A stretch of DNA of 64,000 bases from Paracoccaceae bacterium. Its GTDB lineage: Bacteria > Pseudomonadota > Alphaproteobacteria > Rhodobacterales > Rhodobacteraceae. Position 1 is the first letter of the stretch, and each line of letters begins with the position of its first letter. Below the pieces are notes generated by a model, which saw only the letters and a list, made by a program, of their open reading frames with translations, searched no databases and was not told where the DNA came from. Positions 1 through 64,000 of the stretch are shown in pieces. The position numbers were made by a program, and so were the translations under genes. The stretch spans positions 1-64,000 of the forward strand of contig JAQWNW010000042.1 in assembly GCA_029246285.1 (NCBI GenBank), given 5' to 3'.

Positions 1-2
1 TA

Positions 3-542
3 TCCCATTCAGGAATCAAAATTCCATTTTTTACTTTCTTTGCTCATGACTCGGGTAAAAGACCCGCAGAAGCACCTAAACACATGCTTATAGCAATGGG
101 AATTACATCTGCACTTTGTATATTAATTGGTATTTTTCCAGCTACGTTTTATCAGATCTTACCATATGAAACAAACTATGTGCCCTATACCTTTGATCAC
201 GTTTTTAGTCAGTTACAATTATTGTTTTTCGCCTTGTTAGCTTTCGCAATTTTGTATCGATATGGATTTCATCCAGCGGAACTTGATGCAACAAATCTTG
301 ACACTGACATAGTTTACAGAAAGTGGGCACCTTCATTATTGGGTATGTTGGTTTTAACGTGTCAGAAGGTATATGTTAGATTAATTGCTGCTTTGTTTAA
401 GTTTTTGGAAAATATACTAAGAAAGTTGAATGAGACGCATGGTCCTAAAAGTTTACGAGTAATAGGTTATCCAAGTGGTGCAATGGTTGTAAATATTACG
501 GTCTTGTTTGCTATCGCATTAATAGTCATTTTTGTTAGTTGA
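3..542 (+). CDS. MrpD-like Na+/H+ antiporter subunit, C-terminal part (5' truncated)
   Basis: This is the 3' end of a membrane gene that begins before the window. The frame is already open at base 3, and the reading before the first ATG at 84 is clearly coding (GIKIPFFTFFAHDSGKRP). That stretch is typical of the proton-conducting MrpD/NuoN-type subunits of alphaproteobacterial multisubunit cation/proton antiporters. The visible part has about three hydrophobic segments: roughly residues 28-48, 65-85 and the C-terminal 20. An amphipathic linker separates the last two. The protein would sit in the inner membrane and exchange Na+ for H+ with other Mrp subunits, which must lie upstream. Family assignment rests on the short conserved start of the fragment. 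A subunit D versus D-like distinction cannot be made from this part alone. Confidence 0.7.
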   Translation, partial: SHSGIKIPFFTFFAHDSGKRPAEAPKHMLIAMGITSALCILIGIFPATFYQILPYETNYVPYTFDHVFSQLQLLFFALLAFAILYRYGFHPAELDATNLDTDIVYRKWAPSLLGMLVLTCQKVYVRLIAALFKFLENILRKLNETHGPKSLRVIGYPSGAMVVNITVLFAIALIVIFVS

Positions 543-601
543 GTTAGGTCAAATTAGCTTTAGTTACTGTTCTAACTTTTATAGGAAGTTTTTGATAAAA
601 T

Positions 602-1366
602 ATGCCTGATAGCCCGTTAGATGAAATCATTAAGCAAGTTCAAATTAATGATATAGCAGAAAACCGCTTAATTCTTTTTAAAAGATTTTTGGATGCTGAA
701 TTGTTCATTTTAATAGATGATCCTCAAGATCCAAAACCTAAATTAGTGAATTTAAGAGAGGGCGAAATTTTACTTGGATTTGATACCGAAGAAAAGTTAA
801 TGGAATTTGCAGGTGACAACGCGGTTTTTATATCAATGACAGGTCGTAACCTGCTTGCTCAAAATATCTCTGTTGGAATTGCATTGAATCTGACGAATAT
901 TGGTGGGGGTTATATTCTTACTAATGAGATTTTAAGATGGTTGGAAAAAAATACTCAAGCTAAACAAGGTAACATTATTAGACACCCGAAGAAAATTGTA
1001 TCGCCATTAATTGCAAGTGAAACATTTATAAAGTTATTAGATGAGACATTAGCATTGTCGCCGGGTTCGGCGAATTATGCGATTTTAGTACAAGACATTT
1101 CAGAAAAAGATACTAACAACTTATTACTAATATTTGTTGAAGCAGGTGAAAGTTTTCAGGATATTCTTACCCAACAGATTTCTGAGGCATTTAAGTTGTC
1201 CAATCTTCAAGGCGTGACACTCGACATTATTTTTGCAAAACCTGATGAACAGCTAGTTAAGAAAGCGTTGAAAATTGGTCTTAGGTTTGATTTGCCCTCA
1301 ATTCAAAAAGCTCCTAAGCCAGAGGCACCAGGTATGGACCCGAAAAAACCACCTGTTTTGAGGTAA
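602..1366 (+). CDS. SseB family protein
   Basis: This is a 254-residue soluble protein with no signal peptide or membrane segment. The N-terminal half (about 1-130) has the SseB N-terminal-domain pattern: a short helix, then strands around AELFILIDDPQ, then a segment resembling GEILLGFDTEEKLMEFAG. The C-terminal half (about 135-225) matches an SseB C-terminal-like fold, and the last 15 residues are Pro/Lys-rich. SseB-family proteins are poorly characterised outside the Salmonella type III effector chaperones. In alphaproteobacteria this is a conserved housekeeping-type protein of unknown role. The start ATG at 602 is the first in frame, with AGGA about 15 bases upstream, so the ribosome site is weak. 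It lies 59 bases after the antiporter gene and converges on the SDR gene. Confidence 0.65.
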   Translation: MPDSPLDEIIKQVQINDIAENRLILFKRFLDAELFILIDDPQDPKPKLVNLREGEILLGFDTEEKLMEFAGDNAVFISMTGRNLLAQNISVGIALNLTNIGGGYILTNEILRWLEKNTQAKQGNIIRHPKKIVSPLIASETFIKLLDETLALSPGSANYAILVQDISEKDTNNLLLIFVEAGESFQDILTQQISEAFKLSNLQGVTLDIIFAKPDEQLVKKALKIGLRFDLPSIQKAPKPEAPGMDPKKPPVLR

Positions 1367-1378
1367 TTTGAATAAGGA

Positions 1379-2047
1379 TCACCACGGAATTATTTTTCCA
1401 GCCCAATCATAAAATTTACCAGTGTCGGTTGGGGTATTGTTACTTATCAGATTAGCAATATTTTTGGCGGCTGTATTGGTTGAAACTTTTGAATGGGAGG
1501 TGTATTTTTTTGTCATTTTTGTCTCAACAGTTCCTGGGTGAATTGCTAAAAGGCAGGAATTAGGATGCGTTCGCTTTAATTCAATCGCACTAGTTCGTAA
1601 GACTTGATTGAGCGCTGCTTTGGCTGTGCGGTAACTTATCCAACCACCTAAGTTGTTATCTTCAATTGACCCCACTCTCGCAGACAATACAATTACGTGT
1701 GATGGGCGATCTTTGGGGATCAATTTGTGTATGCGACTGAGAATTAGAGCCGGACCTAGTGCATTTAAGGAAAATTGATTTAACATTGCGTTTGCATTTA
1801 AGCGTTTTATTGACTTCTCAGGCTCATCATTATCTATTTGAACTCCACCTGTGGCGATAATGACTAGGTCGTATATACTTGTTTCACTATCAATATGAGA
1901 TTTTATATTCTGTTCGTCAGTAATATCAAAGCCATCATTTGATCGAGATAATGATTTAACAAGCTCATAATTTTTTTGGGTCAGATAATAGTCCTGTAGA
2001 GCTGATCCGATACCACCTGATGCTCCGATAATTAACACGTTTTTCAT
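1379..2047 (-). CDS. SDR family NAD(P)-dependent oxidoreductase (C-factor-like)
   Basis: This is a 222-residue short-chain dehydrogenase/reductase of the classical size. The N-terminus reads VLIIGASGGIGSAL, the Gly-rich dinucleotide-binding motif of SDRs. The catalytic Tyr-x-x-x-Lys is visible as SYRTAKAAL near residue 150, with the catalytic Ser in the preceding strand (VLSARVG). The sequence resembles the CsgA/C-factor-like SDRs common in marine proteobacteria, whose substrates are mostly unknown. It is cytoplasmic. It is transcribed alone on the minus strand, tail to tail with the SseB gene and divergent from the leu leader. The family is secure. The substrate is not known. Confidence 0.8.
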   Translation of the reverse strand: MKNVLIIGASGGIGSALQDYYLTQKNYELVKSLSRSNDGFDITDEQNIKSHIDSETSIYDLVIIATGGVQIDNDEPEKSIKRLNANAMLNQFSLNALGPALILSRIHKLIPKDRPSHVIVLSARVGSIEDNNLGGWISYRTAKAALNQVLRTSAIELKRTHPNSCLLAIHPGTVETKMTKKYTSHSKVSTNTAAKNIANLISNNTPTDTGKFYDWAGKIIPW

Positions 2048-2145
2048 ATTTTTTCTTTTGTTATATTATGTACAGATTTAGATTTTTTTGATGACTAATC
2101 AAACATTCTCTTTTGTTTTGTTTAAAAAACTCCTAGTATAAGTCC

Positions 2146-2226
2146 ATGATGAAAACAAATGGATCAAATTTGCAGCGATATAGTAGTAAGCCGCTATCAA
2201 TTGACCTACTCCTTAGCAGCCTCTGA
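2146..2226 (+). CDS. leuL: Candidate leu operon leader peptide (26 aa)
   Basis: This is a short ORF, ATG-ATG at 2146/2149 to TGA at 2224. It ends with Asp-Leu-Leu-Leu-Ser-Ser-Leu, so four of its last six codons are Leu (CTA CTC CTT at 2206-2214 and CTC at 2221). The stop codon falls inside the left arm of a strong hairpin at 2220-2258, and leuA starts 82 bases downstream. A run of Leu codons just before an RNA hairpin ahead of a leucine-biosynthesis gene is the classical layout of ribosome-mediated attenuation. There is no clear Shine-Dalgarno. A TAGTAT hexamer 7 bases upstream could place the transcript start close to the ATG. Function is inferred from position and codon content. Confidence 0.6.
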   Translation: MMKTNGSNLQRYSSKPLSIDLLLSSL

Positions 2227-2274
2227 GCGTGCCTTGTCCGGGCGCGTGCGCTCAGAGGTTACGCGAAAAGCGCC
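2220..2274 (+). promoter_or_regulatory. Putative leucine attenuator RNA structures upstream of leuA
   Basis: The arms 2220-2229 (CCTCTGAGCG) and 2249-2258 (CGCTCAGAGG) form a perfect 10-bp stem around a 19-base loop. A competing fold pairs 2243-2247 with 2261-2265 (CGCGT/ACGCG), optionally extended by 2241-2245 with 2270-2274 (GGCGC/GCGCC). It would trap the right arm of the first stem in its loop, so the two are mutually exclusive. The leader peptide's stop lies in the first arm. A T-rich but broken stretch follows, not a clean U-run, so which fold would terminate is unclear. Confidence 0.5.
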
Positions 2275-2308
2275 TTCACTAGAATTTTAATTTAGCTAAG
2301 AGAAAAAA

Positions 2309-3856
2309 ATGAAATACTTAAAAGAACAAGAGAATGTTTTAATATTTGATACCACGTTACGTGACGGTGAGCAGAGTCCCGGGGCCACAATGAGCCACAC
2401 CGAAAAGTTAGAAATAGCTGAGCTCCTAGATGAAATGGGCGTTGATATAATTGAAGCAGGTTTTCCAATAGCATCCGAAGGAGATTTTCAGGCAGTTTCA
2501 GAAATAGCAAAACGCTCTAAAAATTCAGTAATTTGCGGATTAAGCCGGGCAAACTTTAGAGATATTGATCGGTGTTGGGAGGCGGTTCAACATGCGACTA
2601 AACCGCGAATTCATACGTTTATAGGTACGTCCCCGCTTCATCGACAAATACCTAACTTGACCATGGATGAAATGGCAGATGTGATACATGAAACTGTAAC
2701 GCATGCGCGAAACCTTTGTGAAAACGTTCAATGGTCACCAATGGATGCAACGCGAACTGAGATAGAATATTTATACAGAGTTGTTGAGATAGCCATTAAG
2801 GCGGGAGCAACGACGATTAATATTCCTGATACTGTTGGTTACACTGCGCCAAGAGAGTGTGCGAACCTCATTTCTTCTTTGAGGGATAATGTGCCAGGTG
2901 CAGATAATGTTGTTTTTGCTACTCACTGCCACAATGATTTAGGCATGGCGACAGCAAATGCTTTGGCAGCTGTTGAGGCAGGAGCTAGGCAAATTGAGTG
3001 TACGATCAATGGATTAGGTGAGCGGGCTGGAAATACCGCACTTGAGGAAGTGGTTATGGCTTTGAGGGTAAGAAATGACATAATGCCTTATCAGACTAAA
3101 ATAGATAGTACAAAATTAATGAATTTAAGCCGCATGGTTGCAACAGTCAGTGGATTTCAGGTCCAATACAATAAAGCTATTGTTGGAAAAAATGCGTTCG
3201 CTCATGAAAGCGGTATTCATCAGGATGGTATGCTAAAAAATGCTGAGACTTTTGAAATAATGCGCCCTGAGGATATTGGTCTGGCTGAAACTAGTTTGGT
3301 TCTTGGAAAACATTCGGGACGGGCAGCTTTGCGTGCAAAACTAGAGGATTTAGGATTTGAGCTGGGTGATAATCAACTTAAAGATATCTTTGTTCGGTTT
3401 AAAGAATTGGCTGACCGCAAAAAAGAAATTTATGATGATGATTTACTCGCATTGATGCATAATAGTTCTTCAGATGCAGAGCATGATAGTCTTCAAATCA
3501 AAAAGCTTAGAGTTGTATGTGGTACAGATGGACCACAAACCGCTGATTTGACAATGTTAATAGATGGAGTTGAAAGTCGAGTAGAGGCAAGTGGTGATGG
3601 GCCAGTGGATTCTGTTTTTAACGCTGTAAAAAATCTTTTTCCACATGATGCTAGTTTACAGTTGTATCAAGTGCATGCGGTCACAGAAGGGACGGATGCC
3701 CAAGCTACCGTTACCGTAAGAATGGAAGAAAAAGGTAAGATAGTGGTTGGACAATCTTCTGATACTGATACTGTTGTTGCATCAGCCAAAGCCTATGTTA
3801 CGGCTTTAAATAAGTTGTTAGTTAGAAGACAAAAAAAAGTACCAGAAGCCATGTAG
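2309..3856 (+). CDS. leuA: 2-isopropylmalate synthase
   Basis: LeuA condenses acetyl-CoA with 2-oxoisovalerate, the first committed step of leucine synthesis. The 515-residue length is normal. The catalytic DRE-TIM barrel begins with FDTTLRDGEQSPGA near residue 14, holding the metal-binding Asp and catalytic Arg. The metal-binding HCHNDLG motif is near residue 211, followed by the Asn/Gly-rich INGLGERAGN segment. The GIHQDGMLK linker is near residue 303. The C-terminal 130 residues form the leucine-sensing regulatory domain. The gene stands alone on the plus strand behind the leader peptide and hairpin, so it is probably attenuated by charged tRNA-Leu and feedback-inhibited by leucine. AAGAGA lies 7 bases before the ATG. 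Confidence 0.95.
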   Translation: MKYLKEQENVLIFDTTLRDGEQSPGATMSHTEKLEIAELLDEMGVDIIEAGFPIASEGDFQAVSEIAKRSKNSVICGLSRANFRDIDRCWEAVQHATKPRIHTFIGTSPLHRQIPNLTMDEMADVIHETVTHARNLCENVQWSPMDATRTEIEYLYRVVEIAIKAGATTINIPDTVGYTAPRECANLISSLRDNVPGADNVVFATHCHNDLGMATANALAAVEAGARQIECTINGLGERAGNTALEEVVMALRVRNDIMPYQTKIDSTKLMNLSRMVATVSGFQVQYNKAIVGKNAFAHESGIHQDGMLKNAETFEIMRPEDIGLAETSLVLGKHSGRAALRAKLEDLGFELGDNQLKDIFVRFKELADRKKEIYDDDLLALMHNSSSDAEHDSLQIKKLRVVCGTDGPQTADLTMLIDGVESRVEASGDGPVDSVFNAVKNLFPHDASLQLYQVHAVTEGTDAQATVTVRMEEKGKIVVGQSSDTDTVVASAKAYVTALNKLLVRRQKKVPEAM

Positions 3857-3951
3857 GTAGTAATTCTCGTTAATAGTGCGACCTTGATTGAGAGCATTTT
3901 CGAACAGCAAATTAGTTAAGCGATTTAATGCCTATACAACCAAGCTAAGCC

Positions 3952-3981
3952 TTTACGTTTTACGCATTGAATGACTATAAT
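3952..3981 (+). promoter_or_regulatory. Candidate promoter of the mre operon
   Basis: A perfect TATAAT (3976-3981) lies 48 bases before mreB. A 4-of-6 match to the -35 box, TTTACG (3952-3957), lies 18 bases upstream of it. It sits in the only sizeable gap before the five-gene cell-shape run. This is a pattern match only. Confidence 0.4.
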
Positions 3982-4008
3982 ATCCAAATCGACTCTATGA
4001 TAAATTAA

Positions 4009-5067
<1,059 letters not shown>

Positions 5068-5084
5068 ATTTTTTAGGGGACGTT

Positions 5085-5975
5085 TTGGCTCGTAACAACA
5101 ACGAAGACGTTAATAATGCAAGTCGTATAAGACGAGTATTGTTGGGCATATTGGTTGTATTTTGTTTAATCTTATTTTTACTTTGGCGGATTGATAATTC
5201 CAGAGCGGAAAATATTCGCTTAGCAATATTGGATAAATTTGTTCCCAACGTGAGCTTTTTAATCTCACCATTTACAGTATTACAAAATATATTCTTAGAT
5301 TTTAGCTCTTATTCTGAAATATTTCAGATCAATCAAGACTTAACTAAGGAAATCCAAAAGCTAAAATACTGGAAAGAGCAAGCGATACAATGGGAAGCCA
5401 AATATGCAAAATTAATGGATTTAAATAATGTTAAGTTAGATCCTAAATTAAATTATTTTACTGCAATGGTATTAGCTGATAGTGGCTCAGGATTTCGACA
5501 AAACATATTGATAAATGTTGGTTCAAAAGATGGTATTAAAAATGGTTGGGCAACAACAGATGGTTTAGGACTTGTAGGCCGTGTAACGGGAGTGGGCGAG
5601 CAAACGTCATTGGTGATGTTGTTAACGGATACTTCTAGTAAGATAGCGGTAGCAATTCAGCCGTCGGGAGAAAAGGCAATTGTGCAAGGAGATAATACGA
5701 GATTTCCCACATTAGAACTTATAGAGAAGGGAGATTTAGTTAATGCTGGAGATAGAATATTTACCACTGGTGATGGTGAGGTTTTCCCTAAAGGCTTGCT
5801 TATTGGAAGGGTAGTAAGGGACTCCAATGGTAGAGAACGTGTCAATTTAGCTGCTGATTACAAAAGACTAACATTCTTAAAAGTGATGCGTATGACCCCA
5901 ATTGAGTCTGTCATCGAAAGCGATGCTATAATTGGACAAGATACAACTGATGATAAGGAAACATCTGATGACTAG
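5085..5975 (+). CDS. mreC: Rod shape-determining protein MreC
   Basis: MreC is a bitopic inner-membrane protein with a periplasmic domain that links MreB filaments to PBP2. This 296-residue copy has one N-terminal transmembrane helix (about 18-38), a coiled-coil segment near 80-120 (LTKEIQKLKYWKEQAIQWEA), and the beta-rich MreC core from about 125 to 275. The core includes the conserved pattern around INVGSKDGIKNGWAT. The C-terminal tail is acidic. The start is TTG at 5085, preceded at good spacing by AGGGGACG, and no in-frame ATG lies nearby. It follows mreB by 17 bases and overlaps mreD by 8 bases, so the two are probably translated in a coupled way. Confidence 0.93.
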   Translation: MARNNNEDVNNASRIRRVLLGILVVFCLILFLLWRIDNSRAENIRLAILDKFVPNVSFLISPFTVLQNIFLDFSSYSEIFQINQDLTKEIQKLKYWKEQAIQWEAKYAKLMDLNNVKLDPKLNYFTAMVLADSGSGFRQNILINVGSKDGIKNGWATTDGLGLVGRVTGVGEQTSLVMLLTDTSSKIAVAIQPSGEKAIVQGDNTRFPTLELIEKGDLVNAGDRIFTTGDGEVFPKGLLIGRVVRDSNGRERVNLAADYKRLTFLKVMRMTPIESVIESDAIIGQDTTDDKETSDD

Positions 5976-6492
5976 TAGTTTCTGGATCCAAAGATTAACT
6001 TACTTGATTTTTAGTTTTCTATTGGTTGTTTGGTTAATTGTTCCACAAAATCCTTTTAAACAGACTATTCCAACGCCTGATTTTTTATTTTGTTTGACTT
6101 TAGCTATTATTTTTAGGCGACCAAATGTGCTGCCTATTGCATTAATTGGGTTAGTGTTTCTCAGTACAGATATTCTTTTTAATAGACCTATTGGTCTCTG
6201 GACAGCAATTGTTCTAATAATTACTGAATTCGCTCGAACCCAGTTTTGGCGTTATAACGATGCTAATTTTATTACCACATGGCTTTTTGTTTCATTTTTG
6301 ATTATTTTGTCCACATTTTCTCATATGATAATCTTAAATATATTTGTGATTTCTCAATCTGATTTTTGGCATTATCTCATTTGGGCATTATTAACGATAT
6401 TAATTTATCCAATTATGTTTTGTCTCAGTTTTTTGATTGTAGGTTTTGATCGAAAAAATTATTATGGAAAATTTGTGGGCAATCGAGAATGA
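5968..6492 (+). CDS. mreD: Rod shape-determining protein MreD
   Basis: MreD is a small polytopic inner-membrane protein of the elongasome. The 174-residue reading is almost entirely hydrophobic, with about five to six predicted membrane helices. That is typical of MreD, whose sequence is poorly conserved, so identification leans on position between mreC and mrdA. The frame is open from a TTG at 5932, but I chose ATG 5968. AAGGAA lies about 7 bases upstream, and the ATG overlaps the mreC stop (ATGACTAG). The end overlaps mrdA by ATGA. The organism uses the mreBCD-mrdA-rodA arrangement common in alphaproteobacteria. Confidence 0.85.
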   Translation: MTSSFWIQRLTYLIFSFLLVVWLIVPQNPFKQTIPTPDFLFCLTLAIIFRRPNVLPIALIGLVFLSTDILFNRPIGLWTAIVLIITEFARTQFWRYNDANFITTWLFVSFLIILSTFSHMIILNIFVISQSDFWHYLIWALLTILIYPIMFCLSFLIVGFDRKNYYGKFVGNRE

Positions 6493-8432
6493 AAGATAAG
6501 GAATTTGACCCAGCTATAAGTGCTAGAAGCATGGTGAGGCGTGGAGTTTTAATATTTGGGTTACAAGGAATCTTCGTTGCTGGGTTAGCTGCTCGAATGC
6601 GTTTTTTACAAATTGATCAAGCAGATGAATATAGATTGCTTGCTGAGGAAAATCGAATCAATGTTAGGTTAGTTCCTCCATCGCGTGGCCTAGTATATGA
6701 TAGAGAAGGTTTGTTAATCGCTTCGAATGTTCAGAATTATAGGGCTATAATAATAAGAGAAGATGTAGAGGACTTAGAATCTCTGTTAAACAATTTACAA
6801 ACACTTTTGAAAATTTCAGATGAAAAAAAACAAGCAATAAGAAAATTAGTTTTAAAGCATAGTCCATTTGTTCCAATTACTGTTCTGAATAATCTATCCT
6901 GGAGTAATGTGGCAAAGATTTCAGCAAATGCTCCGGTGTTACATGGTCTTACTGCGGATGTGGGGTTGAATAGACATTATCCGAGGGGAGCAGATTATGC
7001 TCACTTGCTAGGTTACGTTGGACCAGTGAGCGATTTTGATTTGAAGAGGAGGGATGATCATGATCCTTTGTTAAAAATACCACGGTTTCAAATAGGAAAA
7101 ACTGGTGTGGAGGCGAAGTTAGAAAGTGCTTTGCGTGGAAATGCGGGTACGAAGCGTATTGAAGTAAATGCTAAAGGAAGGGTTATAAGGGAGCTGAGTC
7201 GACAAGAGAGTTCACCAGGGCAAAGTGTTCAAATGACAATCGATACTGGCTTGCAAAATTTTGCATTAGCAAGATTGGGAAAAAAGAGCGCATCAGCAGT
7301 AGTAATGAGAGTTGATAATGGTGATTTATTATCTATGGCTTCTTCGCCAAGTTTCGACACCAATCTTTTTGTAGAAGGAATTTCAACAAATGATTATGCC
7401 GCTCTGCGAGATAACGAATTTAGACCTCTAGCTGATAAATCTGTTCAAGGTATTTATCCTCCTGGCTCAACTTTCAAAATGGTTATTGCATTAGCTGCTC
7501 TAGACGAAGGTTTAATAAAACCAAATGAGAAGATTAGATGTGATGGTCACATCGAATTAGCTGATCGAAAGTTTCATTGTTGGAAAAGGTTAGGGCATGA
7601 AGAGATTACATTAACTGAGGCATTGGAGCAGTCGTGTGATGTATTTTTTTATGATCTGGCTCTCAGAGTTGGCATAGAAAAAATTACCCGAATGGCTCAA
7701 CGTTTGGGTATTGGCATTAAGTACAATTTACCTTTGTCTGGGGTAGCAAAAGGTCTAACTCCAACAAAAAATTGGAAATTAAAAACACAAGGAGAGTCTT
7801 GGGTTTTGGGTGACACTTTAAATGTGGGTATTGGTCAAGGTTATGTACTGGCTTCACCACTGCAATTAGCAGTAATGGCTGCAAGAATAGCAAGTGGAAA
7901 GGTCGTAGAGCCTAGAATTATTAAAAGAATAAACGGTGTAGAACAGAAAATTTCAAATCAACTAAAATTAGATATTGATCCCAACGCACTAGGTATTATT
8001 CGATCTGGAATGTATGAAGTATCAAATGGCGTAAAAGGCACAGCTAGAAAATCCAAAATTGCTATCAATGAAATCTCTATGGCAGCTAAAACTGGGACAT
8101 CACAAGTTAGAAATATAACAAGTAAAGAACGTGAAACTGGTGTAATTCCAAACGAAAAGTTGCCCTATAATAGGCGTGATCACGCATTATTTGTAGGATT
8201 TGCACCCTATAGTCAGCCTAAATACGCTATTGCTGTAGTAGTTGAGCATGGTGGGGGAGGTTCCAAAGTGGCTGCTCCAATCGCTAGGGATATTATGTTA
8301 AGAGCTTTATATGAACAGATTCCACCGCTTGATGCCTATCCCGAAGAGCAAAGAGCAAAAATAGCGAAAAGATTCAAAAATTTAAAATTAAACCCAGTTC
8401 TTAAACCTAACCTAAACAAGGGAAATGCATGA
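6489..8432 (+). CDS. mrdA: Penicillin-binding protein 2 (peptidoglycan DD-transpeptidase)
   Basis: PBP2 is the class B transpeptidase that crosslinks lateral wall peptidoglycan during elongation. The 647 residues begin with a short cytoplasmic tail and one membrane anchor (about 17-38). The dimerisation/pedestal domain follows, with the conserved RGLVYDREG near residue 67. The transpeptidase domain contains the nucleophile motif STFK (Ser327, Lys330), an SCD motif near 385 (EQSCDVFFYD), and the KTGT motif starting at Lys534. All three active-site motifs are intact. It overlaps mreD and rodA by four bases (ATGA) at both ends, indicating translational coupling. Beta-lactams of the mecillinam type would be expected to target it. 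Confidence 0.96.
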   Translation: MKDKEFDPAISARSMVRRGVLIFGLQGIFVAGLAARMRFLQIDQADEYRLLAEENRINVRLVPPSRGLVYDREGLLIASNVQNYRAIIIREDVEDLESLLNNLQTLLKISDEKKQAIRKLVLKHSPFVPITVLNNLSWSNVAKISANAPVLHGLTADVGLNRHYPRGADYAHLLGYVGPVSDFDLKRRDDHDPLLKIPRFQIGKTGVEAKLESALRGNAGTKRIEVNAKGRVIRELSRQESSPGQSVQMTIDTGLQNFALARLGKKSASAVVMRVDNGDLLSMASSPSFDTNLFVEGISTNDYAALRDNEFRPLADKSVQGIYPPGSTFKMVIALAALDEGLIKPNEKIRCDGHIELADRKFHCWKRLGHEEITLTEALEQSCDVFFYDLALRVGIEKITRMAQRLGIGIKYNLPLSGVAKGLTPTKNWKLKTQGESWVLGDTLNVGIGQGYVLASPLQLAVMAARIASGKVVEPRIIKRINGVEQKISNQLKLDIDPNALGIIRSGMYEVSNGVKGTARKSKIAINEISMAAKTGTSQVRNITSKERETGVIPNEKLPYNRRDHALFVGFAPYSQPKYAIAVVVEHGGGGSKVAAPIARDIMLRALYEQIPPLDAYPEEQRAKIAKRFKNLKLNPVLKPNLNKGNA

Positions 8433-9568
8433 GTTACCTTGATTATTCCGTAAGAAGAATCCCGACTGGGTTCCAACGTTTGGCTTATATAAATTTGCCG
8501 ATTATTGTTATTCTAATCACTATTGCTGCAATTGGTTTTATGATGTTGTTTTCGGTTGCTGGAGGATCAACAGAGCCTTGGGCAAAAGTGCAAATGACTC
8601 GCTTTTCTATTGGTTTTGCCATGATGCTTATAATCGCGTTTATTCCAATATGGTTTTGGCGAAACATAAGTGGTTTAGCGTATTTTATTTCACTATTTTT
8701 ATTGTTATTGGTGGAGTTTTTTGGAGTTTCCGGAATGGGAGCTGTGAGATGGTTAGATTTAGGATTTATGAGATTGCAACCATCAGAATTAGTGAAGGTT
8801 ACGGTAATCATGTTTTTGGCTAGTTATTATGATTGGCTGCCACGAAATAAGGTTTCTAATGTAGTCTGGATTATTGTGCCATTATTAATAATATTGCTGC
8901 CAGTATTTCTGGTTATTCGCCAACCGGACCTGGGGACCGCTTTACTTATTTTGTTGGGTGGACTTTCAATAATGTTTATTGCTGGTGTTAGTTGGTTTTA
9001 CTTTGCAATTTCGGGTCTAGGGATACTTACTTTCTTATTTTCGATTTTTTACTTTAGAGGAACCGAATTTCAATTTTTAAAGGATTATCAATATAGACGT
9101 ATCGATACATTCCTAGATCCAGCCAGTGATCCGCTGGGGGCTGGCTATCATATTACACAATCAAAAATTGCACTTGGATCAGGAGGGTTTTCAGGCAGAG
9201 GTTTTATGCAAGGCACTCAGAGCCGTTTAAATTTTTTGCCAGAAAAACATACGGATTTTATTTTTACGACCCTTGCAGAAGAGTTTGGATTTATAGGTGG
9301 AATCTCCCTATTAGGTTTATATTTCTTACTAATTATTTTTTGTGGGCTTGTGGCATTAGCATGTAGAGATCGTTATTCTGGCTTAGTGGTTTCAGGTATT
9401 ACAATGACATTTTTTCTGTACTTTGCGGTTAATATGGCAATGGTCATGGGTTTAGCGCCAGTAGTAGGTGTGCCTTTGCCGCTGGTTAGCTACGGTGGCT
9501 CTGCGATGTTTGTATTAATGGTTGCTTTTGGGATAATACAAAGTGCTGACATACATAGAGCGAGATAA
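8429..9568 (+). CDS. rodA: Rod shape-determining protein RodA (SEDS glycosyltransferase)
   Basis: RodA is the SEDS-family peptidoglycan glycosyltransferase that polymerises lipid II together with PBP2. The 379-residue protein has about ten membrane helices. SEDS signatures are visible: GAVRWLDLGFMRLQPSELVK near residue 108, the RQPDLGTAL segment near 165, the large periplasmic loop near 210-260 with RIDTFLDPASDPLG and LNFLPEKHTDFIF, and the C-terminal GVPLPLVSYGGS. It overlaps mrdA by ATGA and ends 2 bases before the ghrA-like gene. It completes the five-gene elongasome operon. Confidence 0.96.
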   Translation: MSYLDYSVRRIPTGFQRLAYINLPIIVILITIAAIGFMMLFSVAGGSTEPWAKVQMTRFSIGFAMMLIIAFIPIWFWRNISGLAYFISLFLLLLVEFFGVSGMGAVRWLDLGFMRLQPSELVKVTVIMFLASYYDWLPRNKVSNVVWIIVPLLIILLPVFLVIRQPDLGTALLILLGGLSIMFIAGVSWFYFAISGLGILTFLFSIFYFRGTEFQFLKDYQYRRIDTFLDPASDPLGAGYHITQSKIALGSGGFSGRGFMQGTQSRLNFLPEKHTDFIFTTLAEEFGFIGGISLLGLYFLLIIFCGLVALACRDRYSGLVVSGITMTFFLYFAVNMAMVMGLAPVVGVPLPLVSYGGSAMFVLMVAFGIIQSADIHRAR

Positions 9569-9570
9569 AT

Positions 9571-10512
9571 ATGGCAATAAATGTTTTGTTTTCTGGAAAT
9601 AAAAATTCCTGGCCTAAATACCGAGATTGTCTAAATTCTGCATTTAAGAGTAAGAAGCTTAAGGTCGTATTAAAACAAGAATTTGATGACCCTTCTCTCG
9701 TAGATTATATAATTTACGCGCCCTCTGGTCCTTTTAATGATTTTTCGATTTTTCCAAATGTTAAGGCTGTTTTAAGTCTTTGGGCTGGAGTGGAAAGTAT
9801 AGTCTCGAATTCTACGTTGACCCAACCGCTGTGTCGCATGGTTGATGAAGGTCTTACTAATGGGATGGTCGAATATATCGTTGGACATACATTAAGATAC
9901 CATCTTGGTTTAGATCAGCAAATATCTCAACAGGATGGTATTTGGCGTCACGATACTATGATACCCGTCCTCGCTAATGAGCGTAATATTGGGGTTATAG
10001 GTTTGGGGTCTTTGGGTATGGCGTGCGCTCAACAACTGAGCCAACTTAATTTTAACGTTAAAGGGTGGAGTCGTAGAAAAAAGAAAATTAAGAACATTTG
10101 TTGTCTTAGCGGACAAGAGGGATTTAATCAGATTATATCGACATCTGATATTCTGGTATTATTACTACCGTTAACAAATGCTACGAAAAATATTATTAAT
10201 GGGAAGGCGCTATCAAAAGTAAAACAAGGTGTTAATATTATCAACGCTGGACGTGGGGCCTTAATTGACGATATTGCGTTGATATCAGCAATCGATCGTG
10301 GTCAAGTTGCTGGTGCTACATTAGATGTCTTTAAGTCAGAACCTTTGCCAAGTAACCATATCTTTTGGAAACATGAAAAGATAACTGTTACTCCTCACAT
10401 TGCTGCGGAAACGAGGCCTGAAACTTCTTCGATAAGTATAGCGGTAAATATTTTCCGATGCGAAAACAATCTAAAGCTCTTAAATTTAGTTGATCGTGTT
10501 CAAGGTTATTAA
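9571..10512 (+). CDS. Glyoxylate/hydroxypyruvate reductase A-like (2-hydroxyacid dehydrogenase)
   Basis: This is a 313-residue D-2-hydroxyacid dehydrogenase of the GhrA type, which reduces glyoxylate or hydroxypyruvate with NAD(P)H in the cytoplasm. The substrate half has the LWAGVESIVSN segment near residue 71. The Rossmann half begins at IGVIGLGSLGMACA near 138, and VNIINAGRGALIDDIAL lies near 228 before the conserved Glu (FKSEPLP). The active-site His is in VTPHIAAETRP near 277. The start ATG follows rodA by 2 bases, so it is probably read through from the mre operon although it has no obvious role there. A paralogue lies at 37242. The substrate is inferred from family only. Confidence 0.8.
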   Translation: MAINVLFSGNKNSWPKYRDCLNSAFKSKKLKVVLKQEFDDPSLVDYIIYAPSGPFNDFSIFPNVKAVLSLWAGVESIVSNSTLTQPLCRMVDEGLTNGMVEYIVGHTLRYHLGLDQQISQQDGIWRHDTMIPVLANERNIGVIGLGSLGMACAQQLSQLNFNVKGWSRRKKKIKNICCLSGQEGFNQIISTSDILVLLLPLTNATKNIINGKALSKVKQGVNIINAGRGALIDDIALISAIDRGQVAGATLDVFKSEPLPSNHIFWKHEKITVTPHIAAETRPETSSISIAVNIFRCENNLKLLNLVDRVQGY

Positions 10513-10520
10513 TTAAAGAC

Positions 10521-11318
10521 TTATTTGAATTTGGCAGGTCTTTTTTGAACTGTGGCCATCACAGCTTCTATGTTATTTTCATATCCCATTATTCTTGATT
10601 GAATGTCTGATTCCATCGTTAGACCTTCACCTAATGGTGCAACCCAGGAGTCCTCAATCAATTTTTTAGCACCTTTGAGTACATCAGGCGATCTTTTAAC
10701 TAACTTATTAGCAAAGTTTTCTGCTGAGGCTAATGGATCTTTGTCAATCATGGTAACTAGCCCAAGATTAAAAGCTTCTTTGCCATCAAATATTCTTCCT
10801 GTCATGATCAATTCTTTTGCGATATCTGCTCGAGTAAGTTTTGGGAGGTTTTGCGTAATGCCTAAATCTGGAATTATTCCCCATTTTGATTCCATGATGG
10901 AAAATTTGGAGTCTGGTGCTGCAATTCGAAAATCTGCGGCTAAAGCAAGTTGTATTCCGCCTCCAAATGCAACGCCCTTTATCGCGGCAATAACGGGTAC
11001 TTCAATTTCTTGCCATACATAGCAAGGTTTTTGAAACCAATTTGCGTTTTCCCCAACTGGACGCATTGTTAGATCATTTCTTACTTTATCGAAATTAGAT
11101 GCCCATTGCGTAAATGTAGAGGTATCTAAGCCACTGCAAAAATCGCTACCGGCACCGGTTAGGATAATTACTCGGACTAATTGATTTTTTTTTAGCTTTT
11201 CTCCGACATGAGATATCGTATCAAACATTTCTCTTGATAAAGCATTTTTTTTATTTGCTCTATTAAGTGTTACTGTCGCTATGTGATTTTCTATCTTTAA
11301 TTTAACGAGATCACTCAT
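10521..11318 (-). CDS. Crotonase/enoyl-CoA hydratase family protein
   Basis: This is a 265-residue crotonase-fold protein, the usual length. It has the N-terminal strand-rich start with TLNRANKKNALSREM, the first oxyanion-hole region (GAGSDFCSGLDTSTF near residue 57), and the second oxyanion Gly cluster IKGVAFGGGIQLALAADFRI near 112. An acidic residue lies in the catalytic region (SKWGIIPDLG near 142), where hydratases carry one Glu. The second hydratase Glu is not obvious, so the reaction could be an isomerase or hydrolase rather than a hydratase. It would act on a CoA thioester in the cytoplasm. It is a single gene, convergent with the ghrA-like gene, with a 220-base gap to the divergent hyuA. 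Confidence 0.8.
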   Translation of the reverse strand: MSDLVKLKIENHIATVTLNRANKKNALSREMFDTISHVGEKLKKNQLVRVIILTGAGSDFCSGLDTSTFTQWASNFDKVRNDLTMRPVGENANWFQKPCYVWQEIEVPVIAAIKGVAFGGGIQLALAADFRIAAPDSKFSIMESKWGIIPDLGITQNLPKLTRADIAKELIMTGRIFDGKEAFNLGLVTMIDKDPLASAENFANKLVKRSPDVLKGAKKLIEDSWVAPLGEGLTMESDIQSRIMGYENNIEAVMATVQKRPAKFK

Positions 11319-11538
11319 TTTTAAATCCCAATTCTCTATTAATTATTTCTCGAGCCATGAAGTAGTGCAAGTGTTTATGAGGTTAAAGTATTTTTTGAAT
11401 CAGTCCTTAGATTAATAGTAGTAATTTAAATGTTGATTTAGCGATTTTTGTAGTGTCTAAATCTTTTTTAGTTCAATTTGATTTAATACTATTTCGATAT
11501 TGATTTAAACCCTCATGAGAATTCTTAGGAACTAGGCA

Positions 11539-13542
11539 ATGGCAATATTTTTAGGGGTAGATACAGGCGGCACATATACAGACGCTGTATTGATGGAAGA
11601 TAATGAAAGAATTATTGCTTCATCCAAATCGTTAACGACTAAATCTGATTTATCGATTGGCATCGGGAAGGCTATTCAAGACGTTTTGGAAAAAAGTGCG
11701 TCAAATCCGTCAGAGATCGTATTAGCGTCGTTATCTACTACATTGGCTACAAACGCTTTAGTTGAAGGGCATGGTGAAAATGTTGGTTTAGTAGCTATAG
11801 GTTTTACCAAGCAAGATTTAGAAAGGCAGGGCCTATCCAAAGCGATCAAAAATGATCCAGTTTTTTTCTTAACTGGAGGGCACACCCACTCGGGTGAGGA
11901 AAAATACCCTTTGGACCTAAAAAAACTAAAAGGTTTGATTAAAGAATTTGACCAGAGTTTGTCAGCTTATGCAGTAGTATCAAGCTTTGCGACCCGTAAT
12001 CCTTCTCATGAATTCTCAACAAGAGATTTTATTCGTGAGGTGACAGGTAAGCCAGTTACCTGTTCAAGTGATTTATCAGCTAAATTAAATGGTCCTAAAA
12101 GAGCATTAACTAGTGTATTGAACGCTCGGTTAATAGGTTTGATTGATAGATTAATAAGTGCTTGTCAATTTAAGTTAAAAACATTGAATTTGGATGTGCC
12201 TTTGATGGTTGTTAGAGGTGATGGGGCGTTGATATCTGCTGAGGTGGCTCAATCTAAACCCATCGAAACAATTTTATCTGGGCCTGCGGCCTCCATTGTT
12301 GGTGCTCAATGGTTAACAAATGAAAGTGAGGCGCTAGTCTCAGATATAGGTGGTACGACAACTGATGTTGCAATATTGCATAATGGAAGGCCCAAAATTG
12401 ATCCACTGGGGGCAAAAGTTGGTGAATTTAGAACTATGGTGGAAGCAGTTGATATGCAAACCACTGGGCTCGGAGGAGATAGTGAGGTCCATATGAATAG
12501 TAATGGACTTCAAGGTGACTTAGTTTTGGGTCCAAATCGCGTTATGCCAATAGCTTTAGCAGCTACAATTTGGCCCGATATCATAGTGCCTAAATTGGAA
12601 ACAATTTTAAGTACAGAAAAGTGTGGAGAGCTGGAAACTAAATTTGTCTATCCTACGATGATTGATACCAAGAACCTAAAATTTAATACTCGAGAAATGC
12701 TTGTCTTGGAAAAGATTGGTTTAAGCGCAAAAGCTCTTGAGGGATTAATTTCAAGTAGAATTGAGCTCGCAACTCTTGACGGGTTAATTTCTAAAGGGGT
12801 TTTAATGATGGTTGGAGTTACTCCAACAGATGCCAGTCATGTGTTGGGGATGAGCAAGAAATGGGATGTGGTAGCATCTCGAATTGCATTGGAACTCTTT
12901 TCTAAACGTCGAAACGGTGGTGGCGAGATGCTGGCCAGTAATGCAGAAGATATGGCTAGATTAATAATTGAAAGTATAAGAACGCAAACGGCAAATGTAT
13001 TGATCAATGCGGCTCTTATAGAGGACTCCGAGGAAAAAGACTTAAAATATGAGCCTTTAAATGATCAGTGGCTTATTTCTAAGGGGCTTGAGAATCATAA
13101 AAAGACTTTCTTTATTAATTTTGGTTTGAATTTACCGGTTGTAGGGCTGGGAGCATCGGCCAAAAGTTACTATCCACAGGTAGGTAAATTACTCTCTACT
13201 AAGATGGTAATTCCAAAGTATTCTGAGGTAGCAAACGCAATTGGTGCTGTTGCAGGTAGAGTTTCGGTGAAATGTGTAGGTACGATAACATCGCCATCAG
13301 AGGGGTGCTATCGGTTGCATGGTCTTGAAAGGCAATTAGATTTTACGTCGGAGGAGAAAGCTTTGAAAGAATTAGAAAAAATACTTTCAGAATTGGCTGT
13401 TAATAAGGCAAAGGTGTCTGGAGCAGATAATATCGAACTTCAAGTTGATTGCGATATCAGATCCAGTGATATCGAAAACCAAAGAATATTTATTGATGCT
13501 GAAATTGCTGTGACAGCCTCTGGAAGACCTAAGATCACGTAG
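11539..13542 (+). CDS. Hydantoinase/oxoprolinase family protein, subunit A (HyuA)
   Basis: This 667-residue protein belongs to the ATP-dependent hydantoinase/5-oxoprolinase/acetone-carboxylase family. It starts with the actin-like phosphate motif (LGVDTGGTYTDAVLMED, residues 5-21). A second nucleotide signature lies near residue 270 (ALVSDIGGTTTDVAIL). Known HyuA proteins open or phosphorylate cyclic amides together with a HyuB subunit. No hyuB lies next to it here. The downstream gene is on the opposite strand. AGGA lies 9 bases before the ATG. The substrate cannot be deduced. The orphan arrangement suggests a stand-alone member or a partner encoded elsewhere. Confidence 0.85.
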   Translation: MAIFLGVDTGGTYTDAVLMEDNERIIASSKSLTTKSDLSIGIGKAIQDVLEKSASNPSEIVLASLSTTLATNALVEGHGENVGLVAIGFTKQDLERQGLSKAIKNDPVFFLTGGHTHSGEEKYPLDLKKLKGLIKEFDQSLSAYAVVSSFATRNPSHEFSTRDFIREVTGKPVTCSSDLSAKLNGPKRALTSVLNARLIGLIDRLISACQFKLKTLNLDVPLMVVRGDGALISAEVAQSKPIETILSGPAASIVGAQWLTNESEALVSDIGGTTTDVAILHNGRPKIDPLGAKVGEFRTMVEAVDMQTTGLGGDSEVHMNSNGLQGDLVLGPNRVMPIALAATIWPDIIVPKLETILSTEKCGELETKFVYPTMIDTKNLKFNTREMLVLEKIGLSAKALEGLISSRIELATLDGLISKGVLMMVGVTPTDASHVLGMSKKWDVVASRIALELFSKRRNGGGEMLASNAEDMARLIIESIRTQTANVLINAALIEDSEEKDLKYEPLNDQWLISKGLENHKKTFFINFGLNLPVVGLGASAKSYYPQVGKLLSTKMVIPKYSEVANAIGAVAGRVSVKCVGTITSPSEGCYRLHGLERQLDFTSEEKALKELEKILSELAVNKAKVSGADNIELQVDCDIRSSDIENQRIFIDAEIAVTASGRPKIT

Positions 13543-13564
13543 TATCAGGTTGTCATAGAGTCAT

Positions 13565-15574
13565 TTAATGGTAAGATCTACTTATCTTTTCGTTAAAATC
13601 TTTTTCAAAAATCAATTTTTCATCTTCATAAGCCTCAACTTTTGCAAGCATATAAAAATTTTGTTTATCAGATGTCAAAGAATTGTAGATTTCTGTTCTG
13701 ATATTCCATTTGTTTCGCTTTAGAGTTTGCGTCCAATGTACTTCACCAGAAGCGCAGAGAGGGTCATCGGGATGTATGGAAAATTTTTCTCTCACGATAG
13801 TTCCCATCTGTAATTTATGGTGATCATCTTCAACAATTCCATAATCATCAAAAATTTCTAATGTTACAGCTTCATTTGTTTGATCGGTAATCACTTTTTT
13901 AGAGTAACTTGGTGGCCTAATAGTTGTCCTAGACCAGGGCTTAGCGCACTCTGGATCGGAAAATGTATATTCTGGCTTTGATGATTCTGGACGGACTGGG
14001 AGAATTAAGTTTCCTTTTACCAGAGTCAAAGTCGCCTGCTCTGATACAGGCCAAACTAGTGGCCAATAGCTATTAGATATTGCTACTCTTAATCTATTGC
14101 CAGCCAATAATTTATAGGCAGTTTGATCTAATTCTAATTCAACATCAAAGTCCTCATCTACTGGTACTGAACTGGGATTTTCATGACTGTCCTTGTGAGC
14201 TAGGTTAAGTAAACCATATGTAATTCTTGTAGATAAACCATCAGGAGAAACATCGCACAACCTCACACATAGGTGAGCACGTGTTTTATTTGATCTAAGA
14301 GTGAGTCTAATTTTAGGTCTGCCTACAATATCGAGGACTTTGGTTGTTATATCACTGTCAAAGCTGAGGGAGTATGCATCATCTTGACTTTGGTTTCCTG
14401 GTTGTTCGGGAACTGAGCTACTCATTGGAAAATAGCTTCCAGCGGCAAAACCACATATTTGGGGGCTTTTTATGATATAATTTAAACTATCAGGCTTACC
14501 ACCTAATATGTTACAACATGACAGATTATAATTCTCACTTTTGATGATAGATTTTGGCCAATCTTTTTCAACTATCCAGTGGCCTGGTCTGTGACGAATT
14601 TTTCGACTAGGTTTTACACTTTCTTGCAGATAAATTCGATAATTTGGATCTTCTTCAACACCAGTTTTATGACCTTTTAACCATCTGTCCCACCATCTAA
14701 GTGCTTCTTGAAGAAATCCTATTTGTGGCATTGGATCCGCCGTGTGAGGATATTGATGTACCCATGGGCCAACAATACCTTTAACAGTGGTATTCGTCAC
14801 ATTTTCAATTAAGTTACTCACTGTATTCATATAGTTGTCAGCCCAACCTCCAAATGCTAACGTTGGCGTAGTTAAGCTATCATAATTTTCACACAGGGAA
14901 CCATGTTTCCAGTAATTATCTCGATTTGAATGTTGCATCCATTTTGCACCATAAAAAGGAAGATTTTCTAGGCGCTCAATCCACATATCTTTCCATTTAC
15001 TTCCTACTAATTGTGGATCTGGAGGTCGTGAGGAATAGGAAAGCATTGTTCCTGACCAACTGAGGTTCTCATTTAATAAGCAACCTCCTTTATAATGAAT
15101 ATCGTCAGAATAACGATCAACTGTAGAGTATCCACTTATTATTGCTTTCAATGGGCTGGGCTGAAGCATAGCAACCTGAATACAGTTAAAACCACCCCAA
15201 CTTTTCCCCATCATCCCTACATTACCATCGCACCAAGATTGAGATGCGATCCAATTAATCACTTCAACACAGTCTGATAACTCTTCTTTTGTGTATTCAT
15301 CATACATTAATCCTGTGCTCTCTCCACTGCCACGCATATCAACTCGGAGTACAACATAACCTCTTCCAGAAAAATATTTATGCATCATTTCATCACGTTC
15401 GATGGTTCCATCTCTCTTTCTATAAGGTATATATTCCAAGATTGCCGGAAATGGTCTTTCTTTGGCTTCTTCAGGCATAAATACCCTTGCTGACAAACGA
15501 CAACCATCTGACAGGGTTATTCCCATGTCTGGTTCATCTATGATACTGTGGGGAAATTGTGTTATTATATCCAT
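13565..15574 (-). CDS. CocE/NonD family hydrolase (X-Pro dipeptidyl-peptidase-like, S15)
   Basis: This is a serine hydrolase of about 669 residues in the cocaine esterase/glutaryl-acylase/X-Pro dipeptidase superfamily. The alpha/beta-hydrolase core has the oxyanion region (YIPYRKRDGT), the DMRGSGES motif near residue 97, and the nucleophile elbow GKSWGG near 143. The Asp lies in FGGWADNY and the His in GPWVHQYPH near 285. The C-terminal third is the jelly-roll domain (LTLRSNKTRAHLCVRLCDVSPDG). There is no signal peptide, so it is probably cytoplasmic. I chose ATG at 15574, four codons inside a TTG-initiated frame. It is last in a minus-strand run after a PLP dehydratase and a haloacid dehalogenase, suggesting hydrolysis of an ester or amide nutrient. 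Confidence 0.85.
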   Translation of the reverse strand: MDIITQFPHSIIDEPDMGITLSDGCRLSARVFMPEEAKERPFPAILEYIPYRKRDGTIERDEMMHKYFSGRGYVVLRVDMRGSGESTGLMYDEYTKEELSDCVEVINWIASQSWCDGNVGMMGKSWGGFNCIQVAMLQPSPLKAIISGYSTVDRYSDDIHYKGGCLLNENLSWSGTMLSYSSRPPDPQLVGSKWKDMWIERLENLPFYGAKWMQHSNRDNYWKHGSLCENYDSLTTPTLAFGGWADNYMNTVSNLIENVTNTTVKGIVGPWVHQYPHTADPMPQIGFLQEALRWWDRWLKGHKTGVEEDPNYRIYLQESVKPSRKIRHRPGHWIVEKDWPKSIIKSENYNLSCCNILGGKPDSLNYIIKSPQICGFAAGSYFPMSSSVPEQPGNQSQDDAYSLSFDSDITTKVLDIVGRPKIRLTLRSNKTRAHLCVRLCDVSPDGLSTRITYGLLNLAHKDSHENPSSVPVDEDFDVELELDQTAYKLLAGNRLRVAISNSYWPLVWPVSEQATLTLVKGNLILPVRPESSKPEYTFSDPECAKPWSRTTIRPPSYSKKVITDQTNEAVTLEIFDDYGIVEDDHHKLQMGTIVREKFSIHPDDPLCASGEVHWTQTLKRNKWNIRTEIYNSLTSDKQNFYMLAKVEAYEDEKLIFEKDFNEKISRSYH

Positions 15575-15615
15575 TATCGGTCCCAATAATAGTTTTAATC
15601 AAAAGTGTTCAATAT

Positions 15616-16590
15616 TTAGTTATAATTGGTTAAAGCTTTAGTAAAAGTTTCCTTGTCAATATTTCCACCTGTTGCAACTATGATTACATTTTCGCAGTCA
15701 ATTTTATTACTATGAAATAAAGCCGCTGCAAGAGCAGCAGCTCCACCTGGTTCTAATACCAACTTTAATCTTATAAATGCTAAATATATTGCTCGCATGC
15801 ATTCTTCGTCAGAAACGGTAAAGCCTTTACCGCAAAGTTTCTTCATTATTGGAAATGTTATTTTTCCAGGTTCGGGCGTCAAAATAGCATCACAAATTGA
15901 TCCACTCATTGAGTGATTACGACATATTTTTCCAGCTTCCAAAGATTTTGCTACATCATTAAATTGCTCTGGTTCTGCTGTTCGTACAGTAAATTCGGGT
16001 GCTTCCTGTTCTAAAGCCAATGCAATTCCAGCGGTTAACCCACCGCCGCCACAGCATACAATCACGTCTGCTTTTGAAATATGTAAGCTTTTACATTGCT
16101 TGGCTAATTCTAAACCACACGTTCCTTGTCCTGCTATAACCAATGGTTCATCGTAGGGTTTGATTAATGTTAACTCCCTATCTTTTGCAATTTGTGTTCC
16201 AAGTTCTTCCCTGTTTTGGTTTAGGCGATCGTAAAGAATAACCTCGGCGCCTAGCTTCCTCGTATTGGCTATTTTGAGGGATGGAGCGTCTTCTGGCATG
16301 ATGATAACAGATTTGGTATTGAAAGCTCTCGCTGCATTCGCGATTCCTTGAGCATGATTTCCGGACGAAATAGCCAAAACGCCATTTTTTCGTTTTTTTT
16401 CTGACATTTCTGAAATAGCTGACCATCCACCTCTAAACTTAAAACTTCCAGTATGCTGTAAAGATTCTGCTTTGACGTAAATATTTTTTCCTGCGATCTC
16501 ATCTAAAAATGGTGAAGTTAGGATTGGAGTTTCTCTCACATATCCTTTTAGCCGGCTTGCTGCTGATCTTATTGCTTTTATATTGGTCAT
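15616..16590 (-). CDS. PLP-dependent threonine/serine dehydratase-like (fold type II)
   Basis: This 324-residue protein belongs to the threonine dehydratase/serine racemase family. Lys51, in HTGSFKFRGG, would carry PLP as a Schiff base. The phosphate-binding Gly loop CCGGGGLTAG is near residue 180, and SSGNHAQGIA near 75 is also conserved. There is no ACT regulatory domain, so it is a catabolic-type dehydratase, a racemase or an EutB-like enzyme rather than IlvA. EutB acts in hydroxyectoine use in other bacteria, and doeA lies 15 kb away, but no direct link is visible. The start overlaps the stop of the haloacid dehalogenase gene by four bases, indicating co-translation. Confidence 0.8.
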   Translation of the reverse strand: MTNIKAIRSAASRLKGYVRETPILTSPFLDEIAGKNIYVKAESLQHTGSFKFRGGWSAISEMSEKKRKNGVLAISSGNHAQGIANAARAFNTKSVIIMPEDAPSLKIANTRKLGAEVILYDRLNQNREELGTQIAKDRELTLIKPYDEPLVIAGQGTCGLELAKQCKSLHISKADVIVCCGGGGLTAGIALALEQEAPEFTVRTAEPEQFNDVAKSLEAGKICRNHSMSGSICDAILTPEPGKITFPIMKKLCGKGFTVSDEECMRAIYLAFIRLKLVLEPGGAAALAAALFHSNKIDCENVIIVATGGNIDKETFTKALTNYN

Positions 16591-17276
16591 ATTGTTTTAG
16601 TAAGTTTTGGAATATCTGTTAAATTAGTTAAAACATGCTTGGGTTTCCATGGCAATCGATCAATTGGTTCACTATTTCGATTAACCCAAACTGATTTAAA
16701 TCCAAATCCAGCTGCTGAAGCGACATCCCAACCGTTGGATGAAACAAATAATATTTCATTTTTATTTCTAGGAAAACTTTCTAATACTAAGTTATAAACT
16801 CGAAAATCTGGTTTGAATATTTCAACTTGGTCCACACTTAAAATTTTATCCAATAGTTCACTTATCTTAGCTGATTGAACTGCTGAATCTAACATTTCTC
16901 TTGAGCCATTTGATAAAATTGCAGTTTCTAGTTTATTAGCTTTTAAATTTTCCAATACTTCTGGAACCTCTGGATAAGATTCTAAGGACCAATAAAGAGA
17001 CAATAATCGCTCTCGTAACTCTTGATCATCACTGAGATTGTTAGCCTCTAAAGCGAAATCTAAACCGTCCTTTGTAACCTCCCAAAAATCAGTATGTGAC
17101 TTTGTAATCGCTCTAATCCAAGAATACTGAAGTTGTTTTAGTCGCCAATCACTTGCTAATTTCTGCCAACATTCTTTAAGTTTGTCTCTTCCTGGCTCTT
17201 CTGCACATTCTCGGGCGGCTGCTGTGACATCAAAAAGTGTACCATATGCGTCAAAAATGCATGTTCTAATCGTCAT
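16587..17276 (-). CDS. Haloacid dehalogenase, type II (L-2-haloacid dehalogenase)
   Basis: This is a 229-residue HAD-superfamily enzyme with the specific motifs of L-2-haloacid dehalogenases rather than phosphatases. The nucleophile Asp9 lies in IFDAYGTLFD. LSNGS is near residue 122, EIFKPDFRVY near 152 and FVSSNGWDVASA near 177, followed by GFKSVWVNR. Family members hydrolyse the carbon-halogen bond of L-2-haloalkanoates to give D-2-hydroxyacids, which could feed the 2-hydroxyacid dehydrogenases in this window. It is first in the minus-strand run dehalogenase-dehydratase-CocE, divergent from the alpha/beta hydrolase-ThDP pair. Actual substrate is not known. Confidence 0.88.
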   Translation of the reverse strand: MTIRTCIFDAYGTLFDVTAAARECAEEPGRDKLKECWQKLASDWRLKQLQYSWIRAITKSHTDFWEVTKDGLDFALEANNLSDDQELRERLLSLYWSLESYPEVPEVLENLKANKLETAILSNGSREMLDSAVQSAKISELLDKILSVDQVEIFKPDFRVYNLVLESFPRNKNEILFVSSNGWDVASAAGFGFKSVWVNRNSEPIDRLPWKPKHVLTNLTDIPKLTKTI

Positions 17277-17413
17277 GCGACCTCTCTTTTGCTAATTTGT
17301 TTTTTAATACTTGAATAGTTTGTCCTTCTTTATTCTAAGAAATATAGGAAATACCAAGATAGTAATACAAGTAATAAAATTGGTACCTATTTGAGTGTAT
17401 ATTAAGATTTGGA

Positions 17414-18220
17414 ATGTCTTTAATGAGGCAGCAGAGATCTACAAACGGAACATCTTTTGAGATTTCTGGTGAAAATAACCTTCCAGCGGTAATTTTAATC
17501 CATGGTTTGGGCTTGAGCAAAGATATGTGGAAAGAGTTTATCCCAAATCTTTTGAAAAGTTATAAAGTGATAACTTTTGATTTGTTTGGCCATGGAAAAA
17601 GTGATCCTTTAAATGCCACCCCTGATTTAGATCTTTTTGCTAGTCAAATTTTAGAACTATTACTCTACCTGAATATAACGACAGCTCATTTAATTGGATT
17701 TTCGATTGGCGGTATGATCAATCGTAAATTTGCAGTTAACTATCCTAGTAAAGTTCTATCTTTAATTATATTGAACTCTCCTCACAAGAGAGACAAAGAA
17801 TTACAAAAAATTGTAGAAAAACGAGCTAAATTAGTTTTTTCGGAAGGAGCTTTAGCTACATTAGATGACGCTCTCAAGCGATGGTTTACTAATGACTTTA
17901 GATTAGTGCGCACTGACGTTTTAACTTTAGTAAGAGAGTGGCGAAAAAGAGTTGATGAGAAGAGTTATGCACAGATAGCTGAGGTACTTGCTACTGGAGT
18001 AAAGGAATTAATTAATCAAGAATTCAATGATAGAACCCCAACTTTGGTGATAACTTGTGAAAATGATTCTGGAAGCACTCCCTCAATGGCGGTTGAAATA
18101 GCAAAAGATTATCTGTACTCGGACTTAGTAATATTACCGAACCTGAAGCATTTGGGGTTATTAGAGGCCCCAGTTTCTTTTGCAAATCCAATTTTAAGAT
18201 TTCTTGAAAGGATAAAATAA
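17414..18220 (+). CDS. Alpha/beta hydrolase
   Basis: This is a 268-residue alpha/beta-hydrolase resembling 3-oxoadipate enol-lactonase and C-C hydrolases. The oxyanion segment LIHGLGLSKDMW is near residue 28, DLFGHGKSD near 56, and the nucleophile Ser97 in GFSIGG. The Asp is near 218 (ENDSG) and the His near 244 (LKHLGLLEAP). It is cytoplasmic. The stop codon shares its last base with the ATG of the following ThDP enzyme, so the two are translated together and probably act in one pathway. The ATG at 17414 has no good Shine-Dalgarno, and a second in-frame ATG at 17423 is equally possible. Confidence 0.8.
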   Translation: MSLMRQQRSTNGTSFEISGENNLPAVILIHGLGLSKDMWKEFIPNLLKSYKVITFDLFGHGKSDPLNATPDLDLFASQILELLLYLNITTAHLIGFSIGGMINRKFAVNYPSKVLSLIILNSPHKRDKELQKIVEKRAKLVFSEGALATLDDALKRWFTNDFRLVRTDVLTLVREWRKRVDEKSYAQIAEVLATGVKELINQEFNDRTPTLVITCENDSGSTPSMAVEIAKDYLYSDLVILPNLKHLGLLEAPVSFANPILRFLERIK

Positions 18221-19905
18221 TGGTGAAAGTATCAGGAGGTCAGGCCACTGTGAAGGTTTTGGAAGCTGAAAAAACAAAATATGTTTTTGGGCTTATTGGA
18301 TCAGCGACTATGGAAATTTTTGACGCTTTATATGATTCAAAATCTATAAATTACATTGGTGTTCACGATGAACGTACCGGCGTACATATCGCTGATGGAT
18401 ATGCTCGGGCTTCAGGTAATGCAGGCGTTTTTTTAGCTGGTCAGAATGGTCCTGGAGCCACTAATCTCGTTACAGGTATATCGCAAGCAAAAGCTGCTTT
18501 CTCACCAATAGTATCGATAGCAGGTTCTTTGTCGTCAGAGCACATATATAGAGATGCGTTTCAGGAAGTAGATCAAGAAGCTCTTTTTAAGCCAATTACA
18601 AAGAAAACCTGGACAGCCCCATCATCTGAGCGTGTGCCTGAATTGCTGAAAGAAGCATTTAGAACTGCACTAACACCCAGGATGGGCCCAGTTCACTTAA
18701 ACTTACCACGGGACGTTTTATCAGGCCAATTCGATTACAATGATGAGTTGAAACCTTTGGAGTACAGAAACCATTCAGCGCCATTAGGTGATCTGGAAAA
18801 AATACAAGCTGCTGCTAAGTTGCTCAAGAATTCAAAAAAACCAGTAATCATAGCTGGCGGAGGCATAAAAAATGCCCAGGGGCAAAATCATACTATCCCC
18901 TTAGCAGAGTTGTTAAATTGTCCAATCGTAACTTCTCCGGGCCACGGTGATGCCATTCCTTTTGCTCATCCACTCAATGCTGGTCAGATGGGCCCAAGGG
19001 GCAACCCAGTAGCTTCAAAATTGGTTAAAGAGGCTGATGTAATCTTAGCGCTAGGTACTCGATTAGGTTTTAATTCTACCTTCTACAGTTACGAAAATAT
19101 AAATGCTCATGCTTCCATCATTCATATTGAAATAGAGCCTACCGCGATAGGTAGATTCTTTCCGGTTTCTATTGGTATTTGGGGAGATGCATCAGCAATT
19201 TCAGGGCAATTACTTCAAGCACTAAATAAATTAAATCACCTTTCTAAGGTTGATCAATGGACGGCCCAGTTTAAAGATAATCGTAAACATTTTCTACAGC
19301 ATCGGGATGAAAATGCTATAATGACAACACCTATACAACCAAGCGGCTTATTCAAAGTTTTGCGAAAGGTATTGCCAGAAAACTCTTCAATAACGATGGA
19401 TGCGGGAACTTTATGCTTACAAGCTACAGACGCTTTAAATTACTTTGAACCTAGAAGTTTATTTACGCCCTTAGATTTTGGTTTGGTAGGTTTCTCGTTT
19501 GCTTGTGGCTTGGGAGTTAAACTTGCACAACCTGAGCGAAAAGTCATTAGTTTAATGGGAGATGGAGGTTTTGGGATGACACTTTCCGAACTATCCACAG
19601 CTGTAGACCAAGGAATTAATACGACTACTATTGTGATGAATAATAAATGCTGGGGCGCAGAAAAAGCATATCAACGGGATTTCTTTAACGAACGATATAT
19701 TGGGGCAGATATTAGTAGCCCACCTTTTGACCAGATAGCTGAGCTTTATGGGGCTTCAGGTGTTAAAGTGGACAGTTTGCCAGATTTATCAGAAGCTCTA
19801 TCGGTAGCGTTAGAATTGGATAAACCTTCAGTTATCGATGTATCCGTGGATCCTTCTGCTTTATACAGTTTTAGAAAGGACAGTTTTAAGCATAGGAGTA
19901 ATTAA
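18220..19905 (+). CDS. ThDP-dependent enzyme of the acetolactate synthase/Xsc-like group
   Basis: This is a 561-residue thiamine-diphosphate enzyme with the full PYR-TH3-PP layout. The catalytic Glu is Glu51 (VHDERTGVHIADGYARASG). The ThDP/Mg motif begins at GDGGFGMTLSE near residue 447 and ends at MNNKCWGAEK. Several features recall sulfoacetaldehyde acetyltransferase (Xsc): the FGLIGSA start, AGQNGPG, FQEVDQEALFK, the WGAEK motif followed by an aromatic and acidic stretch, and a C-terminal FRKDSFK. Acetolactate synthases differ at these places. There is no phosphotransacetylase gene nearby, the usual partner of xsc, and the overall match is partial. It is therefore a related enzyme with unknown 2-oxo or sulfonate substrate. 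It is co-translated with the upstream hydrolase. Confidence 0.75.
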   Translation: MVKVSGGQATVKVLEAEKTKYVFGLIGSATMEIFDALYDSKSINYIGVHDERTGVHIADGYARASGNAGVFLAGQNGPGATNLVTGISQAKAAFSPIVSIAGSLSSEHIYRDAFQEVDQEALFKPITKKTWTAPSSERVPELLKEAFRTALTPRMGPVHLNLPRDVLSGQFDYNDELKPLEYRNHSAPLGDLEKIQAAAKLLKNSKKPVIIAGGGIKNAQGQNHTIPLAELLNCPIVTSPGHGDAIPFAHPLNAGQMGPRGNPVASKLVKEADVILALGTRLGFNSTFYSYENINAHASIIHIEIEPTAIGRFFPVSIGIWGDASAISGQLLQALNKLNHLSKVDQWTAQFKDNRKHFLQHRDENAIMTTPIQPSGLFKVLRKVLPENSSITMDAGTLCLQATDALNYFEPRSLFTPLDFGLVGFSFACGLGVKLAQPERKVISLMGDGGFGMTLSELSTAVDQGINTTTIVMNNKCWGAEKAYQRDFFNERYIGADISSPPFDQIAELYGASGVKVDSLPDLSEALSVALELDKPSVIDVSVDPSALYSFRKDSFKHRSN

Positions 19906-19962
19906 CAATCCCAAGAACTCTTTAAGTAGTTTCTGGAGTATTTTGCTAAATCTTTTGAAATA

Positions 19963-20628
19963 TTAATTTTGCCAATCTAGCGGATTATTTAAAAATAGTT
20001 CTACTTCATCCAGTATTTCTTTTTCAAAATAATTCCCCAGTCGTGCAGCATCCAGTATATCTTTCCAAGTACAGAGATAATAAAGGTTAATTTTATTTTT
20101 TGATAGTCTCTGTAAAGTATCTTTGAAAATATCATAATAAAAAATTACGGCAGTATGGTTGCAAATCCCATCAGACTTACGGATAGCGTCAACAAATTTT
20201 AATTTTGATCCCCCATCAGTCGTTAGATCTTCTACAAGAAGTACCTTCTGATTTTTTTTAATTTCACCTTCGATTTGTGCGTCCTTTCCATAACCCTTGG
20301 GCTTCTTTCGAATATAAGTCATTGGTAAAGATAAGCGCTCAGCAATTAGTGCCGCGAATGGAATTCCTGCTGTTTCACCTCCAGCTATATTGTCAAAATA
20401 ATCATATCCAACCTTTTGGAGGATTTTGCAGGCCATAAAATCCATGATGGTTGAGCGAATTTGCGGATAGGAGATTAATTTTCTGCAATCGATGTAGGTT
20501 GGGGAACACAAGCCGGAGGCAAGGGTGAATGGTTTGCTTGGATTGAAGTGCACTGCTCCTATGTCAAGAAACATTTTTGCAGTCAATTTAGCCATTAATT
20601 TTTCGTCAGGATATGAGTTAGGTAACAT
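19963..20628 (-). CDS. pyrE: Orotate phosphoribosyltransferase
   Basis: PyrE transfers phosphoribose from PRPP to orotate in UMP synthesis. The 221-residue length fits the alphaproteobacterial form. The N-terminus ([17 protein letters not shown], then [12 protein letters not shown]) is characteristic. The PRPP-binding motif is visible near residue 122 as [13 protein letters not shown]. The ATG overlaps the pyrC stop as TGATG, so reinitiation coupling with pyrC is likely and fixes this start. It is last in the minus-strand ccmABCDG-pyrC-pyrE run. Confidence 0.95.
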
Positions 20629-21677
20629 CAGATAGTTCCTTCAGTACACCAATTTGATAAAAAACCGGGATTAAATAAAGTAACAAATTCCTTTCCAACT
20701 CTAATTTTGTCTGGGAATTTAACAGGGTGTTCATGTTTATTCAGAACGCAAAATTCTTTATTGATTGGCATGTTGTAAAAATTCGCCCCATTTATTGAAG
20801 TAAATTTCTCTAAATTTTTTAAAGCGTCTTCTTCTTCAAAGACATGGGCTAAATAAGACATGGTGTTGGTTGCGGAAAAGATACCTGCACATCCACACTG
20901 ATTTTCTTTTAATGAATCAATGTGTGGCGCGCTATCTGTTCCCAAAAAAAACTTTTCATTTCCAGAAGTCGCAGCTTCTCTTAACGCAAGACGGTCAGAT
21001 TCTCGCTTAGCTATTGGTAAGCAATAAAAATGTGGTCTAATTCCACCGGCGAATATATGATTTCTATTAATAATAAGATGATGTGTTGTTATTGTTGCTG
21101 CAAGGTTTTTATTTGCAGCTTTTACATAATCAACACCAATTTTTGTTGTTACATGCTCTAGAATGATTTTAATTCCTGGGATCTTATTCCTTAGTGGATC
21201 TAGGGTTTTTTCAATAAAGAATGCTTCTCTATCAAAAATATCTATAGAGTCTTTAGAAGTCTCCCCATGAATACAAATAGGCACACCGGCCTTTGAAATT
21301 TTTTCTAATAATGGAAAAATTTTTCCGATATCTGTAACGCCTGCTTCAGAATTAGTTGTCGCACCAGCCGGATAAAGCTTCACCGCAGAAATCAAGCCAG
21401 ATCTATAACCTTTAATTATATCTTTGTGGTCACTATTATCAGTTAAATAAATCGTCATTAATGGCTCAAATGTGACCCCTTGGGGTAAAGCGTCCAAAAT
21501 TCTAGTTCTATAAGATAATACATCTTTGGTTTTAACTATCGGAGGTGATAGATTCGGCATAACTATTGCTCGCCTAAAATCTTTAATTGTTTCTGCCAGT
21601 ACTGGTTTTAGCATTTCCCCATCTCTAAGATGAAGGTGCCAATCGTCAGGTTTTCGAATTTTTAGAGTTTTTAACAT
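20628..21677 (-). CDS. pyrC: Dihydroorotase (class II, PyrC type)
   Basis: PyrC closes carbamoyl-aspartate to dihydroorotate. The roughly 349-residue protein is of the E. coli-like class II. Zn ligands appear in [10 protein letters not shown] near the N-terminus, and the carboxylated Lys in [13 protein letters not shown] near residue 100. His ligands appear in CIHGE near 137 and LEHVTT near 175, and the Asp in LGTDSAPH near 250. I chose the ATG at 21677, which leaves four residues before the conserved start. A GTG at 21692 would add five more, and neither has a clear ribosome site. It follows ccmG by about 45 bases. Confidence 0.94.
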
Positions 21678-21722
21678 AATCTTAAATACCACGAGTTAAT
21701 AAGGAAACGCCAGTCGAGTAGT

Positions 21723-22253
21723 TTATTCTAGTTTAGTTATCATGGGCATAATTTTTTCAGTCAAGATTTGTGAGGTAATTGGTCCAGGGTGTCGGTAAAT
21801 TATCTTACCAGTTGTACCTACAATAAATGTTTCAGGAACACCGTACACTCCCCAATCAATCGCAATTTTTCCATTCTTATCTATTCCAATTCCATCATAA
21901 GGATTACCGAGATTAGTTAAAAACTTAGTTGCGGACTCAGCATCGTCTTTTAAGTTTACTCCATAGATTTTTAAATCTAATTGCGCCAGTTTTTCGATGT
22001 TAGGATGTTCTGCTCTGCAGGGAGCACACCAGCTTGCCCAAAAATTAATGATTTTTATTTTTGGTTCCAGAAGGGCTTTTGGGGGAATTGAATCAAAGCC
22101 AGTTATGAATTCTTTTGGCAGTGGTGGTGCTAATTTTCCCACGAGATTTGATGGGAGGTCATCATCTCTCGATAATCCAACCATTAAAACTGAACCCAAA
22201 ACTAAGAATATTATGATAGGAAAAAAGGCAATTATAAGAAATCTTTTATTCAC
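21723..22253 (-). CDS. ccmG: Cytochrome c biogenesis thioredoxin-like protein CcmG/DsbE
   Basis: CcmG is a membrane-anchored periplasmic thioredoxin that reduces apocytochrome c or CcmH before heme attachment. One N-terminal membrane anchor spans about residues 4-26. The redox motif WCAPC lies in NFWASWCAPCRAEHP near residue 88, followed by the CcmG-type GVYGVPETF with the cis-Pro near 143. The frame is open from a TTG at 22271 overlapping ccmD. I prefer GTG 22253, which has a GAAGAAGA ribosome site about 8 bases upstream and gives 176 residues. It is part of ccmABCDG. Confidence 0.92.
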   Translation of the reverse strand: MNKRFLIIAFFPIIIFLVLGSVLMVGLSRDDDLPSNLVGKLAPPLPKEFITGFDSIPPKALLEPKIKIINFWASWCAPCRAEHPNIEKLAQLDLKIYGVNLKDDAESATKFLTNLGNPYDGIGIDKNGKIAIDWGVYGVPETFIVGTTGKIIYRHPGPITSQILTEKIMPMITKLE

Positions 22254-22257
22254 GATT

Positions 22258-22398
22258 TTAATCTTCTTCAATTTTTTGGAGATTCCGCATTACGGATTTG
22301 TATTGAATATAACTAACTAACGTTATCGCAGCAATTAACAATAAGCTGATACTATAAGCAAAAAGAACCGGAATTGCGTATTGACCTAGTTCTGGCAT
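22258..22398 (-). CDS. ccmD: Heme exporter protein CcmD
   Basis: This is a 46-residue gene too short for ordinary ORF calling. The translation starts MPELGQYAIPVLFAYSIS, continues with a single membrane helix (about 8-30), and ends with a charged, coiled-coil-like tail (QYKSVMRNLQKIEEE-type). This is exactly the CcmD layout. CcmD holds heme-loaded CcmE to the CcmABC complex. It starts 2 bases after the ccmC stop and ends within the first codons upstream of ccmG, the canonical position. Identification rests on size, topology and position. Confidence 0.88.
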   Translation of the reverse strand: MPELGQYAIPVLFAYSISLLLIAAITLVSYIQYKSVMRNLQKIEED

Positions 22399-22400
22399 TA

Positions 22401-23126
22401 CTAACGTCCTTTATGATCCAAAAGAATAAAGATTTTGCGCTTCAATATCTCTGTTCTAGTCCTGAGAATTACTAACGTCAGGAATAGTAGTATAAAACCG
22501 GCCATGCAAATATATAATGGATTCGAAAATGCATTATGAATATGTTCTTCTTTATCAAGGGATAAAGAAGCTCCTTGGTGAAGACCTTGGCTCCAAAAAT
22601 TTACAGCGTATCTACTCAGAACTGCAAAAACTGTCCCAACCACACATAATATAGATGTGAGTTCGGCCGCGCTATCTGGTTTTTCAACAGCGCTCCAAAG
22701 AGTTTGATACCCGATATAAAACATTAATAAGAGGAAAAATGAAGTTAGACGTGGATCCCAAGCCCAATACGTGCCCCACATCTGCTGACCCCAAATCATA
22801 CCTGTTATAATAGCAATAATTGTCATGGTAATTCCAATTGGAGCCGCCGCTTTGGCAATTAAAGCACTGACATGATGTCGTCGAATTAACCATATAATAG
22901 AGCTAACTAACATAACAAACCATGTATTGATGGCAATCAAGGCTGAGGGCACATGTAAAAATATTATCTTTACAGAGTTACCCTGTTGATAATCTTCGGG
23001 CGTTAAAAAAAATCCCCAATAAAGGCCAGTCGTTAGGGTTAGTATGGTTGAAACCGATATTATTGGTAAAATTTTTTCACTTAAAGTCATGAAATTATTA
23101 GGGTTAGAAAATTTCCAGAATGACAT
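22401..23126 (-). CDS. ccmC: Heme exporter/heme-handling protein CcmC
   Basis: CcmC is a six-helix inner-membrane protein that presents heme to CcmE. The 241-residue length is typical. The tryptophan-rich WWD-type domain is visible near residues 112-125 (WGQQMWGTYWAWDPRLT). Heme-ligating His residues are in VHVPSA near 55 and in the periplasmic loop after LHQGASLSLD near 182. It lies between ccmB and ccmD, all on the minus strand. Confidence 0.95.
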   Translation of the reverse strand: MSFWKFSNPNNFMTLSEKILPIISVSTILTLTTGLYWGFFLTPEDYQQGNSVKIIFLHVPSALIAINTWFVMLVSSIIWLIRRHHVSALIAKAAAPIGITMTIIAIITGMIWGQQMWGTYWAWDPRLTSFFLLLMFYIGYQTLWSAVEKPDSAAELTSILCVVGTVFAVLSRYAVNFWSQGLHQGASLSLDKEEHIHNAFSNPLYICMAGFILLFLTLVILRTRTEILKRKIFILLDHKGR

Positions 23127-23181
23127 TTAGCCTAATTCCGATCGCTGCTGAATTGTTGACTTCTTATTAAATATCTAATCT

Positions 23182-23838
23182 TCATTTTAAAGAGGCTTTT
23201 ACGGCTTTGGTAGCGGCAAAAGGCATCAATGCGATAACTAGTGCCGTTATTCCAGCCATTAGCAAAAATGTTGAAGTTACCTCTAATCCATCAACCGCCC
23301 GCATAATTGTTTGAGAGCCAAAGATTAAAGTTGGTGTATAAAAGGGCATTATCAAAACTGGTAACAATAACCCTCCTTTCTTTAACCCGATTGTTAAACT
23401 TGCCCCAAAGACACCAATCATACTTAAACCTGGGGTGCCAACTAATAGGCTAAGAAATATCCACAGCAAACTGTTAAAATCAAAATTATATAAGACGCCT
23501 ATCAAAGGAGCTATTAGGGCAATAAGGAGGCCAGATGTTACCCAATGTGCAAAAGTTTTTATTAATATGGTGCTTTCCAAAGGTATAGGAGCTATAATAA
23601 GAGCCTCTAGTGAACCATCTTCAAAATCGCTCTGAAAAATATGATCTATCGATAACAAGCAAGAAAGTAGAGCGCTCAACCAAAGTATACCAGGAGCAAT
23701 TTTCTTTAGTAGTAAATCATCAGGTCCGATAGCAAGAGGTGCAAAAATGATCATTAAAAGAAAAAAACTCAAACTTAAGCTGAAACCTGTACCCGACCTC
23801 ACTGATAATAAAATATCTCGTTTTAAAATAGAAATCAT
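23182..23838 (-). CDS. ccmB: Heme exporter protein CcmB
   Basis: CcmB is the membrane permease of the CcmAB ABC transporter, which with CcmC and CcmD releases holo-CcmE. The 218-residue protein has about six hydrophobic segments. Conserved CcmB patterns include the start IKTFAHWVTSGL near residue 89, and GTPGLSMIGVFGASLTIGLKKGGLLLPVLIMPFYTPTLIFG near 137-178 (given here only to mark the family block by its ends). The gene overlaps ccmA by four bases and is followed by a 55-base gap before ccmC. Confidence 0.94.
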   Translation of the reverse strand: MISILKRDILLSVRSGTGFSLSLSFFLLMIIFAPLAIGPDDLLLKKIAPGILWLSALLSCLLSIDHIFQSDFEDGSLEALIIAPIPLESTILIKTFAHWVTSGLLIALIAPLIGVLYNFDFNSLLWIFLSLLVGTPGLSMIGVFGASLTIGLKKGGLLLPVLIMPFYTPTLIFGSQTIMRAVDGLEVTSTFLLMAGITALVIALMPFAATKAVKASLK

Positions 23839-24458
23839 TTGTTAAAACCATCGACAAATTGATCTATACTCGTGTTCTTGTCGTTCTTGAACCGGGTAAT
23901 ATCGATTGGTAACACATTTTTTATGTCGATCTTGGTATGTGTGGCGATTACTATTGCCCCATTTTCGATTAAATGATTAACCATGATTTTGTTTAACAAC
24001 TTTTTATTGTCTTCATCGAGGGAAGCGTCGGGTTCATCTAATAACCAGAGTTTGCTTTTGCTAATTAATAATCGAGCCAAGCTGACTTTACGTTTTTGGC
24101 CAGCGCTAAGTTGGCGTACTGGGATGTTCAAAATTTGGACTAGGCCAAGAGTTGCAATATCACTATTTATTGACGGGTTTTTATATATACCTGCCCAGAA
24201 CATTAAGTTTTCAAACACAGTTAGATCAAACTTCAGACAATTTTCATGACCCATTAAACAGGTTTCTAAAGAATTATTTATAATCTTACCTTTTTCAGTA
24301 GGAATAATCTGGGCTAAAGTTTTTAATAAGGTTGTCTTTCCCGAACCGTTTGGGCCATGTAATGAAATAATTTGACCATAATCCAGGTCAAAAGATATCT
24401 GCGTTAGAATCGGAAATTCCCCTCTAAAGCAATAAAGATTCTCCACGGAAAGTATCAT
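23835..24458 (-). CDS. ccmA: Heme exporter ATP-binding protein CcmA
   Basis: CcmA is the ATPase of the CcmABCD heme-trafficking complex. The 207 residues carry Walker A (GPNGSGKTT near residue 35), the signature segment (RQLSAGQKRK near 114), Walker B (KLWLLDEPDASLD near 136) and the switch His (VIATHT near 170). The short length is normal for CcmA. It is the first gene of the minus-strand ccm run and shares a 198-base divergent promoter region with acnA, as in Rhodobacterales. CcmE, F, H and I are not in the window. Confidence 0.94.
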   Translation of the reverse strand: MILSVENLYCFRGEFPILTQISFDLDYGQIISLHGPNGSGKTTLLKTLAQIIPTEKGKIINNSLETCLMGHENCLKFDLTVFENLMFWAGIYKNPSINSDIATLGLVQILNIPVRQLSAGQKRKVSLARLLISKSKLWLLDEPDASLDEDNKKLLNKIMVNHLIENGAIVIATHTKIDIKNVLPIDITRFKNDKNTSIDQFVDGFNK

Positions 24459-24656
24459 GACGTGACTTTTATCTTAACTACTCAAGAAAACAAACTAAAA
24501 ACCAATATGTTAAGAGTATATCGATTGTTTGCTGAAAAAAATATGATTTAAAATTAAGTTGGATGGCTTAATTGTGAGCAATTTTTTTGACAGCTCTTGA
24601 TCCATTTTTAAGTTTAGTGCATAGCCTCAGCTATCATTATAGAATAGAGGTACCAA

Positions 24657-27344
24657 ATGGCGATTATTGTCGGTAGGGATGAAGCTAAAACTCGAAGAAT
24701 TTTAAAATCTGGTGACTTGTCGGTAGCCTATTATTCAATAGCTGCAGCAGAGAAAGCTGGTTTAGGAAATTTTGAAAATTTACCTGCAGTTTTAAAAGTT
24801 GTTTTAGAAAATATGTTGCGTTTCGAAGATGGCAAAACTGTTCATATAGATGATATTAAAGCTTTCTCTGACTGGGGGAAAAATAAGTGTAGAAATCCTA
24901 GAGAAATAGCATACAGACCGGCAAGAGTGTTATTACAGGATTTTACGGGTGTACCGGCAGTTGTGGATCTTGCGGCTATGCGAGACGCAATTGTTGAGCT
25001 TGGTGGCGATGCGAAGCAAATAAACCCATTAAATCCTGTAGATTTGGTTATCGATCATTCTGTCATGATTGATGAATTTGGAAATCCAAGAGCCTTACAA
25101 GTAAATGTGGATCGAGAATATGAGCGAAATATAGAGCGTTATTCATTTTTAAAATGGGGTCAAAGTGCTTTTAATAATTTCCGTGTCGTACCTCCTGGAA
25201 CAGGTATTTGCCATCAGGTTAACTTGGAATATTTATCACAAACTGTCTGGGTGGATAAAGATCAATCAGGGATTGAAGTTGCCTATCCTGATACATTAGT
25301 TGGAACTGATAGTCATACAACAATGGTTAATGGCGCAGCAGTTTTAGGTTGGGGCGTTGGCGGCATTGAGGCTGAAGCGGCAATGCTCGGGCAACCTATC
25401 TCGATGTTAATTCCAGAAGTAGTGGGTTTTAAATTAACTGGCTCAATGTCTGAAGGAACTACTGGAACAGATTTAGTATTGAAAGTAGTTGAAATGCTTC
25501 GAGAACGAGGGGTGGTTGGTAAGTTTGTTGAATTTTATGGAGATGGTCTTGATCTGCTTTCATTAGCGGATAGGGCCACTATTGCAAATATGGCTCCAGA
25601 ATACGGAGCAACCTGTGGGTTTTTTCCAATTGATGACGAAACCTTAAATTATTTAAGAAAAACAGGTCGCAATGAAGATCGGGTAAAGTTAGTCGAATTG
25701 TACGCAAAAGAAAATGGATTTTGGCGATCTGAGAATTACAACCCAATATATTCTGATACTCTGCAGTTAGATATGAATTCAATTGTACCCGCTATATCCG
25801 GACCAAAAAGACCGCAAGATTATATCTCGCTGGTGAATTCTAAGGACGCTTTCCTTAATGAAATGAAAGAGAATTTTAAAAGGCCAATAAATAAAAAAGT
25901 TGAAGTAAAGGGTGCAAATTATTCTATGGAATCTGGTAAGGTTGTAATTGCCTCGATCACTTCCTGTACGAATACATCAAATCCATATGTAATGATTGGT
26001 GCTGGATTGGTGGCAAGAAAAGCGGCGCAGTTGGGCTTGAGTAGTAAGCCATGGGTGAAAACATCATTAGCGCCAGGATCTCAGGTTGTTACAGCATATC
26101 TTGAGGCAGCTGGGCTACAAAAAGATCTGGATTCACTTGGGTTTAACTTAGTTGGATATGGATGCACGACATGTATTGGCAATTCAGGACCTTTAAAAGC
26201 TGAAATCAGCGAGGCTATCGCTCAGGGTGATTTGGTCGCAACATCCGTTTTATCTGGCAATCGAAATTTTGAAGGTCGTATTTCACCTGATGTGCGAGCA
26301 AACTATTTAGCCTCCCCTCCTTTAGTTGTTGCTTACGCTATTGCTGGAACAATGAATATTAATCTTTCTAAGGAGCCCCTTGGTAAAGACAAAAATGGCA
26401 AGAATATTTATCTAAAGGATATTTGGCCAACTACGCAAGAAATTAAGAATTTGGTTGAATCGACCGTAACACGGAAAGCTTTTACGGAAAAATATGCTGA
26501 TGTTTTTAAGGGAGACGAGCGATGGCAGTCTGTTAAGACAGTTGGTAGCCTAAATTATGATTGGCCAATTGCATCTACATATGTGCAGAATCCCCCTTAC
26601 TTTAAGAATATGAGCAAATTGCCTGGTAAAATTAAAGAGGTAAAAAAAGCTAAAATTCTTGCCATTTTGGGAGACATGGTCACCACTGATCATATATCAC
26701 CAGCTGGATCATTTAAGGACACTACCCCTGCTGGGCAATATCTCATTGAACATCAAGTTCCCATTAGAGAGTTCAATAGTTATGGATCTCGTCGTGGTAA
26801 TCATGAAGTTATGATGCGAGGAACATTTGCTAATATTAGAATAAGAAATGAAATATTAGATGATATGGAAGGTGGATATACCATTGATCCAGATGGGAAG
26901 TTAGTTTCTATTTATGAAGCCGCTATGAACTATAAGAAGTTAGATATTCCGTTAGTAATCGTTGCAGGCCAACAATATGGAGCAGGTTCCTCTAGAGATT
27001 GGGCAGCAAAAGGTACAGCATTGCTTGGAGTTAAAGCCGTGATCGCTGAGAGTTATGAGAGGATACATCGCTCAAATTTGGTAGGTATGGGTGTAATGCC
27101 GTTCGAGTTTTTAAATGGAGATGATAGAAAATCACTTTCATTAACGGGTTTAGAAAGCATTACCATAAGTGACTTAACAGATGATCTTAAGCCACTTTCC
27201 GAGGTGGAAGCTTTAATTTCTTATCAAGATGGAACCGAAAGAAGTATATTTTTGAAATGTAGAATTGATACAGAAGTTGAAATTGAATACATTCAAAATG
27301 GTGGTGTTTTACATTATGTTCTCAGAAACCTAGCACATAGATAG
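24657..27344 (+). CDS. acnA: Aconitate hydratase A
   Basis: This is the TCA-cycle enzyme that isomerises citrate to isocitrate with a 4Fe-4S cluster. The 895-residue length is standard for AcnA. Cluster ligands are Cys437 (SITSCTNTSNP) and Cys503 and Cys506 (GYGCTTCIGNSGPL). Substrate-binding motifs include GTDSHTTMVNG near residue 218 and the C-terminal swivel domain with GAGSSRDWAAKG near 780. A TTGACA hexamer lies at 24587-24592 in the divergent gap to ccmA, but a matching -10 is weak. AGAGG lies about 8 bases before the ATG. The protein may also bind RNA when the cluster is lost, as known for AcnA. Confidence 0.97.
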   Translation: MAIIVGRDEAKTRRILKSGDLSVAYYSIAAAEKAGLGNFENLPAVLKVVLENMLRFEDGKTVHIDDIKAFSDWGKNKCRNPREIAYRPARVLLQDFTGVPAVVDLAAMRDAIVELGGDAKQINPLNPVDLVIDHSVMIDEFGNPRALQVNVDREYERNIERYSFLKWGQSAFNNFRVVPPGTGICHQVNLEYLSQTVWVDKDQSGIEVAYPDTLVGTDSHTTMVNGAAVLGWGVGGIEAEAAMLGQPISMLIPEVVGFKLTGSMSEGTTGTDLVLKVVEMLRERGVVGKFVEFYGDGLDLLSLADRATIANMAPEYGATCGFFPIDDETLNYLRKTGRNEDRVKLVELYAKENGFWRSENYNPIYSDTLQLDMNSIVPAISGPKRPQDYISLVNSKDAFLNEMKENFKRPINKKVEVKGANYSMESGKVVIASITSCTNTSNPYVMIGAGLVARKAAQLGLSSKPWVKTSLAPGSQVVTAYLEAAGLQKDLDSLGFNLVGYGCTTCIGNSGPLKAEISEAIAQGDLVATSVLSGNRNFEGRISPDVRANYLASPPLVVAYAIAGTMNINLSKEPLGKDKNGKNIYLKDIWPTTQEIKNLVESTVTRKAFTEKYADVFKGDERWQSVKTVGSLNYDWPIASTYVQNPPYFKNMSKLPGKIKEVKKAKILAILGDMVTTDHISPAGSFKDTTPAGQYLIEHQVPIREFNSYGSRRGNHEVMMRGTFANIRIRNEILDDMEGGYTIDPDGKLVSIYEAAMNYKKLDIPLVIVAGQQYGAGSSRDWAAKGTALLGVKAVIAESYERIHRSNLVGMGVMPFEFLNGDDRKSLSLTGLESITISDLTDDLKPLSEVEALISYQDGTERSIFLKCRIDTEVEIEYIQNGGVLHYVLRNLAHR

Positions 27345-27360
27345 ATTGTCTAATTTTGTT

Positions 27361-28251
27361 TTAGTGTTTCCATCTCCTATGTATCCAAAACCACTGACCT
27401 GGATTGCAAGAAATATGTTCACTTAATCGATCGTTCAATTGCTGTGACATTGTCTTGCTATTAGTATGATCAATGGGGTCTTCAAAAAGTGCAGTAAAAG
27501 AAAAGCCATCTTCATTACGAATTCCAAAAAAGGGTATTAAGTAAGCTTTAAACTTTAAAGCTAATTCTGCGGGTGAGAGAATAGTTTTCGAAGGTTGACC
27601 TAAAAAATCCAAAACTTCCCCTTCTCTCATTTTTTGATCAAAGAGAATGATAGTTCTACCACCTTCTTTTATGTGTTTTATCATACCACGGGTGCCTTGA
27701 TTGCCTCTTGGAAAGATGGGTTCTCCACTTTTTTGCATGGCTTGGGTGTAAATTTTGTTGAATGCCTTATTATTCATTGGACGATATAGCCCACCAGTTT
27801 CAAGTCCTGACTTAAGCAAAGCATTTCGCGGCGCTTCATAATTTCCAAAATGTCCAGTTGCTAAAATTACAGGAGTTCTTGAGGTAATAGCGCTTTTGAT
27901 TATCTCAAATCCTGGCCCCTTTATTTCCACAAGAGGATTATTGATAAAATGTTTTGGTGAGAAGTTTTCTATTAAACTTCGACCAGTATTATTAAGAGAC
28001 TTTTCAGCAATAATTGAACATTCTTCTGGTGTCTTTTTTGGAAATATAAGTTGGATCTGTTCTTTTGCTACTTTCATTCGGCCGGTTACTGGTCCCAAAA
28101 TTTTTGAGAAAACCCAACCAGAAAGCCTAATTCGAGTGCGATAAGGAAGCAAAAGCAACAACTTGATTGCTATAGAAGCAACAACGGCAATCAATTTGTC
28201 CATTAATGTCTGATCTCGTTCCCAAGGAAGTGTATTCTTAATTTTAGACAT
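27361..28251 (-). CDS. Lysophospholipid acyltransferase family protein (LpxL/HtrB-like)
   Basis: This is a roughly 296-residue membrane-associated acyltransferase of the lipid A late-acyltransferase family. It has one N-terminal hydrophobic segment (about 18-38) and the active-site HX4E motif in ATGHFGNYEAP near residue 130. GLYRPMNNKAFNK follows near 148, GTRGMIKHIKEGG near 187, and FDQKMREGEVLDFLGQPS near 204. Such enzymes add a secondary acyl chain to lipid A or to a lysophospholipid. I chose ATG 28251, immediately after the stop of the upstream EamA gene, over a longer frame that would overlap it. It is the last gene of the nitrile-hydratase run. Confidence 0.85.
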   Translation of the reverse strand: MSKIKNTLPWERDQTLMDKLIAVVASIAIKLLLLLPYRTRIRLSGWVFSKILGPVTGRMKVAKEQIQLIFPKKTPEECSIIAEKSLNNTGRSLIENFSPKHFINNPLVEIKGPGFEIIKSAITSRTPVILATGHFGNYEAPRNALLKSGLETGGLYRPMNNKAFNKIYTQAMQKSGEPIFPRGNQGTRGMIKHIKEGGRTIILFDQKMREGEVLDFLGQPSKTILSPAELALKFKAYLIPFFGIRNEDGFSFTALFEDPIDHTNSKTMSQQLNDRLSEHISCNPGQWFWIHRRWKH

Positions 28252-28252
28252 T

Positions 28253-29137
28253 TTATAACAATCTCTGATTTGATTGATTTTCTCTCCACCAAACATACAA
28301 ACCGGCCATAACTATAACAAGAGTTCCAAAATAAGTTTCGATATCAGGATATTCATGGAATATTATCATACCCCAAATAGTCGCAAAAATTATACCAAGA
28401 TAGGAATAGGGTGCTATTGTCGATGCTTCTGCTAGTGTAAAGGCTTTGATTATACAGTAATGCCCTATTCCTCCTGCTATTCCCATAGAAATCATTAGCA
28501 TTAAGTCTAGTATTTTTGGATTAGTCCAATAAAAAGGTACAATGATTGATGCTAAAATTGCGCCCATTAATGCTGTATACAAAAAGCTTGTCCATGGACT
28601 TTCTTCTGACCCTAAGAATCGAGTCGAGATAGCATATCCTGAATAGCATACGGCTGCACCTAAAGGAAATAATGTGTTTATTTCAAATACATCTGTTCCA
28701 GGTCGAATTATTATGATTGTTCCAATGAATCCTAGGGAAATACCCAAGTAACGCCTAACACCGGCCTTTTCGTTTAGAAACATTGCTGCAAGAATAGTTA
28801 TAATGAGTGGGTTGATCGCCATGATTGCAGCAGATTTGGCCAAACCTACGAGATAAATTCCATTAAAAAAACAACATGTAGCTAAGAAAAGAAATGTCGA
28901 TCTGATAAGTTGTAATTTTAAAAACTCTGTCTTCAATAAAATCTTTAATCTAGGAGCTAAAAAAAGAAAAGCTAACACTGTTTGACTGGTATATCGAGCC
29001 CAAACAATTTGAAATGTTTCATAATTATCATTTAAATATTTTGCGATAATATCCATAACTGAAAACATAAATAATGTGGTAATCATAAACAAAATGGCTT
29101 GGTTTGTAGTTGAGTACTTAAGATTATGTCTCGTCAT
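28253..29137 (-). CDS. EamA-family (DMT superfamily) transporter
   Basis: This is a 294-residue protein with ten predicted membrane helices arranged as two EamA repeats, the size and topology of drug/metabolite transporters. Typical spots include RYTSQTVLAFLFLAPRL near residue 47, LIITILAAMFLNEKAGVRRYLG near 110 and APYSYLGIIFATIWGMIIFHE near 241. Substrates of this family range from amino acids to purines and cannot be read from sequence. The start overlaps the nitrile hydratase alpha stop (ATGA), so it is translated with that enzyme. Import of a nitrile or export of an amide product is plausible. Confidence 0.85.
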   Translation of the reverse strand: MTRHNLKYSTTNQAILFMITTLFMFSVMDIIAKYLNDNYETFQIVWARYTSQTVLAFLFLAPRLKILLKTEFLKLQLIRSTFLFLATCCFFNGIYLVGLAKSAAIMAINPLIITILAAMFLNEKAGVRRYLGISLGFIGTIIIIRPGTDVFEINTLFPLGAAVCYSGYAISTRFLGSEESPWTSFLYTALMGAILASIIVPFYWTNPKILDLMLMISMGIAGGIGHYCIIKAFTLAEASTIAPYSYLGIIFATIWGMIIFHEYPDIETYFGTLVIVMAGLYVWWRENQSNQRLL

Positions 29138-29769
29138 GCAGATTTTGGTAAACCAACTCCAATCATGCTGTCTCTTGTAACTAATTTTTCTAAGGCTTGA
29201 GTGGAAAAATTTTCTGTTCCATGGGGGCGCATTGGTAGAACAATATATCTCATATCGGCAGTACTATCATGAACTCTAACGGATAAATCTTTAGGTAGAT
29301 CAAGGCCAAACTCTTTTAATACGGTTCTTGGGGTCTTTACTATTCTACTTCTATAACTTCTTTGTTTGTACCAGTCTGGTGGTAAACCTAAAAGATTCCT
29401 TGGATAGCAAGAGCACAATGTGCAGACTATCACATTGTGTATGCTTTTTGTATTTTCCAAAGCAATTAATTTTAGAGGTCCAATGTCAAAGCCAAGTTCT
29501 CTAGAGGCGTCCGATGCATTGGTTAAAAGTCGCTGCTTATAGCTTGGGTCTGTCCAAGCTTTTGCAATCACTGTAGCTCCATTAGAGGGGGTGCGGTTGT
29601 CCATTTCGTTAATTGTTTCTTGTATTTCAATCTCTGTCGTAATTTTTTTTTCCACTAATATTTCCCTGACAGCAATTTCTAGATTTTGCCAATAAGTTAG
29701 CGGATGATCTTGATCCTTTCGGTAAGGGTGGCCTGAAGGGCTCATTTCATTATTATGGTCGTGTGGCAT
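29134..29769 (-). CDS. nthA: Nitrile hydratase alpha subunit (cobalt type; thiocyanate hydrolase gamma-like)
   Basis: This is the catalytic subunit of a low-spin metallo-hydratase that converts nitriles to amides or, in the thiocyanate hydrolase branch, thiocyanate to carbonyl sulfide and ammonia. The claw motif is VCTLCSCYP, with Cys116, Cys119, Ser120 and Cys121. The Thr after the first Cys marks cobalt-type enzymes. Downstream residues such as LGLPPDWYK and VLKEFGLDLP are family hallmarks, as is YIVLPMRPHGTE near 182. The residue after SCYP is Arg, where most nitrile hydratases have Trp. I chose ATG at 29769, with a His/Asp-rich start (MPHDHNNE). It follows two genes that together equal the beta subunit. 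Confidence 0.9.
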   Translation of the reverse strand: MPHDHNNEMSPSGHPYRKDQDHPLTYWQNLEIAVREILVEKKITTEIEIQETINEMDNRTPSNGATVIAKAWTDPSYKQRLLTNASDASRELGFDIGPLKLIALENTKSIHNVIVCTLCSCYPRNLLGLPPDWYKQRSYRSRIVKTPRTVLKEFGLDLPKDLSVRVHDSTADMRYIVLPMRPHGTENFSTQALEKLVTRDSMIGVGLPKSA

Positions 29770-29777
29770 TTTAAAAA

Positions 29778-30035
29778 TCAAACCTTTTCTAACCAATGTT
29801 CGTAAATTTCTGCATCTACCGTATCGCTTGGGTTTTCACAGGTTTCGCCCCAAATTTCATTCATTTCAAAACGAACACGATATAATTTTTGTTTATGTGC
29901 ATTTAAACCATAAGCTAATTCTTCAGGGTTTTTAAAATAACCCAAATCTCTTTCTACTTCACCGATTTTACCCCTTAAATAAGAGGGGGTTCTTACGTGC
30001 CCTGGAGGAAACATTTTCTTTACCTTAACTTTCAT
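29778..30035 (-). CDS. nthB: Nitrile hydratase beta subunit, C-terminal half (SH3-like barrel), separate gene
   Basis: This 85-residue protein corresponds to the C-terminal domain of nitrile hydratase beta. It begins MKVKVKKMFPPGHVRTPSYL, the barrel start with the conserved HxRxPxYxRG pattern, then GKIGEVERDLGYFKNPEEL. It ends with YRVRFEMNEIWGE and a helical DTVDAEIYEHWLE tail. In ordinary enzymes this domain is fused to an N-terminal helical half. Here it is a separate gene overlapping that half by 11 bases. The same split defines the alpha/beta subunits of thiocyanate hydrolase and the small subunits of toyocamycin nitrile hydratase. Confidence 0.88.
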   Translation of the reverse strand: MKVKVKKMFPPGHVRTPSYLRGKIGEVERDLGYFKNPEELAYGLNAHKQKLYRVRFEMNEIWGETCENPSDTVDAEIYEHWLEKV

Positions 30036-30402
30036 TCATATTCTCTTCTATCTCTTGTGCATTGCATTCGCCGTAAGTTAATCCTCGATTAGCAACTTCA
30101 GCCATTTTTTCTCCAAGTTCCTGAAGTGTATAAGCGCCTGCCTCTACTAAATTTTGATTTATGGATGCCATCCAACGTTCATAGTAAGTCATTTCACTAA
30201 AAGCTTTTTCTCCCATGTCTTCTAAAACTCTTCTAAGGCCATCTACGGTAAAGTAACCTTTGCTACTTGCTAAAACCATGAGAGCATCTACTCTTTTTTC
30301 CCAGAGTTCAAAATCATGTTCGCTAAACTCAAGTTTTCCAGCAGGTTTGCCACCCATATCATGCCATCGCGAGTGCATATCTTCTGTATTATTGTTCTTC
30401 AT
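30025..30402 (-). CDS. nthB: Nitrile hydratase beta subunit, N-terminal half, separate gene
   Basis: This 125-residue helical protein matches the N-terminal half of nitrile hydratase beta and the related metallochaperone/activator domain. The HDMGGKPAG motif near residue 14 is the classic beta start. FELWEKRVDALMVL follows near 32, then a segment like MTYYERWMASINQNLVEAGAYTLQEL near 76-101 (named by its ends). Because activator proteins share this fold, it may serve both as subunit and as cobalt chaperone. No other nitrile hydratase activator gene is seen here. It is the first gene of the run beta-N, beta-C, alpha, EamA, acyltransferase. Confidence 0.87.
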   Translation of the reverse strand: MKNNNTEDMHSRWHDMGGKPAGKLEFSEHDFELWEKRVDALMVLASSKGYFTVDGLRRVLEDMGEKAFSEMTYYERWMASINQNLVEAGAYTLQELGEKMAEVANRGLTYGECNAQEIEENMNES

Positions 30403-30493
30403 AATAAATTGGTATGACTTGGTTGCTTAATTTGCAACATGTGTTTATCAAAATTTATTCATCTAACAATATTAGAGCAATCTTGTAATTACT

Positions 30494-31165
30494 TTAATCT
30501 GACTTTTTGAAGACTAATAAATAATTGTTGGCCGGCATTTCGATTACTTCGGGGCTATCAAACTTATTATCAGCAGCTAATCTTTCTAGAGTGCTTATGC
30601 ACCTTACACCCCAAGTTGAGTTTTCACTCCTTAATCTTTGATCAAAAATTTTATTGCCTTCGCCAGTATGCTTGTTACCTTTTTTAAAGGGACCATAAAA
30701 AACTAAAATACCATCATTTTTTATAAACCTAGCTGAATTTAGAAAAATACCTTCAAGGGTGCTGATTGGAGAAATATGAATAACATTCATACTTATTATC
30801 ACATTAAAACTATCGTATTCTTTTAAGACACTTGACCAGTCAGAGGCTGCATCTAATGCCAAAGCATGCGGTAGATTTAAAGAGTTAAATTTTGCCCAAG
30901 CATCAATGCTTTTGCAGTGTACTTCATCAATGTCAGTACCGTGCCAGATAATATGTGGAAAATTTTTTGCTAAATAACTTAAATGTTGACCTGTTCCAGA
31001 ACCAATTTCTAAAGCATCACCTGTAATTTTATCCAAGTATGGAAATAATGCTTTTGATATTGGTTTCTTGTTCCTTTCAAATACTTCGGTTGTCAGACGT
31101 TCATCATTAGAACCGCTGATTTTACTTCGATACTTATTAACATGGGGTGTCGTTGGGGTGGTCAA
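30494..31165 (-). CDS. DUF938 family SAM-dependent methyltransferase-like protein
   Basis: This 223-residue protein has a class I methyltransferase fold with the SAM motif [16 protein letters not shown] near residue 51. The acidic HGTDIDE lies at the end of strand 2 near 75, and [16 protein letters not shown] near 126 is characteristic of DUF938. No biochemical role is established for the family. It is cytoplasmic. The frame begins at a TTG that overlaps the infC stop (TTGA), so it is probably translated from the infC message. No good downstream ATG start is visible before the conserved region. Confidence 0.75.
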
Positions 31166-31710
31166 CCGTGTCTAGCCGGTCCAATTAGCATAACCATCTG
31201 CCGTCCCTCTAATTTTGGCATATTTTCTACTTTACCTATGTCCACCAAATCATTTTCCACTCGATTGAGGAGCTCAAGACCCAATTGCTGATGCGCCATT
31301 TCACGGCCTCTGAATCGCATAGTAATTTTTACTTTATCACCATTCCCCAAAAATTTAACAACACTCTTCATTTTTACTTCATAATCGTGAGTGTCAGTAT
31401 TTGGACGAAATTTTATTTCTTTAATGTCAATTGTTTTTTGCTTTCGTCGAGCTTCCGCTTCTCTTTTTTGTTGTTCATATTTGTATTTACCAAAATCCAT
31501 CACTTTACAAACTGGTGGTGAGGCGTTTGGAGAGATCTCAACGAGATCTAGACCAGCTTCCTCTGCAAGTATCATTCCATGATTTGGGGTTGTTTCTCCT
31601 ACATTGTCGCCATCGGCTCCAATGAGACGGATTTTTTCTGACGTGATGCGTTCATTTACGCGCGGGCCAGTCTCGCGCTCAGGTGGCGCGTTGTGAGGTC
31701 TTCGGGCTAT
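31162..31710 (-). CDS. infC: Translation initiation factor IF-3 (apparent ATA start codon)
   Basis: IF-3 binds the 30S subunit and enforces fidelity of start-codon choice. The C-terminal domain is clear: [26 protein letters not shown], and [12 protein letters not shown] near the end. The first in-frame ATG (31575) would cut off half of the N-terminal domain. The frame continues upstream through [19 protein letters not shown], the essential IF-3 N-terminus, to [15 protein letters not shown], which matches Rhodobacterales IF-3. The only position that fits that start is an ATA codon at 31708-31710, 7 bases after AGGA. E. coli infC likewise uses a rare AUU start for autoregulation. With this start the protein has 182 residues. 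rpmI and rplT do not follow. Confidence 0.9.
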
Positions 31711-31920
31711 TGTTGATTCCTTTCTTTGTGATCAGTACGATAAAGAGTAATGCCGCAATATTTTGGGTTCAAGTAAATAAAACTTTTTTGATAAATAAAA
31801 AAACATAATTTTATTTTATAGCTGAATGTGTAGTACAATTGCCGCATGATAGCTAATTCACATTATTACAGAATAATGACTGCGAAGCTTTAAAAGGATT
31901 GCGAAGCTTGATATTAAAGC

Positions 31921-33096
31921 TTAATCTTTCACAAACATCTTTCGAGGTGTATCACATAAACACTCATGGCCAGATTCTGTTATCACGAATGGCTCGGTTA
32001 TTTCTAAACCACCATCATCTAACCAGAGAGCCGGCATAAAGTGAAATGTCATACCGGGTTTTAAAATGGACGTATCTCCATCACGAAATGACATCGTACG
32101 CTCACCCCAATCAGGTGGGTAGGAAACTCCAATTGCATATCCACATCTACTATCTTTCTCAAAACCAAGTTTATTCAGAGTGGCATTGAAAGCTCTCGCG
32201 ATATCCTGGCATTGATTTCCTGGTTTAGCCATTTCTAGTCCCGCTTCGATACCTTCTAGTACTGCCTTTTCAGCGTCTAAATATTTTTGAGGGGGTTTTC
32301 CTAAAAATAATGTTCTAGATTGAGGGCATTGATAACGTTTGTAAGCCCCTGCTATTTCAAAAAATGTGGTTTCTCCTTCGACAAGTTGTTTATCATCCCA
32401 CGTTAAATGGGGAGCAGTTGCATCCATACCTGATGGCGCCATTGGGACCATAGAAGGGTAGTCACCCCAAAAGCCATCAACTCCCATGACTGAAGCATGA
32501 TATACTTCTGCGATCAGTTCATTTTTTGGTAGACCTACTCTTGCTTTTTCAAGAATAACCTTGTGCATGTGTTGAACAATCTTTGCGGCTCGTTTCATGT
32601 AAATAATTTCAGTTTCACTTTTTATCGACCTTTGCCAATTAACGAGACTAGTTGCATCATAAAAATCAACGCTTAATTCCCTTTTTAAAGTAAGAAACGC
32701 TGAAGCAGAAAACCAATAATTATCCATTTCTAATCCAATCTTACCCTTATTGAGGCCTTGTTTTTTGATTGTATTGGCAAGGTCTAGCATTGGGTGTTTG
32801 TTTGGATTTTGAACGTAGTTATCCTCATATCCATAGATACGCTCTGAATTCATAAATACTGTGCGTTTGGCTCCGTTTGCATCCATACCTCTACCCCACC
32901 AAATAGGATCTCCTTCTACAGGTAAAATCACCGCCTGGTGTACGTAAAAGGACCAACCATCGTAACCAGTTAACCAGTTCATATTAGATGGATCAGATAT
33001 TATCAGAGAATCTAATCCTTTTTCTTGCATTTTCGTTTGGGTTTTTTTGATTCTTAGTTGATATTCTTTGACGGAGAAATTTAAATTAGAACTCAT
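31921..33096 (-). CDS. doeA: Ectoine hydrolase (M24 peptidase family)
   Basis: DoeA opens ectoine to N-acetyl-2,4-diaminobutyrate, the first step of ectoine catabolism. The 391-residue protein has the creatinase/M24 pita-bread fold. It contains segments I recognise from known DoeA/EutD: SDPSNMNWLTGYDGWSFYVHQ near residue 34, GRGMDANGAKR near 69, GFWGDYPSMVPMAPSG near 204, and SYPPDWGERTMSFRDGD near 328. These are more specific than for generic Xaa-Pro peptidases. The other catabolic genes (doeB, doeC, doeD) and the enuR regulator are not in the window. It diverges from the HpsN-like gene across a 184-base gap with inverted repeats. Confidence 0.85.
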   Translation of the reverse strand: MSSNLNFSVKEYQLRIKKTQTKMQEKGLDSLIISDPSNMNWLTGYDGWSFYVHQAVILPVEGDPIWWGRGMDANGAKRTVFMNSERIYGYEDNYVQNPNKHPMLDLANTIKKQGLNKGKIGLEMDNYWFSASAFLTLKRELSVDFYDATSLVNWQRSIKSETEIIYMKRAAKIVQHMHKVILEKARVGLPKNELIAEVYHASVMGVDGFWGDYPSMVPMAPSGMDATAPHLTWDDKQLVEGETTFFEIAGAYKRYQCPQSRTLFLGKPPQKYLDAEKAVLEGIEAGLEMAKPGNQCQDIARAFNATLNKLGFEKDSRCGYAIGVSYPPDWGERTMSFRDGDTSILKPGMTFHFMPALWLDDGGLEITEPFVITESGHECLCDTPRKMFVKD

Positions 33097-33119
33097 ACCA
33101 TAAAGCCTTTCCCGATAGA

Positions 33120-33189
33120 TTTGATCATTGTTTTATCAAGCACGCTGATAATTCCAAGACAAATTTGCGAAAATCAAAATATTTGATTT
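33120..33189. promoter_or_regulatory. Candidate operator: two inverted repeats in the doeA/HpsN-like divergent gap
   Basis: AAATCAAA (33171-33178) and TTTGATTT (33182-33189) form perfect 8-bp arms around a 3-base spacer. A second, looser pair shares the same half-site: TTTGAT (33120-33125) and ATCAA (33135-33139). Both lie between the start codons of two divergent catabolic genes, where a shared regulator would bind. No regulator gene is nearby to name the protein. Confidence 0.45.
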
Positions 33190-33280
33190 CGGTAAGTCGT
33201 ACTTTGAGGTCAAATTAATAGCTGCAGTTGCGGTGTCTTTAAGATTAAGTGTTTACTGGAACTGTCGGCCGGGAGTTTTT

Positions 33281-34570
33281 ATGCCTATCGAATTTTTGAA
33301 AAAAGCAAGAAAAAAAAACGTTGAAGCATTTAAGGATATTAGTGGATCAGTATCCAATATGCTTAAAGAAATAGAATTGGGTGGTGAGAGACAGGTAGAG
33401 AGCTTCTCAAGAGAATTTGATAATTTTTCTGGACCAATAGTGGTTCCAGAATCTTTGGTTAAGATGGCAGAAAAGTCCGTTGCTGATGATGTGAAAGAAG
33501 ATATTCATTATGCAAAAGAAAATGTAGAGAAATTTGCATCGGAACAATTGAATTCGATGAATGACTTCCAAAGTGAAATCCGACCTGGACTAATAGCTGG
33601 ACAAAAGTCGATTCCAGTAAATTCGGCAGGCTGTTATGTACCTGGTGGCCGTTATAGCCATATAGCTTCTGCAATAATGACAGTCACAACTGCGAAAGTG
33701 GCTGGCGTAAAAAATATAACTGTATGCTCTCCACCAAGGAATGGGCAAAAAATTCCGAATGAAATTATTTATGCTGCCAGACTGTGTGGTGCTGATAAGA
33801 TATTAACTTTGGGAGGGGTTCAAGGAATTGCATCCTTAGCTTTTGGATTTTTTGGTGCTCCAAAGTCAGATATTATCGTTGGGCCAGGAAATCAGTTTGT
33901 TACTCAGGCTAAAAGGTTATTATTTGGGCGGGTTGGGATTGATATGTTAGCGGGACCTACCGATAGTTTAATTATAGCAGACTCTACAGCAGATCCTGTA
34001 TTGGTAGCAACTGACTTGATAAGTCAGGCCGAACACGGCTATAATTCCCCAGTTTGGCTGCTATCTAATGATAGAAAGCTTTGTTTGGATGTTTTAAATT
34101 TGGTTCCAGATCAAATTAATAGTTTACCCAAAATAAATAGGGATAATGCTGCGGCAGCCTGGGATGACTTTGGGCAAGTTATTTTATGCGATAATCGAGA
34201 ATTGATAGCCGAAGAGTCTGATAATATATCTCCAGAGCATTTAAGCATCCAAGCAGATAACCTTGAATGGTGGCTTAATAGATTATCTTCTTATGGGTCT
34301 TTGTTTTTAGGAGAGGAAACAACAGTATCTTTTGGTGATAAGGTGTCAGGACCAAATCATGTTTTACCAACATCTGGAGCAGCGCGATATACAGGTGGTT
34401 TATCAGTGCATAACTTTCGAAAAATTGTAACATGGCAAAAATCAACTCGATATGCAGCAAAAGAGCAGGCTATAAAAACTGCTAGAATTTCGCGTTTGGA
34501 GGGTATGGAAGGTCATGCTAGATCAGCAGATGTAAGATTGAAAAAATTTTTTCCTGATCAAAATCTTTAA
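33281..34570 (+). CDS. HisD-family dehydrogenase, sulfopropanediol 3-dehydrogenase (HpsN)-like
   Basis: This is a 429-residue zinc- and NAD-dependent dehydrogenase of the histidinol dehydrogenase family. Motifs retained are AGCYVPGGRYSH near residue 109, GPTDSLIIAD near 225, the metal-site SQAEHGYNSP near 248, and ISPEHLSI near 318, holding the Glu-His general-base pair. The start MPIEFLKKA and the catabolic neighbourhood fit the HpsN-type branch. That branch oxidises 2,3-dihydroxypropane-1-sulfonate to sulfolactate in marine bacteria. No his genes are adjacent, which argues against a biosynthetic HisD. I chose ATG at 33281, preceded by GGGAG, over an upstream TTG. It heads the plus-strand run of solute-catabolism genes. 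The substrate is inferred. Confidence 0.72.
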   Translation: MPIEFLKKARKKNVEAFKDISGSVSNMLKEIELGGERQVESFSREFDNFSGPIVVPESLVKMAEKSVADDVKEDIHYAKENVEKFASEQLNSMNDFQSEIRPGLIAGQKSIPVNSAGCYVPGGRYSHIASAIMTVTTAKVAGVKNITVCSPPRNGQKIPNEIIYAARLCGADKILTLGGVQGIASLAFGFFGAPKSDIIVGPGNQFVTQAKRLLFGRVGIDMLAGPTDSLIIADSTADPVLVATDLISQAEHGYNSPVWLLSNDRKLCLDVLNLVPDQINSLPKINRDNAAAAWDDFGQVILCDNRELIAEESDNISPEHLSIQADNLEWWLNRLSSYGSLFLGEETTVSFGDKVSGPNHVLPTSGAARYTGGLSVHNFRKIVTWQKSTRYAAKEQAIKTARISRLEGMEGHARSADVRLKKFFPDQNL

Positions 34571-34652
34571 GTATTTCAAAAAAACTATCATTTATCTTAT
34601 CTAAACTAATTTAGCTCTTGTTTCTTTAAGTAACGCAAGCAAATTATAAACT

Positions 34653-35561
34653 ATGGAAATCAAAAAAGAAAAAGATAACGTTTTTGCTGGCATCTTATGG
34701 ATGGTTATTACTGGACTAATGTTTGTTGCGGTTACTGGTATTGTCAGGCATGTAGGATCAGAGATTCCTGCAGCACAAGCTGCGTTTATTCGGTATTTAT
34801 TTGGTCTAATTATAGTCCTACCGTTCTTGAGCAGGATGTTTTTAAAAAAACGTTCAATTTATACATACTCAATTTTTGCTATTAGAGGATTTTCCCATGC
34901 CTTAGGAGTTATCTTGTGGTTCTATGCGATGGCGAGAATTACATTGGCTGAGGTAACAGCCATTGGGTATGTTTCACCTATATTTGTCACTCTTGGAGCA
35001 GCTATATTTTTAGGTGAAAAATTGGCTTTGAGAAGAATAATGGCAGTTCTTATAGCATTCTTAGGTGCTTTAATAATTCTAAGGCCTGGTTTTCGAGAAA
35101 TTGAAATAGGGCATTTTGCTCAACTTTGTACTGCACCTTTGTTTGCTATAAGTTATTTGTTAACGAAATTTATGACTAAGGATGAAGATCCCATTGTAAT
35201 CGTGGGAATGCTGACAATTTTTGTTACGCTTGGTTTGGCGCCATTTGCAATCATGCAATGGGTTACACCGTCTTTGGTTGAGGTTGCTTGGTTGGCTCTT
35301 GTAGCAGTTTTTGCCACTGGCGGTCACTATACGATGACACGAGCTTTAAACGCTGCTCCAATCATGGTTACGCAGCCAGTCCATTTTCTACAACTAGTTT
35401 GGGCAACATTACTAGGACTATTAATTTTTTCTGAGCCTTTAGATATCTATGTGATACTGGGTGGTGGAGTTATAATATCTGCAGTAACATTCATTTCTTA
35501 TCGTGAGGCTAAGTTGAACTTGAAGTCAAAAACACCACCAGTGATTGTTACAAAAACCTAA
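34653..35561 (+). CDS. EamA-family (DMT superfamily) transporter
   Basis: This 302-residue protein has ten predicted membrane helices in two EamA repeats. Typical sites are AAQAAFIRYLFGLIIVLPFL near residue 39, and a region near 110 starting VSPIFVTLGAAIFLGEK. In the second half, the GGHYTMTRALNAAPIMVTQP segment is near 219. The short C-terminal tail is polar. It lies between the HpsN-like dehydrogenase and the GMC oxidoreductase, 16 bases before the latter, so uptake or efflux of a catabolic substrate is plausible. The transported compound cannot be read from the sequence. Confidence 0.85.
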   Translation: MEIKKEKDNVFAGILWMVITGLMFVAVTGIVRHVGSEIPAAQAAFIRYLFGLIIVLPFLSRMFLKKRSIYTYSIFAIRGFSHALGVILWFYAMARITLAEVTAIGYVSPIFVTLGAAIFLGEKLALRRIMAVLIAFLGALIILRPGFREIEIGHFAQLCTAPLFAISYLLTKFMTKDEDPIVIVGMLTIFVTLGLAPFAIMQWVTPSLVEVAWLALVAVFATGGHYTMTRALNAAPIMVTQPVHFLQLVWATLLGLLIFSEPLDIYVILGGGVIISAVTFISYREAKLNLKSKTPPVIVTKT

Positions 35562-35577
35562 ATGAGATGAGAAAATT

Positions 35578-37239
35578 ATGAATGCAGATTATGTTATTGT
35601 TGGTGCTGGCAGTGCTGGTTGTGCTCTCGCATACCGGCTTTCGGAAAGTGGGGTTAATTCTGTATTGATAATTGAACATGGTGGCTCAGATGCAGGTCCA
35701 TTAATAAACATGCCAGGTGCACTATCATATCCAATGAATATGCCACGTTATGATTGGGGCTTTAGATCCGAACCGGAAGCCAATCTTAATAATCGTCGAT
35801 TAGCTACGCCCAGAGGCAAAGTAATTGGAGGATCTTCGTCGATAAATGGGATGATTTACGTAAGAGGCCATGCGAAGGATTTTGATTACTGGGAAGAAAG
35901 CGGCGCAACAGGCTGGGCTTACAAGCATATATTACCGTATTATAAAAAAATGGAAAATTGGTCGGCAGGAGGTCACGGTGGTGATGAAACGTGGCGTGGA
36001 AAAGGTGGACCATTGTATGTTAGTCGTGGGCCCCGAAAGAATCCATTAGTAAAAGCCTTCATTGATGCGGGAGAGCAAGCGGGTTATTATCGTGTAGGTG
36101 ATTATAATGGGCATCAACAGGAAGGTTTTGGCCCATATGATATGACCGTCCACAGAGGGCAAAGATGGTCTGCAGCTAAGGCGTATTTGTACCCTGCTTT
36201 GAAAAGATCAAATTGTAATTTAATTAATGCTCTAGCTTTGAAAATAATCACTGAAGATGGTTGTGCGAAAGGCGTTGAAGTTTCTCATAAAGGTGCGGTT
36301 AAAACCATAATTGCAAATAAAGAGGTTATTTTAGCTGCATCTTCAATAAATTCACCAAAATTATTAATGTTATCAGGAATTGGTCCTGCCGCTCAATTAA
36401 AAAAACATGGAATTAATGTCATAGCAGATCGCCCAGGTGTAGGTAAAAACCTGCAAGATCATCTTGAGGTTTATATGCAAATGGCGGCTAGCCAACCAGT
36501 TAGTTTATTTAAGTATTGGAACTTTTGGGGTAAAGCTTACGTTGGGGCTCGTTGGTTGCTAACCAAGACGGGACCTGGTGCAACAAATCAATTTGAAAGT
36601 GCAGGTTTTATTAGATCGGATAAGGGCGTTGAATATCCAGATATTCAATATCATTTCTTACCAATAGCTGTTCGTTATGACGGGCAAGCCACTAGTGAAG
36701 GGCATGGTTTCCAAGCTCACGTAGGCCCAATGCGTTCTCCATCAAGAGGTGAAATTACTTTGAAATCAGGAGATCCTTATCAACCTCCTCGAATACAATT
36801 TAATTACATGTCTACAAAAAAAGATTGGGTTGATTTTCGAAAATGTATTCGATTGACGAGAGAAATCTTTGCTCAGGATGCATTTAAGCCATTTGTGAAG
36901 TACGAAATTCAACCTGGATCGGATGTTAATTCTGATGAAGGGATTGATGAATTTATAAAGAACCATGCAGAAAGTGCATATCATCCGTGTGGAACTTGTA
37001 AAATGGGTAGTGAAACTGACAAATTTGCTGTGGTTGATCCCGAAACTAAAGTAATCGGAGTTCAAAATCTTCGCGTGGTGGATAGCTCAGTTTTCCCGAG
37101 AATTACTAATGGTAATTTGAATGCACCTTCGATTATGACAGGCGAAAAAGCTGCTGATCATATATTGGGGAGAGATTTATTGTCTCCCTCTAATGTTGAA
37201 CCTTGGATAAATCCTAATTGGAAGAGAAGCCAGAGATAA
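35578..37239 (+). CDS. GMC-family FAD-dependent oxidoreductase, choline dehydrogenase-like
   Basis: This is a 553-residue flavoenzyme of the glucose-methanol-choline family, the usual length for BetA-type enzymes. The FAD-binding motif is [16 protein letters not shown] (residues 6-21), with the [16 protein letters not shown] signature near 77. The catalytic His is in [13 protein letters not shown] near 463, and the C-terminal region has [18 protein letters not shown]. Choline dehydrogenase makes betaine aldehyde, but many marine paralogues oxidise other alcohols, and no betaine aldehyde dehydrogenase is next to it. Strong ribosome site: GATGAGA before the ATG. It precedes the 2-hydroxyacid dehydrogenase by 2 bases. 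Confidence 0.85.
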
Positions 37240-37241
37240 TA

Positions 37242-38180
37242 ATGGGTATTTTGATAGACTTAAAAGACAAAATTTGGATGGAAGATTCCGATCTAAAACA
37301 AATGATATCAAGTGATTTACCTGGAGTATCTATAACTTGTGGAGAGCCAAAAAAGATTCTGAAGCATGTTATTATGGCAATAGGTATTAAGGATTTTGAT
37401 AAAAATACCTTAAAAAAACTTCCTAATTTACGATTGATTCAGAAGGTGGGTGCTGGCGTTGAAAATATGGTATCCAATTCCAATATGCCAAAACATATTA
37501 AAATTTGTCGTATGAGTAGTAAGATGCAGGCAAAGGAAATGGCAGAATATTGTTTAGCAGAAGTTTTGGCTTACCAACGCAATATCCGTGAGTATTTTAA
37601 TCATCAGTCGTTAAAGATGTGGAAACAACGTCAACCTTCAATTGTAAAAGAGAAAAGTGTTTCTATTTTAGGATTGGGATTAATTGGAATGGAAATTGCC
37701 CAAACCATGCATAATTTTGGTTTTACTGTTTTTGGATGGAGTAGAACGGCCAAGCCAAAATTAAATTTTACAAATTACAGTGGAATTAATGGATTGATTA
37801 CCGTTGTTTCTAAGGCAGATTATGTAATTAGCGTTTTACCGGAAACTCAAGAAACAAAAAACTTATTATCATTGAATATTCTAAGGCAATTTAAACCAGG
37901 ATCCGTTTTTATAAACGTTGGGCGGGGATCAGTCATAAACGAAGAAGGTTTATTACAGGTTTTCTCAGAAGGGATTCTAGGTGGAGCTACCTTAGATGTT
38001 TTCCAGCAAGAGCCTTTGCCAAATGAACATCCCTTCTGGACCCATCCCAAGATTGTCATAACCCCTCATGTTTCGGGTTGGAATGTTGAGGATGCAATTC
38101 AAACCATTCCGTTAAATTACTACAGATTAATAAAAAATGAACCATTGTTATTTGAGATCGATCAAAAGCGAGGATATTGA
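37242..38180 (+). CDS. Glyoxylate/hydroxypyruvate reductase A-like (2-hydroxyacid dehydrogenase)
   Basis: This is a 312-residue D-2-hydroxyacid dehydrogenase and a paralogue of the gene at 9571. It has VGAGVENMVSNSN near residue 70 and the NAD-binding SILGLGLIGMEIAQ near 144. VFINVGRGSVINEEGLL is near 224, and FQQEPLPNEHPFW with ITPHVSG is near 256-280. It would reduce a 2-oxoacid such as glyoxylate, a possible product of the neighbouring pathways. I chose ATG 37242 just after the GMC stop, with AGAGATAA upstream. A longer TTG-initiated frame overlaps the GMC gene and is unlikely. Confidence 0.82.
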   Translation: MGILIDLKDKIWMEDSDLKQMISSDLPGVSITCGEPKKILKHVIMAIGIKDFDKNTLKKLPNLRLIQKVGAGVENMVSNSNMPKHIKICRMSSKMQAKEMAEYCLAEVLAYQRNIREYFNHQSLKMWKQRQPSIVKEKSVSILGLGLIGMEIAQTMHNFGFTVFGWSRTAKPKLNFTNYSGINGLITVVSKADYVISVLPETQETKNLLSLNILRQFKPGSVFINVGRGSVINEEGLLQVFSEGILGGATLDVFQQEPLPNEHPFWTHPKIVITPHVSGWNVEDAIQTIPLNYYRLIKNEPLLFEIDQKRGY

Positions 38181-38242
38181 TTTGGGGGAAATTATTTCGA
38201 CGTGGCAATAAATTAAAAACCTAATTTAAGAGAGTTATAATC

Positions 38243-39286
38243 ATGCTTAGAAAAAAGCTGGGATCAACAGATCTAGAAATATCGGAAATTTGCTTAGGTT
38301 CGATGACTTGGGGAACGCAAAATAACAAGAATGATGCATTTGAGCAGATAGATATGGCTTTAGACCATAATGTAAATATTATTGATACTGCTGAGATGTA
38401 CCCTGTGAATCCATTGTCAAAGGAGACACAGGGGAATTCCGAAAAAATTATAGGAGACTGGATAAAAAAATCAAAGAGGCGCGATGAAGTGATTATTGCA
38501 ACGAAAGTTTCGGGCAAAGGGTATCAAGCGGTTCGCAAAGGAGCGCCAATTTCTCAAAAAACGATAAGGATTGCTCTGGAGAATTCTCTTCGGAATTTAA
38601 GTTCGGAGTACGTTGATCTCTATCAGTTACATTGGCCTAATAGAGGCTCTTACATGTTTAGACAAAATTGGAATTATGACCCTACATTACAATCAACAGA
38701 TGAGGCATTGGATCACTTTTTAGATGTTTTGGAGGCAATAAAAAAGCTAATTTCTGAAGGAAAAATAAGACATTTTGGACTCTCAAATGAAAGCGCATGG
38801 GGCGTGGCTACTTGGATAAAATTAAGTGAAAAATATAATTTACCTCGAGTAGTTTCAATACAGAATGAATACTCATTACTTTGTAGGTTATTTGATACCG
38901 ATTTAGCGGAATTATCGCATCATGAAAATGTTGGATTGTTAGCATTTTCACCATTAGCTGCAGGCCTTTTATCTGGTAAGTACCAGAATGGCGTTATTCC
39001 AGAAGGATCAAGAATGTCGATTGTGCCTAATCTTGGAGGTAGAGTGTCGGAGAATGCCTTTAATGCAATTAATTGTTATATCGCTGTTGCAAAAAAGTTT
39101 AACATAGACCCATGCCAAATGGCTCTTGCCTTTTGTAGATCGAGAGGTTTTGTGAGCTCTGCTATTATTGGAGCTACAAAAAAGGCCCAACTTAAGAACG
39201 CTCTAGAATCAACTGCTTTAAAGCTAAACGATGAGATTCTTCAAGAAATAGGTAATATTCATAAACGTTATCCTATGCCATACTGA
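38243..39286 (+). CDS. Aldo/keto reductase (Tas-like)
   Basis: This is a 347-residue NADP(H)-dependent aldo/keto reductase resembling E. coli Tas. The TIM barrel begins with LGSTDLEISEICLGSMTWG. The catalytic tetrad is visible as Asp in NIIDTAEMYP near residue 48, the Tyr in the same motif, Lys in IIATKVSG near 84, and His in LYQLHWPNRG near 127. The cofactor-binding C-terminal part has FSPLAAGLLSGKYQNG near 232 and AIIGATKKAQL near 312. It lies in the middle of the catabolic run. The substrate is an unknown aldehyde or ketone. Confidence 0.85.
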   Translation: MLRKKLGSTDLEISEICLGSMTWGTQNNKNDAFEQIDMALDHNVNIIDTAEMYPVNPLSKETQGNSEKIIGDWIKKSKRRDEVIIATKVSGKGYQAVRKGAPISQKTIRIALENSLRNLSSEYVDLYQLHWPNRGSYMFRQNWNYDPTLQSTDEALDHFLDVLEAIKKLISEGKIRHFGLSNESAWGVATWIKLSEKYNLPRVVSIQNEYSLLCRLFDTDLAELSHHENVGLLAFSPLAAGLLSGKYQNGVIPEGSRMSIVPNLGGRVSENAFNAINCYIAVAKKFNIDPCQMALAFCRSRGFVSSAIIGATKKAQLKNALESTALKLNDEILQEIGNIHKRYPMPY

Positions 39287-39384
39287 TTTTTTTGAGTTTT
39301 TATAGGTAATCTTATTTATTTATTTATTTTCAGGGTTGCTCAAATTGATGGAATCATTTTTGGTCGTTTGAAAGGAGTTTTGAA

Positions 39385-40299
39385 ATGCCATTAGAAATGA
39401 ATCGAGAAGTCTTTATCACTTGTGCTGTAACTGGATCCGGGTCTACTCAGGACAGATCCCCAAACGTACCGCGGTCTCCAAAAGAGATAGCCGATAGTGC
39501 GATTTCAGCTGCAGAAGCTGGCGCGGCGATAGTCCATTGCCATGTCAGGGATCCCGAGAGTGGGTCTCCGTCGCGTAGATTGGATTATTATCGCGAAGTC
39601 ACCAGTTTGATTAGATCTTCTAAGGTGGATGTTATTCTTAATTTAACTGCCGGAATGGGTGGAGATGTTGTATTTGGCGGTGTTGAAACTCCTTTACCGT
39701 TGAATGTTAATGGTACTGATATGGTTGGGTCTTCGGAAAGAGTCGCTCATGTTGCAGAGTGTTTGCCGGAAATTTGCACGTTAGATTGTGGAACAATGAA
39801 TTTTGCGGAAGCGGATTATGTTATGACAAACACGCCTGGTGTTTTACAGGAGATGGGTCAGCAAATGACTGCATTAGGAGTAAAGCCAGAAATTGAGGCA
39901 TTTGATACAGGCCATCTTTGGTACGCAAAACAGCTTGTTTCGGACGGGATTTTAGAACCTGATGCCCTTGTACAACTTTGTATGGGGGTGCCTTGGGGAG
40001 CTCCAGATGATTTAAATACATTTTTAGCAATGGTAAATAATGTTCCAAAAAATTGGACCTTTTCTGCTTTTGGATTGGGACGAAATCAAATGCCTTACGT
40101 TGCTGCTAGTGTACTGGCTGGAGGTAATGTTAGAGTAGGGCTTGAAGATAATTTAATGTTAGAAAAAGGTGTTTTAGCGACAAATGAAAGTTTAGTTCTT
40201 CGTGCCTCAAAAATCATAAATGATATGGGTGCCTCAATATTAGGACCAGAGGCCGTACGAAAAAAATTAAAATTGATTAAAAGAAAACCAAATTTCTGA
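39385..40299 (+). CDS. Beta-keto acid cleavage enzyme (BKACE), probable 3-dehydrocarnitine cleavage
   Basis: This is a 304-residue zinc TIM-barrel enzyme of the BKACE (DUF849) family, which cleaves beta-keto acids with acetyl-CoA to give acetoacetate and a new CoA ester. The first metal motif is IVHCHVRDPESG near residue 49, NLTAGMGGD is near 85, and LDCGTMNFAE near 133. The C-terminal part carries FGLGRNQMPYVAASVLAGGNVRVG near 227-250 with the usual metal Glu just after (GLEDN). The neighbouring L-carnitine dehydrogenase points to 3-dehydrocarnitine as substrate, giving betainyl-CoA and acetoacetate. GAAAGGAG lies 8 bases before the ATG. Family is firm. Substrate comes from context. Confidence 0.85.
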   Translation: MPLEMNREVFITCAVTGSGSTQDRSPNVPRSPKEIADSAISAAEAGAAIVHCHVRDPESGSPSRRLDYYREVTSLIRSSKVDVILNLTAGMGGDVVFGGVETPLPLNVNGTDMVGSSERVAHVAECLPEICTLDCGTMNFAEADYVMTNTPGVLQEMGQQMTALGVKPEIEAFDTGHLWYAKQLVSDGILEPDALVQLCMGVPWGAPDDLNTFLAMVNNVPKNWTFSAFGLGRNQMPYVAASVLAGGNVRVGLEDNLMLEKGVLATNESLVLRASKIINDMGASILGPEAVRKKLKLIKRKPNF

Positions 40300-40331
40300 A
40301 GTAGTCTAATTGACTTTTAAAGAAAGGATTG

Positions 40332-41498
40332 ATGATTTATAAAACTTTTCAAAATAATCTTACTTTATGTTTAGGCTCTGCTGACACAGCACTATGTTTG
40401 CCGCCTTTAGCTTACGTATCAGACAAAGTTTTTAAATATGAGAATGAGAACTTTCTTAATAAAGGTTGGGTGCCAATCGGAAGAGCGGATCGTTTGTCTG
40501 AGATTGGCGATTATGAAACCTTGGATGTAAGTGGTCATCCAGTAATTTTAATCAGAGGTAACGACAATCAGCTGAACGCTTTAGCAAACTCTTGCAGACA
40601 CCGAGGGGCTAAATTGCTTGAGGGCAGTGGGAACACAAAGGGAATAAGGTGCCCTTTTCATAGTTGGCTATACCGGATAGATGGCTCTTTTGCAGCGGCG
40701 CCACGAATAGAAACATCAGACGCATTCTTAGAGCGCAACAATGATCTGATACATTACAAGTTAGAGGAAAGATTAGGCTTTTTATTCATAAGTTTAGAAG
40801 AAAAACCAGAAGTAATTGATAAGTGGTTAGGAAATTTTGCTGAGTTACATGAGGATTGGCCAATATCAGAAATGAAGACCACTCGAAAATGGACGAGAGA
40901 ATTCCCTTTTAATTGGAAATGTTTTTTAGATGTTTTTAATGAGTATTATCATCTTCCATTTGTTCACCGAGATAGTATTGATGCTGTTTATCACACGCCA
41001 AGAGAGGGAGATTTATCAACGGGAAACTTTGCCACTCAGTTTGGTAAAACAGATGGCACTGGCGGATTGCTGGAAAGTCAGCAAAATTATGCATTTGGCA
41101 ATATGCCAGGTTTAAGAGGGGATGCATTGTTAGGTGCTCGATATACCTGGATGTTTCCAACAATGACTTTTGCGTGTTCCAATGATGCAATGTGGGTTTA
41201 TGAAGCACGGCCCAAAGATGAGAGAACTTGTATAGTAACTCAATCAACTTGCTTTCACCCAAGCACTATTGCTCAAGCGAATTTTAAGGAAGTTTCTAAA
41301 ATATATTATGAGAGGATGGATACTGCTTTGGATGAAGATATAATTGCATTAAAAAATCAATTTGCAGGCTTAAATTCTCCTGAAGCAAGCCAAGGACCTT
41401 TTTCGCCAACTTTGGAGCATAATGTAGCTGCATTTGCTAAATGGTATTCAGCAAGGATGTTGAAATCTTTAGAAATTAATAAACAAAGGAATTTATAA
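40332..41498 (+). CDS. Rieske non-heme iron oxygenase alpha subunit, quaternary-amine type
   Basis: This is a 388-residue Rieske oxygenase. The 2Fe-2S motif is Cys-x-His (near 88-90, SCRHRG) and Cys-x2-His (near 107-110, RCPFHSW). The mononuclear iron site is NEYYHLPFVH near 203-212, with the third ligand Asp near 336 (LDEDIIALKNQ). The bridging residue three before the first iron His is Glu. Ring-hydroxylating enzymes have Asp there, whereas carnitine monooxygenase CntA and related quaternary-amine oxygenases have Glu. The gene is between BKACE and carnitine dehydrogenase. No reductase gene is adjacent. Carnitine, betaine or a related amine is a reasonable substrate. The ATG at 40332 is preceded by AGAAAGGA, and a TTG three bases earlier is also possible. 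Confidence 0.85.
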   Translation: MIYKTFQNNLTLCLGSADTALCLPPLAYVSDKVFKYENENFLNKGWVPIGRADRLSEIGDYETLDVSGHPVILIRGNDNQLNALANSCRHRGAKLLEGSGNTKGIRCPFHSWLYRIDGSFAAAPRIETSDAFLERNNDLIHYKLEERLGFLFISLEEKPEVIDKWLGNFAELHEDWPISEMKTTRKWTREFPFNWKCFLDVFNEYYHLPFVHRDSIDAVYHTPREGDLSTGNFATQFGKTDGTGGLLESQQNYAFGNMPGLRGDALLGARYTWMFPTMTFACSNDAMWVYEARPKDERTCIVTQSTCFHPSTIAQANFKEVSKIYYERMDTALDEDIIALKNQFAGLNSPEASQGPFSPTLEHNVAAFAKWYSARMLKSLEINKQRNL

Positions 41499-41500
41499 AT

Positions 41501-42952
41501 ATGTCTGAAACTGTAGCTATTGTTGGTGGTGGTATCATCGGAGGAGGATGGGCAGCCAGGTTCTTACTTAATGGTTGGGAAGTAAGAATTTTTGACCCAG
41601 ATCCTCAATCTGAAAGAAAGATCGGAGAAGTCCTGGAGAATGCTAGGAGATCATTACCGGGTCTTTCTGATGTAGAGATGCCATCTCCTGGTCGCATTAG
41701 ATTTTGTGAGAAGATTGAGGATACGGTATTGGATGCATCCTTTATAATAGAAGCGGTTCCAGAAAGATTGGAAATTAAGCAATCAGTATATAAGCAAATC
41801 GAAAATAAGAATAGCAGATCAATAATTGCGTCCTCAACTTCTGGAATAATGCCAAGTGATCTTCAAAGTAAAATGAAATATCCAGAGCGCTTAATAGTAG
41901 CTCATCCTTTTAATCCAGTATACCTCTTACCTTTAGTTGAATTAGTTGGTGGATCAAAGACTGATGATAAGTTCATAGCTACTGCTCGAGAGCTTTTGAT
42001 AGGTTTAGGTATGCATCCTTTACATTGTCGTGTGGAAATTGAGGGTTTTCTCTCTGATAGGCTTCAGGAGGCATTGTGGAGAGAAGCCTTGTGGCTTTTA
42101 AAAGATAACGTCGCTACAGCAGAAGAATTAGATGCGGCTATAGCCTATGGGCCGGGTCTAAGGTGGGCTCAGATGGGTACAATGCAGACATTTCATCTTG
42201 CTGGTGGTGAGGGTGGAATGCGCGCAATGTTAGCAATGTTTGGACCCTGCCTTAAATGGCCGTGGACAAAATTAATGGATGTCCCTGAGTTGACTCCTGA
42301 TTTTGTTGAAATGGTTGGTGATCAGTGTGAAATACAATCTTCACAGTTTTCACCAAGAGAATTAGAAAAAATTAGAGATAATAACTTAGTTTCCATAATG
42401 AGAGCGTTGAAAGGCCAAAATTGGGGTGCCGGTAGAACTTTAAATGAGTATGATGTGAGAGCAAAAAATACTGACCGCCGTATTCCTGATGAGCCACTAA
42501 ATACTGGGTGTCGCGTGGTTCCTTTGGATTGGACAGATTATAATGGCCACATGAATGAAGCAAGATATCTTCAAGCTTTTTGTGATGCAACAGATAGATT
42601 TATGGTAGAAATTGGCTGTGATGAGAATTATATCAAAACAGGGGGAAGTTACTTTACTGCTGAAACACACATCCGTCATATTGAAGAAGTTTTAGCTGGA
42701 TCGAAAATATTTATTCAAACAACTTGTTTAGAGTCGACCAAGAAAAAAATTCACATATTTCACGAAATGATTGGTGAGAAAGGACAGCTCTTAGCATCAG
42801 GTGAACATTTACTATTGCACGTTAGTTTAGCTACTCGAAAAGTTAGTGAGGCCTCAGAAGCCATTCAAGAAGAGTTAGAAAATTTATCTAAAGAACAAGC
42901 AAATATTCCTACACCTGGAGGTGTAGGACGGCATGTTGGTCAGCCAAAGTGA
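41501..42952 (+). CDS. lcdH: L-carnitine dehydrogenase fused to betainyl-CoA thioesterase
   Basis: This is a two-domain protein of 483 residues. Residues 1-320 form a 3-hydroxyacyl-CoA dehydrogenase-type NAD enzyme (VAIVGGGIIGGGWAARFL at 5-22, IEAVPERLEIK near 88, VAHPFNPVYLLPLVELVGG near 132). In the carnitine branch it oxidises L-carnitine to 3-dehydrocarnitine. Residues about 335-460 form a hotdog thioesterase (VPLDWTDYNGHMNEARYLQ near 343). This fusion is known in alphaproteobacterial carnitine catabolism, where the thioesterase releases glycine betaine from betainyl-CoA. It begins 2 bases after the Rieske gene and overlaps the SDR gene by four, so these genes are co-translated. AAGGA precedes the ATG. 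Confidence 0.9.
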   Translation: MSETVAIVGGGIIGGGWAARFLLNGWEVRIFDPDPQSERKIGEVLENARRSLPGLSDVEMPSPGRIRFCEKIEDTVLDASFIIEAVPERLEIKQSVYKQIENKNSRSIIASSTSGIMPSDLQSKMKYPERLIVAHPFNPVYLLPLVELVGGSKTDDKFIATARELLIGLGMHPLHCRVEIEGFLSDRLQEALWREALWLLKDNVATAEELDAAIAYGPGLRWAQMGTMQTFHLAGGEGGMRAMLAMFGPCLKWPWTKLMDVPELTPDFVEMVGDQCEIQSSQFSPRELEKIRDNNLVSIMRALKGQNWGAGRTLNEYDVRAKNTDRRIPDEPLNTGCRVVPLDWTDYNGHMNEARYLQAFCDATDRFMVEIGCDENYIKTGGSYFTAETHIRHIEEVLAGSKIFIQTTCLESTKKKIHIFHEMIGEKGQLLASGEHLLLHVSLATRKVSEASEAIQEELENLSKEQANIPTPGGVGRHVGQPK

Positions 42953-43704
42953 GGCAACGTGTTTTAATAACAGCTGGTGCAGATGGGATTGGTCTGGAAA
43001 TTGCTAAATGTTTTTTGAAAAAAAATGCTCTCGTTTGGGTTGCTGATTTAAATCAGAATGCAATTGATATTTTACCCAAGTCTATTAATGCTCGATGTGT
43101 AGATGTGTGTGATGAAATCGGTATGAAGGCGCTTTTTGATGAAATAATCAAAACATGGGGAGGTTTAGATGTATTATGTGCAAATGCTGGTATAGCCGGA
43201 CCGACGGCATCAATTGATCACATCAATTTATCAGATTGGCAGCATTGTCTGAAAGTAAATTTAGATGGTACCTTTATAGCTGCAAAGTATGCGGCAAGTA
43301 TTTTTAAAAAACAAGGATCTGGGGTAATTAGCATCACTTCTTCAACTGCGGGACAGTATGGATATCCTAACCGTTCTCCTTATAGCACTGCTAAATGGGG
43401 TGTTTTAGGTTTAATGAAGACCTTGGCAATGGAACTTGGGCCTTTTGGCGTGAGAGTTAATGCAATTTGTCCCGGTGCTGTGGAGGGTGCAAGAATGGAA
43501 AGGGTTATGGCAAGTGAAGCCAAAGCAAGCGGTCAGACAAGAGATGAGATCTATAAAGGTTATGCAAAAGGCACATCAATGCAAAAGTGGGTGGAAGGAT
43601 TAGATATAGCTGAAATGGCAGTGTTTTTGGCGAGCAAGGAGGCTCGTTTTGTATCGGGTCAAACTATCGCTGTTGATGGTGATACCTTTAACCCAAATCC
43701 CTAG
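42949..43704 (+). CDS. SDR family oxidoreductase in the carnitine cluster
   Basis: This is a 251-residue classical SDR. The cofactor motif reads ITAGADGIGLEIA (residues 7-19), unusual in having Ala-Gly-Ala in place of the common Thr-Gly-Gly start. ANAGIAGPTASI is near 78, the catalytic SITSSTAGQYGYPNRSPYSTAKWG near 126-149 (Ser, Tyr, Lys present), and CPGAVEG near 178. An Asp ends strand 2 (WVADLNQN), suggesting NAD rather than NADP. Acetoacetate from the BKACE step could be its substrate (3-hydroxybutyrate dehydrogenase-like), but that is inference. GTG start overlapping lcdH by four bases. It ends the plus-strand run. Confidence 0.82.
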   Translation: MRQRVLITAGADGIGLEIAKCFLKKNALVWVADLNQNAIDILPKSINARCVDVCDEIGMKALFDEIIKTWGGLDVLCANAGIAGPTASIDHINLSDWQHCLKVNLDGTFIAAKYAASIFKKQGSGVISITSSTAGQYGYPNRSPYSTAKWGVLGLMKTLAMELGPFGVRVNAICPGAVEGARMERVMASEAKASGQTRDEIYKGYAKGTSMQKWVEGLDIAEMAVFLASKEARFVSGQTIAVDGDTFNPNP

Positions 43705-43730
43705 TTATAACTTAAAAAAATCAAAAGAGG

Positions 43731-44042
43731 TTAAGCAGCTTCTAATTGGCTTCTGCGCTCACTTTCTTCTCTGGATAATGCTACGGATGTTCTTATCCCT
43801 TTGGATACGAATTCCATTAGGCCTTCCACAACACGTTCGTTCGGGTCAATACCAGCACAAGATAATACTTCACGACCGTCTCTAGATCTTGCCCACCTTG
43901 CTATGACTTCAGGACCATTTCCAAATTTCTTATCGTCTGCAATTGCATCATCCAAAGCTGCTAAAACAACTGCAGCGAATAGTTTCCTAGATCTGGAACC
44001 TTGATCATTCGTCCAAGCCAAGTCGTTATGGTGATCACGCAT
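43731..44042 (-). CDS. DUF6280-like conserved small protein of Rhodobacterales type
   Basis: This is a 103-residue soluble protein rich in charged residues, with no membrane segment. The translation begins MRDHHNDLAWTNDQGSRS and contains KLFAAVVLAALDDAIADD and VIARWARSRDGREVLSCAGID. I recognise it as a conserved, uncharacterised small protein of Rhodobacterales. No function is established. It is alone on the minus strand, divergent from efp, and the gap between them has tandem inverted repeats. A Cys near residue 63 (LSCAGID) is the only one. Confidence 0.6.
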   Translation of the reverse strand: MRDHHNDLAWTNDQGSRSRKLFAAVVLAALDDAIADDKKFGNGPEVIARWARSRDGREVLSCAGIDPNERVVEGLMEFVSKGIRTSVALSREESERRSQLEAA

Positions 44043-44111
44043 ATTTATACCTTTAGCAGTTGTTTATTTAAATGTCCCGCACATGTATCATAAAAGTAAC
44101 CTTTATAGGTA

Positions 44112-44150
44112 ATGCAAATATTGCATATCTGATATGCGTTAATTGCATAT
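44112..44150. promoter_or_regulatory. Two tandem inverted repeats between the DUF6280-like gene and efp
   Basis: ATGCAA (44112-44117) and TTGCAT (44121-44126) are perfect inverted arms around ATA. ATATGC (44132-44137) and GCATAT (44145-44150) are perfect arms around 7 bases. The shared ATGC core and close spacing suggest a binding site for a dimeric regulator in the divergent promoter. The AT-rich background makes short palindromes less significant. Confidence 0.35.
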
Positions 44151-44244
44151 TATTTGCGTAAAGATCCTTGGCATCCTTGCGAACTCAAATAGACGTCTAT
44201 ATAAAAAGTTGAATTTTACATAATTTTGATCTTACGGGTGTGCA

Positions 44245-44808
44245 ATGGCTAAAATAAATGGGAATGAAATCCGTCCTGGAAATGTGCTTGAACATAACGA
44301 TGGACTATGGATTGCTGTCAAAGTTAATCATGTTAAACCGGGCAAAGGTGGCGCATTTGCTCAGGTGGAAATGAAAAATTTAAGAAACGGCTCAAAACTT
44401 AATGAACGTTTCAGGTCAGATGACAAAGTGGAAAAAATCAGGCTAGAACAAAAAGAGCAACAATTCCTTTATGAGAATGATCAGATGTTGGTATTCATGG
44501 ATATGGAAACTTATGATCAAATTGAACTACAGACGGAGTTATTGGGAGATCGAAGGCCATTTCTTCAAGATGGTATGATGGTGACAATAGAGTATTTTGG
44601 TGAAGAGGCATTGAATGTTTCAGTTCCACAGAAGGTAACGTGCGTAGTTAAGGATACAGAACCTGCGATTAAGGGGCAAACAGCAGCCAACAGTTATAAA
44701 CCTGCGATATTAGATAATGGTCTTAGAATAATGATACCCCCATTTGTGGGACCTGAGGAGGCGATCATCGTTAATACGGAAACATTCGAGTATAGTGAGC
44801 GTGCTTGA
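44245..44808 (+). CDS. efp: Elongation factor P
   Basis: EF-P rescues ribosomes stalled at polyproline stretches. The 187 residues show the three-domain layout. The N-terminal KOW-like domain starts [20 protein letters not shown], and the tip loop near residue 31 ([16 protein letters not shown]) contains the Lys at the modification site. The second domain contains [19 protein letters not shown], and the C-terminal OB domain ends with [22 protein letters not shown]. The tip Lys in PGKGG matches the form modified by EpmA-type lysylation in many proteobacteria, but no epmA or epmB is in the window. It ends 4 bases before a convergent gene. Confidence 0.96.
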
Positions 44809-44811
44809 TCA

Positions 44812-45717
44812 TCAAAAACTTTTTAGTATTAAAAAGACACTTAATATAATTAAGAATATGCCTAAAATTTCTGTTTGACTATTTTTCTCCTTCAAAAAGA
44901 AATATGATGCAAGAAATGTGAAGACTAATTCGATCTGACCAAGAGCTCTTACATATGCGGCGTTTTGTAATGTGAAGGCTAAAAACCAAGCATAACTTCC
45001 AACCACACCAGTAATGCCAACCAAACATGATATTCGCCAATTTTTAAGAGTACTAAGTCCATTACTTTTATCATTAATTGCAAACCAAATGGACATAATA
45101 ATTGCTTGAAAAATTGTTACGAAAGTTAAGGTTGTTGCGGCTCTTATTATATAATTTCCTTCTATCAATGATAGTGAGGCTCCTCGATAGCCAACAGAAC
45201 TAATAGCAAAAAAGGCTCCAGCACTGATTCCTATAACTGCTGTTTTGTTTAAAATGATAGTAGGCGATTTAGTAAGAAATACTTTTTTTGGCTCTGAAAG
45301 ACATAATATGCCAAGAAAACTGAGTATTATTGCGATACTCCCATAAAAAGAGAGCCCTTCACCTAGGAAAATAAATCCTACTATAGCGGTTTGAATAATT
45401 TCAGTTTTTGTAAATATTATTCCTACTGAAAAATTACGTTTACCAAATAATTTAATAGTGAGGATAGTTGCTAGAATTTGAGCAGTCCCACCGATTAATG
45501 AAAAGTAAAAAAAATGAGACTGAAAAGTAGGTAAACGATAATCAAAATTAAAAATAAGGAAAAGTAAAAACATAAAGGCAATGGGCGCTCCAAAAATAAA
45601 TCTTGCAAAGGTTGCACTACTTGCACTCATTCCAGCGTGATGTAGATTTCTTTGTAAGAGAAACCTTATATTTTGGACAAATGCTGCAAAAACAGTAAAA
45701 ATTATCCAAATTTGCAT
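44812..45717 (-). CDS. EamA-like (DMT superfamily) membrane protein
   Basis: This is a 301-residue protein with about ten predicted membrane helices. The EamA pattern is looser than in the two other transporters of this window. It has SATFARFIFGAPIAFMFLLF near residue 36, IIQTAIVGFIFLGEGLSFYGS near 108, and LGQIELVFTFLASYFFLKEK near 259, where the paired FLGE and FLKE ends of helices are typical DMT features. Substrate unknown. It is a single gene on the minus strand, convergent with efp and divergent from msrB across an 80-base gap. Confidence 0.75.
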   Translation of the reverse strand: MQIWIIFTVFAAFVQNIRFLLQRNLHHAGMSASSATFARFIFGAPIAFMFLLFLIFNFDYRLPTFQSHFFYFSLIGGTAQILATILTIKLFGKRNFSVGIIFTKTEIIQTAIVGFIFLGEGLSFYGSIAIILSFLGILCLSEPKKVFLTKSPTIILNKTAVIGISAGAFFAISSVGYRGASLSLIEGNYIIRAATTLTFVTIFQAIIMSIWFAINDKSNGLSTLKNWRISCLVGITGVVGSYAWFLAFTLQNAAYVRALGQIELVFTFLASYFFLKEKNSQTEILGIFLIILSVFLILKSF

Positions 45718-45797
45718 ATTTTTTAGAAAACTCTATTTTTGTTATTAAAGCAAGCAATGCGTTTTTATGTTGATTAATGTTAGTTGGAGGAAATTAA

Positions 45798-46286
45798 GTG
45801 ATAAATAGGCGTAGATTTTTTACTTCAACTTTTTCTTTCGTCATCGTAGGAATTCAACCTTCAATTGGCTGGAGCTCATTTGAAATCACGCTCACCAAAA
45901 AAGAATGGAGAGAGATTCTAAGTCCCGCTCAATATGCAATACTTCGCGACTGGAAAACTGAAAGGCCTTTTTCAAGTTCTCTTTACGGAGAAAAATCTAA
46001 TCTATTGAGTGAAAATCGAACTGGACTGTATTGTTGTGCCGGCTGTGGACTTGCGCTTTATTCATCAGAAAATAAATATGATAGTGGCACTGGGTGGCCA
46101 AGTTTTTGGAAACCTATCCTTGGTAATGTTGATTACCGAGATGATAGACATTTTTTTAAGATTCTTGTTGAAGTTCATTGTAGACGATGTGGTGGGCATC
46201 TTGGGCATGTATTTGATGATGGTCCTGAACCGACTGGAAAACGACATTGTATAAACGCCTTAGCTATGATTTTTAAAGAGGTCTAG
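45798..46286 (+). CDS. msrB: Peptide-methionine (R)-S-oxide reductase MsrB, Tat-exported form
   Basis: MsrB reduces the R form of methionine sulfoxide in proteins. The 162 residues carry the zinc pairs Cys80/Cys83 (CCAGCG) and Cys128/Cys131 (HCRRCGGHLGHVF), the conserved SGTGWPSFW near 97, and the catalytic Cys151 in RHCINALAM. The N-terminus MINRRRFFTSTFSFVIVG is a likely twin-arginine signal (RRRFF then a hydrophobic stretch), so the enzyme would act in the periplasm. GTG start with a strong GGAGG 7 bases upstream. It precedes meaB by 2 bases. Confidence 0.92.
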   Translation: MINRRRFFTSTFSFVIVGIQPSIGWSSFEITLTKKEWREILSPAQYAILRDWKTERPFSSSLYGEKSNLLSENRTGLYCCAGCGLALYSSENKYDSGTGWPSFWKPILGNVDYRDDRHFFKILVEVHCRRCGGHLGHVFDDGPEPTGKRHCINALAMIFKEV

Positions 46287-46288
46287 TA

Positions 46289-47275
46289 ATGAAATCAGTA
46301 AAAGCTCTCATCAAAGAAGTTAAGGCTGGAAATCGGCGTGCATTAGCACGTGCAATTACCTTGGTTGAGAGCACTCGTGCAGATCACAGAGACCAAGCCT
46401 TATTATTGATGGATGAGCTTCTTGAGAAAAATAATCATTCAATTCGTATTGGTTTAACAGGTACCCCTGGTGTTGGAAAATCTACATTTATTGAAAGTTT
46501 TGGCATGATGCTAATAAAGGAAGGCTTCAAAGTTGCAGTTTTAGCTGTTGACCCGACATCTAAACTTTCAGGCGGTTCTATACTTGGTGATAAAACAAGA
46601 ATGGAGCTTTTGTCTCGAGAACCTGGAGCATTTATAAGACCATCGCCCAGTCAGGAATATCAGGGTGGGGTGGCTCCAAAAACGAGAGAGGCAATTGCTC
46701 TTTGTGAGGCTGCAAACTTTGATTTAATAATTGTCGAAACGGTTGGAGTGGGTCAATCAGAGGTTATGGTGTCTGAAATGACTGATATTTTTCTATTGTT
46801 GATGGCTCCTGGTGGTGGGGATGAGCTTCAAGGGGTAAAAAGAGGCATAATGGAGATAGCTGATTTAGTCCTTGTTAATAAAGCTGATGGAGAATTGAAA
46901 TCTACAGCACTGCGAACCTGTGCTGATTATGCCGGTGCATTAAGATTATTACGAAAAAGACACATTGATCCTGATGATTTCCCGAAAGCACTCACATTAT
47001 CGTCTTTAGAAGCTACCGGTTTGGAGATAGTTTGGAGAGAGATTAATTTATTAAAGGACTACCGAACAAAAACTGGCGTCTGGATTGATCAACGACGTAA
47101 TCAATCTCTTGATTGGTTTGAATCTGAATTAAAAAGGCGCATGATTCAAAAGTTTGAGAAAGATAGTAAATTCTTAAAATTAAAGAACGTATTTAAGAAA
47201 GAGGTTTGGGATGAGAAAATTACACCAGAGCGAGCAGCAGAAGATATTTTAAAGACTGTAGAAAAAAATAAGTAA
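46289..47275 (+). CDS. meaB: Methylmalonyl-CoA mutase-associated GTPase MeaB (ArgK family)
   Basis: MeaB protects and reloads the cobalamin cofactor of methylmalonyl-CoA mutase. This is a 328-residue G3E GTPase. The P-loop is GTPGVGKSTF near residue 58, the switch region with AVDPTSKLSGGSILGDKTRM near 90, the ETVGVGQSE motif near 150 and the NKAD guanine motif near 194. The C-terminal helices, about 260-328, are the usual dimerisation arm. The mutase genes are not in this window. The gene is 2 bases after msrB and probably co-transcribed, though no functional link is known. Confidence 0.93.
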   Translation: MKSVKALIKEVKAGNRRALARAITLVESTRADHRDQALLLMDELLEKNNHSIRIGLTGTPGVGKSTFIESFGMMLIKEGFKVAVLAVDPTSKLSGGSILGDKTRMELLSREPGAFIRPSPSQEYQGGVAPKTREAIALCEAANFDLIIVETVGVGQSEVMVSEMTDIFLLLMAPGGGDELQGVKRGIMEIADLVLVNKADGELKSTALRTCADYAGALRLLRKRHIDPDDFPKALTLSSLEATGLEIVWREINLLKDYRTKTGVWIDQRRNQSLDWFESELKRRMIQKFEKDSKFLKLKNVFKKEVWDEKITPERAAEDILKTVEKNK

Positions 47276-47362
47276 TAAGAATGATATGTATCTCTTGACG
47301 ATCCTTGATTGAAAGCCTATTCACACCTTTCGAATGATTATTATTTTTTGAGGGCTAGTATT

Positions 47363-47650
47363 ATGTCGCGTCGATGTGAGTTAACAGGAAAAGGTGTAAT
47401 GGTTGGAAACAACGTGAGCCATGCAAATAATAAGACAAAGAGACGGTTTTTACCAAATTTGAATGATGTAACAATGCTATCAGAAGTATTGGATAAATCC
47501 TTTAAGTTCCGAGTTTCTGCAGCTGCACTGCGAACGGTCGACCATCGGGGTGGATTAGACGGCTTTATGGCTAAAGCAAAAGATAGTGAGCTCTCTGAAA
47601 AAGCGCTAAGAGTTAAGCGTGAGATTCAAAAAGCATCAGAAGCAGCTTAA
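47363..47650 (+). CDS. rpmB: 50S ribosomal protein L28
   Basis: This is a 95-residue ribosomal protein. The start [28 protein letters not shown] is unmistakable and long known as the L28 signature (given in part: [10 protein letters not shown], then [14 protein letters not shown]). The C-terminal part has [20 protein letters not shown], typical of the longer alphaproteobacterial L28. I chose ATG 47363. A longer frame beginning at 47309 adds 18 residues with no homology. The Cys in the first lines is of the zinc-free pattern. It is a single gene, not adjacent to rpmG. Confidence 0.95.
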
Positions 47651-47730
47651 ACAGTTTTTTTCAGAGTTAAGTATTAGTAGTACTCAAATTTTTATTGAGC
47701 TTACGTTTTCGAAATTCACAAAATTTATAA

Positions 47731-48399
47731 TTAAGCATGATTAATGGCTGTAAAAAGACCAATTGCTCCAACAAGTATTAAGCTAATGGCCCAAACAGCA
47801 TCTAAATTAAACCAGGTTTTTGAGATAAATTTTAGACCCAGCCAAAAATAAACAATTGTTGCTAAAAATGCGCCAATAAAAGACATAGCTAGTGTGTGAA
47901 TAAGAGCAACAACAAGAGCAGTTTCTATTTTTGACCCCATTAATGTCTGGGCTGCTTGATGCCCTGTATCAAAATCTTCAGGAGCGCATAAGCCTAGAAA
48001 AATCGGAACTAACATCAAGCCTGCTCCGTGAGCTAAAGCAGCCAAGAAAGACCACAAAGCGAGTTTTGAGGGGGGTATTCGAGCTAAAAATTTAGGGTGC
48101 CGGTTATTTATAAGTAGATAAACTCCAAGTGACATTACTAGCAGGCCAGCTGCTATTCTTATCTCGCTTTCCCAAATAATAAAAGAAGTTAGAATTGAAA
48201 ATGGCAATAGGATAATTAGCATTGAAAGCAAATGACCAATACCTAAAGCAATTGTTGCTTTAAATAATGCAGATTTTTTCCGTTCAAAAAGTGCTGCTGA
48301 TACAGCAAGAGGCCAACCCATTGCCGGATTAAAACCATGATATATCCCAGAAAAAATGACGGCCCCCCAAAGGGCCGCCATACTATTTAAATTCTCCAT
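47731..48399 (-). CDS. Conserved membrane protein encoded with methanethiol oxidase, function unknown
   Basis: This is a 222-residue protein with about six to seven hydrophobic helices and several His residues inside or at the edge of helices: IYHGFNPAMGWPLAV near residue 19, GIGHLLSML near 53, LAALAHGAGLMLVP near 118 and LIHTLAMS near 165. The first recalls the HAxxxxH-type or HGxxPGH helices of nickel/cobalt and NicO-type metal transporters, but the match is too weak to name a family. It starts 3 bases after the mtoX stop, so co-translation is likely. A role in copper delivery, sulfide handling or formaldehyde/product export for MtoX is possible. Confidence 0.7.
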   Translation of the reverse strand: MENLNSMAALWGAVIFSGIYHGFNPAMGWPLAVSAALFERKKSALFKATIALGIGHLLSMLIILLPFSILTSFIIWESEIRIAAGLLVMSLGVYLLINNRHPKFLARIPPSKLALWSFLAALAHGAGLMLVPIFLGLCAPEDFDTGHQAAQTLMGSKIETALVVALIHTLAMSFIGAFLATIVYFWLGLKFISKTWFNLDAVWAISLILVGAIGLFTAINHA

Positions 48400-48402
48400 T
48401 AA

Positions 48403-49803
48403 TTAAACAGATGGGAAACAAAAACTATCCGTTGAGCAATCGCCGCCCTCTAAACGGATTTGGTGTGATCTGTAACCTTTTGGAAAATTAACCCAAAAAT
48501 CTTTATTTAAAGTAAAATCACCATTATCAGCAACATCTGCCATTACCATCGCGGCTCCACGCTCTCCTGGATAGAATTGATCATCCCAAGTGGAATAAAG
48601 TGAGTTTGTCCAATATACTCTTTTACCATCACGACTAATTTCTAACATTTGTGGGCCGTAACCAAATTCCTTACCGTTAGCATGTTTCGTCTTGGTCACA
48701 ATTCCTCCAATTTCTATTTTTCCATTTAAAACTGGGTTCATGGGATCGCTGACATCGTATTGATGCATTTCACCGGTTCCCCAGCAAGCAACATAGAGAT
48801 ATTTGTCATCTAAACTAAGATCAATATCTGTGACTAAAGGCGGAACAGCAGAAAAACCTTTTAGTAGCTCTGGTAAATCATCTGGATCAGCAGCAACCGG
48901 TGGAATAGTTATAGTCTTCTTTGCTTCAAATGTTCCGTCTTCTTTTCTCCACCATGTAAATATAGCGCCTTCTAAATTTGAAGTATCTACCACAACACCA
49001 CAAAATCCATATTCTTTTGCTGGATCGTGAGCAGGACGTATTTCTAACGCCATCTGATGGTTTGCACCTAAGTCTATTGTTTGTACATTCTTTCTAGCAC
49101 GAAGATCCCAAAAATGAATTGAGTGACCATATTTGTTACTTAAAAGATCTTCAGCTACAATCCCATTTTCATATTGTGGAGGTAGACCCCATTCAGAACT
49201 GACCATATAATCACGTGGTAAATTCCACCAAAAATCGTATCCTTTTTCTTGAGCCCCTCTATCCATTTCATATCGACCTAGAATATCAAAAGTTTCACAA
49301 TCCATTATAAAGATACCTGGAGGTCCGTCTGTCCCATCGGCTCCACCGCCCCCTAATGTTGACACATATATGCCCTCGGGCCCGCAGTGAATAGTATGAG
49401 GTCTAGAATATCCAGTCTTCTCCATTATTTCATCTGCTTCGATTATTCTATGGATTTTAGCTTTTAAAGGTTCTTTTACATCAATAACGTATATCCGTGA
49501 TGATCTAATTCCAGGTATTATCAAATAACGTCTTTCAAGAAATGCGTGCCCTGTAAGTGGAGATAATGAAGACGAGCATGCATTCCATCCAAAGTGATGA
49601 AACTCATCGCCTAAATTTGGCATAAACAAGCTATGCAATATATCCCCATATGTTTTTGATTTTGGGTTAACATCTACAACGGCTAGTCCATCAGGCTTAG
49701 TGCCATCTGGGCTTAGCATTAATGTAAACGCTAATTTCTCAGCCGGTGCCTTCATTGCCAATTCAGCTGTAGCGTAAAATGTTGGATCTGGTCGTAAATT
49801 CAT
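48403..49803 (-). CDS. mtoX: Methanethiol oxidase (SBP56/SELENBP1 family)
   Basis: MtoX oxidises methanethiol to formaldehyde, hydrogen sulfide and hydrogen peroxide, a step in dimethylsulfide and DMSP degradation. The 466-residue beta-propeller matches the selenium-binding protein 56 family throughout. Visible marks are PNLGDEFHHFGWNACSS near residue 64, YSRPHTIHCGPEGIYVSTLGGGG near 129, a His/Glu-rich EFGYGPQMLEISRDGKRVYWT near 396, SLYSTWDDQFYPG near 419 and the C-terminal GGDCSTDSF. There is no signal peptide, and AAGGAGAAAATAG just before the ATG fixes the start, so it is probably cytoplasmic. The Hyphomicrobium enzyme is periplasmic. It is followed by an unknown membrane protein and preceded by an SQR-like gene. 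Confidence 0.87.
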   Translation of the reverse strand: MNLRPDPTFYATAELAMKAPAEKLAFTLMLSPDGTKPDGLAVVDVNPKSKTYGDILHSLFMPNLGDEFHHFGWNACSSSLSPLTGHAFLERRYLIIPGIRSSRIYVIDVKEPLKAKIHRIIEADEIMEKTGYSRPHTIHCGPEGIYVSTLGGGGADGTDGPPGIFIMDCETFDILGRYEMDRGAQEKGYDFWWNLPRDYMVSSEWGLPPQYENGIVAEDLLSNKYGHSIHFWDLRARKNVQTIDLGANHQMALEIRPAHDPAKEYGFCGVVVDTSNLEGAIFTWWRKEDGTFEAKKTITIPPVAADPDDLPELLKGFSAVPPLVTDIDLSLDDKYLYVACWGTGEMHQYDVSDPMNPVLNGKIEIGGIVTKTKHANGKEFGYGPQMLEISRDGKRVYWTNSLYSTWDDQFYPGERGAAMVMADVADNGDFTLNKDFWVNFPKGYRSHQIRLEGGDCSTDSFCFPSV

Positions 49804-49851
49804 CTATTTTCTCCTTGTTTGATAAATTTTTTCTTATGTTAAAATTGTACG

Positions 49852-49877
49852 GGTGCCCTTAACTAAAGTTAGGCGCC
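49852..49877. terminator. Hairpin between sqr and mtoX (possible weak terminator or RNA-stabilising stem)
   Basis: GGTGCC (49852-49857) and GGCGCC (49872-49877) flank TAAC/GTTA arms (49860-49863, 49868-49871) with a TAAA loop and a 2-base bulge. On the minus-strand RNA one pair of the outer stem is a C-A mismatch. No U-run follows, so full termination is doubtful. It could tune the ratio of sqr to mtoX expression. Confidence 0.35.
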
Positions 49878-49902
49878 AGATTGTTATTTGATTTTTGTTT
49901 TT

Positions 49903-51114
49903 CTAAGTTCCCGTTAACCATTCGCGGCCTTTCAGCATTACGCTCCAATAAACCGCTGGAAGTATCGATTTTTTTAAAAACCATGCCATCCTCCTGGGCT
50001 TTGTTGAGTCCCAAGGAAAGGTAGGCATTACTTTTCCACCGTAGCCAAATTCTGCTAAAATTATTTTACCTTTTTCGACTGTAAGTGGGCATGATCCATA
50101 CCCATCGTATTTGGGTGTTGGATTATTACCTTTTAAAACTGATATAATGTTTGAAGCCACAATTGGGGCTTGTTTGCGAACAGCAGCGGCTGTTTTTGCA
50201 TTTGGTGTGGAGGTTACATCTCCAATTCCAAAAATATTTGGAAATTTGGTATGTTGTAAAGTTTCTTGATTTACATCAACCCATCCAGCTTCATTCGATA
50301 TCGGGCTTGATTTGATGAAATCTGGAGCACATTGAGGCGGACATACATGAATCATATCGAATTTTTTTTCGACAACTTGGGGGTCAGCATTTTCACTGCT
50401 TACTTTAAACCAAGCTATTTTATTTTCACCGTCAATTTTAAAAAGATTATGACTAAAATCTAAATTAATCCCATATCTTTTTATATATTCCATAAGAGGT
50501 GGAACATATGGAGCGCAACCGAAAAGCACTGGTCCTGCATTGCAAAACGACACATTCATATCGCTTAACTGATTATTTCTTAACCAATGATCACATGATA
50601 AATACATTGCTTTTTGAGGAGCACCAGCACATTTAATTGGCATAGCAGGTTGAGTAAAGATTGCTTCTTTACCTTTCATCTCCTTGACAAGCTTCCAAGT
50701 GTAGGGTGCAAGATCATATCGATAATTTGAAGTCACACCATTTTTACCCAGGGCTTCAGAAAGTCCTTCTATTGAATCCCAATCTAATTTTAACCCACAT
50801 GCTACTACCAGTGTTTCGTATTTTACAGATGATCCATCAGATAGTTTTACAAGATTCTTAGCCGGTTCAAACTTTTCCACTTCACCTTTAATTCTTGTTA
50901 CGCCTGAAGGCCAAATACTTACGGTATCCCTACGAGTGTCTTCTTTACTAAAAATGCCAGCTCCGACCATCGTCCAACCTGGTTGGTAATAGTGATCCTC
51001 CGATGGTTCGATTATAGTGATGTCTAAAGAGCGATCTCTTTTTAAAAGACTTGTAGCTGTGGCGATTCCACCAGCTCCACCTCCAACGATCAATATTTGT
51101 TTTGCAATATCCAT
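49903..51114 (-). CDS. sqr: Sulfide:quinone oxidoreductase-like FAD enzyme
   Basis: SQR oxidises sulfide and passes electrons to the quinone pool at the inner membrane. The 403-residue protein has the FAD motif ILIVGGGAGGIATATSLL (residues 7-24), and DHYYQPGWTMVGAG near 40. The SQR-type PIKCAGAPQKAMYLSCDHWL near 158 carries Cys, and a second Cys pair region VCPPQCAPDF is near 250. GIGDVTSTPNAKTAAAVRKQAP near 300 binds the flavin. It resembles the type II (SQOR-like) group with the CAGAPQK motif. It lies upstream of mtoX on the same strand with a 99-base gap holding a hairpin. Hydrogen sulfide from MtoX is the obvious substrate. Confidence 0.85.
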   Translation of the reverse strand: MDIAKQILIVGGGAGGIATATSLLKRDRSLDITIIEPSEDHYYQPGWTMVGAGIFSKEDTRRDTVSIWPSGVTRIKGEVEKFEPAKNLVKLSDGSSVKYETLVVACGLKLDWDSIEGLSEALGKNGVTSNYRYDLAPYTWKLVKEMKGKEAIFTQPAMPIKCAGAPQKAMYLSCDHWLRNNQLSDMNVSFCNAGPVLFGCAPYVPPLMEYIKRYGINLDFSHNLFKIDGENKIAWFKVSSENADPQVVEKKFDMIHVCPPQCAPDFIKSSPISNEAGWVDVNQETLQHTKFPNIFGIGDVTSTPNAKTAAAVRKQAPIVASNIISVLKGNNPTPKYDGYGSCPLTVEKGKIILAEFGYGGKVMPTFPWDSTKPRRMAWFLKKSILPAVYWSVMLKGREWLTGT

Positions 51115-51144
51115 ATTCGGCCCCCCATATTCATTTTATATAAC

Positions 51145-51166
51145 ACTCTGATATTTACATTAGAGT
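51145..51166. promoter_or_regulatory. Imperfect palindrome upstream of the sqr-like gene
   Basis: ACTCT (51145-51149) and AGAGT (51162-51166) form the ends of a 22-base imperfect palindrome, with further AT...AT symmetry inside. It is about 31 to 52 bases before the sqr start, in the gap shared with the divergent copper chaperone gene. This is the distance expected for an operator. No regulator gene is nearby. Confidence 0.3.
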
Positions 51167-51299
51167 TGTCAACGAGTCTGAAGGCTACGTTACGTCAGGT
51201 TAATTTTATTCTTTTTTTCAATTGCAAATAAGATTTACCGTTGCGATGTTTGAGAAAATTTCAAATGTGATAATAACAATAAAAAAGTGGAGATAGGTA

Positions 51300-51761
51300 G
51301 TGAATTTAAGATATTTAATAGCATTATTTTTAGTAATTTTTACCTTGCCGTTAAAGGCAGATATTATGATAAAAGATGCCATTGCAGTTACAAGTACTCC
51401 AAAGTCAAAATCTGGGGCTATATTTATGATTATTCATAATAATAGTCAAAATATTGATCGATTATTGTCTGCGCAGACGGGCGTCTCAAAAATGGCTCAA
51501 ATGCATTCTTCTGAGATGGATGGCGATGTTATGAAAATGGTTCACGTGGAGGAGGGTTTTGAAGTGCCTTCACATGGTCGTTTAACTCTCGAACCTGGTG
51601 GAAAACACATTATGTTGATGGGGTTGTCGGGGACCCTGGAGAAAGATAGCTATTTTAACCTTATCTTAGAATTTGAGAACACAGGTCAAATTGAGGTTGA
51701 GGTCAAATACGAAGGAAGTATTAAGGATATGAAAAAAATGGATCATTCCCATGACCATTAG
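51300..51761 (+). CDS. Periplasmic copper chaperone PCu(A)C family
   Basis: This is a 153-residue exported copper chaperone. The signal peptide covers about residues 1-20 (hydrophobic, ending LPLKA). The copper motif H-x10-M...H-x-M is present: His69, Met80, His103 and Met105, with additional Met and a His-rich C-terminus (KKMDHSHDH). PCu(A)C proteins deliver Cu(I) to cytochrome c oxidase and other copper enzymes in the periplasm. GTG start preceded by GGAGATAG. It diverges from sqr. Methanethiol oxidase is reported to need copper, but MtoX here lacks an export signal, so a direct link is uncertain. Confidence 0.88.
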   Translation: MNLRYLIALFLVIFTLPLKADIMIKDAIAVTSTPKSKSGAIFMIIHNNSQNIDRLLSAQTGVSKMAQMHSSEMDGDVMKMVHVEEGFEVPSHGRLTLEPGGKHIMLMGLSGTLEKDSYFNLILEFENTGQIEVEVKYEGSIKDMKKMDHSHDH

Positions 51762-51844
51762 TGTCTTAGGGGCGTGTAATAAAACTTTATTTGGACTAAA
51801 CAAAAATATTTATTAAAGCTCTGTTAGATTGTAATAATTGCCTG

Positions 51845-51865
51845 TATAATTATTATGATAATAAT
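51845..51865 (+). promoter_or_regulatory. Fur-like palindrome over the -10 box of sodB
   Basis: A perfect TATAAT (51845-51850) overlaps a perfect 8-1-8 palindrome: ATTATTAT (51849-51856), G, ATAATAAT (51858-51865). The sodB ATG is 28 bases downstream. The repeat resembles the Fur consensus of GATAAT-type repeats. A metal-responsive repressor bound here would block RNA polymerase. AT richness weakens the statistical case. Confidence 0.5.
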
Positions 51866-51892
51866 AATTGACAGTTAAAAAGGATATTAAAA

Positions 51893-52492
51893 ATGGCATT
51901 TGAACTTCCCGATTTACCATATCAGCATGATGCGTTAGCTGATTTAGGTATGAGTAAAGAAACTTTAGAATTTCATCATGATTTACATCATAAAGCTTAT
52001 GTAGATAATGGTAATAAGCTAATTGCTGGGACTGAATGGGAAAACAAGAGTTTAGAGGAAATTATTGTTGGCACTTATAATCCGACGAGTGTCGCGCAAA
52101 ATGGCATATTTAATAATATTTCACAACTATGGAACCATAATCAATTTTGGGAAATGATGGGGCCATCAGGTAAAAAAATGCCCTCTAATTTGGAGCTTAA
52201 AATAAACGACTCCTTTGGTTCAGTAGAAAAGTTCAAAGAAGAGTTTTGTGCTGCTGGTGTCGGTCAATTTGGTTCTGGTTGGTGTTGGTTAGTACAGGAA
52301 GCGGATGATGGATTGAAAATAACCAAGACAGAAAATGGAGTAAATCCGCTTTGCTTTAATCAAAAAGCTTTGCTTGGATGTGATGTTTGGGAGCATTCTT
52401 ATTACATTGATTTTAGGAATAAACGACCAGTCTATCTGAATAACTTTCTCGATAATTTGGTTAATTGGGAAAATGTTGCAGAAAGACTATAG
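51893..52492 (+). CDS. sodB: Superoxide dismutase (Fe/Mn type)
   Basis: This is a 199-residue iron/manganese SOD that removes superoxide in the cytoplasm. The metal ligands appear as His28 (LEFHHDLHH), His82 (LWNHNQFW), and Asp/His in LGCDVWEHSYYIDF near 164-168. QFGSGWCWLV near 125 holds residues that usually distinguish Fe from Mn forms. The family pattern resembles the alphaproteobacterial Fe-type. AAAAGGA lies about 8 bases before the ATG. The gene sits next to the copper and sulfur block, where MtoX would produce peroxide. A Fur-like palindrome covers its -10 region. Confidence 0.94.
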   Translation: MAFELPDLPYQHDALADLGMSKETLEFHHDLHHKAYVDNGNKLIAGTEWENKSLEEIIVGTYNPTSVAQNGIFNNISQLWNHNQFWEMMGPSGKKMPSNLELKINDSFGSVEKFKEEFCAAGVGQFGSGWCWLVQEADDGLKITKTENGVNPLCFNQKALLGCDVWEHSYYIDFRNKRPVYLNNFLDNLVNWENVAERL

Positions 52493-52513
52493 CCTCTAAA
52501 ATATGCTTTTGGT

Positions 52514-53074
52514 TTACGTCAGGTGGTTATGAAGCAATTCATTTTCCAAATCATCAACAGAATTTATTGTTTTGAATGCGTTCAATAGATCATTATCAGC
52601 AAAGTCTTGTTTGATTATATGATCTATTAACGCTATCAGAGGATCCCAATAGCCGTTGATGTTTAGGATGTATAGTGGTTTTTTGCTAACACTTAGTTGT
52701 GTCCAGGTTAAAAGTTCAAAAAATTCATCTAATGAGCCAATACCTCCAGGTAAAGTTACAATAACATCGCTGTTAGTAAACATAACCTTTTTTCTTTCGT
52801 GCATGTTTTCGGTTATGACGAATGTCGATAAATCAACTTTTCCAACCTCTTTTTCCAATAAAAACTTAGGTATTACTCCAAATGTGGCCCCGCCATTTTC
52901 CTGGCAACTTTTTGCGATGGCTCCCATTAAGCCTACATCTCCTGCACCATAAACGAGCCTCCAATTATTTTTAGCAATTATAGCTCCCGCTCGCTTTGCC
53001 GCTTCGATAAATGCATTGTCATTTCCTTTTCTTGAACCGCAAAAGACACAAATCGATAATTTTGTGGGAATCAT
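52514..53074 (-). CDS. LOG family protein (TIGR00730; Rossmann-fold nucleotide phosphoribohydrolase)
   Basis: This is a 186-residue protein of the Lonely Guy family. The hallmark motifs are near residue 103 (LPGGIGSLDEFFELLTWTQ, containing PGGxGTxxE with Ser in place of Thr) and VYGAGDVGLMGAIA near 41. Family members hydrolyse cytokinin riboside monophosphates or other nucleotide monophosphates to release the base. In bacteria without cytokinin they often act on AMP or are of unknown role. It is cytoplasmic, a single gene, convergent with sodB. Confidence 0.87.
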   Translation of the reverse strand: MIPTKLSICVFCGSRKGNDNAFIEAAKRAGAIIAKNNWRLVYGAGDVGLMGAIAKSCQENGGATFGVIPKFLLEKEVGKVDLSTFVITENMHERKKVMFTNSDVIVTLPGGIGSLDEFFELLTWTQLSVSKKPLYILNINGYWDPLIALIDHIIKQDFADNDLLNAFKTINSVDDLENELLHNHLT

Positions 53075-53213
53075 TGCAAATAATCCTTAACTGGTGTTTG
53101 TCATGTTTCTTATAATTGTGTTATGATGTGATTATTTTGTAGGCTTAACAAGTCTTAATACTTTTACTATCGATACCTTTATTAAATAATATTTTTTTTG
53201 AATTGAGAAAACT

Positions 53214-54491
53214 TTGAGAAATAAATTAAATTATACTGAGGCAGTGACGGTATTAATTGTTATATTGATTGGCATCATAATTGGTTTTTCAGTCTACAAT
53301 AATGATGAAACTACTGTTTTAAAAACACTTAATGACGTAACAATCGAGGATAAAGTAATTGAAGATGGTGATAAAGCTGAAATTACAGTGGATTCGAAAG
53401 CTATTAATAATGAGAATGTGGAAGCCGAAAGTGTTAATGTAAAGGCAAAGGAAAACAGTAATGAAGTTATTGATGAAGTTACCGATCTTCCATTTCCACA
53501 ATTTGATTTGTTTAGTATTGACTCATCCGGATTGGCGACGATTGCTGGAAAAGGTTTAGCGGGGCAGGATTTAGAAATTGTTCTAGATGGGCAAGTAATT
53601 GCAGCGGTTATACCAGACAAAAATGGTGAATTTGCTATCATTTTAGACCTAGGTATATCAAATAAGCCTCGCTCACTAATATTAAGAAGTCGCCATAGAG
53701 ATGGTCGAGAAGCAGTGTCTGAAGAAATAGTTTTGATTACACCGATTTTGGAAACAGATGAACAAGACAAAAATATAATTGTTGCAGAAGAGAGCTCGGT
53801 TGTTAATTTAGATAAATCAACAGTAGACGAAAACAATAATGAAGATGAACAGGAAGATGCTACAAAAATCAACACTGTAAACAAAAAAGAGACTGTTCAA
53901 AGTAATGAGCTAGATAGTTCTAACGTTTCTGTTGCAATTGTTTCCTCAAAAGATCTAAAGGTTATATCTCCAGCTGTTCAGAAAAACGCTCCAAGAGTTT
54001 CAGATGTCATTATTGATGCAATATCTTATGATACAGAAGGTGAAGTCTTGCTTTCAGGACGGGGCGTTGAAGATCAGCATATTAGGATTTACGTTGATAA
54101 TAAGCCCATAAAAACGCGTTCTATTGAAGCAGATGGTACTTGGAGCATGGATTTGCAGGAAATTGACGCAGGTGTATATATTTTGCGCATTGATCAATTA
54201 GACTCTGATGGCGTGGTAACATCACGGACGGAAACACCATTTCAAAAAGAGACTAGTGAGATTGCTAAACAAATGGCTGCACTTGCGAACAGTGAAGTAA
54301 CCGATTCTGCACCACGGATTGGTATTGGATTATCTACAGTTGTTATTCAACCTGGTTATACTTTATGGGCTGTTGCGCGAAAGACTTATGGATTTGGGAT
54401 GCAGTATGTCAGAATTTATCATGCAAATAAGGACCAGATACGAGATCCTGATTTAATTTATCCTGGGCAAATTTTCAAACTCCCTGAATAG
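53214..54491 (+). CDS. LysM peptidoglycan-binding protein with Ig-like repeats
   Basis: This 425-residue envelope protein has one N-terminal membrane anchor (about 10-29) with an acidic, low-complexity linker. Two Ig-like repeats follow: about 100-175, containing VDSSGLATIAGKGLAGQDLEI-type text, and about 265-340, containing ISYDTEGEVLLSGRGVEDQHI-type text. A C-terminal LysM domain covers about 375-424 (VIQPGYTLWAVARKTYG ... DLIYPGQIFKLPE). A second acidic linker lies between the repeats. The layout recalls the alphaproteobacterial LysM proteins with Ig-like repeats near cell-wall genes. It is expected to sit in the periplasm, tethered to the inner membrane and bound to peptidoglycan. The start is TTG at 53214 with a weak ribosome site. 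It lies 51 bases before an Atm1-type exporter. Confidence 0.8.
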   Translation: MRNKLNYTEAVTVLIVILIGIIIGFSVYNNDETTVLKTLNDVTIEDKVIEDGDKAEITVDSKAINNENVEAESVNVKAKENSNEVIDEVTDLPFPQFDLFSIDSSGLATIAGKGLAGQDLEIVLDGQVIAAVIPDKNGEFAIILDLGISNKPRSLILRSRHRDGREAVSEEIVLITPILETDEQDKNIIVAEESSVVNLDKSTVDENNNEDEQEDATKINTVNKKETVQSNELDSSNVSVAIVSSKDLKVISPAVQKNAPRVSDVIIDAISYDTEGEVLLSGRGVEDQHIRIYVDNKPIKTRSIEADGTWSMDLQEIDAGVYILRIDQLDSDGVVTSRTETPFQKETSEIAKQMAALANSEVTDSAPRIGIGLSTVVIQPGYTLWAVARKTYGFGMQYVRIYHANKDQIRDPDLIYPGQIFKLPE

Positions 54492-54542
54492 TAACCAAAA
54501 TTTCTTTTTCCTAAGAAAACATTAGATGGATACAGACATTAT

Positions 54543-56345
54543 ATGTCAAACTTTGTTGAAAATAAACAATCATACTCTAGTTGGCTGACAATCAAGAAAG
54601 TTGCACCTTATTTGTGGCCTGATCAACAGTTATGGGTCAAAAGACGTGTAACTTTGGCTTTAGTGTTTTTAATGCTTGCAAAAATAGTTGCAGTATCGAC
54701 ACCATTTTTATTTAAAGCCGTAGTTGATGGTTTGGCTTCTAATGGAAAATCCACTGATGCTTTGATGTTGTTGTTAGGCGCAAGTGGTATCGTTTTTGCT
54801 TATGGCTTTTTTAGACTTGCGAGTGTTGGATTTGGAGAGTTGCGAGATGTTGTTTTTGCTAAAGTAGCCCAACGCGCTTTGCGCTCGTTGGCTTTAGAAA
54901 CTTTTGAACATATTCATGCATTGTCTCTTAGATACCACATATCTCGGAAAACTGGTGGGTTGAGTCGAATAATTGAGCGCGGAGTTAAGGGTGTAGATTT
55001 CTTGCTCAGATTTATGCTATTTTCAATAATTCCATTGATTATTGAATTAACATTGGTTGCTGTAATATTATTTATAGTCTTTGATATTTGGTATTTGGTA
55101 GTAGTTGTAACTACAATCACTTTATACATTTGGTTCACATTCACTGTTGCTGAGTGGCGAGTAAAAATTCGCAAAGAGATGAATAAGCAGGATACAGAGG
55201 CTAATCAGAAAGCTATTGATAGCCTTTTGAATTTTGAGACTGTAAAATATTTTAACGCTGAAAAAATTGAGGCGGCAAGATATGATGAGTCTATGAAGCA
55301 GTATGAAGCTGCAGCGCTTAAGACTTCTTACTCATTATCCTTTCTAAACGTTGGCCAAGCATTTTTGATAACTGCGGGCCTTGTAGCAGTTATGATTATG
55401 GCTGCAATTGGGGTGCAAAATGGAAGTCTAACAGTTGGCGATTTTGTAATGGTAAATGCTTACATGATCCAGATTACTATGCCACTAAATTTTTTAGGCA
55501 CAGTATATCGAGAAATAAGACAAGCATTGGTTGATATGAGTGAAATGTTTGAACTTTTATCTCAAGCACCTGATGTGATAGATTCGAAGAACGCGTATGA
55601 TTTATGCGTGACTGAAGGTAGAGTAGATTTTAAGAATATTAGCTTTGGATATGAACATAATCGAGTAATTTTGAAAAATTTCAACTTGTCTGTTAAATCA
55701 GGTCAAAACGTTGCTATTGTGGGTACTTCGGGCTCTGGAAAATCGACAATCGGTCGCTTAATGTTTAGGTTTTACGATATAAATGAAGGGGAATTATTGG
55801 TTGATGGTAATAATATCAGGGATGTTACGCAGTCTAGCCTTCACTCTCAAATAGGAATAATTCCACAGGATACTGTTCTGTTCAATGACACGATTTACTA
55901 CAATATAGCTTATGGTAATCCTAACGCTGATGAAGACTCAGTGATAGCAGCCGCTAAATCAGCAAAGATCCATAATTTTATTTCAAATTTACCAGATGGG
56001 TATGAAACCACGGTCGGTGAGCGTGGACTAAAATTGTCTGGTGGAGAGAAACAAAGGGTAGGTATTGCGCGAACACTTTTAAAAAATCCTCCAATTTTAC
56101 TGTTGGATGAAGCTACATCTTCGTTGGACACAGAAACTGAAAATGACATTCAAGAGAATTTGTATGCGATGCTGAAAGGGCGCACAGTAATTTCAATAGC
56201 ACATAGGCTGTCTACTATCGCCAATAATGATCTTATTGTTGTTTTGGAACATGGTGAAATAATAGAGAGCGGAAGCCACAAAGAATTACTCGCAATGAAG
56301 GGGCGATATAGCAAAATGTGGAGCAATCAGGCCAAAGACAATTAA
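54543..56345 (+). CDS. ABC exporter, Atm1/HMT1 type (ATP-binding and permease domains fused)
   Basis: This is a 600-residue half-transporter with a six-helix membrane domain (about 30-330) and a C-terminal ATPase. The Atm1 group marks are the SIDSLLNFETVKYFNAE-type segment near residue 222 (LLNFETVKYFN) and the loop GLSRIIERGVKG near 138. Walker A is GTSGSGKST near 397, the signature LSGGEKQR near 499, Walker B ILLLDEATSSLD near 518, and the His switch AHRLS near 556. Atm1 proteins export glutathione-based or sulfur-containing compounds and metals. The substrate here is not known. It is a single gene after the LysM protein. Confidence 0.88.
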   Translation: MSNFVENKQSYSSWLTIKKVAPYLWPDQQLWVKRRVTLALVFLMLAKIVAVSTPFLFKAVVDGLASNGKSTDALMLLLGASGIVFAYGFFRLASVGFGELRDVVFAKVAQRALRSLALETFEHIHALSLRYHISRKTGGLSRIIERGVKGVDFLLRFMLFSIIPLIIELTLVAVILFIVFDIWYLVVVVTTITLYIWFTFTVAEWRVKIRKEMNKQDTEANQKAIDSLLNFETVKYFNAEKIEAARYDESMKQYEAAALKTSYSLSFLNVGQAFLITAGLVAVMIMAAIGVQNGSLTVGDFVMVNAYMIQITMPLNFLGTVYREIRQALVDMSEMFELLSQAPDVIDSKNAYDLCVTEGRVDFKNISFGYEHNRVILKNFNLSVKSGQNVAIVGTSGSGKSTIGRLMFRFYDINEGELLVDGNNIRDVTQSSLHSQIGIIPQDTVLFNDTIYYNIAYGNPNADEDSVIAAAKSAKIHNFISNLPDGYETTVGERGLKLSGGEKQRVGIARTLLKNPPILLLDEATSSLDTETENDIQENLYAMLKGRTVISIAHRLSTIANNDLIVVLEHGEIIESGSHKELLAMKGRYSKMWSNQAKDN

Positions 56346-56372
56346 AGTGAAAGATATTAAAAATAACTAAAG

Positions 56373-59300
56373 TTAACTTTCCTCTAATCCCCATATTATT
56401 TCTGGATCCTTCTTATTCTTAGCTAATTTTCTTAGTTTAAAGTCCTCACGTAATTTCTTCCCTCTAGCGTCTCGAATAATATTTATTCTGAAGATAGAAT
56501 AAACTCCGTAAGACCCTTTTGCCACCCAAATTCTGAGAGCCAACATGGAGGGAGTAAATACTAATGTTAGTACTGTGGCTATTCCCAATCCAAATACAAC
56601 AGCTGTTGCTAATTGCTTCCACCAAAGAGCAGTGGGGCTGTCTATCGTATATCCACCATTAAAAAAATCTAATGATAATCCAAACATCATAGGAGTAAGA
56701 CCCGCCATGGTAGTAACCGTTGTAAGAAAAACCGGCCTTATTCTATCTTCTGCAGTTCTTACAATCGCTTCAAGTTTTGGCATATATTTTGAGTAATCTT
56801 GGTAAGTGTCGATTAAAACGATATTGTTATTAACAACTATTCCGGCCAACGCAACAATACCAGTTCCGGTCATAATTATGGAGAAGTTTTGATCCATTAC
56901 AATCATTCCAACCAATACACCTGTGGTCGATAAAATTACTGCCAATAAAACCAAAACAGAGTTATAAAATGAATTAAATTGAGCTAACAGTATAACAAAC
57001 ATCAATCCAAGAGCTGCCGCAAAAGCACTTGTCAAAAATTCTTGACTTTCTTTTTGATCTTCGTCGTCCCCAGTCCATTCGTAAGAGACGTTATTCTCTA
57101 GTGGTTTTTCATCTTCCAACCATTTCGTTAATAATGAAATTCTCTCTGTTGGCGTAATTAAAGCTTCATTATTATTAATTAAGTCTGCTTCAACATCGGC
57201 CTTAATATCAAAATAGCGTTTGCTATCTACACGATTAATCTGAGCTAGTTTTTTTACAGGCGTTCGTGTTATGAAGTTCGACAGAGGAATTAATCCAGCG
57301 CCAGTTCTAACCTTCAAAGAATCTATCGTACTCAGAAGCCTATCTGATTCTGGCAAGCGAACTTTGATATCTATTTCTTCATCAGATGTATCTACTCTCA
57401 TTGTGTCCAGTAGTAATCCACCAGTAACAAGTTGAACCATTGCGCCAACGGTAACGACATCAGCACCAAAACGCCCAGCTTTTTCAACATCCACGTCGAT
57501 TTTCCAATCTATTCCAGGCAATGGCAAATTATCCTCAATTTTAATTAGCCCTTTGGTATTTTTAAATTTTTCTCTTACTTTATTTGCAGATTTTACGAGG
57601 GAGTCAAAATCATCTCCTTTAATTCGAAGATGAACTGGTTTAGCTGCACCAGGGCCAACCGCCTGTTCTCTTATTTCTGACTGCACGCCTGGGATAGTAT
57701 TGAGCATATCTTGCAAGTTGGATAGAATGGTTTTCCCGCTCAGCCCTGGCGGTCTTTGATCCCATGGGCTAAGTTCTATCTGAATTTGACCTATTGTATC
57801 TCCAGGTGGTCCCTGAGGATTAAATTGGTTTAACCCTCCGTCGCCCGCAAATGCGAAGACAGAACTAACACCATCTTCACCGATTATGAGCTTTTCTGCT
57901 TCAGAGAGAATTTGGTCTTTTTCGTGGATTGATAAATTCCCTCGAGCTTGAATATAAGCGATTGCTCGCTCTGGATCTGTTTCGACAAAAAACTCCACGC
58001 CTTTTCCACTTTGAGTGAACAAGGAGAATATTAAGATCACGGTTGCAACTACCGAGGCAATTGAAACCAAAGGCATGAGGGGATTTCCGGTTAATAAACC
58101 AATAAATTTACCAAACAGGGTTCTGCGATACTTGCTATCTACTCGTTTCTGAACCTTAATTATTTTGAGTGATCCAATTCCAACAGAAATAAACAGTGAT
58201 CCAATCAATATACAAAAAGACATCAAAAATATTGATATGGGGTTTTGCTTATTAGCGATATCTCCCAAAATGAAATTAGGATTAATTAATTGCATTAGAC
58301 CCATATACAGCAGTAAAGAGCCAATTAATGTGAAGCCCACCCGAAACAACCAATGGCTTCGTCGAAGATTAAGGGCTCTATCTTCAAGCAAAACTGACAA
58401 TTGACCTGCCACGCCCCCAACAACCGGAAGATAGATTAATGCAACAATTAATGAAGCTGATAAAACGAATATTAATGTTACGGGTAACATTCCCATGAAC
58501 TCACCGGGTACACCTGGCCAAAATAGCATTGGGAGAAATGCGCACAAAGTCGTAGCAGTTGAGCTCACTATTGGCCAAAACATTCTTTTTGCCGCCTCTC
58601 CATAGGCTTGAACAGGGTTTACGGAGGCCCTTATTCGTTTATCAGCATACTCAACAACGACTATTGCACCATCAACCAACATTCCCACCGCTAGAATTAA
58701 GCCAAACATCACCATATTTGATATTGCTATGCCCATTACTGACAATAATGCAAAGCATAACAGAAACGATGTTGGGATAGCAAAACCAACTAGCAACGCT
58801 GATCTCATTCCCAAAGAAGCTAAGACGACTATCATCACAAGAGCGATTGCAGTCAAAACGGAGCTTTCGAGTTGTCCAACCATGCCTTCAACTTCTCTGG
58901 ATAGATCCATTGCAAAGTTCACGCTAACGCTTTGTTTGAGCTCAAGGGGCCAATCATTTCTAGCAGCTAATACTTTTTTCTTAACTGTTTCTACCGTATC
59001 GATAATATTCGATCCCTTGCGTTGAATTACCTGCAAGGCTACAGTTTTCTCTCCATTAAACCGCGCTGTTCCAGTGAGATCTTCGAAAGTTAATTTAATT
59101 TTTGCTAATTCACCCAGTGTAACAATACTGTCACCATTTACCTTAACAGGTAAGTTATAAACGTCTTGCGCTTTATCAAAAGATGAAGGAATTTTGACAC
59201 TGAATGCACCAGTATCGGTTTCCACTGTTCCCGCTGCAATCAACTGATTATTATTTGTTACCACGTTAATCAATTCACCAGCGGTAACGTTGTAGCTCTC

Positions 59301-59876
59301 TAACCGAAGTGGATCTATAATAACCTCTAGCATCTCGTTTCTGTGGCCTGCTAGTCCCACTTCTAATACTTCTGGAAGAGCCTCAACCTCCGTTTTCAGG
59401 TTTTTTGCAGCATGCAATAATGTTCGTTCTGGCAATTCGCCAGAAAGAGAAACAACTAGGATAGGAAATTCTGAAAAATTTATTTCTGTTACAGTATATT
59501 TATCTGCACCTTTGGGAAATTCTGCTTCAACTTTTGACATTTTGTCACGTACATTTGCAATCGTGGCGTCTTTATCCCAATCAAACTCAAATTCTAGAAC
59601 CAGAACACCATAATTCTCAGCGGCAATGCCGCTCATTCGTTTAATCCCCGCGAGTTCTTTTAAATTTGACTCCATAGGTTTGATAATTAATTTTTCACTA
59701 TCTTGTGCTGAGATACCAGGAAAAGGCACTGATACCACAACCACTGGGATATCAATGTCTGGTGATCCTTCTTTTGGAAGACCAAGATAAGCAAACGTGC
59801 CCGCCGCAATCGACATAATTACGAATGTTATGATCATTCTTGCGCGATAAATAGCCCAGTCAATAAGAGAGTTCAT
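56373..59876 (-). CDS. Efflux RND transporter permease subunit with a central insertion
   Basis: This is a 1167-residue AcrB/HAE-type RND permease, longer than the usual roughly 1040. It has the N-terminal helix, two porter regions and the conserved TM4 segment GMLVDGAIVVVEYADK near residue 403. Between the two halves (about 490-640) is an insertion with extra hydrophobic helices (LFRVGFTLIGSLLLYMGLMQ and IFLMSFCILIGSLFISVG) not seen in AcrB. The second half has the matching helix text (GIVVNNNIVLIDTYQDY near 1010). It overlaps nothing and begins 4 bases after the MFP gene. No TolC-type outer protein is adjacent. Confidence 0.9.
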   Translation of the reverse strand: MNSLIDWAIYRARMIITFVIMSIAAGTFAYLGLPKEGSPDIDIPVVVVSVPFPGISAQDSEKLIIKPMESNLKELAGIKRMSGIAAENYGVLVLEFEFDWDKDATIANVRDKMSKVEAEFPKGADKYTVTEINFSEFPILVVSLSGELPERTLLHAAKNLKTEVEALPEVLEVGLAGHRNEMLEVIIDPLRLESYNVTAGELINVVTNNNQLIAAGTVETDTGAFSVKIPSSFDKAQDVYNLPVKVNGDSIVTLGELAKIKLTFEDLTGTARFNGEKTVALQVIQRKGSNIIDTVETVKKKVLAARNDWPLELKQSVSVNFAMDLSREVEGMVGQLESSVLTAIALVMIVVLASLGMRSALLVGFAIPTSFLLCFALLSVMGIAISNMVMFGLILAVGMLVDGAIVVVEYADKRIRASVNPVQAYGEAAKRMFWPIVSSTATTLCAFLPMLFWPGVPGEFMGMLPVTLIFVLSASLIVALIYLPVVGGVAGQLSVLLEDRALNLRRSHWLFRVGFTLIGSLLLYMGLMQLINPNFILGDIANKQNPISIFLMSFCILIGSLFISVGIGSLKIIKVQKRVDSKYRRTLFGKFIGLLTGNPLMPLVSIASVVATVILIFSLFTQSGKGVEFFVETDPERAIAYIQARGNLSIHEKDQILSEAEKLIIGEDGVSSVFAFAGDGGLNQFNPQGPPGDTIGQIQIELSPWDQRPPGLSGKTILSNLQDMLNTIPGVQSEIREQAVGPGAAKPVHLRIKGDDFDSLVKSANKVREKFKNTKGLIKIEDNLPLPGIDWKIDVDVEKAGRFGADVVTVGAMVQLVTGGLLLDTMRVDTSDEEIDIKVRLPESDRLLSTIDSLKVRTGAGLIPLSNFITRTPVKKLAQINRVDSKRYFDIKADVEADLINNNEALITPTERISLLTKWLEDEKPLENNVSYEWTGDDEDQKESQEFLTSAFAAALGLMFVILLAQFNSFYNSVLVLLAVILSTTGVLVGMIVMDQNFSIIMTGTGIVALAGIVVNNNIVLIDTYQDYSKYMPKLEAIVRTAEDRIRPVFLTTVTTMAGLTPMMFGLSLDFFNGGYTIDSPTALWWKQLATAVVFGLGIATVLTLVFTPSMLALRIWVAKGSYGVYSIFRINIIRDARGKKLREDFKLRKLAKNKKDPEIIWGLEES

Positions 59877-59880
59877 CTAT

Positions 59881-60960
59881 TTACTCCTGGTATTTTTTTA
59901 TAACTTTTCGACCATCGATGACATATTCTTGCCCAACAACAATGACCTCCACCGTATCGGGCAAACCTGAAAGCCAGATGCCATCTATTGTGTCTCGAAC
60001 AATTTTAACTTCATAAAATTTCGCAAAGCCATCCTCCACCACTCGTACACCTAATTCTCCATTATTATTCAAAGTCATCGCAGATTGGGGCAGTAAATGA
60101 GCAGTCTCTGCAGCGGTGTTAATGAAGATCTCTGCTGTTCCACCTTCTCGTATGCTTCTTTCAGGATTAGGCACATCTACTTCAACTCTGAAAGTCCTGG
60201 TCATTGGATCAGCTGTAACGGAGATGTAAGTGACTTTTCCTGAAACCGTTTTATTGTTGGCTAGACGTGCTGCAGCAAAAGTGCCAACTGATAATTTATC
60301 AACTTCAGTTTCTGCAACAAAACCAACTACTTTAATTGGGTCAAGCTTTACGATTCTAGCACATTCTGACCCTGGTTGTAATAAGCTCCCTAGCTCTGCC
60401 ACATCACTGCTCAATAAGCCCGAAAATGGTGCGGTTATTCTTAGCCTTTCGATTTCTTTTTCGGCTAATTTAACATTAGCTTCAGCACTTTGAAGGGCCG
60501 CCTTTCTTGCAGTCGCTTTAGTTTCCGAACCGTAACCACTCTCAGCCAATCTAGAAGCTGCATTATTGTTGACTTTAGCTTCAACTAATCTAGCGTTTGC
60601 TTCAGCTAATTTCACTTCACGCGTCCCTACGTTTAATTCACAAAGAACTTGATTCTGCCTTACTTCTGTTCCTTTCAACAGTGGCTCACTGATTATCAAG
60701 CCAGACGTTTCTGCCCTTACCACAACATTTCGCGCTGCTTCTGTTCTACCACGCACTACGATGCCACTTTCGACATTTCTTGATTTTGAGATAAGTACTT
60801 GCACAGAAACCGCTTCAGATTTTTGTGCTGGTAAATAACCTTCCTCTACTTGATCTGTGATTTCTCCGCCTGCCATCAAAATAAGAGAATTTCTTTCAAA
60901 TGTAAGCATGTAAAGCGCTGCTGTAATGAGAATCGCGGTTAAAATTGGAAAAAATCGCAT
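59881..60960 (-). CDS. Efflux RND transporter periplasmic adaptor (membrane fusion protein)
   Basis: This 359-residue HlyD/AcrA-type adaptor joins the RND permease to an outer-membrane channel. The N-terminal anchor spans about residues 5-22. A barrel-sandwich start follows (VVRAETSGLIISEPLLKGTEVRQNQVL, given by its ends as VVRAETSG ... NQVLCEL) near 84. A helical hairpin covers about 120-170 rich in Ala and Glu, and the beta-barrel domain contains FVAETEVDKLSVG near 213. It is the first gene of the MFP-RND pair, which is divergent from the yfgM-like gene. Confidence 0.88.
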   Translation of the reverse strand: MRFFPILTAILITAALYMLTFERNSLILMAGGEITDQVEEGYLPAQKSEAVSVQVLISKSRNVESGIVVRGRTEAARNVVVRAETSGLIISEPLLKGTEVRQNQVLCELNVGTREVKLAEANARLVEAKVNNNAASRLAESGYGSETKATARKAALQSAEANVKLAEKEIERLRITAPFSGLLSSDVAELGSLLQPGSECARIVKLDPIKVVGFVAETEVDKLSVGTFAAARLANNKTVSGKVTYISVTADPMTRTFRVEVDVPNPERSIREGGTAEIFINTAAETAHLLPQSAMTLNNNGELGVRVVEDGFAKFYEVKIVRDTIDGIWLSGLPDTVEVIVVGQEYVIDGRKVIKKYQE

Positions 60961-61227
60961 TGGTTTTCTTTTTTTAAAATTTGAACTTAATATTCGGGTT
61001 ACATATGCATGAATTTGTGAATAGGCAAGTAATGGATTAATATTGCCTTCAAATAATCATAATTTTATTTTGGTTCGATGTTTTATCGGTTCGCTAATAA
61101 AGATGTTTGCAAAGATTTTAACAGTTAAGGGGCATAAAGTATTAAAATAATTGAAATGTGAGCAAATTTACTTGGCATTTTTGTTCAACTCAGGATAAAC
61201 GAAGTTTAACTAAGGTTGGAGAAAGAA

Positions 61228-61884
61228 TTGAGCGATACTGATTCATTTATAGAAGAGGTTTCTGAAGAAGTAAGACGAGACCGTCTATTTGGTTTGTTCA
61301 GAAAGTATGCGTGGGCAGCTATATTGTTGGTTATTTTGATAGTTGGTGGCGCTGCATTTAACGAATATAGGAAAATTACTGACCAACGTAATGCTGCAAT
61401 ATTGGGCGACAAATTATATGAAGCTCTTCAGGCAGATAGTGCTATTCGTTTAACTTTGTTGAACGAAATAGAGCCAAAGAAAATTGATGGAATAGCATTG
61501 GTTGATTTAATCAAAGTGAACACTTTAATTGAGCTAGGGTCTATTAATGAAGCAATAGAATTGCTTAAAGACATATCGAGTAATATTGAATACAATCCCA
61601 TGTATCGAGAGCTGGCGGATTTTAAATCAATTTTGTTATCTGATAGTTCCCTCCAACAAAAATACGAGAACCTAAAAAGTTATACTCAACCGGGTTCTAC
61701 TTTAAGACTTATAGCCATGGAAGAGGTAGCTTTAATTCAGATCCAATTAAAGGACTTTAGCGAAGCGATCAAGACTTTAGATGCTCTCATTCAAGAGCCT
61801 GACATTAATAGAGGTCAAGCTACCAGAGCGAGTGATTTGTTGAGGACTTTGAGAGATCCTGTGAGCACTAATTCTTCAGAGTGA
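61228..61884 (+). CDS. YfgM-like tetratricopeptide membrane protein
   Basis: This is a 218-residue single-pass protein with a short N-terminal tail (SDTDSFIEEVSEEVRRDR), a membrane helix (about 29-47) and a periplasmic TPR-like helical domain. Upstream of bamB and der, this protein is the alphaproteobacterial counterpart of YfgM. YfgM associates with PpiD and SecYEG and helps periplasmic protein biogenesis. I chose TTG 61228, with GGAGAAAGA 6-12 bases upstream, rather than the TTG four codons earlier. The typical start MSxTDSFIEEV supports it. Confidence 0.85.
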   Translation: MSDTDSFIEEVSEEVRRDRLFGLFRKYAWAAILLVILIVGGAAFNEYRKITDQRNAAILGDKLYEALQADSAIRLTLLNEIEPKKIDGIALVDLIKVNTLIELGSINEAIELLKDISSNIEYNPMYRELADFKSILLSDSSLQQKYENLKSYTQPGSTLRLIAMEEVALIQIQLKDFSEAIKTLDALIQEPDINRGQATRASDLLRTLRDPVSTNSSE

Positions 61885-61893
61885 CACATTAAG

Positions 61894-63249
61894 ATGATAG
61901 AATTTAACATTAAGGTTTCTACATTTATCTGTTTAATCGCAGGTTTGTTTATTTTGTTTCAATGCAGTGAGAATGAAGGGAAATTACCCGGAAAGAGATT
62001 TGGATTAAATGTTTCACTGGAAACCAGTGAGAGAATTGAAGCTGGAGAGCAAATCAAATTACAGGAGACAGAGGGGGCAAACCTGGCGCTATCAATTTCA
62101 ATACCAGAGCAACAAAATAATTTAAGTTGGACTCATCGAAATGGGAGCTCAGAGCATAAAACTTCTCATCTATATCTCTCTGAAAACCCTAAATTAATTT
62201 GGAAGGCAAGAATTGGTAAAGGTAACAGCGCGAAATATCGAATAACTTCAGATCCAATTGTAGTGAATGATGAAATTTATGTTTTAAATTCACGATCCAC
62301 TGTATTAAAAGTAACATCTGAAGGGTTAATTAAATGGCAAACGAAACTGACACCACCATTTGACTCTGAATCGGATACTTCGGCCGGTGGATTGGCTTTT
62401 GGTGCAAAAAAAGTATTTGTATCTACTGGTTTTGGAGAGCTTTTTGCAATATCTCCCAATGATGGTAATGTTATTTGGAGGCAACGTTTTAAAGCTCCTA
62501 TAAATGCCGCTCCAACAATTATTGGCGATCAGGTTTTTGTAATCACCGCAAATGGCCAAGCATTTGCCTTGGACGTCGAAGTGGGTAGGATTCAGTGGCA
62601 GCAACAATCAACATTAGCAAGTGCAATATTATTAGGAGGATCGAGTGTAACTCATTATGGTAATTTGGCTTTGTTACCTTTTGATAGTGGAGAATTGACA
62701 GCTGTTTTGAAAGAGAGTGGTGTGAGAATTTGGAGTGCATCTGTCGCTACGACTCGAAAAGGTAGTGCTAGATCTAATATCAATAACGTTACAAGTGATC
62801 CTGTTGTTTTTGATGGTATAATTTATACTGCCAATCAGGGTGGTAGATTAGTGGCATTAAATGCTAAGACGGGTGCGAGAATATGGACAAACAATAATGG
62901 ATCTTATTCTCCTATTTGGGCAGTTGATGATTCAGTATTTATAATGACTGATTTAGCAGAATTAAAGCGTTTGAATAAAGACACCGGCGAGCAAGTATGG
63001 GCAACGAGTTTGCCACAATATCCAAATATCAAAAAGAGGAACAAAAGCTATGCACATTATGGGCCAATATTAGCTGGTGGTAAGTTGTGGGTAGCCTCAA
63101 GTGATGGTTTTCTTCGAAGTTTTGAGCTTACTTCAGGTAATTTGTTGAACAAAATTAGAGTCCCATCTGGAGCCGCCTCTCATATGGCCATTGTAGATGG
63201 TGTTTTGTACATGTTAAGTCAAAACGGTCAATTGTTGGCATATAAATAA
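61894..63249 (+). CDS. bamB: Outer membrane assembly factor BamB (PQQ-like beta-propeller lipoprotein)
   Basis: BamB is a lipoprotein of the BAM complex that inserts beta-barrel proteins in the outer membrane. The 451-residue protein has a lipoprotein-type signal ending at Cys24 (lipobox LFQC, atypical at position -1). The PQQ-like propeller repeats carry the recurrent Gly-x-x-x-W pattern: LIWKARIG near 108, LIKWQTKL near 149, VIWRQRF near 191, RIQWQQQS near 231, [10 protein letters not shown] near 277 and ARIWTNNNG near 330. Upstream of der and downstream of the yfgM-like gene is the classical alphaproteobacterial position. Confidence 0.9.
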
Positions 63250-63277
63250 TTATTATATTTTAATCTGGTATCTTTTT

Positions 63278-64000
63278 ATGAGTTTTACTCTTGCAATTGT
63301 AGGTAGGCCCAATGTTGGTAAGTCTACATTATTTAATCGTTTGGTAGGAAAACGTCTTGCTATAGTTGATGACCAACCGGGTGTTACTAGAGATTTGCGG
63401 GAAGGGCAGGGCCGTATTGGACCACTTAAATTTACTGTGGTTGATACTGCTGGATTAGAGAATGAAACAGACGACTCATTAATTGCTAGGATGCGACGTC
63501 TTACTGAGAAGGCTGTGGATTATGCTGATCTGTGCCTATTTTTGATAGATGGTCGAGTTGGTTTAACTTCAGATGATAAACTTTTTGCTAATTTACTTAG
63601 AAAAAGAGCAAAACAGGTAATTCTTTTAGTAAATAAGTGTGAAGGAATGTCGGGTGACGAAGGGTTTTATGAGTCTTATAGCCTTGGTTTAGGTGATCCA
63701 ATTCGCTTGTCTGCTGAGCATGGCATTGGATTAGATGAGTTGATGTACACGTTAAAACCATTTATCGAGAGTCACTCAAAGATGACCGTCGATCCAGAGG
63801 TTAATTTACCGATCTTTGAAGAAGATATAACCGGAAATGAAATGTCAGGTTTTAATCTCTTTGAACATACCTTACAGGTTGCAGTTGTCGGTCGCCCAAA
63901 CGCGGGAAAATCAACACTAATTAATAGGATAATTGGGGAAGATAGATTGCTAACGGGTCCGGAAGCGGGAATAACTCGTGATGCTATATCATTTACCACT
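63278..64000 (+). CDS. der: Ribosome biogenesis GTPase Der (EngA), 3' truncated by window end
   Basis: Der is the tandem-domain GTPase needed for 50S assembly. About 241 codons are visible. The first domain has GRPNVGKST near residue 9, followed by DDQPGVTRD near 32, the DTAG switch near 56, and VNKCEG near 117, where NKxD is usual. The second domain begins near 204 with [10 protein letters not shown] and continues to the window end. The rest (second G domain and KH-like domain) lies outside. The ATG at 63278 is preceded by a weak ribosome site in a T-rich context. It is 28 bases after bamB. Confidence 0.95.

Follow-up and report, generated by a model that had tools for sequence, protein, structure and literature searches.

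A four-gene unit with a Rieske oxygenase among carnitine genes

The window, the whole 64,000-nucleotide stretch of Paracoccaceae bacterium DNA analyzed here, carries four closely packed genes on the + strand in the order BKACE (39385..40299; PF05853, 315 bits; best PDB relative 3c6c, E 6e-74), Rieske non-haem iron oxygenase alpha subunit (40329..41498; PF00355 and PF00848; 389 aa, from an unnamed clade), L-carnitine 3-dehydrogenase/thioesterase fusion (41501..42952) and SDR oxidoreductase (42949..43704; adh_short_C2, 169.6 bits), with spacings of 29, 2, and −4 bases. Upstream on the same strand lie an aldo/keto reductase gene (38243..39286; PF00248), a possible operon member whose homologue in the cluster of Phaeobacter sp. 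G2 is 59% identical, and a gene for a choline dehydrogenase-like GMC enzyme (35578..37239; TIGR01810, 797.8 bits, cut-off 732.1). Scans for promoters and terminators returned no more sites than shuffled sequence.

All four genes are in identical order in two sister MAGs, G001 and G002, and thus in 3/3 genomes of the genus searched. Comparison of the window with G001 gave a dN/dS of 0.088 for the Rieske gene and 0.023–0.088 for the other three, and this low value indicates that the Rieske gene is maintained and is not a chance open reading frame. The four genes are under purifying selection and their linkage is conserved. A scan of genome contigs with a single protein as query, which an alignment query might extend, found relatives only in the two sister MAGs, and none were found in the viral contigs scanned.

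The carnitine-to-betaine core

A preliminary description had assigned the genes around the oxygenase to the conversion of L-carnitine to glycine betaine, and this core was supported. The fusion, composed of a 3HCDH domain and a 4HBT_2 domain (residues 340–459), scored 666.3 bits against the curated NF005716 cut-off of 592, identifying it as a carnitine 3-dehydrogenase (CDH), and the BKACE gene that shares its operon marks an L-carnitine to glycine betaine operon, as a BKACE gene also lies within 6.5 kb of the CDH gene in 30/33 other CDH loci. The SDR is a recurrent companion of the fusion, with a homologue of at least 45% identity within 6.5 kb of CDH in 7/33 loci, and is possibly a D-carnitine or 3-hydroxybutyrate dehydrogenase. 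A GlxA-type regulator, found near 10/33 CDH loci, is common and not necessary, and nothing in the 64 kb window matched two GlxA regulators at E 1e-12 in a search for the GlxA/CdhR type.

We take the products of P. aeruginosa cdhCAB and roseobacter CdhABC to correspond in function to those of the window genes. On that footing, the aerobic carnitine operons of P. aeruginosa (caiX-cdhCAB-hocS, PMC5806209) and roseobacters (PMC12478193) have carnitine dehydrogenase, BKACE, and thioesterase functions in common with the window, whereas in the window the dehydrogenase and thioesterase are fused, an SDR is added, a Rieske gene is inserted, and no GlxA-type regulator was found. An Arctic SAR11 island encodes BBOX, CDH, BKACE, thioesterase, choline dehydrogenase, and a DMT transporter, a set that overlaps with that of the window but has a 2-oxoglutarate BBOX where the window has a Rieske enzyme (PMC12421898).

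Active-site residues and fold of the oxygenase

The Rieske [2Fe-2S] ligands C89, H91, C108, and H111 (40593..40661, + strand, as are all residues below) were invariant in alignments A1 and A3, and the mononuclear iron ligands His208 and His213 (40950..40967) and Asp337 (41337..41339), the last aligned with CntA Asp323, were invariant in A3. The preliminary description had singled out a Glu in place of the bridging Asp, and Glu205 (40941..40943) is indeed found three residues before His208 in the motif L-D-V-F-N-E-Y-Y-H-L-P-F-V-H. It is invariant in A1 (six rows, window included) and conserved in 20/21 clade members, with Asp in G1127. Phe203 (40935..40937), which aligns with the pi-cation residue Tyr203 of CntA, is Phe in 21/21 members. 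No beta-subunit gene is beside the Rieske gene, its neighbors being BKACE and the CDH fusion.

By sequence, the best PDB match was CntA (6y8j/6y9c, 140.5 bits). A structure model of the oxygenase (pLDDT 93.5; a six-row model with pLDDT 64.8 was left aside) also ranked CntA first in Foldseek, and its nearest solved folds were CntA, Stc2, and the uncharacterised 3n0q at Z 36.8–39.0, compared to 34.9 for the best aromatic enzyme.

The bridging Glu had been read as a pointer to CntA-type enzymes, a reading that did not hold, as Glu occupies this position in 52/55 aligned non-aromatic Rieske rows, many of them uncharacterised, and in 18/20 of the non-aromatic rows outside three named groups. Because 10/11 of the genome's other Rieske enzymes that were examined share the Glu and 1/21 members of the clade itself (G1127) has Asp, Glu205 is not diagnostic, and we caution that the bridging Glu by itself does not justify an assignment to CntA or, by extension, to trimethylamine (TMA) formation.

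A clade outside the CntA and GbcA/Stc2 groups

Phylogenetic analysis placed the clade outside both groups with which the preliminary description had proposed to compare it. AU tests, run for these two groupings once the tree had been seen, rejected a clade with the CntA group (p = 2.45e-5) and with the GbcA/Stc2 group (p = 1.9e-8). Grouping with four aromatic-type enzymes (AntA, BenA, and two aromatic-type relatives) was also rejected (p = 0.003), in keeping with the contrast that the preliminary description drew with the Asp of ring-hydroxylating enzymes; there is no bridging Asp, no neighboring beta-subunit gene, and no common clade that would mark an aromatic alpha3beta3 dioxygenase. In the second tree G288 was re-translated and CarAa, NdoB, own_C3, and own_C20 were omitted; a further, distant Rieske match, the genome's 13th (contig C79), is in no tree.

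The enzyme resembles CntA/YeaW (group Va) in being an alpha subunit without a neighboring beta-subunit gene and in its Glu205, aromatic residue 203, His-His-Asp triad, and nearest solved structure by Foldseek. It is unlike CntA in sharing 27–29% identity with it by structure alignment, in lying outside its group, and in lacking an adjoining CntB-type gene. The Cys206/Cys209 (CxxC) pair reported for some group V enzymes (PMC10952381) is absent, these positions being Tyr/Leu in 20/21 clade members and Trp/Leu in 1/21. CntA pocket residues Tyr225, Phe258, Asn270, Tyr295, Tyr315, and Phe319 were matched in 0/6 cases, in a part of the sequence alignment that is uncertain. On the tree and these pocket residues, identity with CntA was rejected. 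An aromatic residue 203 is a weak CntA marker because Phe or Tyr is also present in 14/20 other rows outside the named groups; a CntA Y203F mutant is reported to be active (PMC7948474). With GbcA/Stc2 (group Vb) the enzyme shares the fold (Stc2 Z 38.0–39.0) and the bridging Glu, but it lacks both the CxxC pair and the Asn that occupies position 203 in 7/8 rows of that group. Identity with GbcA was rejected by the tree and by score (124.8 bits; cut-off 670).

Gene neighborhoods of clade relatives

BKACE or LCDH-like genes were near 5/21 clade loci compared to 0/36 other Rieske loci, a count that has small numbers, includes some short contigs, counts related genomes separately, and uses an LCDH panel containing the G105 protein itself. 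In G922, from another genus of the family, a 50% identical relative sits within a cluster ordered ALDH-Rieske-LLM-ECH-LCDH-like-GlxA-BKACE-ACAD-acyl-CoA ligase. In G105, from another family, the relative is at most 5 kb from an L-carnitine dehydrogenase-like gene (328 bits, under the 414 cut-off). Neither BKACE nor an LCDH-like gene was near the remaining 16/21 loci, and an enolase-superfamily gene adjoins 10 of them. The two nearest outside relatives, at loci L066 (G136) and L068 (G234), were in neither set of the count, and no BKACE or LCDH was seen at either. The 36% identical G136 relative adjoins a BBOX-like gene (303 bits, under the 414.75 cut-off), which speaks against simple replacement.

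The gamma-butyrobetaine slot and electron supply

Of 33 other CDH loci, 3 had a BBOX/TmpA-type gene nearby, 8–10 had CoA-route genes, and 3 had a Rieske gene; 0/33 had both a BBOX-type and a Rieske gene. Two of the three loci with another Rieske gene (L155, L160) carry CoA-route genes too. In 5/5 plasmids examined, a Rieske gene of a separate, CntA-side lineage shares an operon with genes for BKACE, an LCDH-like enzyme, aminobutyraldehyde dehydrogenase, and SDRs, and no BBOX-type or CoA-route genes were present in the stretches examined.

Within this genome, which is 92% complete so that absence of BBOX is not proven, the only full-length BBOX-type match scores as TmpA (558.9 vs 413.4 bits) and no other was found. 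Acyl-CoA ligase, dehydrogenase, and hydratase genes are present in two other BKACE/LCDH-like clusters, both without a Rieske gene, which leaves room for a gamma-butyrobetaine route independent of the oxygenase. As the preliminary description had stated, no reductase gene is beside the Rieske gene; three FAD_binding_6 proteins were found genome-wide, none in the cluster.

Proposed role and alternatives

Marine bacteria draw nitrogen from carnitine and related compounds, and the fate of this pool, glycine betaine or TMA, is set by the enzymes that supply and consume it. Few Rieske enzymes acting on quaternary amines have been solved (CntA, Stc2). The presence of an oxygenase amid the carnitine-to-betaine genes of a marine bacterium suggests that carnitine breakdown there includes an additional step that uses oxygen, and we consider it somewhat better than an even chance that the enzyme is an accessory oxygenase of this route acting on a carnitine-family amine. 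It would be a Rieske alpha subunit of an uncharacterised lineage built into an operon of CDH-thioesterase fusion, BKACE, and SDR, its substrate probably being a carnitine-family quaternary ammonium acid of the same pathway and its electrons presumably coming from a reductase encoded elsewhere.

The single likeliest step, suggested tentatively by gene context, is hydroxylation of gamma-butyrobetaine to carnitine, a reaction absent from the preliminary description with which the wider context agrees no less well. The oxygenase would then fill the slot seemingly held in other carnitine loci by a 2-oxoglutarate BBOX or a CoA ligase/dehydrogenase/hydratase set, and once carnitine was formed, CDH, BKACE, and thioesterase would complete the route. 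Since a separate CntA-side lineage occupies the same gap in Pseudomonas, Roseovarius, Ruegeria, Mesorhizobium, and Shinella operons, a Rieske-type gamma-butyrobetaine hydroxylase unrelated to BBOX may have been recruited more than once, making carnitine for immediate breakdown, a scenario that we put forward only tentatively. If the gamma-butyrobetaine reading is true, the enzyme may represent a novel route from the precursor to carnitine. Among the papers listed on Rieske and butyrobetaine, no title or abstract opening shown reported a Rieske gamma-butyrobetaine hydroxylase, further listings showed no such enzyme, and nothing was found on Rieske with 3-keto-5-aminohexanoate cleavage or on trigonelline with tgnA and monooxygenase, in each case with subscription papers and preprints outside the scope. 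Lying outside CntA and GbcA, with some members tied by gene order to carnitine catabolism, the conserved clade is a defined assay target.

The TMA-forming branch of the preliminary description corresponds to a CntA-like oxygenase cleaving the C-N bond of carnitine or gamma-butyrobetaine to TMA and a semialdehyde, which an ALDH would oxidize. CntA is the best match by Foldseek and sequence, Phe203 and Glu205 are as in group Va, and ALDH genes, near 6/21 clade loci and directly adjoining the Rieske gene in G056, G922, and G1127, lend the branch indirect support. However, there is no ALDH or adjoining CntB-type gene in the window cluster, the Cys pair and other carnitine-pocket residues are missing, the AU test rejects a CntA clade, and cleavage would set the enzyme in competition with the CDH route of its own operon, so that this activity seems improbable. 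An N-demethylase like GbcA or Stc2, taking the operon's betaine or a related one a step further, would suit glycine betaine as the expected end product, the closeness of Stc2 to the model (Z 39.0), and family f34 relatives near genes labeled DMGDH-like and a CntA-side Rieske. We regard it as quite unlikely given the GbcA score, the AU rejection, and Phe203 in place of Asn, and because further Rieske genes of the genome lie next to MttB-family genes (308 and 269 bits, under the 525 cut-off) and beside DMGDH-like genes or a betaine-type transporter; the names DMGDH, DUF1185, ferredoxin-NADP reductase, beta subunit, and L028 transporter were assigned from sequence, backed at most by general-domain matches. 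In addition, R. pomeroyi demethylates glycine betaine by a methyltransferase and gbcAB was scarce in the ocean data of PMC12478193.

It is also conceivable, if unlikely, that the clade oxidizes another N-compound, such as an N-heterocyclic betaine, and is in a carnitine operon for a side reason. An enolase-superfamily gene is beside 11/21 members, and in G056, G922, and G1127 the Rieske gene shares a tightly packed cluster with a luciferase-like monooxygenase gene, joined in G056 and G1127 by an alpha/beta hydrolase and a flavin reductase domain, a set reminiscent of the Rut and trigonelline pathways. Against this, the window fusion is a strong carnitine 3-dehydrogenase match, and in G922 the ALDH-Rieske-LLM set and BKACE/LCDH-like genes share one cluster.

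The four-gene operon and its electron supply

The cluster of the preliminary description, with a Rieske enzyme embedded among carnitine genes, is real and consists of four packed plus-strand genes for BKACE (39385-40299), the Rieske oxygenase (40329-41498), a carnitine 3-dehydrogenase (CDH)/thioesterase fusion (41501-42952), and an SDR (42949-43704), with gaps of 29, 2, and -4 bases. The core reading as a carnitine-to-betaine operon with a non-aromatic Rieske enzyme holds, given the score of the fusion (666.3 bits vs a curated cut-off of 592) and the rejection of an aromatic-type grouping reported below; BKACE scored 315 bits in a domain profile search. Gene order is identical in the sister MAGs G001 and G002, whose Rieske proteins are 96% and 70-72% identical to that of the window, respectively, and dN/dS of the Rieske gene against G001 was 0.088. 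Upstream of the operon lie genes for an aldo/keto reductase, a 2-hydroxyacid dehydrogenase, an EamA-type transporter, a HisD-like protein, and a choline dehydrogenase-like enzyme (797.8 bits vs a cut-off of 732.1). On a plasmid of Phaeobacter sp. G2 (L125:8565-8903), the place of the Rieske gene between BKACE and the CDH fusion is taken by a 112-aa hypothetical protein.

The host MAG (2.27 Mb, 87 contigs, 92% completeness) holds three FAD_binding_6 proteins for 13 Rieske matches, and none of the three is a dedicated reductase for the window enzyme. One is a PaaE-type enzyme (403 bits vs a cut-off of 420.8), one is, from our own reading of the sequence, a putative ferredoxin-NADP reductase, and the third, on contig C21, adjoins an Asp-bearing, aromatic-type Rieske gene. 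A reductase shared among the Rieske enzymes is likely.

Placement of the Rieske enzyme

The motif F203-N-E205-Y-Y-H208-L-P-F-V-H213 confirms a Glu three residues before the first iron His, a position that serves electron transfer between subunits in the carnitine monooxygenase CntA (PMC7948474, PMC10952381). Its use as a pointer to CntA fails, as Glu occupies this position in 52/55 non-aromatic aligned rows (Asp in 3) and in 10 of the 11 examined among the 12 other Rieske enzymes of the host genome (Asp in one). One of the three Asp rows, G1127, falls in the same clade as the window enzyme. The bridging Glu thus marks far more than CntA.

In a 59-row tree, the window enzyme fell in a 21-row clade (support 100/99). 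Eight of these rows represent the enzyme's own family, and the other 13 a single further family of the same class. The clade adjoins uncharacterised Rieske enzymes and is separate from CntA (group Va) and the betaine demethylases GbcA/Stc2 (group Vb). AU tests, performed after the tree had been inspected, rejected joining the clade with the CntA group (p = 2.5e-5), with GbcA/Stc2 (p = 1.9e-8), or with four aromatic-type enzymes (p = 0.003). Of the preliminary description, the non-aromatic placement thus stood and the pointer to CntA did not. GbcA identity was also rejected by the curated model (124.8 bits vs a cut-off of 670). CntA Tyr203 corresponds to Phe203, a change with which CntA is active as the Y203F variant (PMC7948474); the Cys206/Cys209 pair corresponds to Tyr/Leu and none of six further carnitine-pocket residues is kept, in a region where the sequence alignment is uncertain. 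With a structure model of pLDDT 93.5, the first 13 Foldseek matches were CntA chains, followed by Stc2 and the uncharacterised 3n0q; VIA-align Z was 36.8-39.0 for ten CntA/Stc2/3n0q entries, and the aromatic enzymes ranked below reached no more than 34.9. The enzyme thus has the group V frame, from which membership in the known group V branches does not follow.

Gene neighbourhoods and the substrate

Among the relatives, G922 carries one block of ALDH-Rieske-LLM-ECH-LCDH-like-GlxA-BKACE-ACAD-acyl-CoA ligase (LLM, luciferase-like monooxygenase; LCDH, L-carnitine dehydrogenase), and G056 and G1127 have its ALDH/Rieske/LLM part. In G105, genes for ALDH and a LysR regulator lie within 5 kb of the Rieske gene, as does an LCDH-like gene (328 bits, below the cut-off of 414). 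A BKACE or LCDH-like gene was nearby in 5/21 clade loci vs 0/36 other Rieske loci (Fisher p = 0.005, loci counted without regard to kinship, with a search panel that contains proteins from some of the counted loci). These controls comprised 11 loci of the host genome, 17 of other genomes, and eight on named plasmids, and excluded the plasmid operon described below and three loci found through CDH with other Rieske genes nearby (L152, L155, L160). Both genes are missing near the remaining 16 clade loci, ten of which, all from family f34, have an enolase-superfamily gene adjoining the Rieske gene; with G105, this holds for 11 of the 13 f34 clade loci. The enolase neighbours and these 16 loci count against a carnitine substrate. 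On balance, we lean slightly towards a carnitine-family amine.

The boldest reading, hydroxylation of gamma-butyrobetaine, is a tentative one that we hold to be less likely than not, though it is the likeliest single step. The Pseudomonas route runs from gamma-butyrobetaine through carnitine to 3-dehydrocarnitine (PMC2131755). According to PMC12421898, the 2-oxoglutarate enzyme for the first step (BBOX) is encoded together with CDH, BKACE, thioesterase, and choline dehydrogenase on an Arctic SAR11 island. The reading fits the window because CDH, BKACE, and thioesterase are present there and BBOX is not; the Rieske enzyme would fill the hydroxylation step and the others the rest. A survey within 6.5 kb of each of 33 further CDH genes from the same class found BKACE at 30, ACAD at 10, acyl-CoA ligase at 8, ECH at 8, SDR at 7, a BBOX/TmpA-type gene at 3, and any Rieske gene at 3, with BBOX-type and Rieske genes together at 0/33. 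CoA-route genes were also present at two of the three loci with Rieske. A CntA-side Rieske enzyme occurs on ten plasmid records, 69.8-100% identical to the Pseudomonas sp. MPC6 protein. In all five plasmids examined (L119, L182-L185: MPC6, NZ_CP034782; Roseovarius THAF9, NZ_CP045406; Mesorhizobium amorphae, NZ_CP015319; Ruegeria THAF33, NZ_CP045385; Shinella, NZ_CP132313), it comes first in a conserved operon with BKACE, aminobutyraldehyde dehydrogenase, SDRs, and an LCDH-like gene, and no BBOX-type or CoA-route gene lies in the stretches fetched. The plasmid Rieske enzyme is a hydroxylation candidate because hydroxylation is the sole enzyme-less step from aldehyde to betainyl-CoA, and we infer that the same gap may extend to the window. 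However, the carnitine cut-off of 414 bits is missed by the LCDH-like proteins of both MPC6 (250 bits) and Ruegeria THAF33 (257 bits), and CoA-route genes accompany BKACE and LCDH-like genes in two other clusters of the host genome. Adjoining the plasmid operon are a betaine-type ABC transporter (3/5), a choline-sulfatase gene (2/5), and, in MPC6, a reductase.

The two host clusters, on C42 (L112:1-11998) and C26 (L113:2125-15999), are near-duplicates (proteins 81-98% identical) encoding amidase, acyl-CoA ligase, ACAD, BKACE, LCDH-like, ECH, LLM, ALDH, RidA, alpha/beta hydrolase, and CoA-transferase; neither contains a Rieske gene. Unusual flavin reductase domain fusions involve a CoA-transferase family III protein (L113:13505-15649) and an alpha/beta hydrolase (L018:12343-14100). 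Host contig C57 carries a TmpA-type 2-trimethylaminoethylphosphonate dioxygenase (L114:6886-8013; 558.9 bits vs a cut-off of 400) adjoining a small protein that may be its HD-domain partner. Sixteen f34 genomes (G105, G234, G332, G409, G813-G824; 2.8-5.3 Mb) each gave 25 to 68 first-look Rieske-query candidates.
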